A stretch of 38,574 nucleotides of DNA, taken from IMG/VR virus record IMGVR_UViG_3300045107_000833, positions 1-38,574 of that record, one strand, 5' to 3'. This document shows positions 1 through 38,574 of the stretch, in pieces (position 1 is the stretch's first letter; each line of letters begins with the position of its first letter). The notes under the pieces were generated by a model. That model saw only the letters and a list, made by a program, of their open reading frames with translations, was not told the origin of the DNA and ran no database searches. Origin of the DNA: a virus. A program made the translations under genes and the position numbers.

Positions 1-49
1 CTAGCCTTCCAAGCTTGTGATGCGGGTTCGATCCCCGCTACCCGCTCCA
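1..49 (+). tRNA. tRNA-Gly(TCC), 3' part only
   Basis: This is the 3' portion of a tRNA cut by the window edge. The anticodon loop is at 6-12 with anticodon TCC at 8-10. The anticodon 3' stem is at 13-17. The T-arm has a perfect 5-bp stem (22-26 with 34-38) and a TTCGATC loop. The 3' acceptor strand is at 39-45, the discriminator T at 46, and CCA is encoded at 47-49. The 5' half (acceptor, D-arm) lies outside the window. The visible 5' anticodon strand (1-5) pairs with 13-17 except for a T-T mismatch between bases 2 and 16. That may mean bases 1-2 are already outside the region of host-phage identity. Confidence 0.88.
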
Positions 50-50
50 C
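1..50. other. Candidate phage attachment site (att core) in tRNA-Gly
   Basis: A tRNA 3' end sits at the extreme edge of the window and directly overlaps the 3' end of the integrase gene. This is the classic geometry of a prophage attachment site (attL or attP). The core limits cannot be fixed without the other end. No second copy of the tRNA 3' sequence is visible at the right edge of the window, so the partner site is outside. The inference rests on position and on the integrase neighbour. Confidence 0.6.
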
Positions 51-1641
51 CGCTAACACGCATCGGCTCAGCCGCTGGCTCGCCACGTGCGAGGCTGAGC
101 AGCGTCGCAAGGCGGCCGGTGATGGTGATCAGCCCGCCCCGCTTCTTCGACAGGTCGGGCTCGAAGACGATCTCGTCGATGAGGCTGCGGATGACTGGCG
201 CAGCCGCCTCGAGAGTCGCAGCGCTCCCGCTCAGCGCGGCCTCGAGCTGCTCGACCTGACGACGATAGTCGTCGGCGATCCGGGGGTGCAGCGCGACCAC
301 CGGCAAGGCCTCGGCGTCCCGCAGCTGGTCGGCGAGTGCATCACGCTCGGCTCGGACGCGGGTCAGCGCGGCGCGGATCTCCGGGAACTCGCCGCCGCCA
401 TCTGCGATCGCCGCGACCAGGCGCTCAACCTTCTGGCTGGCTTCGGCGAGGCGGCGCTCGATCTGGTCGCGACCCTTCTCGATGGAACGCACCTTCCGGC
501 TATGCTCGAGGTGATATTCGCGGACGTAGGTCGACACGAGATCCGGATGGAGCATCTGGTCCTTCAGGCCGCCCAGCACCCGGTTCTCCAGCTGGGCGGT
601 GCCGATCGTTCGATTGTTGCTGCAGCCCCGGCCATCCTTATGGCGGCTGCATCCCCAGATCTCGACACGCACGACGCTGATAAGGCCGCCGCAGACGCCG
701 CACCGGATAAGCCCGGACAGCAGCTTCTTCGGTCGGCGCGCGTGTTCGGGGCGATCGGCCTGGTAGTGGGCGCGTCGCGCCTGGACGGCGTCGAACAGCT
801 CACGACTGACGATCGCCAGTTCAGGAACCGACGCCGTCGCCCAGTCTGCCCGCTCGACAGGCCGGATGCGCTTTCGCCTGGTCTGAGGGTGGGTGACCTT
901 CTCGGTCCGGAAGTGGACCAGCTCGCCGGCGTAAATCCGGTTTTGCAGGATCCCGTTCAGCCGCTTGCGATCGCCGTTGATCGTCGATGCACGCCAGGCG
1001 CCACCGCGGGGACCTGGTACGCCGCGGGCGTTGAGATCTCGCGCGATCGCAAGTGGGCTGTCGCCGGCGGCGTAGCGCTCAAAGATCTCGCGCACGATTG
1101 GTGCCTGCTCGGGATCCAGTGCGCGCAGCCCGCGGACCAGCTCGCCTCGCTCGTCGAGGCGGTTGGCCTCGCGATAGCCATAGGCGAGGCCGGCGGGCGC
1201 CCTGCCCTCGCGAACCGCGCCCTTCTGTCCGCGCCGGAGCTTGGCGCCGAGTTCCTTCCGGAAGCGGGAGTCCATGAGCGCCTTGAAGGTGCCCGTTATC
1301 TCGTCGACCGCGCCATCGTTGAGCGTGAACAGTCGGACCTGGGCATAATCGAGGCGCTCCCGGATTGCATAGAAGTCGCCTTGGTGACGCGCGATGCGGT
1401 CCGTCGACTCGGCGAGCAGCTGTTCGACGCCTCCGGCATCGATGCGCGCGAGCAGCGCGTTCAAGCCGGGGCGCTGGCCCTCGTCGATCCCGGCAGCGCC
1501 GCTGATGGCATAGTCAGTGAAGACGTCGACGACAGTCCAGCCCTCGCGTGCGCAGCGCTCCCGGCAGACCGCGATCTGATCTTCGATCGAGCGGCTATTC
1601 TGAAGGGCGGAGCTGAACCGTGCGTATATGACGGTGCGCAT
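1..1641 (-). CDS. int: Large serine recombinase (phage integrase)
   Basis: A 546-aa site-specific DNA integrase of the large serine recombinase family. The resolvase-type catalytic domain occupies about residues 1-140, with YARFS placing the nucleophile at Ser10. A recombinase domain follows (about 150-290). A zinc ribbon has Cys314, Cys317, Cys331 and Cys340. A coiled-coil helical stretch covers about 380-450. It should catalyse attP x attB integration and, with a directionality factor, excision. Met at 1641 is chosen because MRTVIYAR is the normal N-terminus of the family; an in-frame start at 1701 adds 20 unlikely residues. It is the last gene of the leftward operon and its start lies inside the 49-aa gene at 1595-1744. 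The last 15 residues, ending GSGDRTRITSLEG and the stop, are translated from the antisense strand of the tRNA-Gly. The C-terminal tail may therefore change on recombination. Confidence 0.95.
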   Translation of the reverse strand: MRTVIYARFSSALQNSRSIEDQIAVCRERCAREGWTVVDVFTDYAISGAAGIDEGQRPGLNALLARIDAGGVEQLLAESTDRIARHQGDFYAIRERLDYAQVRLFTLNDGAVDEITGTFKALMDSRFRKELGAKLRRGQKGAVREGRAPAGLAYGYREANRLDERGELVRGLRALDPEQAPIVREIFERYAAGDSPLAIARDLNARGVPGPRGGAWRASTINGDRKRLNGILQNRIYAGELVHFRTEKVTHPQTRRKRIRPVERADWATASVPELAIVSRELFDAVQARRAHYQADRPEHARRPKKLLSGLIRCGVCGGLISVVRVEIWGCSRHKDGRGCSNNRTIGTAQLENRVLGGLKDQMLHPDLVSTYVREYHLEHSRKVRSIEKGRDQIERRLAEASQKVERLVAAIADGGGEFPEIRAALTRVRAERDALADQLRDAEALPVVALHPRIADDYRRQVEQLEAALSGSAATLEAAAPVIRSLIDEIVFEPDLSKKRGGLITITGRLATLLSLARGEPAAEPMRVSGGAGSGDRTRITSLEG

Positions 1642-1744
1642 CGAATCGGGCCTGTCGGTTGGTATGAGCGGCAAGGTCGCGCGCGACCGCGCCCCGGGCA
1701 AGCGCCTTCGCGAGCTCGACCAGCTCGGGCGGCGGCGCGTTCAC
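1595..1744 (-). CDS. Small protein (49 aa) overlapping the integrase start
   Basis: A GTG-started frame reading VNAPPPELVELAKALARG at its N-terminus. GTG at 1744-1742 overlaps the TGA of the upstream gene (1743-1741) by 4 nt, the same coupling seen between most genes of this operon. It fills the otherwise unexplained 96 bases between the 151-aa gene and the integrase start, and its 3' end runs 47 nt into the integrase gene in another frame. The peptide is a charged amphipathic helix (ELVELAKALARGAVARD) followed by a basic tail. Short helical proteins of this look are often found just before recombinase genes in alphaproteobacterial elements; that is recalled, not searched. A role as recombination directionality factor is possible but unproven. 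Confidence 0.6.
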   Translation of the reverse strand: MNAPPPELVELAKALARGAVARDLAAHTNRQARFDAHRHIRTVQLRPSE

Positions 1745-2196
1745 GCGGCCCGCGCCTCCGGCGCGCGGCGGCTTCGTGCATCCGCTCGTAGTTGGTCTGT
1801 CGTTCGGTTCAGGAAGGCGATGCCGAGCGGATGATGCTCCCACCAGAGAAGCGTCTCGACCATCTCGGCGTAGACCTCGAGGTCGGCCGCCTCCTCCGGG
1901 TTGCGTGCTGCGGAGATCCGCGCGCGCGAACGCTGGGCAGCCTCGATCAAGGTATTGATGCGCTCCGGCTGGGTCGCGTCGGCCGCCGTGATCGTCGCCT
2001 TCTCGCGAGACCAGGCGCGGTCCCAATCTGCGGCGATCGCGCGGGCGATCCGAAGATTTGTCTCCGCGACTGCGGCCTCGATCTTCCTCGCCTCGATCAG
2101 GGCTGGATACCGGCGCTCGCGCTTGGCCAGCAGGTGACGGGCGACGGTGGCGAGTGCCTCGGTCGCATAGCGCCAGCGGGGCGGGTGCATTGTCAT
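1741..2196 (-). CDS. Hypothetical protein, helical (151 aa)
   Basis: I do not recognise a family. The protein is strongly helical and charged (many Arg, Glu and Ala), with a central stretch of about residues 35-100 that looks coiled-coil forming, and a basic C-terminal tail. Start ATG at 2196 overlaps the upstream stop as ATGA; a second ATG two codons later is possible. Its stop overlaps the GTG of the 49-aa gene. Context in the lysogeny/integration operon suggests a regulatory or accessory role, but nothing in the sequence shows one. Confidence 0.7.
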   Translation of the reverse strand: MTMHPPRWRYATEALATVARHLLAKRERRYPALIEARKIEAAVAETNLRIARAIAADWDRAWSREKATITAADATQPERINTLIEAAQRSRARISAARNPEEAADLEVYAEMVETLLWWEHHPLGIAFLNRTTDQLRADARSRRAPEARAA

Positions 2197-2453
2197 CCCG
2201 CCCAGCCTTCAAGGAACTTCGCGCAAGCGCCCAGCAGCTGGCCCCGATCGCCGTCAGGATCCGGGATCCCAAGATCCTGCTGCAGTTCGAGGGTTATTTT
2301 GAGCGCGTCCGCAATCTTCTCGATCGCGTCGTCCTGAAGGCCGCCATTGAGCTCCGGGCCGTCGACCGCGAAACTCAGAAGTGCCTCGGCCCCACAGGTG
2401 GCTTGATGCGCGGCGATCGTTGCCATGCGTTGATGCTGCAGGAGACCGATCAT
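2193..2453 (-). CDS. Hypothetical protein (86 aa)
   Basis: Start ATG at 2453 is preferred because it overlaps the upstream TGA by 4 nt (ATGA). An in-frame ATG 12 codons earlier would run deep into the preceding gene. The product is acidic in its middle (about residues 30-65), predicted helical, and has no cysteine pairs, signal or membrane segment. No family recognised. Translational coupling on both sides supports a real gene of the leftward operon. Confidence 0.68.
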   Translation of the reverse strand: MIGLLQHQRMATIAAHQATCGAEALLSFAVDGPELNGGLQDDAIEKIADALKITLELQQDLGIPDPDGDRGQLLGACAKFLEGWAG

Positions 2454-3007
2454 GCCGCACCACGCAGTGCGTCTGTGACGAACTGCCAAAGTCGGTCGGC
2501 AGACAACTGGAACCGGTTGAAGCCCTGATCGAAGATATGACCGTGGGTTATCAGAGAGCAGGCGTGGACGGTGCCTTCTTCCACCTTGGTCATCAGCGTC
2601 ACGACGACGCCGCTGTTCGGCGTCTCATGAAACTGCAGCTTGGGCATGAAGTATCGAGACCCTGCCTCGATTTTCTCCTCGTGAAGACAAGCGACGCTGG
2701 CACGCCCGGCGACATATGAAAGTCGTCCGCCCGTGTCGCCCCGGCGGCCGTCGTGAGAGATGATGTCGTGCGTTCCCTCGTCATCACGTTCAGCGATCCA
2801 GACGCGGTTGATCTGGGTGCCGACAAGCACAAGGCTTTCGAAGCTGAAGCGGTGATTGTGTATGGCCGAGTGCTCATAGCATGAGCGCCTCGGGAGTTCG
2901 GGGTGCCAGACATGCAGCCGCTGATTTGCAGGCAGCTTCACTTGGATGAAACCCAATCCGTGAAGGCTGATCTGCTCGACGGTGGGTGTGAAATCCTTGG
3001 CGATCAT
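2450..3007 (-). CDS. Cupin-like (double-stranded beta-helix) protein
   Basis: A 185-aa soluble, beta-rich protein. It has a histidine cluster HSAIHNHRFSFES at about residues 47-59 and a second motif FHETPNSG at about 127-134. Together these resemble the two metal-binding motifs of cupins, as in cysteine-dioxygenase-type enzymes (His-x-His, then Glu/His). The fold call is inferred from motif pattern alone, and the substrate is unknown. Start ATG at 3007 shares one base with the upstream stop (TGATG). A longer in-frame extension to 3226 was rejected because its composition is that of a shadow frame and it overlaps the next gene. It lies in the repressor-controlled leftward operon, where a cupin is unexpected, so it could be a lysogenic-conversion cargo gene. 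Confidence 0.6.
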   Translation of the reverse strand: MIAKDFTPTVEQISLHGLGFIQVKLPANQRLHVWHPELPRRSCYEHSAIHNHRFSFESLVLVGTQINRVWIAERDDEGTHDIISHDGRRGDTGGRLSYVAGRASVACLHEEKIEAGSRYFMPKLQFHETPNSGVVVTLMTKVEEGTVHACSLITHGHIFDQGFNRFQLSADRLWQFVTDALRGAA

Positions 3008-3207
3008 CAGAGCAGCTCCCGGATCTGATCGGCGGGGATGGAAAACACGCGCTCGACCTCTGCCCGGAAAGCGGCGCGGCAGAGCAGCCACGCTTTCTCG
3101 AGCTGATCGAAGTTGGGCGCATCGACTGATGCGGCGTTCAGCTGGTCGGCCGTCTCCTGGGCCGCGACGCCGAGCGCGCGCAGGTTGGCAGGGAAGGGCG
3201 CGTTCAT
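3007..3207 (-). CDS. Hypothetical protein (66 aa)
   Basis: A short helical protein beginning MNAPFPANLRALG, with no recognised domain, signal peptide or metal motif. Its ATG overlaps the preceding gene's stop by 4 nt (ATGA), and its stop shares a base with the cupin-like gene's start. The tight coupling is the main evidence for it being real. Confidence 0.65.
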   Translation of the reverse strand: MNAPFPANLRALGVAAQETADQLNAASVDAPNFDQLEKAWLLCRAAFRAEVERVFSIPADQIRELL

Positions 3208-3389
3208 GAGCCGGCTGCCGGCGCATAGATCGCGATCAGCACCGCCGCGATCGCGAGCGCGATCATCAAGCCATAGAGAATAGCTCGAAGGTCGCGGCTG
3301 AAGGCGTGCTCAGCGGCAATGCGGCACTCGCGGCATGAGCACCAGTTGGCGTGAATGGGCGGAACGGCCGCCGGATCGGTGTAGCGCAT
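3204..3389 (-). CDS. Small single-pass membrane protein with a Cys motif (61 aa)
   Basis: First gene of the leftward operon. The N-terminal half carries a compact Cys motif, WCSCREC at about residues 17-23, which could bind a metal or form disulphides. The C-terminal half is one hydrophobic segment (about 38-56, ILYGLMIALAIAAVLIAIYA). A purine-rich ribosome-binding site (GGGAGGG on the minus strand) stands just before the ATG. The gene is downstream of the operator-bearing promoter at 3417-3445. Function unknown; membrane location is inferred from the hydrophobic helix. Confidence 0.65.
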   Translation of the reverse strand: MRYTDPAAVPPIHANWCSCRECRIAAEHAFSRDLRAILYGLMIALAIAAVLIAIYAPAAGS

Positions 3390-3416
3390 GAAGCCCTCCC
3401 GTGTTGGACGAGAGGG

Positions 3417-3445
3417 ACATAATGTTTGCTTGTGCTAACAGTCAA
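3417..3445 (-). promoter_or_regulatory. Leftward promoter (PL-like)
   Basis: On the minus strand TTGACT (3445-3440) and TTATGT (3422-3417) are separated by exactly 17 nt, a good sigma-70-type match. The 17-nt spacer is almost exactly the 18-bp operator at 3423-3440, so repressor binding would block polymerase directly. The promoter lies 27 nt upstream of the start codon at 3389 and would drive the integrase operon. Confidence 0.65.
3423..3440. promoter_or_regulatory. Operator OL1
   Basis: TGTTTGC-TTGT-GCTAACA: two 7-bp half-sites in inverted orientation around a 4-bp spacer, with one mismatch. It matches the consensus TGTTnGC-N4-GCnAACA shared with the other sites in this immunity region. 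It lies inside the leftward promoter spacer. Confidence 0.7.
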
Positions 3446-3451
3446 GTCACA

Positions 3452-3469
3452 TGTTAGCGGCTACGAACA
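3452..3469. promoter_or_regulatory. Operator OL2
   Basis: TGTTAGC-GGCT-ACGAACA: the same 7+4+7 architecture as OL1. Its centre is 29 bp from the centre of OL1, so it lies upstream of the -35 box of the leftward promoter. It ends on the base directly before the repressor's stop codon. Confidence 0.6.
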
Positions 3470-4210
3470 TCAGAAGATCGCAATCTCCCGCCACGGAATG
3501 ACGCGATCTATCCGGGCCACCGACTTCGCTTCGAGCTTGAATGTAACCGGTGGGTTGAACTGCTCGAGTTCGATGAACGCTGCGGTCCGCTTCACCAGCC
3601 GCTTGAGCAGGACCGAGAAGACGCGTTCGCCCTCTTCGCCTTCCGGCTTTCGAAGATAGACCACGACGTCGTCGCCGATCCGCGGGGTGGCTTTGGGGTC
3701 GATATAGGTGGGATCGCCCGGCTCATACCGAGGCGACATGGAAGCGCCGACAACGCTCAGCGCGTAGAGATGCGGTCGGTTCTTAAGCGAGACCGGGCGT
3801 CTGAGATGGTCCACCACTTCGTCCAGGTGAAGGTCTGTCACCTCGGCAAACTGCGGTACGCCGTCGTCACTCACTTCGAAATCAGCTCCCAAGGCGGTGC
3901 CTAGCATCGGGATGTCACGCCGCTCCTCGTCGTCTCGAAGAAACGGCAACTTCTGAAGCGCGCGCTCCTCTTCGACCGAATCGCGGTCCGTCGCCGGCGA
4001 CTGCATCGCGGCGAACTCGTCAGGCGTTAGCCCAGCAATGGTTAAGAGCTTCTCGACCGTCTGCCAGTTCGCGTTCCCGCGCTTCTTGAGCGTCGTGAAG
4101 AAGCTGCGGTTCACGCCGGCCTCGGTCAGCCAGCGGTTGGGCGTCATGCCGACCGGCTTAGCGGCCATCAGCTTGCGGTAGAGCAGAGGCTCTTCGTCTG
4201 GGGTCCCCAT
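3470..4210 (-). CDS. S24-family phage repressor (CI/LexA-like)
   Basis: A 246-aa transcriptional repressor. The N-terminal helix-turn-helix covers about residues 10-60 (PNRWLTEAGVNRSFFTTLKK), followed by a linker and a C-terminal S24 peptidase/dimerisation domain. The domain has the GASM motif with Ser157 and Lys203 in SVLLKR as the likely Ser-Lys dyad. It should bind the TGTTnGC-N4-GCnAACA operators flanking its gene and hold lysogeny; the S24 domain suggests RecA-stimulated inactivation. The expected cleavage region reads TALGAD (105-110) rather than the usual Ala-Gly. The start is uncertain. ATG 4210 leaves a short lead-in to the HTH and keeps the operators at 4213-4238 outside the gene; ATG 4258 (16 residues more) is also in frame. 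Neither has a clear Shine-Dalgarno. Confidence 0.88.
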   Translation of the reverse strand: MGTPDEEPLLYRKLMAAKPVGMTPNRWLTEAGVNRSFFTTLKKRGNANWQTVEKLLTIAGLTPDEFAAMQSPATDRDSVEEERALQKLPFLRDDEERRDIPMLGTALGADFEVSDDGVPQFAEVTDLHLDEVVDHLRRPVSLKNRPHLYALSVVGASMSPRYEPGDPTYIDPKATPRIGDDVVVYLRKPEGEEGERVFSVLLKRLVKRTAAFIELEQFNPPVTFKLEAKSVARIDRVIPWREIAIF

Positions 4211-4212
4211 CG

Positions 4213-4238
4213 TGTTCGCGTTTTCGCACAAGCGAACA
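4213..4238. promoter_or_regulatory. Overlapping operator pair near the repressor start
   Basis: TGTTCGC (4213-4219) and GCGAACA (4232-4238) form perfect inverted half-sites. Two 7+4+7 readings overlap here. The one at 4221-4238 (TTTTCGC-ACAA-GCGAACA) is the better; 4213-4230 (TGTTCGC-GTTT-TCGCACA) is weaker. The position immediately upstream of ATG 4210 suggests repressor autoregulation. Confidence 0.55.
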
Positions 4239-4273
4239 CTGGCGTCATTTTCATCCATCGCTAACAAAGAGGC

Positions 4274-4302
4274 TTGATCCGTATGTTTGCGGACGCTAAC
4301 AC
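4274..4302 (+). promoter_or_regulatory. Rightward promoter (PR-like)
   Basis: TTGATC (4274-4279) and TAACAC (4297-4302) are spaced by 17 nt. As at the leftward promoter, an operator (4284-4301) lies between and over the boxes. The -10 is a poor match, so this is less certain. Transcription would begin about 4308-4310, only a few bases before ATG 4313, implying a leaderless or near-leaderless message. Confidence 0.45.
4284..4301. promoter_or_regulatory. Operator OR
   Basis: TGTTTGC-GGAC-GCTAACA: identical half-sites to OL1 with a different 4-bp spacer. It lies between the divergent repressor and Cro-like starts and overlaps the candidate rightward promoter. An isolated half-site GCTAACA also occurs at 4260-4266. 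Confidence 0.7.
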
Positions 4303-4312
4303 TTGCTTCGCA

Positions 4313-4591
4313 ATGATCGCCGAAACCGAACTGATCGCGCGCATTGACGCCTTTCTCGCCGAGACTGGCATGGCGCACACCCGCTTTGGCCGGGAGGCCG
4401 CCAGCGAGCCCGCCTTTGTCACCAGGCTGCGGGGTGGCATGTCCCCCACGCTCGGCCGAGTGAATCGCGTCATCGCGTTCATGGAGCAGTACCGTGCAGA
4501 GCGAGCTCGCGATCATGACGGCGGCGATACGACCGGCGGGGCGGCCATGTCGCCCGATAGCTCGGTCGAGCATATCGGAGCAGCAGCGTGA
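4313..4591 (+). CDS. Cro-like helix-turn-helix regulator (92 aa)
   Basis: First rightward gene, divergent from the repressor. Residues about 5-50 (IARIDAFLAETGMAHTRFGR and onward, then LRGGMSPTLGRVNRV) form a small HTH-like domain. The C-terminal 35 residues are low complexity. ATG 4313 is chosen because the candidate promoter and operator occupy 4274-4302; upstream ATGs at 4274 and 4283 would put the operator inside the gene. The place in the immunity region suggests a Cro or antirepressor role, which is inference. Confidence 0.65.
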   Translation: MIAETELIARIDAFLAETGMAHTRFGREAASEPAFVTRLRGGMSPTLGRVNRVIAFMEQYRAERARDHDGGDTTGGAAMSPDSSVEHIGAAA

Positions 4592-5091
4592 CAACCGCAC
4601 GCGATCGGCGCCTGCCGCCCGAGCAGCTTGATCTGAAGATCGCGACGGCCGCGGCGATGAAGGCTGCAGGCGGACAGGTCTACCTGACCGAGATCACGCG
4701 CCGCGCGCAGTCGAGCTTCTCCGACTGGGGTTCGAAGAACACGGGCACATTCGCGCCCATCGATATCGTCGCGTTGATCGAAGAACACGGCCACGGTGCG
4801 CCTGGCTGGCCGCACGTCACGCGGGCGCTCGCGCGCCGGCAGGGCTTCGATCTTTTTCAGCTGCCGCCCGTCGAGGCGCTGGACACCGAATGGGGCCAGC
4901 AGCTCGCGACGCTGGCGAAAGAGGCGGGCGAAGTCATGGCGCGGCTGGGCGCCGCCCTGTCCGACGATCAGGACGTCGATCGCGTTGAAGCCATGGGCGT
5001 CGTGCCGGATGCGCGCGAGCTGGTGACGGTCGCAGTCGCCCTGCTCGCCGCTGTGGAGACCCGCGCCGGCGTCCGCAGCGACACGAGCTGA
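4588..5091 (+). CDS. Early protein of unknown function (167 aa)
   Basis: Starts at GTG 4588, overlapping the upstream TGA (GTGA). The N-terminal part (about residues 12-50, LDLKIATAAAMKAAGGQVYL...) looks like a helical, possibly DNA-binding fold, and the rest is alpha-rich. Its place directly after the Cro-like gene is that of a CII-type regulator in lambdoid phages. I cannot confirm that family from the sequence. Confidence 0.65.
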   Translation: MTTARDRRLPPEQLDLKIATAAAMKAAGGQVYLTEITRRAQSSFSDWGSKNTGTFAPIDIVALIEEHGHGAPGWPHVTRALARRQGFDLFQLPPVEALDTEWGQQLATLAKEAGEVMARLGAALSDDQDVDRVEAMGVVPDARELVTVAVALLAAVETRAGVRSDTS

Positions 5092-5103
5092 CCGGCAACC
5101 GCT

Positions 5104-5119
5104 GCGGTCGGGGGACCGC
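5104..5119. other. Small hairpin between early genes
   Basis: GCGGTC and GACCGC form a 6-bp stem around a GGGG loop, 12 nt after the upstream stop. No T-tract follows, so it is not a convincing intrinsic terminator. The following gene has its own strong GGAGGG ribosome-binding site. Confidence 0.3.
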
Positions 5120-5149
5120 GTGTGAGGCGTAGCGAGAGCGGAGGGATAT

Positions 5150-5689
5150 ATGGTTTTCGACGGTGCATTTCACCTGCCGAGCTGGTGCGTGGGCCAAGGC
5201 CCGGAGCATCTGATCCGGCATTGTCAGCTTGAAATCGGGCGGTCCGGAGAGCCCAGCGTGGCGGTGGTCGCGCTGGCCAACTGGATTGTCGAGGATCCGG
5301 AGCGGGCCGCGCGCGAAGCGCAGCGGACCAGTTCACCGCTCTCGATGGGCGGCGTCATAACCCGGTTGCTCGCCGGCGAGATCGAGCCCAGCGAGCAGCT
5401 GGCCGAGAGTCTTGCCCGGATGACAGCGGGCGCGGTCAAGCACGACGAGTTCGTCCGCGCCGCTCTCGGCGTCGCGATCGAGGCGGTGCAGGTTCCCGAG
5501 CCGCCGGCACCGGCCAAGACTATGGATGGCGTGCTTGGCGAGACGCCACCGGGTCCGCTCTTCCGCGCAGGCAAGGCGCACGACGGTGCGATCGAGGTTC
5601 GTGGGCTCGGCCTCACCTTTCGTCTCGGCCGCTCGGGAGCGTTCGCGCTGCGCGAGCAGCTCGGCCAGGCACTGGGCGTGGGGGCGTAG
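5150..5689 (+). CDS. Early hypothetical protein (179 aa)
   Basis: No family recognised. Mixed alpha/beta composition with an alpha-rich middle (about 40-110) and a proline-rich hinge (about 113-122) before a beta-rich C-terminus (EVRGLGLTFRLGRSGAF). Preceded by GGAGGG at good spacing from ATG 5150, one of the clearest Shine-Dalgarno sites in the window. The next gene starts on the base after its stop. Confidence 0.7.
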   Translation: MVFDGAFHLPSWCVGQGPEHLIRHCQLEIGRSGEPSVAVVALANWIVEDPERAAREAQRTSSPLSMGGVITRLLAGEIEPSEQLAESLARMTAGAVKHDEFVRAALGVAIEAVQVPEPPAPAKTMDGVLGETPPGPLFRAGKAHDGAIEVRGLGLTFRLGRSGAFALREQLGQALGVGA

Positions 5690-6259
5690 ATGCTGAGCGC
5701 CCTGCCCGCGCCCGTCGCCGAGGCTCCGATCGCCGCGCCCACCCTGCTCGGGCCCGAGCGGGGCATGTTCGTCGCCGCCCCTGCCGCACTCATCCGCTGG
5801 GCTCAGCGCGCCCTTGCCGGTGAGACCTGCACGTATGCGCGCGCTTCGCGACTGCCGCGCCTGGATGCGTGTGCGGCGGCGGCGCGCATGCTGTCGGATG
5901 GCGGTTCATTGCAGCTCTGGCAGGTGCGTAGCGCGCTTCCCGGCTTGTTCGACTATCGGGCACGGCGAACTATGCGGCCGTTGGTGACGGCCGCTCGGCC
6001 CGTCGAGCTTCCGCGACAGCTTCGGCTGGTGCTCGCGATCCTCGCAGATGCAGCTGCAGACGGGCAGCCCTGCCCGACCAATTCCGAAATCGCGCTCCAA
6101 GCGGGCCTGGGCTACCCGCAGCGTGCGGCAGCTTGCGTGGCTCAGCTCCGAAACATGGGACTGATCACGGTCGAGACTATGCCGCTCCCGATCGGGCGTC
6201 GCGTGACGATCGCGGAGACGGGCGCGACCACCTCCGCCAAGGCGAGCATCTTCCTGTGA
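5690..6259 (+). CDS. Winged-helix-like DNA-binding protein (189 aa)
   Basis: The C-terminal half (about residues 110-175) reads as a MarR/GntR-like winged helix: LVLAILADAAADGQPCPTNS, then a recognition-helix-like stretch ending LRNMGLITVE, then the beta wing PIGRRVTI. The N-terminal 100 residues are alanine-rich and unassigned. The ATG directly abuts the preceding stop. Its position before the replication/modification genes fits an early regulator or replication accessory protein; both are guesses. Confidence 0.65.
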   Translation: MLSALPAPVAEAPIAAPTLLGPERGMFVAAPAALIRWAQRALAGETCTYARASRLPRLDACAAAARMLSDGGSLQLWQVRSALPGLFDYRARRTMRPLVTAARPVELPRQLRLVLAILADAAADGQPCPTNSEIALQAGLGYPQRAAACVAQLRNMGLITVETMPLPIGRRVTIAETGATTSAKASIFL

Positions 6260-7017
6260 CGAAATCGAGCAGCGCGTCTGCACCCCTTGGTGCGCGGCTC
6301 GAGCCGGAGGCGGGAGCGCCGCCCGCCTCCGGCGCACTTTTCACGCCGCTCGAGTCACGGCTTCCGCTCGATCCAACGGGCGAGCAGCTGGTGACCGAGC
6401 TGAGGCGCTTCGCCCGGATCAACAAGCTGACGCTGATCGAGACGCTGGCGCTGGTCGGCAAGGGCATGGAATGGCTCCGCTCTCTATCCGACGTGCGCCG
6501 CCCAGCAGCAGCCACTGTGCAGCGAGTGCGCGGCCTGGTGCTGCAGCTACCGACAGAAGAGACACGGGCGTCGGCGGTTCCCGTCCCTGCCACCGACCCC
6601 GGGCCGGGGGCGGTCTCCGTATCCGCTCCCGGCCACCAATCGCAGCCTAAGCCTGAGATCAGCGAACCGACCAAACGCATGGCCGAGATCCTCGGCTGTG
6701 AGTTCGTACCGAAGCCAGCTTCTTCGATCGCGGAGGAAGTCGCGCGTGAGGCTGAGGCAGCAGTTAGCGCAAAGGCAGCTGCGATTGCCGGCGGGCAGTC
6801 GGTCTCGGCCTTGCGCCTGCCAGCGCCAGCGGCTCTCCAAGCCGCCCTGATCGACGATCACATGGGCGCAATGCGCGCCGTCATCCGGCGTTGGCCCGAG
6901 CTGTGGGTGCGGATCGTCGAGGATGCGCGCGCCAGCGCAGTGCTGCCCGGCGAGTATTTCTTCGAGGCGGTCCGCGTCGGGTTGGATGCTCTCGACGCGA
7001 AGCGAGCGAAGGCATGA
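6256..7017 (+). CDS. Early hypothetical protein (253 aa)
   Basis: GTG start at 6256 overlaps the upstream TGA by 4 nt (GTGA). Upstream in-frame ATG 6133 is rejected because its extension is a shadow of the previous gene. The N-terminus is Ala/Pro-rich, a helical block follows (about residues 45-80), then a low-complexity proline/serine linker (about 105-135) and a helical C-terminal domain. No family recognised. Ends in ATGA coupling with the next gene. Confidence 0.68.
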   Translation: MTKSSSASAPLGARLEPEAGAPPASGALFTPLESRLPLDPTGEQLVTELRRFARINKLTLIETLALVGKGMEWLRSLSDVRRPAAATVQRVRGLVLQLPTEETRASAVPVPATDPGPGAVSVSAPGHQSQPKPEISEPTKRMAEILGCEFVPKPASSIAEEVAREAEAAVSAKAAAIAGGQSVSALRLPAPAALQAALIDDHMGAMRAVIRRWPELWVRIVEDARASAVLPGEYFFEAVRVGLDALDAKRAKA

Positions 7018-7220
7018 GCCGCCGCACCTTCGCCCAGGTCCGCGCCGCCGCGATCGCGACCGAGCGCGCGGCAGCGCGGGCTTATGCTGAGACGTACATC
7101 GGCGAGGTGCGCGGCCAGATCGAGAAGGGCCGGATCTCGGCTTCCGAGGGCGACATGCTCGTGAGGCGGATCCGCGCTTTTGCCGATGGTCTCGAGCAGG
7201 GGTTGCACGTCGATGGCTGA
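7014..7220 (+). CDS. Small charged protein (68 aa)
   Basis: A short, nearly all-helical, Arg/Ala/Glu-rich protein beginning MSRRTFAQVRAA. The ATG overlaps the preceding TGA and the gene overlaps the DUF5131 start by 8 nt. No domain recognised; tight coupling is the main evidence. Confidence 0.65.
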   Translation: MSRRTFAQVRAAAIATERAAARAYAETYIGEVRGQIEKGRISASEGDMLVRRIRAFADGLEQGLHVDG

Positions 7221-8253
7221 CCGCACTTTGATCGAATGGGCCGACGCGACCTGGACGCCGGTCAAGGGCTGCACGCGAGTCTCGCCCGGTTGCGGCGGCC
7301 CCGGCCGCGAAGGCGGCTGCTACGCGGAGATCATGGCCGCGCGCTTCAGCAATCCCGGTCAGTGGGGCGAAGACCTCGCGAAGATCGTCACGCTACCGGA
7401 CGGGACGAAGGATCACCGCTGGACCGGCGTAATCCGGTTCGACGAGGCCGAGCTGCTCAAGCCGCTACGCTGGAAAGCGCCGCGGAAGGTGTTCGTCTGC
7501 TCGACCGCCGACCTGTTCCACGACGGGGTGACGGACGAGCAAATCGATCGCGTGTTCGCAGTTATGGCGCTGAGCCCGCAGCACACGTTTCAGGTGCTGA
7601 CGAAGCGATCGGCTCGCATGCGGCGCTACATCACTGATCGAGCGCGGATGGATTGGCTGAACGCCGAAATCGAGCACGTTGGACTTAAGGCGAGCGTCCC
7701 CACCAACTGTGTGTGCCGTTGCGATCGGGATGACGGAGACATCAGATGGCCGCTCCCGAACGTCTGGCTCGGCATCTCGACCGAGGATCAGACGCGCGCC
7801 GAGGAGCGCATTCCCGATCTGCTCGCCACGCGGGCGGCGGTGCGCTGGATCAGCGCCGAACCGCTGCTCGGGCCGATCGATCTGACCCAAAGCCTCTATA
7901 CAGGCGAGGGCGGAGTGGCGATGCGCGGCTACTTACGCAATCCCGCCGAGCCCGACGACTTTCACTTTTTCGCGAACAAGCTGGATTGGGTTGTCGCCGG
8001 CGGCGAGAGCGGCCCGGGCGCGCGGCCGATGCACCCGGATTGGGCGCGCTCGCTGCGCGACCAGTGCGCGGCGGCGGGCGTGCCGTTCCTTTTCAAGCAG
8101 TGGGGCGCCTATCTGCCGGCCGGTCAAGTTGCGGCGCAAACGGGGCCATGGGATCCCCGCTGCGGATCCAGTCTGCTGACCACAAAGAAGAACGCTGGCC
8201 GTCTGCTCGATGGCGTCCAGCACGACGGCTATCCGGCGAGGGTGGCAGCATGA
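7213..8253 (+). CDS. DUF5131 / phage Gp37-Gp68 family protein
   Basis: A 346-aa member of the Gp37/Gp68 (DUF5131) family. Recognisable blocks are TLIEWADATWTPVKGCTRVSPG at the N-terminus, VFVCSTADLFHDGV (about 93-106), VWLGISTEDQTRAEERIP (about 184-201), WISAEPLLGPIDL, DWVVAGGESGPGARP and FLFKQWG near the end. Three cysteines (Cys20, Cys27, Cys36) with a CYAE motif suggest an iron-sulphur, radical-SAM-like site. The second and third are 8 residues apart, wider than the C-x6-C-x2-C spacing I recall for many members, because of a GPGREGG insert. A further Cys cluster CVCRC lies at about 166-170. The biochemical role is not established. It is followed directly by DNA methyltransferases, so nucleotide or DNA modification is plausible. 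Confidence 0.88.
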   Translation: MADRTLIEWADATWTPVKGCTRVSPGCGGPGREGGCYAEIMAARFSNPGQWGEDLAKIVTLPDGTKDHRWTGVIRFDEAELLKPLRWKAPRKVFVCSTADLFHDGVTDEQIDRVFAVMALSPQHTFQVLTKRSARMRRYITDRARMDWLNAEIEHVGLKASVPTNCVCRCDRDDGDIRWPLPNVWLGISTEDQTRAEERIPDLLATRAAVRWISAEPLLGPIDLTQSLYTGEGGVAMRGYLRNPAEPDDFHFFANKLDWVVAGGESGPGARPMHPDWARSLRDQCAAAGVPFLFKQWGAYLPAGQVAAQTGPWDPRCGSSLLTTKKNAGRLLDGVQHDGYPARVAA

Positions 8254-10157
8254 GCGCAGTCACCGGCTTCATGGCGGGCGCGCTCGCCTTCACCCCGATC
8301 CAAGTGGACGGTCTGTTCATCGACGGCTTCGCCGGCGGCGGCGGCGCGTCCACCGGGATCGAGCAGGCGATCGGCCGCAGTGTCGATATCGCCATCAACC
8401 ACAGCCCGACCGCGATCGCGATCCACCGGGCCAACCACCCCGGCACGACGCATTTCTGCCAGGACATTAAGGCGGTCTGGCCGCTCGCGGCGACGCGGAT
8501 GCAGCCAGTGGCCGGCGCGTGGTTTTCCCCTGACTGCAAAGAGTTCAGCAAGGCGAAGGGCGGTCCGGTCAAGGATCGCAGCATCCGCGCGCTCTGCTGG
8601 GAGGTCGTGACCTGGCTGAAGGACGTGCGCCCGACGTGCGGCTATCTCGAGAACGTCGAGGAGTTCGAATATTCGGCGCCGCTCGACGAAGCCGGCAACC
8701 CGATCAAGGGCCAGGAGGGGCGCGAGTTCAAGCGTTTCGTCCGCGCGATCCGCGCGCTCGGCTATCGAGTGCAATGGCGCATCTTGAAGGCCTGCGACTA
8801 TGGTGCGCCGACCAGCCGCAAGCGCCTTTACATGGTGATGCGCTGCGATGGTCGCCCGATCGTCTGGCCGAAGCCGACCCATGGCGCGCCAGGCTCCCCG
8901 GGCGTGCGCTCGGGCAAGCTGCTGCCGTACCGGACCGCGGCCGAGTGCATCGATTGGAGCATCCCCTGCCCGTCCATCTTCGACCGCAAGCGCGAGCTCG
9001 CCCCGGCCACGAAGCGGCGGATCGCGCATGGTGTGATGCGCTACGTCGTGAACGCGGCCGAGCCGTTCATCGTGCCGGTGACGCACACCCAGACAAGCCC
9101 GCGCGCGCATGCCAGCTCGGAGCCGCTGCGGACGGTCACGACCGCGCACGGGGGTGAGTTCGCGGCGGTGGACGTCCAGGTCGCGCCCCACATCAACACA
9201 AACCGGAACTCAGCCAAGCCTTACACGGCCGGGAATGAGCCCACCCACACCATCACCGCCGAGGGTGCGCATCAGAACCTGGTAAGCGCCACCTTGGTCG
9301 GCGTCGGAGGCCGGCGTGGTCAAAGCCCGCCGATGCCGGTGAATGGGGTCTACCCTACCACGACGGCCAAAGCGGACGCGGCGCTTGCGGGCGTCTCGCT
9401 GGTGAAGATGGGCAACGGCGAGCGCGAGGGGCAGGATCCGCGCGCGCTCGACCCCGCCAAGCCGCTCGGCACTGTCACCGCGACGGGATCTCAGGCTGCA
9501 GCGGTCACCGCCTTCCTGTCGAGCTTCTACACGCAAGGCTCGAACAACCGCTCGGTCGCGAAGCCGCACCCGACCGTGATGGCCGAGAGCGGCAAGTCGG
9601 CTGTCGTCTGCGCGCACGTCGAGCAGGCGAACACAGGCATGGTCGGCCACACGCCGCGCAAGCCGCTGTCGACGATCGTCGGCAAGGGCTGCACGCAGCG
9701 CATCGTCGAGACCACGATGATCGAAGAGGGCGCGCTGCCGCCGGAGCTGATGTCGCGCGCTGTCCAGGTAGCGGCCTTCCTCGTGAAGTACTATGCCACC
9801 GACGGCGAGAACGAGGCGGCGCAGAGCCAGCGCGTCGATCGCCCGCTCGACTGCATCACGACGAAGGCGCGCTTCGCCGTCGTGACGGTCACGATCGACA
9901 CCCGCACCTATGTAATCGTCGACATCGGCCTGCGCATGCTGAAGCCGCGCGAGCTAGCGCGGGCGCAGGGCTTCCCGGATAGCTACGTGCTCGATCCGGA
10001 ATGCTGGTACACGACGAAGAGCGGCGCTCAGAAGTTCGGGCCGCTGCCGATCCATCATCAGATCAGCGCGATCGGGAACAGCGTCTGCCCGCCTGTCGCC
10101 CGGGCGCTCGTCGCAGCCAATCAGCCGAGCGATGCCGAGATGCGGAGGGCGGCGTGA
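8250..10157 (+). CDS. C5-cytosine DNA methyltransferase with repeated recognition region
   Basis: A 635-aa DNA (cytosine-5) methyltransferase. Motif I is FIDGFAGGGGAS (23-34). Motif IV is SPDCKEFSKAKGG with nucleophile Cys96. Motif VI is LENVEEF (133-139). Motif VIII is ACDYGAPTSRKRLYMV (181-196). Motifs IX-X are LKPRELARAQGFP and QISAIGNSVCPPVA. Residues about 291-550 (9120-9899), where the target-recognition domain lies, consist of about seven degenerate units of 33-60 residues. Each carries a P-L-x-T-V/I-T core, with prolines at 292, 331, 369, 405, 439, 472 and 532. The start ATG overlaps the DUF5131 stop (ATGA); a longer upstream frame is a shadow. It probably methylates phage DNA against host restriction. 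Confidence 0.93.
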   Translation: MSAVTGFMAGALAFTPIQVDGLFIDGFAGGGGASTGIEQAIGRSVDIAINHSPTAIAIHRANHPGTTHFCQDIKAVWPLAATRMQPVAGAWFSPDCKEFSKAKGGPVKDRSIRALCWEVVTWLKDVRPTCGYLENVEEFEYSAPLDEAGNPIKGQEGREFKRFVRAIRALGYRVQWRILKACDYGAPTSRKRLYMVMRCDGRPIVWPKPTHGAPGSPGVRSGKLLPYRTAAECIDWSIPCPSIFDRKRELAPATKRRIAHGVMRYVVNAAEPFIVPVTHTQTSPRAHASSEPLRTVTTAHGGEFAAVDVQVAPHINTNRNSAKPYTAGNEPTHTITAEGAHQNLVSATLVGVGGRRGQSPPMPVNGVYPTTTAKADAALAGVSLVKMGNGEREGQDPRALDPAKPLGTVTATGSQAAAVTAFLSSFYTQGSNNRSVAKPHPTVMAESGKSAVVCAHVEQANTGMVGHTPRKPLSTIVGKGCTQRIVETTMIEEGALPPELMSRAVQVAAFLVKYYATDGENEAAQSQRVDRPLDCITTKARFAVVTVTIDTRTYVIVDIGLRMLKPRELARAQGFPDSYVLDPECWYTTKSGAQKFGPLPIHHQISAIGNSVCPPVARALVAANQPSDAEMRRAA

Positions 10158-10495
10158 GAGCGCCGCGTCGGATCCGCCTTTCCCGAGCCAAGGGATGGCG
10201 ACTGCCGGATGGTGCAGTCAACTGCGCCCGACCAGGCCCGCTCGGCAATCCGTTCATTGTGGGCAAAGACGGTGATCGGGCACATTGCGTTGAGCTGCAC
10301 CGCGCACTCCTCGGGGGCCTGATCTGCTTGAGCGCTGGGCCGTCGATCGAGGCGCAGCAGGCACATGTAGAGGCGGTGCGGAAGGCGCTTCCCGATCTTC
10401 GCGGCCGGGATCTCGCCTGCTGGTGCGCTCTCGACGGTAAGCCTTGCCACGTCGACACGTACCTAGAGCTGGCAAATAGGGAGGCGGCCGCGTGA
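10154..10495 (+). CDS. DUF4326 domain protein
   Basis: A 113-aa protein with the DUF4326 pattern: a basic N-terminus, the block VNCARPGPLGNPFIVGKDGD (about 22-41), then LRGRDLACWCALDGKPCHVD (about 82-101) with its CWC...CH cluster and a final leucine-rich helix. GTG start at 10154 overlaps the methyltransferase TGA by 4 nt. Function of the family is unknown; it is frequent in phages beside DNA-modification genes, as here. Confidence 0.82.
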   Translation: MRAPRRIRLSRAKGWRLPDGAVNCARPGPLGNPFIVGKDGDRAHCVELHRALLGGLICLSAGPSIEAQQAHVEAVRKALPDLRGRDLACWCALDGKPCHVDTYLELANREAAA

Positions 10496-11235
10496 CTGCG
10501 AACCGCTCCACCGCCGTCATGCAGCGCCGATCAGTGCCACGCGGGCTCGACTACTTCCCCACCCCGCCCTTCGCCACCCGCGCGCTTATGATCGCGCTTG
10601 GCAAGCAGCTTGGCGGGCTCGAGTCTCTCCGCACCATGTCGGCGTGGGAGCCGGCGTGCGGCGAGCTGCACATGGCCAAGGTGCTGGCCGAGTTTTGCGA
10701 CCAGGTTCGGGCCAGCGACGTGTTCCGGTATTCGGCTGAGCACGAGCTAATCGACTTCACGCTGACCGGGTCGACTGAGCCGGAGGTCGACCTGATCGTC
10801 ACGAACCCGCCCTTTGCCGCGGCCGAGGCCTTCATCGCGACGGCACTTGGACGGGCCCGGCGCGCTGTGGCGATGCTTGTGCGGTCGGCCTTCCTCGAAG
10901 GCGGTGGCCGTCACGAGCGCCTCTTCGCGGTGACGCCGCCTACCCATGTGCTTCAGTTCGTCGAGCGGGTCGTGATGCTCGAAGGTCGCCTGGTGCGCGC
11001 GAACGAGCCTGATCCTTTCACTCAGGACGGGCGGTCGGTGCGATCCGCGACGGCCTACTGCTGGCTTGTCTGGATGATGGACGGGCCGGGCAAGGTGCTG
11101 GGTTGGCCTGCGATCGCAGAGACGAAGCTCATGTGGATCCCGCGCTGTCGTGAGCGACTCGAGCGGCCCGGCGACTATCCCGACTACGCCCGTGCGGTCG
11201 AGATCGCGCCTGCGCCTCTCCTGGAGGTCGCATGA
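10492..11235 (+). CDS. N6-adenine-type DNA methyltransferase
   Basis: A 247-aa class I SAM-dependent methyltransferase. DYFPTPPFATRAL (20-32) resembles motif X. AWEPACGELHMAKVL (51-65) is the SAM-binding motif I. NPPF (105-108) is the catalytic motif IV typical of amino-group DNA methyltransferases. The small size, with no separate recognition domain, fits an orphan phage enzyme. GTG start at 10492 overlaps the previous stop (GTGA), and the gene ends overlapping the zinc-ribbon gene. With the C5 enzyme it forms a two-methyltransferase block. Confidence 0.85.
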   Translation: MTANRSTAVMQRRSVPRGLDYFPTPPFATRALMIALGKQLGGLESLRTMSAWEPACGELHMAKVLAEFCDQVRASDVFRYSAEHELIDFTLTGSTEPEVDLIVTNPPFAAAEAFIATALGRARRAVAMLVRSAFLEGGGRHERLFAVTPPTHVLQFVERVVMLEGRLVRANEPDPFTQDGRSVRSATAYCWLVWMMDGPGKVLGWPAIAETKLMWIPRCRERLERPGDYPDYARAVEIAPAPLLEVA

Positions 11236-11471
11236 GCCGGCGGCACGTCTGTCCAGGTCCGGGCTGCGGCCGCCCGCTCGAGCGCTGGCAGCGCCTCTGC
11301 TCGGCATGCTTCCGCGCCCTTCCGAAGGATCAGCAGCGCGCTATCGCGACGGCCCGTGTCGAGCGCAGGATCCTCGACGCGGCGCAGCTCACGCGCGCGG
11401 CCGTCGCCTGGCTAGCGGAGCACAACCCGGCCGAGTTGACGGCGCGCCGATTGGGCGAGTCCGGACCGTGA
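11232..11471 (+). CDS. Small zinc-ribbon-like protein (79 aa)
   Basis: The N-terminus carries two Cys pairs, CPGPGC (7-12) and CSAC (23-26), typical of a small zinc ribbon. A basic helical tail follows. ATGA overlap with the methyltransferase places it in the same transcript. It may bind nucleic acid or act as a partner of the neighbouring enzymes; that is inference. Confidence 0.7.
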   Translation: MSRRHVCPGPGCGRPLERWQRLCSACFRALPKDQQRAIATARVERRILDAAQLTRAAVAWLAEHNPAELTARRLGESGP

Positions 11472-11546
11472 GCCTCGGCATCGGGCGAGCAGAATAGAAC
11501 ACACCCGCAGGGGGCACAGTTTTCCGTGAGAAGTAACCCGCATGTC

Positions 11547-11563
11547 GCCTCGTCTTCCGAGGC
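11547..11563. other. Short hairpin before the primase gene
   Basis: GCCTCG and CGAGGC form a 6-bp stem around TCTTC in the 125-nt gap between the zinc-ribbon and primase genes. No T-run follows. I see no other structure and no convincing promoter in this gap. Confidence 0.25.
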
Positions 11564-11596
11564 CGATTTCGTGCGCTCTGGCGCCGAGCAAAGCCG

Positions 11597-14560
11597 ATGA
11601 GCACGCGCGCCGATCTGCCGTCGCCTATGGCCTCGGCCGCGCTGCAATATGCGCGCCGCGGCTGGCCGATCTTCCCGTGCCGCGAGTGTGACGGCGAACC
11701 CTATCAGATCCGCACGGGCAAGCGCGCCGGCGAGATGGTCACGCCCAAGGCAAAGCAGCCCTACGTCGCCACCGGCCTGAAGGCCGCGACGGCCGACGAG
11801 ACGCAGATCCTCAGGTGGTGGAAGCAATGGCCGAATGCGATGATCGGCCTCCCGCTGGGCGCGGTGACCCGGGACGGCGATGGCTTCTTCGCCCTGGACT
11901 TCGACCCGCGGCACGATCCCGAGACTGGCGAGGATTTCACGCTCGAGCTGCTGAAAGAGCGCCTCGAGGCGCAGATGGGCTGCGCGGTGCCGGAGTCGCT
12001 CGCAGTCCGCACGCCCTCGGGTGGGGTGCATATCTACCTGCGCCAGCCCCGCGACGGAGGCGAGGAGATCCGCAACCGGGGCAATCTTCCCGAGCATGTC
12101 GACGTGCGCGGTCGCGGCGGTTACGTGATCGCGCCGCCCTCGATCATCGTCGAGCCGTGCGCAGACGCGACGCCGGGCAAGTATCGATGGCTCCGCGGCC
12201 GTGTGGACGCTCCCGTCGCCGAAGCGCCGCCGGCTCTCATCGAGATCCTGCGCGATCGGAGCGGCCGAAGGGCTGAGGAGCGGTCGACGCCGTCCCCTGC
12301 AGCCTCTGCGCGATCGCCTACGGGCAGCTCTGGGGACGTCGACGATCGTGTCCGCGAGGCAATCCGGAAGTACGGCCTGGCCGCCCTGGACGCGGAGCTC
12401 GAGCGCGTCCGCTCGGCCGCCTCCGGCAAGCGCAACGCGCAGCTGAACGAGAGCGCGCTCAAGATCGCGGCGCTGACCGTGTCAACGCCGATCGCGGCGA
12501 TCGACGGGCGACTCGCCCGCTCTCTCCTCGAGGCCGCGGCGCGCGAGAACCCGGGGCGGGATGGCGACGGGCAGCTGCTCGCAACGATCGAGAGCGGCTG
12601 GTCCGCCGGAATCAACAACCCTCGCAACCTCGGAGAGGTCGCGGCCACTGTCATCGAGCGCGCTCGCCGCGCGCCCTCCGCCCGTCGTTCCTCCCGTCCC
12701 CCCGCCCCCAGCAATGATGAGAATGGCAAGCCAACCTCCCGTGAGGGAGGTATCGGCGCCAAGTCGACGGCAAAAGGGGGTGCGGGGCCGGATTTGGCGC
12801 GATCGTGCGCCTTTCTGCCGTTGACCGACCTCGGGAACCTGGAGCGCTTCCTGAAGCGCCACGGCAATGATTTCCTGCATGTCGAGGCCTGGGGGTGGCT
12901 GGCGTGGGACGGGAAGCGCTGGAGCCGTGACATGGCCGAGCCGCTGCTCGGTGCAGCCGTGCAGGAGACAATCCGTGCAATCCAGGATGAGGCCGAATGG
13001 GTGCGCTCGAGCGGCGTACCATGGCCACCAGAAGGCGGCTTCCCAGTCGACGATCTGAGCGACGACGACGACGAGGACGCCCAGTGGTTCAAGCACAGCG
13101 ACACGGTCAAGAAACAGCGCAAGACGAAGAACGTCTTGTGGTGGCAGCAGCGGCAGCTCGCGCGCAAATCGCACAATGCAGGCGAGCGCTTCGACACGAT
13201 CGTTCAGGTCAAGTCGAATGGGGATATCGTCCTCCTCTCCGACAAGCTTGCGGCCTGGGGGCGCACGTCGGAGGGCGCTGGGCATATCAACTGCATCGCC
13301 AAGCTGGCTGAGGCTCGTCTCGCTGCACGAACGCAAGATTTCGACTCCGATCCACTGCTACTGAACCTGCAAAACGGAACGATCGTCTTCGAGCGCCCAG
13401 GCGAGCATGGCTCCGCACGCTACAGGTTCCGCGAGCACCGGCGAGAGGACCGGATCACCAAGATCGGCAACGCTGACTATCTCGCCGGCGCGAGCTCGCC
13501 GCTGTTCGATCGGTTCATCTCGACGGTGCAGCCATCACCGGAGATGCGCGAGTTCCTCGAGGACTGGGGCGGCTACAACTGCCTCGGTCTGGCCGACGCC
13601 CAGAAGATGGCCGTGTTCTACGGTGAAGGCTCGAACGGCAAAGGCGTGTGGGTCTCCACGGTCGCTTGGTGCCTTGGCGACTATGCCTGGTCGACGGGCA
13701 TCGAGACTTTCATGGACGCCGGCAGGACACGCAAGGGTTCCGAGGCCTCGCCAGACCTGGCCGCGCTCGCTGGTCGCCGCATGGTGTACGCCAACGAGCC
13801 AGAGGACAACTCGAAGTTCGCCGACGGCCTGGTCAAGTCGCTCACCAGCGACGAGCCGAAGGGCGGTGTCCGCGAGCTGATGAAGCCGCCGTTCGAGCTG
13901 CAGATCACATTCACGAACACCGTCATGGCGAACAACATGCCGAGGATCAGCACCGATCACGGCATTCAGCGACGCGTCCAGATCGTCCCCTGGGAGGTTA
14001 TCATCCCCGATGATCAGCAGGATCTGCAGCTGAAAGCGAAGCTGAGACTGGAAGCAAGCGGCGTCCTGAATAGGCTGATCGCCGGCGCGCTTCGCTATCT
14101 CGATCGCGGGCTCATGATCCCGGAGGCGGTGAAGGAGGCGACCCGCGAGTATCAGCAAGAGAACGATCCGCTCGGCCGCTTCCTCGAGCTTTGCGTTGCA
14201 AGAGTGAAGGGCGAGACAGTCGGGGCGACGCCCATGCACCGCGTCTTTGCCGCCTGGCAGACATGGGCTGGGCAGCTGCCTCAGACTGGCAAGCCATGGT
14301 CGCCGAAGTTCCTAAACGCGCAGATGCGACGGAAGGGTTTCCGAATAACCAAGTCGAGCTCGATGGTCTGGCAGGACGTGTTCCTGCGCTACGCAGAGAG
14401 CGACTTCACGGACCACGAGGGCAAGCCCCGAGAGGGCGAGCTGCCGAAGCCGCGCCGTGCTCCGGGCGAGGATGCCCCCGAACCCCCGCGGGATGGCGTC
14501 AACTTCGGGACCCTCCCGCCCTCTGCCGACTGGGACGAAGACGATCTTATGCCGCCCTGA
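11597..14560 (+). CDS. Primase-polymerase / SF3 helicase replication protein
   Basis: A 987-aa fused replication initiator. The N-terminal Prim-Pol domain (about 10-215) has ALQYARRGWPIFPC, catalytic aspartates in FFALDFD (D101, D103), the TPSGGVHIY histidine block (139-147) and VRGRGGYVIAPPS. A low-complexity linker follows (about 220-395), then a D5/P4-type region (about 400-650). The superfamily 3 helicase has Walker A GEGSNGKG at 676-683, and a VYANEPEDNSKF block follows. The C-terminus is an acidic, proline-rich tail. It should unwind the origin and prime phage DNA synthesis. No separate helicase, initiator or loader gene is seen, so this one protein probably runs replication initiation with host polymerase III. 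The candidate origin repeats lie directly downstream. Confidence 0.93.
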   Translation: MSTRADLPSPMASAALQYARRGWPIFPCRECDGEPYQIRTGKRAGEMVTPKAKQPYVATGLKAATADETQILRWWKQWPNAMIGLPLGAVTRDGDGFFALDFDPRHDPETGEDFTLELLKERLEAQMGCAVPESLAVRTPSGGVHIYLRQPRDGGEEIRNRGNLPEHVDVRGRGGYVIAPPSIIVEPCADATPGKYRWLRGRVDAPVAEAPPALIEILRDRSGRRAEERSTPSPAASARSPTGSSGDVDDRVREAIRKYGLAALDAELERVRSAASGKRNAQLNESALKIAALTVSTPIAAIDGRLARSLLEAAARENPGRDGDGQLLATIESGWSAGINNPRNLGEVAATVIERARRAPSARRSSRPPAPSNDENGKPTSREGGIGAKSTAKGGAGPDLARSCAFLPLTDLGNLERFLKRHGNDFLHVEAWGWLAWDGKRWSRDMAEPLLGAAVQETIRAIQDEAEWVRSSGVPWPPEGGFPVDDLSDDDDEDAQWFKHSDTVKKQRKTKNVLWWQQRQLARKSHNAGERFDTIVQVKSNGDIVLLSDKLAAWGRTSEGAGHINCIAKLAEARLAARTQDFDSDPLLLNLQNGTIVFERPGEHGSARYRFREHRREDRITKIGNADYLAGASSPLFDRFISTVQPSPEMREFLEDWGGYNCLGLADAQKMAVFYGEGSNGKGVWVSTVAWCLGDYAWSTGIETFMDAGRTRKGSEASPDLAALAGRRMVYANEPEDNSKFADGLVKSLTSDEPKGGVRELMKPPFELQITFTNTVMANNMPRISTDHGIQRRVQIVPWEVIIPDDQQDLQLKAKLRLEASGVLNRLIAGALRYLDRGLMIPEAVKEATREYQQENDPLGRFLELCVARVKGETVGATPMHRVFAAWQTWAGQLPQTGKPWSPKFLNAQMRRKGFRITKSSSMVWQDVFLRYAESDFTDHEGKPREGELPKPRRAPGEDAPEPPRDGVNFGTLPPSADWDEDDLMPP

Positions 14561-14568
14561 CCCTCCCT

Positions 14569-14589
14569 TCCTCCCATTCGTCGGGAGGA
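14569..14589. other. Hairpin TCCTCCC/GGGAGGA after the primase gene
   Basis: A perfect 7-bp stem around ATTCGTC, 9 nt after the primase stop. No T-tract follows, so a factor-independent terminator is doubtful. Its left arm is the same TCCTCCCATT word repeated at 14766 and 14778, tying it to the neighbouring repeat cluster. Confidence 0.4.
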
Positions 14590-14809
14590 TAACGGGTCCG
14601 GAGATAGTGGCAGATTTCCGCCATTCCGGGAGCTTGTGGGAGCTTGGGAGCTTCTCGCGGACCTTGTTGCATAGCGTGTGTGCGCGGGCGCGCGTGCGAG
14701 ATCATCCCTCATGTGCCTCCCAACATCCCTGAAACGAGCGAAGGCCTTGTTATGCTTAGAAATGATCCTCCCATTCATCCTCCCATTGAAAGGGAGCTTG
14801 GGAGCTTCT
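14569..14809. repeat. Short-repeat cluster (iteron-like), candidate origin or regulatory site
   Basis: GGGAGCTT occurs five times: 14628, 14638, 14646, 14792 and 14800. The 18-mer GGGAGCTTGGGAGCTTCT is present twice, at 14638-14655 and 14792-14809. TCCTCCCATT occurs three times: 14569, 14766 and 14778. The cluster fills the gap after the primase-helicase and extends into the start of the next gene. Iteron-like repeats beside an SF3 helicase gene suggest a replication origin; an operator function is an alternative. Confidence 0.5.
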
Positions 14810-15240
14810 GGACATTTGACTGTGTCGAGGCTCGCCTTGTCGAGGCAGTCCACCTTTGGCGCCGCATGCCGAGCGGCGGCCCGAGCCCGATTGCGAAGGA
14901 TGGGCCGTGGCACCTTATTCGGGCCGAATGGGGCGACTATGCCGACGCTGACGCGGCACCGCGCAAGCTGCCGCTCACCCGCGCCGAATATGCCGAGATG
15001 ATGGAGGCGAGCGAGTGGCTCGGCCTGGTCGTCGAGCGCGATCGCCGGCTCGTGGTGCTCGCGGTGACGGCGCTCGCGCGCGGAGCTGCGCAGGTGCCCT
15101 GGATGGATCTTCGGGCGAAGATGGGCGTTCAGTTCGGAGCTGACGGGCTCCGGATGCGCTACGGCCGTGCGATCAATCGCATCTGTAAGGCGCTGAGCCG
15201 CAGAAATCAGGGCGGAAATCCGTCAACCCCAGAAAAGTGA
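14752..15240 (+). CDS. DUF6362-like protein (162 aa)
   Basis: The core (about residues 22-150) resembles the DUF6362 family of alphaproteobacterial phages: VEARLVEAVHLWRRMP at the start, WGDYADADAA in the middle and a C-terminal helix-turn-helix-like stretch (MGVQFGADGLRMRYGRAINR). The family is probably DNA-binding, and its place at the end of the early region suggests a late-gene regulator; both are inference. Start ATG 14752 is the only good one near the domain. The first residues are translated from the short-repeat cluster. An upstream in-frame start at 14644 would include more repeat sequence. Confidence 0.6.
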   Translation: MLRNDPPIHPPIERELGSFWTFDCVEARLVEAVHLWRRMPSGGPSPIAKDGPWHLIRAEWGDYADADAAPRKLPLTRAEYAEMMEASEWLGLVVERDRRLVVLAVTALARGAAQVPWMDLRAKMGVQFGADGLRMRYGRAINRICKALSRRNQGGNPSTPEK

Positions 15241-15348
15241 CGCGCGCGAAATAATAGGTGTTCGGATTGGCCCCGCTTTCGTGCCAATTCTCATCAGGCT
15301 CGGGGAGTTGTGTGACGCACCGCTTCGAGCATCCTCTCCTGAACTCTC

Positions 15349-15377
15349 GCGGGCGGCGGCTTCGGCTTGCCGCCCGC
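15349..15377. other. GC-rich hairpin between the early and late regions
   Basis: GCGGGCGGC and GCCGCCCGC form a perfect 9-bp stem around an 11-nt loop. It lies in the 154-nt gap between the DUF6362-like and HNH genes. No T-run follows. It could be a transcript boundary or part of the packaging region, which often lies beside HNH/terminase genes. The rest of the gap shows nothing I can name. Confidence 0.4.
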
Positions 15378-15394
15378 TCTCGTAAGGGTGCGAC

Positions 15395-15748
15395 GTGGGC
15401 CGGCTGACCTCGCTTCGTCCGCGTGTCGGGCGACTGAGCGGCGGCCGGGTCAAGCTGGCCGAGACGGCGCGCGAGGTCGATCGCAACCGCAACGCCCAGC
15501 CTTGGCGACGGTGGTACTCGACGGCACGGTGGAAGGCGCTGCGTTGGGTCGTGTTGCGCCGCGATCGGTTCACTTGCCAGTGGCCGGGCTGCGGCCGGAT
15601 CGAACCGGACACGTCGAAGCTGGTGGCAGATCACAAGCTCCCGCACCGTGGCGATGAGCGACTGTTCTGGGATGAGGCGAACCTCTGGACGCTGTGCGCC
15701 AGCTGCCATTCGTCGGCCAAGCAGCGCGAGGAGGCGAACGAACACTGA
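15395..15748 (+). CDS. HNH endonuclease
   Basis: A 117-aa HNH nuclease. Two zinc-binding Cys pairs (CQWPGC and CASCH) flank the catalytic block VADHKLPHRGD, about residues 62-102. The N-terminal 45 residues are basic. HNH proteins beside the terminase are known to assist DNA cleavage at packaging sites in HK97-like phages. Its location directly upstream of TerS/TerL fits that role. The start is GTG 15395; no strong alternative is visible. Confidence 0.9.
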   Translation: MGRLTSLRPRVGRLSGGRVKLAETAREVDRNRNAQPWRRWYSTARWKALRWVVLRRDRFTCQWPGCGRIEPDTSKLVADHKLPHRGDERLFWDEANLWTLCASCHSSAKQREEANEH

Positions 15749-15914
15749 GATCCCGAGCGAAAGCCGGCGCGTTGCCAGTCAGCGCAGTCGCGACCCGTCG
15801 CCAGAAGGGGGCACGGGCCGCTGCCGGCGAGTAGGCCGGGCCACCGGGCGGTCGGGTGGCAGACCGGAGAGCGAGAGCGCCGGGCAGCGGGTGGAAGCCC
15901 CGCCACCGGACACA

Positions 15915-15987
15915 GGAGGGGGGTGGGTCGATCTCTGGAGAGTCCTCGGCCTCCACACCGCCACCCCTCCCATTTGGAGGTTTTTTT
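15915..15987 (+). promoter_or_regulatory. TerS leader: terminator-like hairpin with alternative pairing
   Basis: CCTCC (15966-15970), loop CATTT, GGAGG (15976-15980) and seven T residues (15981-15987) have the shape of a weak intrinsic terminator. The GGAGG arm is also the Shine-Dalgarno of TerS (GTG at 15991). Upstream, 15915-15926 (GGAGGGGGGTGG) can pair with 15961-15970 (CCACCCCTCC) with a 2-nt bulge. That pairing would break the hairpin and free the ribosome site. This looks like an attenuator layout, but the stem is only 5 bp and no ligand or leader peptide is evident. The earlier part of the gap (15749-15914) shows only GC-rich short hairpins. Confidence 0.4.
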
Positions 15988-15990
15988 CTC

Positions 15991-16449
15991 GTGAGCGAGG
16001 ATTTTGGGAAGGCCGTCGACCTGTTCGGCAACCCGATCCGGCTCACCCGGCGCGGACGCGGTCGGCCGCCGCATGAGGCAACCGCAGAAAACCGCCAAAA
16101 AGTCCTACTCTGGCTGGCGCTCGGGTATGACGAGGAGCGGATCGCCGAAGCATTCGGCATCACGACCCGCACTCTGCAAAAGCATTATTTTCATGAGCTC
16201 GCCTATCGGCGAACGGCTCGCATGGAGCTCGAGGCGAAGAACCTGCAGGCGATCGTCGCCCAGGTTGAGAGCGGCAATGCCGCCGCCATGTCGCTCCTGG
16301 AGAAGAAGCTCGAGCGCTGGCGGATCGGCGCGGGCGCGCCCAAGGGTGACAAACCGCCCAAGGCGCCCAAGCTCGGCAAGAAGGAACAGGCGCTTGTCGA
16401 CGCGGTCGACGCGGGCAAGGGCACGTCGTGGGGCCAGCTGCTGAACTGA
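15991..16449 (+). CDS. terS: Terminase small subunit (probable)
   Basis: A 152-aa DNA-binding protein immediately before TerL. It has an N-terminal GRGRPPHEAT region and a helix-turn-helix at about residues 35-70 (WLALGYDEERIAEAFGITTR). A helical oligomerisation region follows (about 70-110), with a Lys/Pro-rich tail. It should recognise the packaging site and regulate TerL. GTG 15991 is chosen for the GGAGG 10 nt upstream; the longer frame from 15856 lacks this and has shadow-like composition. Assignment rests on position plus HTH, since small subunits diverge strongly. Confidence 0.75.
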   Translation: MSEDFGKAVDLFGNPIRLTRRGRGRPPHEATAENRQKVLLWLALGYDEERIAEAFGITTRTLQKHYFHELAYRRTARMELEAKNLQAIVAQVESGNAAAMSLLEKKLERWRIGAGAPKGDKPPKAPKLGKKEQALVDAVDAGKGTSWGQLLN

Positions 16450-18149
16450 TCGCCCCTGCGGGCGATCCGGACGGCTGGAACTTCGCGGTTCCAGACTGGA
16501 AGGATCGCCTGCGCAGCGGCGCATCGATCATGCCGCACCTGCCGCTCGATCGAGTGGCGGCGGCCCGCGCGGTCGGGATCTTTAACAAGCTGCGGCTTCC
16601 AGACGTGCCCGGCCAGCCCGAGCTGCTCGAAGCCGCGGGCGATTGGTTCCGAGACGCGGTTGCGGCGCTGCACGGATCGATCGACGAAACGGGCCGCCGG
16701 CGCGTGCGCGAGCTGTTCGTGCTGGTGCCCAAGAAGAACTCGAAGACGACTAACGCTGCGGGGCTGATGCTCGGCTCGCTGCTCGTCGACGATGAACCCA
16801 ATCAGTTCTACGGCCTCTACGGGCCGACACAGGCCATCGCCGATCGCGGCTTCGCCCAGGCGAAGGGAATGATAGGCGCGGATCGAGAGGGCGTGCTGCA
16901 GTCGCGCTTTCACGTCCGCGACCACCTGAAAGAGATCGAGGACCTAAAAACCAAGACGGTCCTGAAGGTCGCGACGTTCGACGAGAAGATTGCGACGGGC
17001 ACGATCCCGAAAGGGTATCTGGTCGACGAGGTCCACATCCTCGGCAAGATGGCCTACGCGCAGCGCGTCATGCGCCAGCTGCGCGGTGGCCTGCTCGCCC
17101 GGCCAGGCGGCTTCGGCGTGATGATCACGACGCAGTCGGACGAGCCTCCGGCTGGTGAGTTCAAGGCGACGCTCGAGCTGGCGCGCGCGATACGCGACGG
17201 ACGGGTGACCGGACCGGCGGCGCAGATGCTGCCGCTGCTCTATGAGTTTCCGGAGGAGCTGCAGAAGGATCGGGCCCGCCCGTGGCTGGATCCGAATTGG
17301 TGGCCGATGGTGCTGCCGAACCTTGGGCGCTCGCTTCGCCTGGACATGCTCGTCGCCGACTTCGAGGCCGAGCGGACCAAAGGCGAAGAGGCGATCAGGA
17401 TCTGGTGCTCTCAGCACCTGAACATCCAGATCGGCCTGGCGCTGCAGGGCGATCGCTGGGGTGGTGCCGATTACTGGGAGCGCGCGGCCGAGAGTCTGAC
17501 GCTCGACGAGCTGATCGAACGGTCAGAGGTCGCGGTGGTCGGGATCGACGGCGGCGGCCATGATGACCTGCTGGGCGTCTACGTCATCGGCCGGGAGCGT
17601 GAGACCCGGCGCTGGCTCGGTTGGGGCCACGCCTTCGCGTTCCGCGGTGTGTTGGATCTGCGCGAGGCGATTGCGTCCCGCCTTCTCGACTTCGAGAAAG
17701 ATGGTGACCTGACCTTCTGCGACAGCCCGACTGACGATCTCGCCGGAGTGGCGGCGATCGTCAAACGACTGCTCGATGCCGGGCTGCTGCCCGAGGATGA
17801 TGCGATCGGACTGGACTCGGCGCACGTGGCCGACCTGGTGGACGCGCTGGTCGATATCGGCGTCACTGATGGTCAGATGAAAGCGATCGCGCAGGGCTGG
17901 CGCCTGATGCCGGCGACAAAGGGCGCGGTCCGAAAGCTGATGGACGGGACGTTCACTCCTGCGATCCAGGCACTCCTCGCCTGGTGCGTATCGAACGCGA
18001 AAGCGCAGCAGCGTGGGAATGCAGTGCTGATCGAAAAGCAGGCGGCTGGCGTCGCGAAGATCGATCCGCTGGTCGCGCTGTTCAATGCCTTCATGCTGAT
18101 GGCCCGCAATCCGGTGGCGGCGGGCAGCTTCGAGTATACGGGGATCTGA
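16428..18149 (+). CDS. terL: Terminase large subunit
   Basis: A 573-aa packaging motor. The ATPase domain carries a Walker A-like VPKKNSKTT at 100-108 and Walker B YLVDEVH at about 197-203. The C-terminal RNase H-like nuclease has acidic residues in VVGIDGGGHDD (about 367-377), FCDSPTDD and IGLDSAHVADLVD. It translocates DNA into the prohead and cuts the concatemer. The start is GTG 16428, overlapping TerS by 22 nt; the next in-frame Met is about 34 residues in and would drop conserved-looking sequence. It is followed 3 nt later by the portal gene. Confidence 0.95.
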   Translation: MGPAAELIAPAGDPDGWNFAVPDWKDRLRSGASIMPHLPLDRVAAARAVGIFNKLRLPDVPGQPELLEAAGDWFRDAVAALHGSIDETGRRRVRELFVLVPKKNSKTTNAAGLMLGSLLVDDEPNQFYGLYGPTQAIADRGFAQAKGMIGADREGVLQSRFHVRDHLKEIEDLKTKTVLKVATFDEKIATGTIPKGYLVDEVHILGKMAYAQRVMRQLRGGLLARPGGFGVMITTQSDEPPAGEFKATLELARAIRDGRVTGPAAQMLPLLYEFPEELQKDRARPWLDPNWWPMVLPNLGRSLRLDMLVADFEAERTKGEEAIRIWCSQHLNIQIGLALQGDRWGGADYWERAAESLTLDELIERSEVAVVGIDGGGHDDLLGVYVIGRERETRRWLGWGHAFAFRGVLDLREAIASRLLDFEKDGDLTFCDSPTDDLAGVAAIVKRLLDAGLLPEDDAIGLDSAHVADLVDALVDIGVTDGQMKAIAQGWRLMPATKGAVRKLMDGTFTPAIQALLAWCVSNAKAQQRGNAVLIEKQAAGVAKIDPLVALFNAFMLMARNPVAAGSFEYTGI

Positions 18150-18152
18150 GAC

Positions 18153-19415
18153 TTGGGCCTTTGGAGCAACCTCTCGCGCTGGCTCACGGGCAGCGCCGGG
18201 GGAGCCATGCCCGGTCCATCGGCGAGCGCAAACCAGCTCAACGGCCCGGAGGCCGCACTGGGCGGGAATGCCTGGATCGCGCTCACCGGCCACACCGGCA
18301 ACTTCGGCCGTGTCGGAGTGCGCGACGCTCTGACCCTGCCCGCTGTTCTACGTGCGGCCGAGATCCTCTGCGGCGTCTTCGCGATGACGCCGATGATCTA
18401 CTACCGCCGCACTCCGGATGGTCCGGAGCGGGCGGAGGGCAGCCCGCTATACGAGCTGTTCCACGATCGCCCGAACGGCGTGCAGTCGCCATTCCTTTTC
18501 AAGGAAGTGATGCTCGGCGACATGCTCTTCGCGGGCAAGTTCGCCGCGTTCGTCCATCGCGACGAGATGTTCCAGCCCGACCAGCTGACCAGGTTGGACC
18601 CATACGGCGTCGGCATGTCGACGAGCTGGGACAAAAGCGACGGCTACGAGATCTTCTACGACTGCACCTTGCCGAGCGGCGGGCGCGAGCGTCTGACGCG
18701 GGCAAGCTGCTGGTACGTGCCTGGCTTCAGTCGGAACGGCCTGACCGGGTTCGACAGGATCAACCTGATGGACACGGCGCTCCGCGGCGCGCGCAGCACG
18801 GCAGAGTACGCGGCACGCTTCTGGCAGAACAACTCGCAGCCGCCGATCGCGCTCACGCTCAAAGGCAAGGTCGACCGCGATGTAAAGCGCCAGATCCGGG
18901 AGGACTGGAAGGCGCTCTATGGTGGACCGGCCAATGCGGGCGAGCCTGCCGTGCTCGACCAAGAGACTGACGTTAAGTCTCTCGGCACGCCAAACAAGGA
19001 CAGCCAGTTCCTTGAGGCACGGCAGTTCGGCGTCGTCGAAGTCGCCCGCGCCTTTGGCGTTCCACCGCATCTGCTCTTCGAGCTGAGCCGAGCGACCTTC
19101 TCGAACATAGAGCAACAAAGCCTCGAGTTCGTGATCTACAACATGGGGCCGCACTACGAGCGCGTAGCCAGCGCCGCGACGTTCTTCTTCGCCGAGCCTG
19201 GGCACTATTTCGAGTTCCTGCCCGACGCACTGCTGAAGGGCGACATCAAGAGCCGCTTCGAGGCCTATGGCATGGCGATCGACAAGGGCGTGATGAACCC
19301 TGACGAGGTGCGGCGCCGGGAGAACCTTCGGTCGCGCCCTGGCGGCGATCGGTTCCGGATTGGCTCAGGCAGCCAACTGGAAGGCGCGGGTCCTCAGCCA
19401 CCCGTCGAACCCTGA
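18153..19415 (+). CDS. Portal protein, HK97 family
   Basis: A 420-aa phage portal. It has the family hallmarks: RDALTLPAVLRAAEILCGVF near the N-terminus, a GLTGFDRI-type block in the middle, and FLEARQFGVVEVARAFGVPP followed by the helix ending ATFSNIEQQSLEFV (about 285-330). It forms the dodecameric DNA gateway at the head vertex. The start is TTG at 18153, 3 nt after the TerL stop; no ATG or GTG is better placed. Order TerL-portal-protease-capsid is standard. Confidence 0.94.
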   Translation: MGLWSNLSRWLTGSAGGAMPGPSASANQLNGPEAALGGNAWIALTGHTGNFGRVGVRDALTLPAVLRAAEILCGVFAMTPMIYYRRTPDGPERAEGSPLYELFHDRPNGVQSPFLFKEVMLGDMLFAGKFAAFVHRDEMFQPDQLTRLDPYGVGMSTSWDKSDGYEIFYDCTLPSGGRERLTRASCWYVPGFSRNGLTGFDRINLMDTALRGARSTAEYAARFWQNNSQPPIALTLKGKVDRDVKRQIREDWKALYGGPANAGEPAVLDQETDVKSLGTPNKDSQFLEARQFGVVEVARAFGVPPHLLFELSRATFSNIEQQSLEFVIYNMGPHYERVASAATFFFAEPGHYFEFLPDALLKGDIKSRFEAYGMAIDKGVMNPDEVRRRENLRSRPGGDRFRIGSGSQLEGAGPQPPVEP

Positions 19416-19431
19416 CGAAAGGCACAGCGAA

Positions 19432-20355
19432 ATGTCGAGATTGGTTGCAGCGATCCGCTCGCAGCCTTGGGCGATCCTGCCCGAGTGGCTGGCTGCGATC
19501 GAAGAGATCGCGCTGCGGATCGAGGGCGGCGATTCTGTCGCGCGGATTGCATTCGACGGACATGCCGAGCGCCTGGCCGAGTTCGAGGCGGCAGCGGGCG
19601 AGCGTGTGCCCGGCACGCGCTCGGCGGTGATGGCGGCTGATGGTGTCGCCATGGTCCCGTTTATTGGCCCGATCATGCCCCGAGCGACGCTGATGAGCGA
19701 GCTTAGCGGCGGTGTCTCGGCCGAGGGGCTCGGGGCCGATCTCGCGGCGCTCGATGCTTCCCGAGACGTTCGGCGTATAGCGCTGATCGTTGATAGCGGC
19801 GGCGGTGCCGTCGCCGGCATCAGCCGCCTCGCCGCCCAGATCGCGGCGATGCGGACGCCAATCATCGCACATGTCGAAGGGACCGCGGCGAGCGCCGCCT
19901 ACTGGCTGATCAGCCAGACGCGCGAGATCTCGATCGACCCGACTGCGCAGGTCGGCAACATCGGCGTGATCATGTCTGGCCAGCGCCAAGAAGCGCCGGA
20001 CTCGAGTGGTCGCCGGGTCTACGAGGTCGTGAGCAGCAACGCCGCCGCGAAGCGTCCGGACCTGTCGACCGAGGAAGGCCAGGCGCTCATCCGCGAAGTG
20101 ACGGACGCGATCGAGGCCGAGTTCATCGAAGCCGTCGCGAGCGGCCGTGGCGTTAGCGCGGACGTCGTGAAGCGCGACTTCGCGACCAAGTATCTCAGGG
20201 TCGGGCACGACGCGAAGGCAGCCAAGATGGCGGACCGCGTCGAATATCGCTCGGCCGCAATCGATCGGCTGGCGAAGCAAATCGCCCCGACCGCGCCGAA
20301 GCGGACAATCGCCGAGGCATCCCAGGCGGTCGCGCAGCTGCGCGCGTCGCTTTAA
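19432..20355 (+). CDS. S49-family prohead protease
   Basis: A 307-aa serine protease of the SppA/ClpP-like S49 family. The ClpP-fold core has LIVDSGGGAVAGI (118-130), GTAASAAYW with the likely nucleophile Ser154, and Lys207 in SNAAAKRPD as the probable general base. It should mature the capsid by trimming the capsid protein's N-terminal scaffold arm. ATG 19432 is preferred over the in-frame ATG 19360, which overlaps the portal gene. A classic coiled capsid delta domain follows in the next gene, matching a separate protease. Confidence 0.92.
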   Translation: MSRLVAAIRSQPWAILPEWLAAIEEIALRIEGGDSVARIAFDGHAERLAEFEAAAGERVPGTRSAVMAADGVAMVPFIGPIMPRATLMSELSGGVSAEGLGADLAALDASRDVRRIALIVDSGGGAVAGISRLAAQIAAMRTPIIAHVEGTAASAAYWLISQTREISIDPTAQVGNIGVIMSGQRQEAPDSSGRRVYEVVSSNAAAKRPDLSTEEGQALIREVTDAIEAEFIEAVASGRGVSADVVKRDFATKYLRVGHDAKAAKMADRVEYRSAAIDRLAKQIAPTAPKRTIAEASQAVAQLRASL

Positions 20356-20373
20356 CACCAAAGGAGCATACCA

Positions 20374-21687
20374 ATGCGCATCACTGCATTGAAGCAGCGC
20401 CTGGCGGCCGTCACGCAGAGCATGGACGGCATCCTGGCGACTGCGGCGGCCCGCCCGGAGGGCGAGCAGGATCTGACGGCCGAAGAGACGGCCGAGTTCG
20501 AGAAGTTCGAGGCCGAAGCGAAGCAGCTGCAGGCGTCGATCGCGCGCGAGGAGCGGATCCTCGAACTGAAGGCTTCGGCGGCTCGCCCGGTTCAGGACAT
20601 GCCCGGTGGCCCCAGCTCCGACCGCCCCACCGCGCCCGCGCAGCCCGCCGAGAAGGGCATCACCTTCGCCCGCATGACGCGCGCGCTCGCGGCCGCCAAG
20701 GGCATCCCGATTGTCGCCCAGCAGATCGCGGAGAGCTGGGGCGACAGTGGTCTGTTCGCCAACCAGAATATGGGCTCCGGCGGCGCCGGCGGCTTCCTGG
20801 TGCCCGAGGACGTGTCGACTGAGATCATCGAGCTGCTGCGCCCGCAGTCGGTGATCATGTCCTCGAACCCGATCGTCGTGCCGATGCCGAACGCCAACAT
20901 GACGATGGGGCGTCAGGCGACGGGCTCGAACGCGAGCTATATCGGCGAGCAGCAAAATGCGCCGCCCACTGGCGTGACGTTCGGTCAGGTCAAGCTGTCG
21001 GCCAAGAAGCTGGCGGCGCTCGTACCGATCAGCAACGATCTGCTGCGCGCCGCATCGGTCGCGGCTGACCGTGTGGTCCGCGATGACCTCACACTCTCGC
21101 TTGCCGTCCGCGGTGACCTCGCGTTCATCCGTGGCGCCGGCACCGAGTTCAGCCCGCGTGGTCTGCGCTTCCAGCACACCGGTTTCCAGACCGAGGCAAC
21201 GCACATCCTGACGGCGAACGCGACCGTCAACATGATCAACGCGCTGTCGGATCTGGGGCGCCTCGAGCTGGCGATCGAGAATGCGGACGTGCCGATGCTG
21301 CGGCCGACCTGGCTGTTCGCGCCCCGCACGAAGAAGTTCCTGGAGAACCTGCGGGACGGCAACGGCAACCGGGTGTTCCCGGAGATGGCCAATGGCGAGC
21401 TCCGGGGGAAGCCGTTCAAGACGACGACCCAGATCCCGGTCAATCTCGGCGGTGGCGGCAACGAGTCGGAAATCTACCTCGTCGACTTCGCGCAGATCGT
21501 TGTCGGCGAGCACATGGGTCTCGAGATCGCGATGACCACCGAGGGCGCCTACGTCGACGCGAATGCGCAGATGCAGTCGGCCTTCAGCCGCGACGAGACG
21601 GTGATGCGTGCCATCCAGCAGCACGACATCGGCACGCGGCACCTGGCCGCAATCGCGGTGCTGACCGCCGTCATCTGGATCCCCTGA
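20374..21687 (+). CDS. Major capsid protein, HK97 fold
   Basis: A 437-aa major head protein. An N-terminal coiled-coil delta domain (about 1-75, EETAEFEKFEAEAKQLQASI) is followed by a linker rich in Pro/Ser (about 75-95), where protease cleavage is expected, then the HK97 fold from GGAGGFLVPEDVSTEIIELL onward. Blocks such as KKLAALVPISNDLLRAAS and the C-terminal GLEIAMTTEGAYVDANAQMQ support the family. A strong AAAGGAG ribosome site precedes the ATG. A GC-rich hairpin follows the stop. Confidence 0.95.
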   Translation: MRITALKQRLAAVTQSMDGILATAAARPEGEQDLTAEETAEFEKFEAEAKQLQASIAREERILELKASAARPVQDMPGGPSSDRPTAPAQPAEKGITFARMTRALAAAKGIPIVAQQIAESWGDSGLFANQNMGSGGAGGFLVPEDVSTEIIELLRPQSVIMSSNPIVVPMPNANMTMGRQATGSNASYIGEQQNAPPTGVTFGQVKLSAKKLAALVPISNDLLRAASVAADRVVRDDLTLSLAVRGDLAFIRGAGTEFSPRGLRFQHTGFQTEATHILTANATVNMINALSDLGRLELAIENADVPMLRPTWLFAPRTKKFLENLRDGNGNRVFPEMANGELRGKPFKTTTQIPVNLGGGGNESEIYLVDFAQIVVGEHMGLEIAMTTEGAYVDANAQMQSAFSRDETVMRAIQQHDIGTRHLAAIAVLTAVIWIP

Positions 21688-21703
21688 TCCACGGATGAGT
21701 GAC

Positions 21704-21728
21704 CCGGGCCGGCGCGGTGCCGGCCCGG
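21704..21728. terminator. GC-rich hairpin after the capsid gene (partial terminator?)
   Basis: CCGGGCCGGC and GCCGGCCCGG form a 10-bp perfect stem around GCGGT, 17 nt after the capsid stop. There is no T-tract, so it may instead be an mRNA-stabilising or processing hairpin that raises capsid expression relative to downstream genes. Confidence 0.45.
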
Positions 21729-21789
21729 ATGGAGTGCCCTCGGGTCGCGCCTCGCGCCGCCCAACTCGGGCAGTAATGGGAGACACGAC

Positions 21790-22245
21790 ATGTCGATCAC
21801 TGGAATGCGGGCGGTCGGCGACGAGATCACCGTCCGTCGCGCCGCCGCGAACACGGCCGTCACTGCGGGTGGCGCCGGCGACAACACGCTGGTCACCGGC
21901 GTCATCATCGATCGCTTCGCGCTCGGCCTGCCCGAGAGCGCAGTCATCGCGCTTCTCTGGGCCGCCACGCTGGCCGCTTCGCAGACGCTCAGCCTGGGCT
22001 GGACACTGCAGCACGGCGACGCTGCGAACTTGTCGGACGCGTCCACGCTCACCAGCGCGAACGCCGCGGTGGTGGCCACCGGCGCCGGCTCTCCGACTGG
22101 CCAGCTCGAGGCGAACGTCTCGCTCCGCGGGGCCAAGCGCTACCTCCGGCTGAACTTCACGCCGGATCTGTCGGCGGCCAACACGGACACCGCGGCGATC
22201 GCGGCGACGATCGTGTTCGGTGGGGCGTCGAGGCTGCCGCAATGA
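21790..22245 (+). CDS. Hypothetical head-associated protein (151 aa)
   Basis: No family recognised. The protein is Ala/Thr/Gly-rich and beta-predicted, with no signal or membrane segment. Its place right after the capsid gene is where head-decoration or minor head proteins lie in HK97-like phages, so a decoration role is a reasonable but unproven guess. A GGGAG ribosome site precedes the ATG. Confidence 0.65.
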   Translation: MSITGMRAVGDEITVRRAAANTAVTAGGAGDNTLVTGVIIDRFALGLPESAVIALLWAATLAASQTLSLGWTLQHGDAANLSDASTLTSANAAVVATGAGSPTGQLEANVSLRGAKRYLRLNFTPDLSAANTDTAAIAATIVFGGASRLPQ

Positions 22246-22580
22246 GCGCGGTGAAGGCGGTGCGGTTCACGCGTCACTACCGCATCTACAACGCCGGTGA
22301 GGTCGCGGGCTTCGATGAAGCCGTGGCCGACGCTCTGATCGCGGCGGGCTACGCAGATCCTCACGAGGATGGGCCGACGAAGCCGGCCAAAGCGGCAACT
22401 GCGGCGAAAGCCAAAGCTTCCGCGAAGCCGCAGCCGGGTAAGCCGAAAGCTCAGGCTCAGGGTGGATCCTCGGCGCCGGCGGCAGGCGCTTCCCCGGACA
22501 CCGGAAACCAGCAAGCTACCGGAGACGGTCAGCAGGCGCCGGCAGGTGAAGGTCAGCCGCTGCCACCCGACGAAAGCTGA
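22242..22580 (+). CDS. Hypothetical protein with low-complexity C-terminus (112 aa)
   Basis: Residues 1-42 form a small structured part (VKAVRFTRHYRIYNAGEVAG, then DEAVADALIAAGYA), similar to short head-associated proteins seen after phage capsid genes. Residues 43-112 are a disordered Lys/Ala/Pro/Gly/Gln tail. ATGA overlap with the previous gene. Function unknown. Confidence 0.62.
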   Translation: MSAVKAVRFTRHYRIYNAGEVAGFDEAVADALIAAGYADPHEDGPTKPAKAATAAKAKASAKPQPGKPKAQAQGGSSAPAAGASPDTGNQQATGDGQQAPAGEGQPLPPDES

Positions 22581-22606
22581 CGTCTACGAGCTGGCGGGAG
22601 CGGGGC

Positions 22607-22634
22607 GAGGGGCGGGCTGAGAGGCTCGCCCCTC
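22607..22634 (+). terminator. Hairpin terminator candidate with a GNRA-type loop
   Basis: GAGGGGCG pairs perfectly with CGCCCCTC. Four inner pairs (two of them G-U) extend the stem to 12 bp, closed by a GAGA tetraloop. TTTG follows the stem directly. It lies in the 80-nt gap before the head-tail connector. The short T-run makes it at best a partial terminator separating head and tail gene levels. Confidence 0.5.
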
Positions 22635-22660
22635 TTTGATAATCGGAGAGCTGACTCATC

Positions 22661-23173
22661 ATGCCGATCACCTTGGCTGACGCCAAGCAGCAGCTCCGGG
22701 TCGATATCGACGACGATGACGCGCTGATCCAGCGTTACATCAATGGCGCTGCGGCCTATGTGGAACGCCACACCGGCCAGTTGCTGACCCGGCGACAGGT
22801 CAGCTTCAGTTTCGACGCATTCGTGGCCGAAGGTCTCGAGCTGACTGCCTGGCCTTCGCCGGCAGACGCGACGATCAGCTATCGGGACCCGGACGGCGTG
22901 GATCGGACTCTTTCCTCGCCACGCCTTCTCGCGCGCCGATATCGGCCGAAGGTTCTGCCGGCGAGAGGCACCAGTTGGCCCGCAACCGATGCCGGCCCGG
23001 AGGCGGTGCTGGTGACTGTGACGGCGGGCTTCGATGCTGGGCAGGTCGAGCCCGACATGCTCGTTGCAGTTCAGATGCTTGTCGCCCATTGGTATCGGAA
23101 CCGCGAAGCCGAGGGTGAGAGCACGCCCGGAGTCGATGCTTTGCTGGGTCCGCACAGGAAAGAGTTCCTGTGA
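22661..23173 (+). CDS. Head-tail connector (gp6-like)
   Basis: A 170-aa adaptor of the phage gp6-like head-tail connector family. The N-terminus ITLADAKQQLRVDIDDDDAL with the following YINGAAAYVERHTGQLL (about 3-44) is characteristic. The C-terminal part has the VAVQMLVAHWYRNREAE helix. It forms the ring under the portal. It overlaps the next gene's GTG by 4 nt. Confidence 0.88.
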   Translation: MPITLADAKQQLRVDIDDDDALIQRYINGAAAYVERHTGQLLTRRQVSFSFDAFVAEGLELTAWPSPADATISYRDPDGVDRTLSSPRLLARRYRPKVLPARGTSWPATDAGPEAVLVTVTAGFDAGQVEPDMLVAVQMLVAHWYRNREAEGESTPGVDALLGPHRKEFL

Positions 23174-23517
23174 CGGGGGTGCCCGGCGGCGAGCTCAATG
23201 AGCGCATCGGCGTCCAGATGCGCGTCCGCACATCGAATGGCCAAGGTGGATACTCGCTCTCCTGGCAGCCCGACACCCCGCCAAAGCGCTGGGCGAAAAT
23301 GCAGGGCATGTCCGGTGACGAAGCGGTCGCCGCCTCGGTCGAGCGCTCGGTCACCCGTTGGCGGGTGACAGTGCGTCGTCGGCCCTCTCTGACCGCAGAA
23401 CATCGCCTGACCTGGAAGAACATCATCCTCGATGTGAAGGCGGTTCTACCTCACCCCCGCTGGGACGACTGCGACCTGCTGATCTGCGAGAGCGGCGCTA
23501 CCGCGACGGGCATCTGA
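23170..23517 (+). CDS. Head-tail adaptor / stopper protein
   Basis: A 115-aa beta-rich protein starting at GTG 23170 (GTGA overlap). Its length, position and blocks such as LNERIGVQMRVRTSNGQGGY and MSGDEAVAASVERSVTRWRV match the SPP1 gp16-like head-tail joining family. It should close the connector and dock the tail. Confidence 0.82.
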   Translation: MTGVPGGELNERIGVQMRVRTSNGQGGYSLSWQPDTPPKRWAKMQGMSGDEAVAASVERSVTRWRVTVRRRPSLTAEHRLTWKNIILDVKAVLPHPRWDDCDLLICESGATATGI

Positions 23518-23518
23518 C

Positions 23519-23974
23519 ATGGCGACCAGGTTCAGCGGCGTGCGGCGAATCCGGCGCACTCTGCGCGCGATACCTGAGACCGCGAGATCCGAGCTGGCCG
23601 CTCTGTTGCAGGAGTTTGCGCCAAGGATCGGTTCCGCCATCAGGGCGCGCGCTCCGTCGCGAACTGGCGCGCTTCGTGCTGCGATCACGTCGAAAGCATT
23701 CCCGCGGACGCTGAAGATCCGCGCCGGCCTGACGAAGGCTCGGAGCCGCAGGGTCTTCTACGGCCGCATTCAGGAGTTCGGGCGCAAGGCCCAGACCGTA
23801 CGCATCACGCGCGGGCCGCGCCGCGGTGCTTCGCTGCGGGTGCGGGCAATGGCTGCCAAGAGGTTCGTGAGCGGGCGGATGCCGGAAGTTAGATCCGAGC
23901 TTCGGGCGCGGCTGAACAGACTTTGGGACCGGGTGCTCGGCAAGGCTGCGAGAGGCGGTGGCGGTGACGATTGA
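23519..23974 (+). CDS. HK97 gp10-like tail-completion protein
   Basis: A 151-aa, very basic protein. The APSRTGALRAAI block (about 42-53) and FYGRIQEFGRKAQ (about 80-92) are typical of the HK97 gp10 family, which helps complete the tail and its junction with the head. The ATG is 1 nt after the adaptor gene. The end overlaps the next gene by 17 nt. Confidence 0.85.
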   Translation: MATRFSGVRRIRRTLRAIPETARSELAALLQEFAPRIGSAIRARAPSRTGALRAAITSKAFPRTLKIRAGLTKARSRRVFYGRIQEFGRKAQTVRITRGPRRGASLRVRAMAAKRFVSGRMPEVRSELRARLNRLWDRVLGKAARGGGGDD

Positions 23975-24359
23975 CGCAAGCGACGCCTGCGAGGCCGCGA
24001 TCTACCAGGCGCTGGTTCCCGCCGTCTCCCCGGTCACCGTGTACCAGCATGTGCCCGAACCAATCCCCTCTCGCATGGTCGTGATCGGCGAGATCTCGGA
24101 GGAGCCACTCGGCACCAAGGGGAATGATCCCGATCGCCGCGTCACGGTGCAGATCCTGACTGCGGTGGAAGGCGAGGAGCGCAAGCCCGTGCGCCAGATC
24201 ATGGCGCAGGTGGATGGCGTGCTGGATGGCGCGACGCTGACCTACGACGGGTGGCGGCTCGCGTTCACCCTCGCCGGCAGCGAGGCGGGCCTCGATGCCG
24301 AAACAGGAATCTACTTGGGCACGTCTCGTTTCGACGTGCTCGCCCTCAGGGACGACTAA
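23958..24359 (+). CDS. DUF3168 tail-completion protein
   Basis: A 133-aa protein of the DUF3168/gp17 type. It has CEAAIYQALVPAVS, VTVYQHVPEPIPSRMVVIGE and RVTVQILTAVEGEERKPVRQ, with a final TSRFDVLALRDD. It forms the tail terminator. Start GTG 23958; GTG 23964 is also possible. Followed by a strong AAAGGAG site for the tail-tube gene. Confidence 0.85.
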   Translation: MAVTIDASDACEAAIYQALVPAVSPVTVYQHVPEPIPSRMVVIGEISEEPLGTKGNDPDRRVTVQILTAVEGEERKPVRQIMAQVDGVLDGATLTYDGWRLAFTLAGSEAGLDAETGIYLGTSRFDVLALRDD

Positions 24360-24370
24360 AGGAGCACGCC

Positions 24371-24808
24371 ATGGGCAAGAAGCTGGGCAATGACTATCGG
24401 CTGTGGATCGAGAGCGCCACGCCGGGCACGTTCAACGAGATCAAGGGCAACACCACGCTGACGATCAGCCGGGAAAGCCAGCTGATCGACACCGCGACGA
24501 AGAGCGACTTCCCGTATGGCTCGCAGGCTCCTGGCCTGAAGACCCTGACGATCAATGCCGAGATCTTCCCCGATCTCCCCGACGCAAACGGGTACGGACG
24601 TCTCGAAGCGGCGGCGCTTGCCGCCACGACTACGTCGACGAAGTTCCAGATCCGCAAGGGTGGCTCGGCAGGAAGCGGCACGGACGTGATCTTCGCGGCG
24701 AGCCTGTACGTCGGCAACTTCAACACAGAAATGTCGAAGAACGACGTGGTGAAGTGCAGCTTCCAGCTCACGCTGGACGGCGCTCCGACCACCGACGCCC
24801 TGGCCTGA
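24371..24808 (+). CDS. Major tail (tube) protein
   Basis: A 145-aa beta-rich tail tube subunit. It starts MGKKLGNDYRLWIES and includes TLTISRESQLIDTATKSDF and SLYVGNFNTEMSKNDVVKCS, with a final LDGAPTTDAL, all typical of the GTA/TP901-like tail tube family. ATG 24371 follows AAAGGAG at good spacing; the longer frame from 24251 is a shadow. It polymerises around the tape measure. Confidence 0.9.
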   Translation: MGKKLGNDYRLWIESATPGTFNEIKGNTTLTISRESQLIDTATKSDFPYGSQAPGLKTLTINAEIFPDLPDANGYGRLEAAALAATTTSTKFQIRKGGSAGSGTDVIFAASLYVGNFNTEMSKNDVVKCSFQLTLDGAPTTDALA

Positions 24809-24812
24809 TCCG

Positions 24813-25259
24813 ATGGCAGTCGTGAACGACGAGCGAGGCGAGCTGATGCTCCTCCTCGAGGGCGTAGAGTATGGCCTGCGGCCGAGCTGGGAAGCGGTGC
24901 AGGCGATCGAGAACAAGCTCGGTCGCGGGCTCGTCGAGCTCGGGCGCGACGCGACAATGGGCAGGCTCACCACGGGCGATGCGGCGGTGGTGATTGGCGA
25001 ACTGATCCGCGCGTGGGGGCGTGCCACCGAGCAGAAGCAGGTCGCGGCCTTCAAGGACACGCGGATCGGCGAGCTGCTGTTCGAGGCCGGCCCCGGCTTC
25101 GGTTATGTCGGCGTCATGCGGGCAGTGGGCGGCGTGCTCTCGCTCGCGGCCACGGGTGGATACACCGCCCAGGGGGAAATGAAGGCGCCGGCGGAGATGA
25201 AGATGGCGGACGGCTCGACGGAGACGCCGACGAGCGAAGCCGCTGCCGCCGGCGCCTGA
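24813..25259 (+). CDS. Tail assembly chaperone (GTA-type TAC)
   Basis: A 148-aa protein matching the gene-transfer-agent-like tail assembly chaperone: EYGLRPSWEAVQAIENKLGR (about 21-40), TTGDAAVVIGELIRAWGRAT and GPGFGYVGVMRAVGG, with a disordered tail rich in Ala/Glu/Thr. It should coat the tape measure during tail assembly. The next short gene in the -1 frame is the usual second chaperone. Confidence 0.85.
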   Translation: MAVVNDERGELMLLLEGVEYGLRPSWEAVQAIENKLGRGLVELGRDATMGRLTTGDAAVVIGELIRAWGRATEQKQVAAFKDTRIGELLFEAGPGFGYVGVMRAVGGVLSLAATGGYTAQGEMKAPAEMKMADGSTETPTSEAAAAGA

Positions 25260-25270
25260 GCGGTTTCGCA

Positions 25271-25378
25271 ATGGTTCGGCTCGGCTGGTCGCCGAGCCAG
25301 TTCTGGGCCGCCACGCCCCACGAGTTCTGGGCGGCGTACGAGCAGCTCGAGCGCGACAACAAAGAGATCGACACGTGA
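25271..25378 (+). CDS. Short second tail assembly chaperone (35 aa) or frameshift extension
   Basis: MVRLGWSPSQFWAATPHEFW is the core of the small TAC proteins found just after the GTA-type chaperone. It begins at ATG 25271, 12 nt after the chaperone stop, with only a weak GAGCGG site. It lies in the -1 frame relative to the chaperone, and that frame stays open back to 25013. It could therefore be translated as a -1 frameshift fusion, as in lambda gpG-T. No textbook slippery heptamer is visible. Confidence 0.65.
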   Translation: MVRLGWSPSQFWAATPHEFWAAYEQLERDNKEIDT

Positions 25379-25415
25379 TCGATCTCACCACCTGACAGTC
25401 CGAGGATAGCGGTTC

Positions 25416-27608
25416 ATGGCCTCATCTCCTGATCTGCAGCCGCTGCTGATCAAGATCGATGCCAGCTACGAGCTGCTGCAGCGTAACCTCGCCCAAGCCA
25501 CCCGCGCGTACGACGGGTTCGTGTCGGGTGCCGAGCGGAGTGCACAACGTTACGACGCCGCGCAGAAGCGTGTGCAGGACCGTTCTGGACAGCTCCGCGC
25601 TGCTCAGCAGCAGCTCGGGTTCCAGATCAGCGACGTGGCCACCCAGTTCGCGTCCGGATCCAAGCCGCTCCAGATCTTCGGACAGCAGTTTCCGCAGATC
25701 ATCCAGGCGCTTGCGCTCATGCTGCCTGCTACAGCAGCTGCGGGCGACTCTGCGCAACAGGCAGGGGGCCAAGTCGGCGAGCTCGGTGAAAAGGCGGTAG
25801 AGGCGGCGGAGAAGGTCGGGCAGACCCAGTCCGCCGGGTCGCGGTTCGTCAGCTTTCTCTCGGGCCCGTGGGGCGTGGCCCTGACCGCAGCCGTGATTGT
25901 CCTCGCCCCGCTGGTCAGCAAGCTCTTCGAAGCCGAAGATGCGCTGATCAAGGCGAGCGCGGGAGCTGACGCACTCGGCCGCGCGCAGGGCGCTCTCGGC
26001 GGGCTGGTCGACCTAACCACCGGCAAGATCAAGAGCCAGAACGAAGCTCTGCGGCTGAACGCCGCCCTGACTGCTTACAACCTTCGACAGGAGGCCGAGC
26101 TGCTGCGGCAGCAGGCCAAGGCATCTCGCGACCAAGCTGCACGGCCGGGATTGTTCGAGCAATTCGGCCTTGCCTCTGCACCAGGCGCTGTCGTCGGCGT
26201 GACCCCCGAGCAGCTGACGAACAACGTTCGAAAGCTGCTGTCGGACGTGGACAGCGGCGCGCTCCGCGGCGACCAGGCGTTCAATCTTGCGCGCACGATC
26301 GATCTGCAAGGCTCCGCGATCGGTCGCAAGGAACTCCTCGAGACCATCACGCGCATCGTCGACGCGCGGGACAAGGAAGCTCGCGCGGGGCAGATCGACG
26401 AGTTTCTGAGCTCGGGCAAGTTGCCGGCTGAGCTCAAGAACCCGCCGCGCGGCGGATCGAAGCAGGTGAAGGAAGATCCCTTCCCCGGCCTTCGCGATCG
26501 CTTCGATCTGCAGATCGCCGAGGCGCAGGCGGCACTGCTTGGATCTGCAGAAGCCGAGACGGAACTGGCGCGGAAGCGTGTCGAAGCGGCCGCCGCCGCC
26601 GATGTGCGTGAGGTGCAGTTGCAGGCTGCGCGCAAGGAAATCAGCGCATCGGAAGCCGCCATCCTTCGCGCCAAGATCGCTGAGCGTTCCAAGGCCGAGC
26701 AGGCGCTGATCGACCTCGAGGAGCGCGAGCGACTCCGCAACGAGACCTTCGATCTTGAAACTGCCGGCAATCGGAACGCGCAGGATCTTCTTCGCGAAGA
26801 AGCCGGGCTGGCTCGTACCCAGACCGAGCGGCGCCGCATTGCGCTCAGGCTGCTCGATCTCGCCTTTTCGCAAGAGCGCGCGGAGCAGGAAGCGGTGCTC
26901 GCCTCAGAGCGCGCGACGGAGGCGCAAAAGCGGATCGCAAAGGCTCGGCTTGAGCAGCTGAACTCCATTCAGCCGCTCGCTCGCGAAGCCGCTCGGCGCG
27001 GCACCTTCACGCCTTTAGAGGGCTTCATCGACTCGCTCCCGAAAACCACCGAAGAGATCAACGAGGCGATCGAAGGCATCGAGGTTCAGGGCCTCCGCAG
27101 CCTCAATGACGGCATTGTCGACGCGATCACGGGCGCGCGCTCGCTCGGCGACGTGTTCAAGAACGTTGCCAATCAGATCATCGCGGATCTTCTTCGTATC
27201 GCAGTCCAGCGATCGATTATCGAGCCACTGGCGGGCGCTCTGTTCCCGTCCGATGGCGGAGGCCTGGGCGGGATCTTCAGGAGTCTGTTCGGTGGCGCTC
27301 GCGCTAACGGCGGTCCCGTCAGTTCTGGCCGCGCCTATCTGGTTGGGGAGCGTGGGCCCGAGCTGTTCCTGCCCCGCCTATCTGGGTCCGTCGTGTCCAA
27401 CAGCTCGCTCGCGAACAGCATGCGCGCGGGCGGTGGTGGCGGTCGCTTCTCGGTTGAGGTGGTGCCCAGCGATTACTTCGATGTTCGCGTCCGGGAGGTT
27501 GCCACTCCCGTCGCGGCCACGTTTGCCCAGGGTGCTGTAATGGGCGGCGCAGCGCTCGCGCAGCGTAAGGCAGGCAAGGCGGCGAGCCGCAGGATGGGTC
27601 GGGGTTGA
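25416..27608 (+). CDS. Tail tape measure protein
   Basis: A 730-aa lambda/GTA-type tape measure. The N-terminal coiled coil (about 8-65) leads to the conserved QISDVATQFASGSKPLQIFGQ block (70-90). A hydrophobic segment at about 150-171 (GPWGVALTAAVIVLAPLVSK) may insert in membrane at ejection. Long Arg/Glu/Ala coiled coils cover about 365-530. The C-terminus has the standard GGPVSSGRAYLVGERGPELF motif. It sets tail length; about 730 residues implies a tail near 110 nm using the usual 0.15 nm per residue rule. Confidence 0.93.
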   Translation: MASSPDLQPLLIKIDASYELLQRNLAQATRAYDGFVSGAERSAQRYDAAQKRVQDRSGQLRAAQQQLGFQISDVATQFASGSKPLQIFGQQFPQIIQALALMLPATAAAGDSAQQAGGQVGELGEKAVEAAEKVGQTQSAGSRFVSFLSGPWGVALTAAVIVLAPLVSKLFEAEDALIKASAGADALGRAQGALGGLVDLTTGKIKSQNEALRLNAALTAYNLRQEAELLRQQAKASRDQAARPGLFEQFGLASAPGAVVGVTPEQLTNNVRKLLSDVDSGALRGDQAFNLARTIDLQGSAIGRKELLETITRIVDARDKEARAGQIDEFLSSGKLPAELKNPPRGGSKQVKEDPFPGLRDRFDLQIAEAQAALLGSAEAETELARKRVEAAAAADVREVQLQAARKEISASEAAILRAKIAERSKAEQALIDLEERERLRNETFDLETAGNRNAQDLLREEAGLARTQTERRRIALRLLDLAFSQERAEQEAVLASERATEAQKRIAKARLEQLNSIQPLAREAARRGTFTPLEGFIDSLPKTTEEINEAIEGIEVQGLRSLNDGIVDAITGARSLGDVFKNVANQIIADLLRIAVQRSIIEPLAGALFPSDGGGLGGIFRSLFGGARANGGPVSSGRAYLVGERGPELFLPRLSGSVVSNSSLANSMRAGGGGGRFSVEVVPSDYFDVRVREVATPVAATFAQGAVMGGAALAQRKAGKAASRRMGRG

Positions 27609-27609
27609 C

Positions 27610-28209
27610 GTGTCGATCTTGATCCCCAACGAGCCTGGCCTGCGTAGCCATGAGCCGCAGCTGCTGGATTTCGGCGCGGTCCAACAGGGCGCGCTGGGTG
27701 GGGCTGCTCAGCGCCTGAACCGCCTGGGCACGCGCTTCGGGATGGTCTTTGAGGTTGCGCCGGCGTCCAGTGGCACGACGGGTCGCATCTTCTTTCTGCG
27801 GCTGATCCGCGCGCTCAGGCAAGGCGCAATCATGGCAGTACCCCAGCCGGGCCTCGTGATTGGGTCGCCGGGTGCTCCGGTGGTGAACGGTGCCGGCCAG
27901 ACCGGATCCACGCTCGCGCTCCGCGGCTTCTCGGCTGGTTACCAGGTGCGAGAGGGCCAGTTCTTCAGCCTGATCGTCGGCGGACGTCGGTATCTTCACA
28001 CGTTCGGCGCAGACGGGGCAGCCAGCGGGTCTGGCACCTTATCTATCGCGATTGAGCCGATGCTGCGGGTCATTCCTCCGGATGGGGCCACCGCAGAAGT
28101 CGCTCAACCCTACATCGAAGGGCTGATCTCGGGTGAGGCTGTCCGCGCCACAATGGGACTCGCGCCCATGTCCGAGTTCCCGCCCTTCACGATCTCGGAA
28201 CAGCAATGA
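27610..28209 (+). CDS. Tail-tip protein (position of GTA gp12)
   Basis: A 199-aa mostly beta protein starting at GTG 27610, next to the tape measure stop. Blocks such as MAVPQPGLVIGSPGAPVVNG and STLALRGFSAGYQVREGQFF are typical of short alphaproteobacterial phage distal-tail proteins. Position matches the first tail-tip gene (distal tail/DUF2460 slot) of GTA-like clusters, but the family name is inferred from order. Confidence 0.72.
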   Translation: MSILIPNEPGLRSHEPQLLDFGAVQQGALGGAAQRLNRLGTRFGMVFEVAPASSGTTGRIFFLRLIRALRQGAIMAVPQPGLVIGSPGAPVVNGAGQTGSTLALRGFSAGYQVREGQFFSLIVGGRRYLHTFGADGAASGSGTLSIAIEPMLRVIPPDGATAEVAQPYIEGLISGEAVRATMGLAPMSEFPPFTISEQQ

Positions 28210-28856
28210 GCCAGTTCACGCCGCAAATGGAGACGGCGCTTTCGGCGCCGATCGTCTCCATATTCGGAGCGATCGAAATCCTGCTGCCGAGCTATACGCT
28301 TCGCCTTCTCGACGGCGCCGGCGTGCTGTCATTTGGCGGCCGGACCTTCGTCGGCCTTGACCCAACTTTCGGCTCGATCGACTCGATTGAGGAGATCAGC
28401 GATGGTGGCGGCGACGATGCGCCAGCGGTCACGTTGACGCTCAACCCGTCGAGCGACGCCGCCGCCGGCGTCCTCGCCGCGCCTGACATGCAAGGCAGTC
28501 AGGTGTCGATGTGGATCGGCGCGTTCGATGCGGCGACTGGCGGTGTCGTGCCGGATCCGCTCCTCGTGTTCCTCGGCAGCGTCGAAGTACCCACGATCAA
28601 GAGCGCGTCGGATGGCCGGCAGATCGAGTTCGAGATCGTCTCCGCATTCGAGCAGTTCTTCTTCGACGACGAAGGCGCGAGACTGTCGGACACGTTCCAC
28701 CAGAGCCTGTTTCCCGGCGAGACGGGTCTCGCTGGTGTCACCGGTGTCGACAAGCAGATCTACTGGGGCGTCGAGTCTCCGCGGCCCTCGGTCACCTACT
28801 ATGGCGGTGGCGGCGGCGGTGCGTTCCTGGAAGGCCTCAACTATGCGTTCCGGTGA
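28206..28856 (+). CDS. Tail-tip protein (position of GTA gp13/DUF2163)
   Basis: A 216-aa beta-rich protein overlapping its neighbour (ATGA). It reads like a DUF2163-type hub component: LLDGAGVLSFGGRTFVGLDP (about 34-53), DAPAVTLTLNPSS, then VFLGSVEVPTIKSASDGRQI and FEIVSAFEQFF. It ends with a glycine run before AFLEGLNYAF. It probably forms the ring beneath the tube and binds the peptidase encoded next. Confidence 0.72.
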   Translation: MSQFTPQMETALSAPIVSIFGAIEILLPSYTLRLLDGAGVLSFGGRTFVGLDPTFGSIDSIEEISDGGGDDAPAVTLTLNPSSDAAAGVLAAPDMQGSQVSMWIGAFDAATGGVVPDPLLVFLGSVEVPTIKSASDGRQIEFEIVSAFEQFFFDDEGARLSDTFHQSLFPGETGLAGVTGVDKQIYWGVESPRPSVTYYGGGGGGAFLEGLNYAFR

Positions 28857-28859
28857 GCT

Positions 28860-29291
28860 GTGAGCCTGCTTGCTCGCACCGAGATCGCCCAGGCGACGCT
28901 GGATCGCTTCAAGGGTCACCCGCTCACCTATGGCCGGCATGATTGCGTCCAGATGGCTGCCTTCCACCTGCGGGCGAGCGGGTATCGGGTCCTGCTTTCC
29001 AAGGGCGGCCGATATCGCTCGGCGATCGGCGCGGTGCGTGCGCTCCGCCGAGCAGGCTATCAGGATCTGTTCGGGGCGCTGGATGATCTCGGCCTGGTGC
29101 GGATCGCGCCGGCGGCAGCCATCGTGGGCGATATCGTCGCCCTGCCCTCGGAAGAGGAGATCCTTCCGGCGCTCACCATAGCGCTCGGCAACGGCCGAGT
29201 GATTGGCTGGCACCCCGATGCAGAGGGTGCCGCTGTTCTTCAACCGCTCGCCTTCGAGGCGGCGTGGAGAGTTGAATGTCGAAAGTCGTGA
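28860..29291 (+). CDS. NlpC/P60-like tail peptidase (DUF6950-like)
   Basis: A 143-aa protein in the cell-wall-peptidase slot of GTA-like tails. YGRHDCVQMAAFHLRASGYR (about 23-42) contains the likely catalytic Cys. A His in VIGWHPDAEG (about 117-126) may complete the active site. It should open peptidoglycan during DNA entry. It starts at GTG 28860 and overlaps the next gene by 16 nt. Confidence 0.8.
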   Translation: MSLLARTEIAQATLDRFKGHPLTYGRHDCVQMAAFHLRASGYRVLLSKGGRYRSAIGAVRALRRAGYQDLFGALDDLGLVRIAPAAAIVGDIVALPSEEEILPALTIALGNGRVIGWHPDAEGAAVLQPLAFEAAWRVECRKS

Positions 29292-32200
29292 AGATTGCGG
29301 CGGCCGTCGTGGCTGTCGTCGCGATCACTGTCGCAACCGCTGGCATCGGCACCGCGCCGGCGATCGGCGCGACAGTCACGACGGGCACTCTCGCCACCGG
29401 TGCCACGTTGACGGTCGGCACGGCGGCCGTCGCTGCCACCGGGGCCAGCCTCTTCGGCATCTCCGCCGGCACGCTGCTGCTCGCCTCGAGCGCGCTCAGC
29501 ATGGCTTCGGGTCTCCTCGCGAAGAAGCCTGCCGTCACGACCGGCAGCCAGACCGTGTTCAAAGCCGACCCGAGCGCCGGCATCCCATACGCGATGGGCC
29601 GCACCGGCACGGCTGGCAACATCGTCTGGCGCTCGAACAGTGACGGCTGGTCGAACAAGACGCCGAACGACTTGAGTGATTTCGTCGTCGTCCACTCGCT
29701 TGGTCCGATCGACGCCTATGAAAGCTTCGATGCGGATGACGTCGTGACGTCGTTCGACGGGGCCGGCAATGCGATCGGCGCCGCCTACCGCGACTACATG
29801 TTCCAGCGAAACCAGCTGGGCGCGCTTCCGGAGTCGAGCGCGCTGGCTGTCCAGGCTGGCATCTCGCCGAGGCCAAGTGGCTGGTCGACGAGCTCGAAGC
29901 TCTCTGGGCTTGCCGCGTCTATGTGGCGACTGCGGTTCGACGCGAAGGGCGAGAAGTTCGGCAACGGCACGCCGAAGCCGCTCTGGGTCGTTCGCGGCGT
30001 CAAGGTCTATGACCCTCGCCTGGACAGCACCTATCCGGGGGGGTCGGGCAGCTGCCGCGCGAACGACGAGAGCACGTGGGTCTATTCCGAGAATCCCTAT
30101 CTGCACGCTCTGACCTGGCTGCTCGGCCGCACCCGCAATGGCATTCGCGTCATGGGGGTCGGCGTGCCGATCATCGCGATCGACGTGCCGGCATTTGTCG
30201 AGGGCGCGAACGTCGCCGATGCGAATGGCTGGAAGATCGGCGGCGTCGTCTACTCGGTCGACAGCAAGTGGGAGGTCTACAAGGCGATCCTTCAAGCCGG
30301 CGCGGGCGAGCCGCTGCGCCTGGGCGCGAAGATCAGCTGTCTTGTCCAGACGCCTCGCGTGTCGCTCGCGACGATCGGCGTCGATGATCTCGCTCCGGGT
30401 GAGGTTAGCGTCCAGACCACTCAGCGGCAGCGCGATCGCATCAATGGCGTGATCGCCCGCTACCGGTCCGAGGCGCATGGCTGGGACATGGTGCCCTCGG
30501 CGCCAATCCGCGTGCCCAGCTACGTAACGGCGGACGGTGGCCAGCGGACGCGGGAGATCGAGTATCCGCTGGTGCAGCAGGATACTCAGGCGGGTCACCT
30601 GGCCGGCTACGAGATCCAGAATGCGCGCGAGTTCGGCCCGATTTCGATGCCGCTCAAGCTGCGCTGGATGGGCTACCGGCCAGGCGATTGCGTCACGGTC
30701 AATCTGCCGGAGAGCGGGCTCAATAGTCAGCTGATGCTGATCCTCAACCGGTCGCTCGAGCCTGGCGGCGCGATCGTCACCCTGACAGGGCGATCCGAGA
30801 CTACTGCGAAGCACGCCTTTGCGCTGGGGCAGACGGCCGTCCCGCCGCCAACTCCCGGCGTCTCAGGGCCTCCGCTCGTGCCTACGCCGGCCTCGGGGGA
30901 TTGGACGATCGCCGCTACCTCGGTCACCTCAGGCGGCGTGACAGTGCCAGCCCTCGACGTTCGAGGCTCTGCGCCCAGTTCCATCGAGGAGATTGTGTTC
31001 GAGTACCGGGTCTATACCGGCGCGGGCATGGATCCCGAGGCCGGCTGGCTCGCAGGTGGGGCGGAGCCGCCATCCACGACGGCGAAGATCTTCACATCCG
31101 TCGCCAGCGGCGCTCAGTACCAAGCTTCTGTCCGGTACCGCGCGCGCGGCGCTAGTGGGGGCCGGCTGATCCTCGGACCTGTCGCAACGGCCGCTTGGGC
31201 GGGTGTCGAGGGCGCTTCTGCCTTCACGACCACATTGACCAGCATGACGCGCGCGGGCGGCAAGTTTACGGCTACTGGGTCAGGCTTCGTGTTGGCCCAA
31301 GCGCGCAGCGTGGAACTGTTCCCGCAGGGGCGGGTCGGGCTCGTCTATCGCGGCGGCGATCTTCATATCGGGCTTGCAAACCCAGCTCTGAGCGACACCT
31401 CGCCGGACAACTTCCTGAGCCTGTCCACGCCGGGATGGTGGGGTGTGGGGACCGATTGGAAGCGGCATCGCTCGTACGCCAGCTTCCTTCCGACCGGTAT
31501 CAATCCGGCTGTAGGGCAGGTGATTGAGGTCGCGCACATCGGCACCGAGATCCGCGGCTTCATCAACGGCGTCGATGTGGGGACCGCGATCCTTACCGGC
31601 GTCCCGGCCACGCGGTCGCACCAGCTGGTGCTGATCATCGCCAATGCGGGCGACTTTGCAGACAGCGTAACCTTCAGCCGCGCCGGCTCACCGGGAACGG
31701 ACGGCATCGATGGTATCGACGGCACGGACGGTAAGCTGGTCGAGTTCATCTGGAAACGTGCCCCAACGGTCCCGACGACGCCAACCGGCAATGGCATTCC
31801 GGCGGGATGGTCGGACGATCCGCCAAGCGGGACAGATCCGCTCTGGATGTCCAAGGCTAAGCAGGAGCTCGATGGTACGCTCGTCGCGGGCGAGTCATGG
31901 TCGGCGCCTGTTCGGCACGACGGGCCGCCTGGGACAAATGGCACGAACGGCACGAACGGCACGAACGGAACCGATGGCTTCACGATCGCGCCGGCCTCAG
32001 CCGCCTTCTCGATAGCCTGCGCGTCCGATGGCACGCCAAAAGCCGGCGAGTTCAACAAGGTCATCACCTTCGTGCTACGGCAGGGAAGCGGCGCCGACCT
32101 GGCTGGGGACGCTGCGACGTCCTTCTCCGCGCCGACCATCGTCGGCTGCACGGCGGCGCTGAGCGGCACGCGAGGCCAGACGTTTACGATCAGCGCGATT

Positions 32201-32665
32201 TCGGCAGATAGCGCCTATGTCGACGTGGTCGCCTCCCGCAGCGGCACGCCGGTGGCGACGGTGCGGGTGACGCTGACAAAGGCAAAGGACGGCGTCTCGC
32301 CGGGCCCGTCCTATCCCGCCATTCAGATCACTGCGGGCACGACGACGTACCCCGATCGGGTGGTGCTGACCAACGGTCAGTCGATCAGTGCCGAGGCTCG
32401 ATATCGCACGCTCGGCGATACTGTGACGGGGAGCGGCAACAGCCTGCAGGTGCAGATCCGGCCCGCCGGCGGCGCTTGGTCGGTGATGACTGGAGGCAGC
32501 AACACACAGAGCAATGGACCTGGCGATCCCGTCACGCTCGGCGTTGGCGCCGCGAGCTTTACGAACGTGAGCGGCGTCACCCAGTCCTATGAGATGCGCA
32601 CGGTGATCGTGAATAATGGCGGCGGCACCGAGCGCCCCGAGCTTTGCTTCCTGAAGATCGGCTGA
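29276..32665 (+). CDS. Tail-tip / host-specificity protein with collagen-like repeats
   Basis: A 1129-aa tail-tip protein in the J / GTA gp15 (megatron) slot. The N-terminal 75 residues are a hydrophobic Ala/Thr/Gly/Val stretch. A hub-like region (about 85-520) contains SAGIPYAMGRTGTAGNIVWR and QDTQAGHLAGYEIQNAREFG. Beta-sandwich-like domains follow. Two collagen-like Gly-X-Y runs are present, GTDGIDGIDGTDG (about 805-817) and GPPGTNGTNGTNGTNGTDG (about 882-900). The C-terminus is beta-rich. It probably binds the receptor. The second run is encoded by a 9-nt tandem repeat and could vary in length. Confidence 0.88.
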   Translation: MSKVVKIAAAVVAVVAITVATAGIGTAPAIGATVTTGTLATGATLTVGTAAVAATGASLFGISAGTLLLASSALSMASGLLAKKPAVTTGSQTVFKADPSAGIPYAMGRTGTAGNIVWRSNSDGWSNKTPNDLSDFVVVHSLGPIDAYESFDADDVVTSFDGAGNAIGAAYRDYMFQRNQLGALPESSALAVQAGISPRPSGWSTSSKLSGLAASMWRLRFDAKGEKFGNGTPKPLWVVRGVKVYDPRLDSTYPGGSGSCRANDESTWVYSENPYLHALTWLLGRTRNGIRVMGVGVPIIAIDVPAFVEGANVADANGWKIGGVVYSVDSKWEVYKAILQAGAGEPLRLGAKISCLVQTPRVSLATIGVDDLAPGEVSVQTTQRQRDRINGVIARYRSEAHGWDMVPSAPIRVPSYVTADGGQRTREIEYPLVQQDTQAGHLAGYEIQNAREFGPISMPLKLRWMGYRPGDCVTVNLPESGLNSQLMLILNRSLEPGGAIVTLTGRSETTAKHAFALGQTAVPPPTPGVSGPPLVPTPASGDWTIAATSVTSGGVTVPALDVRGSAPSSIEEIVFEYRVYTGAGMDPEAGWLAGGAEPPSTTAKIFTSVASGAQYQASVRYRARGASGGRLILGPVATAAWAGVEGASAFTTTLTSMTRAGGKFTATGSGFVLAQARSVELFPQGRVGLVYRGGDLHIGLANPALSDTSPDNFLSLSTPGWWGVGTDWKRHRSYASFLPTGINPAVGQVIEVAHIGTEIRGFINGVDVGTAILTGVPATRSHQLVLIIANAGDFADSVTFSRAGSPGTDGIDGIDGTDGKLVEFIWKRAPTVPTTPTGNGIPAGWSDDPPSGTDPLWMSKAKQELDGTLVAGESWSAPVRHDGPPGTNGTNGTNGTNGTDGFTIAPASAAFSIACASDGTPKAGEFNKVITFVLRQGSGADLAGDAATSFSAPTIVGCTAALSGTRGQTFTISAISADSAYVDVVASRSGTPVATVRVTLTKAKDGVSPGPSYPAIQITAGTTTYPDRVVLTNGQSISAEARYRTLGDTVTGSGNSLQVQIRPAGGAWSVMTGGSNTQSNGPGDPVTLGVGAASFTNVSGVTQSYEMRTVIVNNGGGTERPELCFLKIG
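31940..31966 (+). repeat. 9-nt tandem repeat (3 copies) in the tail-tip gene
   Basis: GGCACGAAC is repeated three times in register, coding Gly-Thr-Asn triplets, and followed by the variant GGAACCGAT. In-frame 9-nt units can change copy number without breaking the gene. Confidence 0.8.
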
Positions 32666-32667
32666 CC

Positions 32668-33078
32668 ATGGCCTTTGCCCTCATTCGCAACAGCGACAAC
32701 GCCTGGCTCGACGGCCCGCTCGAGCAAGCGCCCGCGCCTGAGGAGGGCGAGCGCGTGATAGAGGTGGCCCTGGGTTATCCAGACCGCGTCGCCTGGGTTC
32801 CTGCGAGGGGCGGCTTCGTCGACATCGTCACGGCAGCTCCGCTTCTCACGGTCGGTCGCTTCAAGCTGCTCTTCACATACCAGGAGCGCGCGGCGCTCCG
32901 GGCAGCCGCGCAGACCAGCGACCTGATTGCCGACTTCCTGGACCTGCTGAACGGGTTCACGGACGGGGTGTCTCTGGACGATCCGGTGTTGATCCAGAGC
33001 ATCGAGGCGCTGGTCCCGGCTGGTCTGCTGACCGCTGCGCGCGCCGAAGAGGTTCTCGCGGGCACGACGCCCGCCTGA
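32668..33078 (+). CDS. Hypothetical protein after the tail tip (136 aa)
   Basis: Soluble, mixed alpha/beta. The N-terminal half (MAFALIRNSDNAWLDGPLEQ to about 65) looks beta; the rest is helical (about 68-130, with LADFLDLLNG-like and SIEALVPAGLLTAARAEEVL helices). Comparable proteins after fibre genes are sometimes fibre-assembly factors; I cannot confirm that. ATG 32668 is preferred over ATG 32644, which lies in the previous gene. Confidence 0.65.
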   Translation: MAFALIRNSDNAWLDGPLEQAPAPEEGERVIEVALGYPDRVAWVPARGGFVDIVTAAPLLTVGRFKLLFTYQERAALRAAAQTSDLIADFLDLLNGFTDGVSLDDPVLIQSIEALVPAGLLTAARAEEVLAGTTPA

Positions 33079-33083
33079 CGCCC

Positions 33084-33100
33084 GCCGGCGCGGAGCCGGC
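33084..33100. other. Palindromic hairpin before the lysis-like genes
   Basis: GCCGGC repeated around GCGGA forms a 6-bp stem just after the stop at 33078, followed by CTTATC and a CAGGAG ribosome site. It is too T-poor to call a terminator. Confidence 0.35.
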
Positions 33101-33117
33101 CTTATCAGGAGTCGACC

Positions 33118-33444
33118 ATGAAGTGGATCAAGCCTCTGCTGGGGGCGATGGTGCTCTGCGCCCTCGCCTTCCTCATCATTGCGCCCGTGATGTCCTCGAC
33201 GGCCGCGGCCATGTCGATGGCGGCGACGATCGCCGGAGTGCCGCTCGTTGCTTGGTACGTCGAGACGGCGCCCGCTCATTCCCGCTTGCGAAGGGTGCAG
33301 CTGATGATCGCTGCTGGGCTCGGCATCGCCACCCTCGCCGCTTGCAACCCGACGCCGAAGATCGAGCCGACGCAACCGGTTCCGATCGAACCGTGCAAGC
33401 CCGGGAACCCGGAGTGCACCTGGCCCGACGGCCAGCCGAAATAG
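33118..33444 (+). CDS. Membrane protein with internal lipobox (108 aa)
   Basis: Two hydrophobic segments (about 7-27 and 30-48) are followed by a basic RLRR stretch (56-59). A third hydrophobic stretch then ends in LAAC (about 72-75), and a proline-rich tail with two more Cys follows. The last part looks like a lipoprotein signal and mature Pro-rich peptide, as in o-spanins, but it is fused behind membrane helices. An internal ATG at 33304 could also start a short lipoprotein. The protein may be a lysis component; this is inferred from position and motif. Confidence 0.62.
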   Translation: MKWIKPLLGAMVLCALAFLIIAPVMSSTAAAMSMAATIAGVPLVAWYVETAPAHSRLRRVQLMIAAGLGIATLAACNPTPKIEPTQPVPIEPCKPGNPECTWPDGQPK

Positions 33445-33473
33445 CCTGAAACTCCAACGGGGGGACGATTGCC

Positions 33474-33833
33474 ATGACCAACCGCGAAGCCGCGGTCCTG
33501 TGGGTGCTCGCATATGGCGCAGCGCTCTCCGCCTTCGTGGCGCGCATCGTCTACCTGTTGGGGGTGGTCACGATCGAGCCACCGCTCGAGCCGGATGCTG
33601 TGAGGCTCTGGCAGCGCAAGCGGCGCTGGCTCGTCGCTTCCGAGTTCGCCGCATTGCCGATGTTCGCAACGCTGTCGGTACTCGCGGTTGCACAGGGCTG
33701 GCTCTCGCCCGTCGCCGCGGTGATCGCGGCGCTGGCCAGCGGCGCACTCGGCTTCGCCTTCTTCGTGCACGCCCTCGAGACGGTCGTGCGCAACCGGCTG
33801 AATGTCAAAGGAGCGCAGCATGCTGAGCGGTGA
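33474..33833 (+). CDS. Three-helix membrane protein, holin candidate (119 aa)
   Basis: Hydrophobic segments at about 8-30, 54-74 and 78-99, separated by a charged loop (RLWQRKRRW, about 44-52), with a basic C-terminus. The topology and position, close upstream of the endolysin gene, are those of a class I holin. No family signature recognised. A GGGGGA ribosome site precedes the ATG. Confidence 0.6.
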   Translation: MTNREAAVLWVLAYGAALSAFVARIVYLLGVVTIEPPLEPDAVRLWQRKRRWLVASEFAALPMFATLSVLAVAQGWLSPVAAVIAALASGALGFAFFVHALETVVRNRLNVKGAQHAER

Positions 33834-34044
33834 CGCGCAGATCGTCCTCACGGGCGTCGCGACCTTGTCCCTCGCCACTTCGATCGGCCTGGCCGTGAAT
33901 GGAGTTCGCACCCCTCGCGTCATCCGCGACGCCTTCGAGGCCGCGGCTGAGACGCTTAGGTCGATCGCGCCGCCGCCTGACGATCCCGAACTGAGCGCGC
34001 TGCTCGAGCAGATCGACGCTCCTGCAAAGGACGACACGAAATGA
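33820..34044 (+). CDS. Small protein with N-terminal membrane segment (74 aa)
   Basis: ATG 33820 is chosen over ATG 33802 because AAAGGAG sits 6-7 nt upstream of it. It overlaps the previous gene by 14 nt. One hydrophobic segment (about 6-26) precedes a charged helical tail (30-74), a single-span topology. It overlaps the endolysin start by 4 nt. It could be a holin, antiholin or i-spanin-like protein, but the coiled coil is short. Confidence 0.62.
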   Translation: MLSGDAQIVLTGVATLSLATSIGLAVNGVRTPRVIRDAFEAAAETLRSIAPPPDDPELSALLEQIDAPAKDDTK

Positions 34045-34661
34045 GCATCACCTGGGCCGACGTGCAGCGTCGGATCGGAGTCGAGCCTGACGGCGTGCCC
34101 GGCCCCCAAACGCTGGCCGCAATCGCGCGCGAGCTCGGGCTCGTCGACAGCAAGCTTGCCTGGGGTGCGAAAGTCAGCCCAGCCTTTCGCGCGGAGGTAC
34201 GGTCCATCGCCGCCGAGCTCGGCTGCGATCCGAGCGACCTGATGACGTGCATGGCCTGGGAGAGCGGCCGCACCTTCAGCGCGAGCGTCCGCAACATGGC
34301 CGGAAGCGGGGCCACCGGACTGATCCAGTTCATGCCTGCGACCGCGCGCGGGCTCGGCACCACGACTGATCGCCTCGCCGCACTGACTGCAGAAGAGCAG
34401 CTCGACTACGTCGCCGATTATTTCCGCCCATTCCGCGGCCGGCTGAACAACCTCGGCGACCTCTACATGGCGATCCTCTGGCCTGCCGGCGTCGGCAAGC
34501 CGGATAGCTTCGTGCTCTGGGACCGCGCCACTCGGCCGACGACATACCGTCAGAACATGGGCCTCGACGTGAACCGCGACGGCGCGATCACTCGGGGCGA
34601 GTGCATGGTGAAGCTCAATGCCATGAAAGCCGAAGGGCTCCGGCCGGAGAACCTGGCGTGA
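34041..34661 (+). CDS. Endolysin: lytic transglycosylase with EF-hand-like loop
   Basis: A 206-aa muralytic enzyme. The N-terminus resembles a small peptidoglycan-binding module (GVPGPQTLAAIA, 18-29). A transglycosylase SLT-like domain has catalytic Glu74 in MAWESGRTF and the GLIQFMPATA block (93-102). Near the C-terminus DVNRDGAITRGE (176-187) fits the 12-residue EF-hand calcium loop perfectly. No signal peptide, so it needs a holin; several candidates flank it. It should cleave glycan strands at lysis. Confidence 0.9.
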   Translation: MSITWADVQRRIGVEPDGVPGPQTLAAIARELGLVDSKLAWGAKVSPAFRAEVRSIAAELGCDPSDLMTCMAWESGRTFSASVRNMAGSGATGLIQFMPATARGLGTTTDRLAALTAEEQLDYVADYFRPFRGRLNNLGDLYMAILWPAGVGKPDSFVLWDRATRPTTYRQNMGLDVNRDGAITRGECMVKLNAMKAEGLRPENLA

Positions 34662-34783
34662 GCCCCGACCAAGAGGCCCGCCTGATCGCGCGAGCCGGCC
34701 TCGGCTGCGCCTTCGCCATAATCGTCCTGATCGCGCTTGGCGCCGGCATGGCTCTCGCCGCCGCCCGTCTGATGGAGATCTAG
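34658..34783 (+). CDS. Very small membrane protein (41 aa)
   Basis: GTG at 34658 overlaps the endolysin stop (GTGA). One hydrophobic helix covers about residues 12-35 after an acidic/basic N-terminus (VSPDQEARLIARAG). Size and placement fit a lysis accessory (antiholin- or holin-like) protein; no family recognised. Confidence 0.6.
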   Translation: MSPDQEARLIARAGLGCAFAIIVLIALGAGMALAAARLMEI

Positions 34784-34786
34784 CCC

Positions 34787-35008
34787 ATGCCCCGCGTGCC
34801 CTACCTGCGCGTGATCCTGACCGTCTGTGCCGCTGCGCTGGCGGGCTACGCCGCCCTCTCCGCCTGGGTTGTCCTGGTGTCGAAAGACCCGGCGATGATC
34901 GGCGACGTGATCGGCACCTGGAAGAGCTTCGCCGTCGCCGCCGTCATGTTCTGGATCGGCTCCTCGAGCGGCGGAAAGTCCACGATCGACAAGGGAGACC
35001 AGCAATGA
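34787..35008 (+). CDS. Two-helix membrane protein, holin-like (73 aa)
   Basis: Two hydrophobic segments, about 6-31 and 45-59, with a short loop SKDPAMIGDVIGTWK, and a Gly/Ser/Lys-rich C-terminus. Many phage proteins of this form (two spans, then GSSSGGK) lie beside endolysins and are annotated as holin-like. It overlaps the next gene by 4 nt. Confidence 0.65.
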   Translation: MPRVPYLRVILTVCAAALAGYAALSAWVVLVSKDPAMIGDVIGTWKSFAVAAVMFWIGSSSGGKSTIDKGDQQ

Positions 35009-35193
35009 AGAACCTGATCCTCGCCGCCTGCGCGCTCGCGCTCTGCAGCTGCGCTACCGCCGGCGCAGTCGTCGGCCCACGCCCGGGGGAGACGCCCTGC
35101 GACTATGGCCGCCGCGTGCTCGATGAGGCGCAGCGCCGGCTCGACCAGGCGCAGGCTGCAGCCGGCACCGTCTGCACCCTCGCCGGCCAGTGA
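35005..35193 (+). CDS. Small lipoprotein (62 aa)
   Basis: MKNLILAACALALCSC is a lipoprotein signal peptide, with Cys16 the likely acylated residue (LCSC). The mature part is about 46 residues with a predicted helix (RRVLDEAQRRLDQAQAAAG) and two more Cys. Position at the end of the lysis set and lipid anchoring suggest an outer-membrane spanin subunit, but the proline-rich character of Rz1 is weak. ATGA overlap with the preceding gene. Confidence 0.68.
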   Translation: MKNLILAACALALCSCATAGAVVGPRPGETPCDYGRRVLDEAQRRLDQAQAAAGTVCTLAGQ

Positions 35194-35201
35194 AGCCGGT
35201 G

Positions 35202-35218
35202 CGCCGCTGAACGGCGGC
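35202..35218. other. Small hairpin before the second fibre module
   Basis: A 5-bp stem of CGCCG with CGGCG (35202-35206, 35212-35216), or an alternative GCCGC/GCGGC pairing running to 35218, lies in the 76-nt gap after the lipoprotein gene. No T-run. The next gene has its own AAGAGGAAA ribosome site. Confidence 0.25.
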
Positions 35219-35269
35219 GGGAAACGTCCAGCGGCCGAGCCGCCCAGCTCTTAAGAAGAGGAAATCAGA

Positions 35270-36202
35270 ATGGCCGACCAGATCATCGCAGTCATGTCCG
35301 GCTTGCCGAAGCGATATCAGGACATGGGCGACGGTACGTTCGCGGAAGTCGTAGTCGCGGCCGGTGGCGGCGGGGGTGGCGCGGCGAACGATCGCGAGCT
35401 GATCACGCTCGTCTTTCGCGTCACCACCGCATTCAGCGGGGCGAGCGTTGGCGACCTGCTGACGCTGACCCAGATCCTCGACGTAGACGGTGCCGCCGCG
35501 TCGGTCGCGACGGTCTGGCGCAACCAGACGACGGGGGCTGATCTCGGCTCCGCACCGTCCTTCGCCAACGTCGAGCTAGCCGGCAGCGGCGGCAGTGCGA
35601 CCGCGGCGAAGCAGGACACCATCATCGGCCTGATTGACACGCTCGAAGCGCTGGTAACTGGCGTCCAGACCCGGCTCGATGCTGCCAATGCGTCGCTCGA
35701 CGCGATCGAAGCTCAGTCGATCAGCACAGCTGCCGTCCTGACCTCAAGTGACTCAAGCGCGGCGTCGGTTATCCCGAACCTGGACACGGCCGCCTATACT
35801 GCCGGTGACGTTCTTTTCACCGCGGCCGAGATCGCGAATGCGGTTAACTCAGGTAAGGCCGCTCTATTGGCCGGCGTCACGGTGATCGACAAGGATGATC
35901 AGGCCGCAGCTGGCCTCGACCTGTATTTCTTCTCGATCGGCACGGCGAGCATGGGCGCGCGCAATGCCCCAGCAACCTCAATCACAGATGCGGATGCCGA
36001 CAAGTTCCTCGGCCGCGTGTCGATCGCTTCAGCGGATTGGGAAGATGTGGGGGGAGCGAAGATCGCGCGCGTCAATGCTGGCAACATACCGCTCGTCGGG
36101 GAGGGCTCGCCCAATACCTCGGTCTGGGTGATCGGGGTCACCCGCGGCACGCCTACACAGACCGCGAACGGGATCGTCGTCCGTCCGTTCATTGTCCGCT
36201 GA
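35270..36202 (+). CDS. Structural / fibre-like protein (310 aa)
   Basis: It starts MADQIIAVMSGLPKRYQDMG followed by DGTFAEVV, a pattern I associate with fibre-related structural proteins of alphaproteobacterial phages. A glycine run (about 32-37), a helical stretch (about 115-150, with TRLDAANASLDAIEAQ) and beta-rich C-terminal part follow. It may be a fibre or head-decoration component. It is the first of three genes placed after the lysis cassette. Confidence 0.65.
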   Translation: MADQIIAVMSGLPKRYQDMGDGTFAEVVVAAGGGGGGAANDRELITLVFRVTTAFSGASVGDLLTLTQILDVDGAAASVATVWRNQTTGADLGSAPSFANVELAGSGGSATAAKQDTIIGLIDTLEALVTGVQTRLDAANASLDAIEAQSISTAAVLTSSDSSAASVIPNLDTAAYTAGDVLFTAAEIANAVNSGKAALLAGVTVIDKDDQAAAGLDLYFFSIGTASMGARNAPATSITDADADKFLGRVSIASADWEDVGGAKIARVNAGNIPLVGEGSPNTSVWVIGVTRGTPTQTANGIVVRPFIVR

Positions 36203-36210
36203 GACTCCGG

Positions 36211-37002
36211 ATGGCTCGCTTCGGATCTCCGATGTTGGCGCAGATCCTCGGCGCTGGGGTTTTCACCTCAACGCCCACACCTGCGCCGGCGCCGTCCGGC
36301 ACCGACCCGCTGACGTTGTCGCCGATCGCTGCTTGGGATTTCTCCCGATCAGTGTTGGCCGTTAACAATGACGGAACGGGTGGTACGCCTTCGGTTGGTG
36401 CGGAAGTCTACTATCTGGCTGACCTGGTAGGGACAAAGCACGCGCGGCGCATCGCAGGTGCCGCGCCCATCCGCCGAACCGACGCAACGCTCTCGCGCGA
36501 CTATGGCGAGTGGACGAACAGCGGCGCGGCTCGCTTGCAATCTGACGCGTTCACCCAGGCCTCGCCTTTCGAGATCTTCTGGGTCGTTCGCCCGCGCTCT
36601 GGCACGGCTCCGGCGGGCTGGAAAGCTGACGCCTATCTCGGCTCGTCGCGTGATGGCTATTCTGCGGCGGCGCTACAGAAGACAGCCAGCCCGAGCATTG
36701 TCGGCTTCGATGGCGCAAGCCAAAGCGCCGAAACCGACATGGCTTTAGGGGCTTGGCATGTTGTCAATCTGATCCTCGACGCCACCGATAGCTTGCAGGT
36801 CGACAATCAAACCGCCGTTACCGGCAACTTTGGGTCGGCGGGGATCTCGGGCGGCTACAACCTCGGCAACGGTCCCGATACGGATAGCAATCGCGCCGGC
36901 GATTACGACTGGATGGCCTGCTACATCATGCCGCTCCTGTCTTCGGGCAATCGCGCTGGCGTGAAGACATTCCTCGGCGCTCGCGTCGGTCTCAACCTCT
37001 AA
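36211..37002 (+). CDS. LamG/concanavalin-like jelly-roll protein (263 aa)
   Basis: After a Pro/Thr/Ala-rich N-terminal linker (about 22-35), the remainder reads as a beta-sandwich of the LamG/ConA type: WDFSRSVLAVNN, FEIFWVVRPRSG, ALGAWHVVNLILD and SLQVDNQTAVTGNFGSAG. Such domains bind sugars, suggesting a receptor-binding role on the virion. ATG 36211 is chosen; the upstream in-frame sequence overlaps the previous gene. Confidence 0.72.
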   Translation: MARFGSPMLAQILGAGVFTSTPTPAPAPSGTDPLTLSPIAAWDFSRSVLAVNNDGTGGTPSVGAEVYYLADLVGTKHARRIAGAAPIRRTDATLSRDYGEWTNSGAARLQSDAFTQASPFEIFWVVRPRSGTAPAGWKADAYLGSSRDGYSAAALQKTASPSIVGFDGASQSAETDMALGAWHVVNLILDATDSLQVDNQTAVTGNFGSAGISGGYNLGNGPDTDSNRAGDYDWMACYIMPLLSSGNRAGVKTFLGARVGLNL

Positions 37003-37014
37003 CTGGGGCTCCCC

Positions 37015-38574
37015 ATGTCCAACATCCGTCTCCGCCTTCGAGGCGGCCGATATGTCGCGCCTGGGGCGCCGGCGCCCGCCGCCCGCTATTCTGACGCCAA
37101 TACGCCGGCCGGCGGCATCACGCTGCGCGCCGGACTTCTTGCACGCCAGGCATCGGACGAGTGGCCCGGTGCAGTCGGGCTGCCGACACACTCGGGCAGC
37201 GTGGCGAATGCGGACGCACTGATCACAGAGATCAACAACATTAAGGCAGCGCTGCCGGCCAATAACTCGAATCGCTACCTGCTGGAGGTCGAAGACGGCA
37301 CCGCCGGCGGCTGGCTCAAGTCGCCCGACACGAGCGGCTTCGGTCACGCCAATTTCTGGCTCGGCACGAGCGACTTCTCGGCCGGCGGGGGCTGGTTAAA
37401 GATCGCGCCGAAGGCCGGGAACAATCCACTGCTTGGGATGCAGTTCTATTTCAACGGCGGGCGTGGCATCGAGTTCAACGGAATCCGGAACTGCGGCACG
37501 AGCAAGGTCGGCGCTTCGCTGCCAGCCATCTATCAGGGCCGAAATGGCTCGATGGATAGCATCTTAAACGTGCCTCTGCTCAAGTTTGTGAACTGCCAGA
37601 CCGGCGGCTTCCTCCGCCCAGGCGCCGTGGACACGGACTGGAACACGTGGATGATCGGGATGCAGTTCTACACTGCCTCGCAGCTCATCCTTGAGAACCT
37701 GCTGTTCCATGGTCTGAGCGTCTGCGTAAGCGGGGCGCCGGCTTACCTGCGTGCCGACAACATCGAGTTTCGTAAGTTCCTGAACATGGGCTTCCAGCTG
37801 GCCAATGGCTACAGCGGACTGGAGTATCCGGCCGGAAGCGTGCCAGACTGGAACCGCTGGATTATCCGTGAGATCCTTTACCGAGATCCGTTCGATCGTG
37901 TTGATCTTACCCAGCCGACCAATGATCTCGACACCTTCCATCGCGACCTGATCCAAATCCTTCAGGGTGTCCCAGGCTACGGCATTCGCCTTCTGCTCGA
38001 GGATGTCGTCATGAACGACAGCTCGCGTATTGACGCCCTGTTCGAGGGTGGGACCAAGTGGCGCACCGAAGGCACAAGCTTCTTTCGTATCAACTTCGAT
38101 GGTCTCATTGAGGCGATCCTCGGCTTCAACGTCGCCTTCAATCAGCAGGTCACGGGCATTGACGCACGAGGGGGGCCGGGCTCGAAGATTTACGACATCC
38201 AGAACACGCTTCTTGGTCCGGCTGCGATTCCGCCGAACACGAACGAACTCTACCTTCAGCGGACGGTCGCGTACAACGCGGCGGAGATTTACGTGCGCAA
38301 CCAGGTTGCCGGTGACGTCCCGATTATTGCGACGGGGAGTCCGACGATCGACAATCAGGGCTTCAAGCAGTGTCGATGGGGTCCGACCGCAGTCGCTGGC
38401 GAGCGCTATGGTGACTTGTTCAACGGAACCTTTGCTCAGGATCCGTCGATGCGGAACTACTGGTTTCACACGCTCGACGACGACGCCACGCTGTCTGTCG
38501 CGGCCTACAAATCAGCCGCTCGCGCGCTCGCTACTGCAAAAATTGGTACCGCTTGGGGCTGGCGCGCACCCTGA
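37015..38574 (+). CDS. Tail spike/fibre-like protein (519 aa)
   Basis: A complete frame ending on the last base of the window. A short basic, Pro/Ala-rich N-terminus (1-30) precedes a long beta-rich region with Asn/Gly/Ile-rich steps (for example FYFNGGRGIEFNGIRNCGTS and LILENLLFHGLSVCVSG). This resembles a right-handed parallel beta-helix such as those of tail spikes. The C-terminal 60 residues have mixed character (RYGDLFNGTFAQDPSMRNYW). Receptor recognition or polysaccharide depolymerisation is possible, but I see no certain catalytic triad. Confidence 0.72.
   Translation: MSNIRLRLRGGRYVAPGAPAPAARYSDANTPAGGITLRAGLLARQASDEWPGAVGLPTHSGSVANADALITEINNIKAALPANNSNRYLLEVEDGTAGGWLKSPDTSGFGHANFWLGTSDFSAGGGWLKIAPKAGNNPLLGMQFYFNGGRGIEFNGIRNCGTSKVGASLPAIYQGRNGSMDSILNVPLLKFVNCQTGGFLRPGAVDTDWNTWMIGMQFYTASQLILENLLFHGLSVCVSGAPAYLRADNIEFRKFLNMGFQLANGYSGLEYPAGSVPDWNRWIIREILYRDPFDRVDLTQPTNDLDTFHRDLIQILQGVPGYGIRLLLEDVVMNDSSRIDALFEGGTKWRTEGTSFFRINFDGLIEAILGFNVAFNQQVTGIDARGGPGSKIYDIQNTLLGPAAIPPNTNELYLQRTVAYNAAEIYVRNQVAGDVPIIATGSPTIDNQGFKQCRWGPTAVAGERYGDLFNGTFAQDPSMRNYWFHTLDDDATLSVAAYKSAARALATAKIGTAWGWRAP

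What the first reader, a model, noticed from the sequence alone, without database searches (positions are those of the whole stretch)
9120..9899. Methyltransferase recognition region built of about seven degenerate repeats
Between motifs VIII and IX the C5 methyltransferase contains about seven units with a P-L-x-T-V/I-T core, spaced 33-60 residues apart. A repeat-based recognition domain could read a long site, several sites, or be a modular specificity array that recombines between phages.
Basis: partly seen in the sequence, partly recalled or inferred. Interest (0 to 1): 0.65.

Follow-up and report, generated by a model that had tools for sequence, protein, structure and literature searches.

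The report
Phage methyltransferase with swappable recognition-module array
A phage cytosine-methylating enzyme carries a row of seven look-alike but never identical recognition modules that related phages gain, lose and swap, which most likely lets one enzyme mark many different DNA sites against host restriction enzymes.

Summary
The C5-methyltransferase at 8250-10157 has seven units between motifs VIII and IX (aa 282-554), spaced 33-60 aa; six score far above shuffled controls, and the third is degenerate.

[quoted passage not shown] Related viral and bacterial loci carry 3-12 such units, about 39 aa each. Units fall into about 18 recurrent types that recur in different orders and neighbourhoods; one type, when present, is always last. 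Close relatives differ by whole-unit indels and block swaps inside near-identical genes. The window's sixth unit is 96% identical in DNA to a relative that is about 72% identical elsewhere. No array holds two similar units (0 of 4085 pairs at >=60% identity; about 34 expected).

Two prophage homologues from Paracoccus are published as methylating many sites (CCNGG, AGCT, CCGG and others).

Best explanation: a multispecific methyltransferase with a tandem TRD array, like Bacillus phage SPR, but in a separate lineage with larger, shuffled arrays. One-unit-one-target is inferred. AlphaFold could not resolve the array. New variant of a known kind.

The parts
8250..10157 (+). C5 cytosine DNA methyltransferase gene, 635 aa (P0001)
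   Evidence: PF00145 1.2e-26, phrog_116 1.8e-86, catalytic fold pLDDT >90 with Z 26.6 to HaeIII and 26.2 to HhaI methyltransferases
8322..8345 (+). motif I, DGFAGGGG (SAM binding)
   Evidence: invariant D, F, A, GGGG in 74 homologues
8526..8537 (+). motif IV, S-P-D-C, catalytic Cys96; Asp in place of the usual Pro before Cys
   Evidence: invariant S93 P94 D95 C96 in 74 homologues
8649..8657 (+). motif VI, E-N-V
   Evidence: invariant
8808..8825 (+). motif VIII, PTSRKR
   Evidence: P187 T188 R190 R192 invariant
9093..9191 (+). unit 1 (EPLRTVTTAHGGEFA; module type 4)
   Evidence: 16.8 bits with a profile of distant homologues; shuffle maximum 6.8
9210..9308 (+). unit 2 (EPTHTITAEGAHQNLV; type 12)
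   Evidence: 17.7 bits
9318..9416 (+). unit 3, degenerate (VYPTTTAKADAALA; type 17)
   Evidence: 2.8 bits alone, but same module type as PYPTTTAKADAA in relatives
9432..9530 (+). unit 4 (KPLGTVTATGSQAAAV; type 0)
   Evidence: 24.7 bits
9534..9632 (+). unit 5 (KPHPTVMAESGKSAVV; type 9)
   Evidence: 16.7 bits
9633..9731 (+). unit 6 (KPLSTIVGKGCTQRIV; type 6); recently exchanged
   Evidence: 13.0 bits; identical protein in L005 and L010, 96% DNA identity to L005 in a ~72% background
9732..9812 (+). longer link before the last unit (EEGALPPELMSRAVQVAAFLVKYYATD)
   Evidence: 60-residue spacing between units 6 and 7
9813..9911 (+). unit 7, terminal module (RPLDCITTKARFAVVTV; type 2), in the place of the ordinary TL motif before motif IX
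   Evidence: 12.7 bits; this type is last in the array in all 185 occurrences
9933..9977 (+). motif IX, RMLKPRELARAQGFP
10074..10091 (+). motif X, GNSVCP
   Evidence: G609 N610 V612 P614 invariant

Best explanation
A temperate-phage, multispecific C5 cytosine methyltransferase. One catalytic core carries a tandem array of seven small target recognition modules, each built on a TL motif (P-x-x-T-[VI]-T) with a variable polar loop 5-9 residues after the Thr. The core flips and methylates a cytosine; different modules dock different short sequences to the same active site, so one enzyme methylates several targets and protects the phage genome from several host restriction systems. Phages add, lose and exchange modules by recombination, changing the set of protected sites. 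Shown: intact catalytic motifs, the TL-type units, variable number, module types, indels, swaps, absence of near-duplicates within arrays. From literature on homologues: broad cytosine methylation. Inferred: one module per target, the anti-restriction role, and activity of this particular enzyme.
For: Core equals the published TL motif of C5-methyltransferase TRDs, P-[STCA]-P-T-[ILV]-[TASV], which lies 10-50 aa before motif IX, as the last unit does here (PMC2413257). 208 non-redundant arrays hold 3-12 units; stretch length rises 38.9 aa per unit, r = 0.93. 1374 units form ~18 recurrent types with many different neighbours; the terminal type is last in 185/185. Whole-unit indels and swaps between close relatives: L021/L022, L082/L078, L032/L051, L044/L056, seen in DNA as islands of 39-58% identity inside genes that are otherwise mostly 86-100% identical (L021/L022 and L194/L231). 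No within-array pair at >=60% identity in 4085 pairs; 33.9 expected (18-49) with position-matched permutation. Residues P+8 to P+12 are conserved within types and differ between types; P+8 to P+10 is the published DNA-contacting C-TL position. [quoted passage not shown] ARM81ld_p31, reported as relaxed (PMC5537653), has five units. Bacillus phages protect against many RM systems by arraying TRDs (PMC12707154).
Against: No structure: both AlphaFold models have pLDDT mostly under 50 across the array. Sequence similarity of the units to TRDs of M.SPR and M.SPbeta is weak (about 2 bits) though it falls on their TL motif. [quoted passage not shown] coli. No module has been tied to a target. Some units may be structural or silent. 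Module purging by recombination could contribute to the lack of near-duplicates.
Confidence: 0.72

Rival explanations
1. Relaxed, near-nonspecific enzyme: the array is a DNA-binding clamp or scaffold, and the core methylates a very short motif such as C in CC; the units do not each have a target.
For: Paracoccus homologues were read as modifying at least one C in CC, with partial protection of many sites.
Against: Module types with type-specific polar loops at the known DNA-contact positions, exchange of whole types, and arrays without near-duplicates are not needed for a nonspecific clamp; a clamp would be expected to grow by tandem duplication.
Confidence: 0.17
2. Composite reader: all units together read one long or split site, roughly one or two base pairs per unit, as in TALE-type arrays.
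For: Regular ~39-aa units in tandem, 3-12 per protein.
Against: Seven to twelve units reading four bases would have to reuse similar units, yet none of 4085 within-array pairs reaches 60% identity; homologues protect many short unrelated sites; the terminal TL unit alone has the position of an ordinary TRD.
Confidence: 0.05
3. Decayed array: only the last one or two units recognise DNA; the others are remnants kept or shuffled without selection.
For: Unit 3 lacks the leading Pro and scores poorly; Bacillus multispecific enzymes are known (own knowledge) to contain silent TRDs.
Against: Framework Pro and Thr are 98% and 93% conserved over 581 units, and reading frames stay open across 208 arrays.
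Confidence: 0.06

Closest known systems
Multispecific C5-methyltransferases of Bacillus phages (M.SPRI, M.SPbeta/phi3T, M.H2I)
   Same: One C5 core, several small contiguous recognition modules with TL motifs between motifs VIII and IX, found in temperate phages, modules differ between related phages; multiple short targets (published for Bacillus; broad methylation published for homologues of the window enzyme).
   Different: Different lineage: motif IV is SPDC instead of [FS]PC, units are only marginally alike in sequence, arrays reach 12 units with ~18 recurrent types over proteobacteria, firmicutes and (SPEC variant) actinophages.
Relaxed-specificity m5C methyltransferases of Paracoccus aminophilus prophages (JCM7686_0772/2655) and Aeromonas phage ARM81ld_p31
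   Same: Same family (by published identity to phi2LM21_p23 and by tblastn here); ARM81ld_p31 has SPDC and five units; Paracoccus relatives have 6-10.
   Different: Published as relaxed; the repeat array was not described in the passages read here.
M.HhaI / M.HaeIII (single-target C5-methyltransferases)
   Same: Catalytic fold (Z 26-27) and TL motif.
   Different: One TL motif, 327 and 324 aa instead of 635.
CmoX carboxymethyltransferase of phage S-B43 (8yf3)
   Same: Phage C5-type fold (Z 24.3).
   Different: CmoX has SPPC and recognises GC; window has SPDC and a repeat array.
TAL effectors
   Same: Tandem units of similar length suspected of reading DNA.
   Different: TALE repeats are nearly identical to each other (own knowledge); these are not.

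Membership tests
C5 cytosine DNA methyltransferase (PF00145) | Conserved motifs I, IV (Cys), VI (ENV), VIII, IX, X in order | tested here: met
   Pfam 94 bits against cut-off 22; invariant residues in 74 homologues; the Pro of the usual PC is Asp
C5 cytosine DNA methyltransferase (PF00145) | Class I methyltransferase catalytic fold | tested here: met
   AlphaFold catalytic part pLDDT >90; Z 26.6 HaeIII, 26.2 HhaI
Multispecific C5-methyltransferases with tandem TRDs (SPR type) | More than one TL-motif module between motifs VIII and IX of one core | tested here: met
   Seven units, six significant
Multispecific C5-methyltransferases with tandem TRDs (SPR type) | Modules gained, lost or exchanged between related phages | tested here: met
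Multispecific C5-methyltransferases with tandem TRDs (SPR type) | Each module confers an independent target | not testable with these tools
   Needs methylome with unit deletions; only broad methylation of homologues is published
Multispecific C5-methyltransferases with tandem TRDs (SPR type) | Modules homologous to the Bacillus phage TRDs | tested here: inconclusive
   Type 1 and 2 profiles pick the TL motif EPAFTVNTIDRHG in M.SPR and M.SPbeta at ~2 bits; 0 and 3 of 900 shuffles reach that; most other types do not
CmoX carboxymethyltransferase | SPPC motif IV | tested here: not met
   SPDC in window and all aligned relatives
CmoX carboxymethyltransferase | Arg that binds the carboxy group of Cx-SAM | not tested
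   Position not aligned here
TALE-like one-base-per-unit array | Near-identical units reused within an array | tested here: not met
   0 of 4085 within-array pairs at >=60% identity

The most novel reading that the evidence does not exclude
A shared, phage-wide library of about 18 or more TL modules, each reading its own short target, that phages of several bacterial phyla deal out in different combinations onto one methyltransferase core, so that the list of modules in a gene would predict its methylome (a readable, possibly engineerable methylation code).
Probability: 0.45. Interest if true: 0.75.

Novelty: new variant of a known kind. Interest (0 to 1): 0.56.

Why it matters
It offers an explanation for the puzzling 'relaxed' specificity reported for large m5C methyltransferases of proteobacterial phages, extends the tandem-TRD principle known from a few Bacillus phages to a large, widespread family with longer, shuffled arrays, and makes a concrete question testable: does each module type have its own target, so that a methylome can be read from the gene?

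Tried and rejected
AlphaFold2 on the window protein with 74 homologues and on a four-unit relative with 69: catalytic part good, array pLDDT mostly under 50, so no statement on the fold of the units; the structure comparison tests the catalytic part. Profile search of solved structures matched the catalytic parts only, not the units. General repeat profile against M.SPR and M.SPbeta: no score above shuffles; type-specific profiles gave weak but well-placed hits. Assigning targets from published C-TL trimers (GGCC = GRQ, GCGC = RHG, CGCG = HHG): none of the seven window units fits exactly (C-TL read as HGG, GAH, ADA, GSQ, SGK, GCT, ARF), so no target is proposed. A link to the upstream DUF5131 gene as a second modification step was considered and dropped: only 11 of 160 homologous loci carry a relative of it within about 3 kb. 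Literature searches for a description of these arrays found none in the papers held; the J Gen Virol 2016 paper on the ARM81 phages is not held, so a prior description cannot be excluded.

Full report
THE OBSERVATION. The window (a 38,574-base IMG/VR virus record) encodes a 635-aa C5 cytosine methyltransferase at 8250-10157. Pfam matches the catalytic halves only, leaving residues about 197-555 uncovered; PHROG places it in phrog_116. Residues 282-554 hold seven units with the core P-x-x-T-[VI]-T at spacings 39, 36, 38, 34, 33 and 60. The core occurs six times against 0.64 expected; 1 of 20,000 shuffles reached that. A profile built from 1162 units of distant relatives gives six units 12.7-24.7 bits against a shuffle maximum of 6.8 in 2000. 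Unit 3 is degenerate (2.8 bits) but is the same module as PYPTTTAKADAA in relatives. The units are not DNA repeats.

WHAT THE UNIT IS. The published consensus of C5-methyltransferase target recognition domains centres on P-[STCA]-P-T-[ILV]-[TASV], the TL motif, 10-50 residues before motif IX, and residues around it contact DNA in HhaI and HaeIII (PMC2413257 citing Vilkaitis 2000). The window's core is this motif, seven times (unit 3 lacks the first Pro, unit 7 has Cys for Thr), the last copy in the ordinary position. Over 581 units the Pro is 98% and the Thr 93% conserved. Each unit therefore looks like a minimal recognition module. This rests on the motif and its position: homology to the Bacillus phage modules is only marginally supported by profile scores, and two AlphaFold models could not resolve the array.

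NUMBER AND KIND OF UNITS. 240 related loci were fetched from viral and bacterial collections; the closest cellular relatives are in Sphingopyxis and Sphingobium, further ones in many proteobacteria, Paenibacillus, Bacillus, Enterococcus, clostridia and others. 208 non-redundant arrays hold 3-12 units; the stretch grows 38.9 aa per unit (r = 0.93). 1374 units cluster at 60% identity into 18 types with five or more members, some smaller ones and 80 singletons; types occur with up to 40 different left neighbours, and the type ending in KDRFGLVTV is last in all 185 cases. The window's array reads 4-12-17-0-9-6-2. Actinophage enzymes (Bialota, Dante) also have about five such units, with SPEC in motif IV; a short P2-like methyltransferase has none.

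MODULES MOVE. Close relatives differ by whole units and blocks: L021 and L022, two contigs from one isolate, are 98% identical in the catalytic part and 75% in the array, with a one-unit length difference; L078 lacks exactly one unit of L082; L051 lacks two of L032; L025 and L026 have essentially identical arrays on 88% identical catalytic parts. In DNA, L021/L022 and L194/L231 show islands of 39-58% identity within genes that are otherwise mostly 86-100% identical. The window's own unit 6 is identical in protein to those of L005 and L010 and 96% identical in DNA to L005, against about 72% elsewhere.

ARRAYS ARE NON-REDUNDANT. Among 4085 within-array pairs none reaches 60% identity, against 33.9 expected (range 18-49) when units are dealt out anew among arrays at matched positions. 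The same type is common across arrays, so this is not lack of similar units. A scaffold that grew by tandem duplication, or a one-base-per-unit code with four letters, should reuse units. The permutation does not model shared ancestry of whole arrays, and recombination between like units could remove some duplicates.

WHERE SPECIFICITY WOULD LIE. Within a unit, positions 8-12 after the Pro are conserved within a type and differ between types, mostly polar or charged; positions 8-10 fall on the C-TL trimer described as contacting DNA.

FUNCTION. [quoted passage not shown] The authors later noted that phi2LM21_p23 (44% identical to them) belongs with them, read their target as at least one cytosine in CC, found phi2LM21_p23 itself inactive in E. 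coli, and listed Aeromonas ARM81ld_p31 as relaxed (PMC5537653). phi2LM21_p23 and ARM81ld_p31 are in this family and carry about six and five units; complete Paracoccus relatives carry 6-10. Several modules with different targets would produce exactly such 'relaxed' behaviour, and Bacillus temperate phages are known to protect against many restriction systems by arraying recognition domains in one polypeptide (PMC12707154). A loose specificity without one-module-one-target remains the main rival.

KNOWN OR NEW. The principle (tandem TRDs on one C5 core) is known. What differs is the lineage (SPDC motif IV, invariant in 74 aligned relatives), the size of the arrays, the wide host range and the shared pool of recurring modules. 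No description of these arrays was found in the searchable papers, but one relevant paper is not held. I file it as a new variant of a known kind.

Noticed in passing
window 8526-8537; all aligned relatives: Motif IV reads S-P-D-C: an Asp stands where almost all C5-methyltransferases have Pro before the catalytic Cys. Actinophage relatives have SPEC, one Paracoccus relative SPTC. Effect on chemistry unknown.
   Followed up: partly
window 7180-8253: DUF5131 / phrog_2045 gene ends four bases into the methyltransferase gene, suggesting coupled translation; relatives of it lie near only 11 of 160 homologous methyltransferases.
   Followed up: partly
window 10154-10495: DUF4326 gene, probably starting at GTG 10154, overlapping the methyltransferase stop by four bases.
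   Followed up: no
window 10492-11235: Second DNA methyltransferase-like gene (phrog_799, NPPF motif, no Pfam match).
   Followed up: no
window 1-46: 3' part of a tRNA gene at the window's edge (Rfam tRNA, cut off at the 5' end), possibly a prophage attachment site.
   Followed up: no
L021 and L022: Two contigs of one isolate (IMG 2654588200) carry nearly identical methyltransferase cores with different module arrays.
   Followed up: yes
L249 (Pseudomonas phage F116) 1024-4741: Eight-unit cytosine methyltransferase sandwiched, with four-base overlaps, between two annotated adenine methyltransferases.
   Followed up: no
G054 (same genus as Paracoccus saliphilus locus L202), contigs C21 and C50: One genome holds two copies of the array methyltransferase on different contigs.
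   Followed up: no
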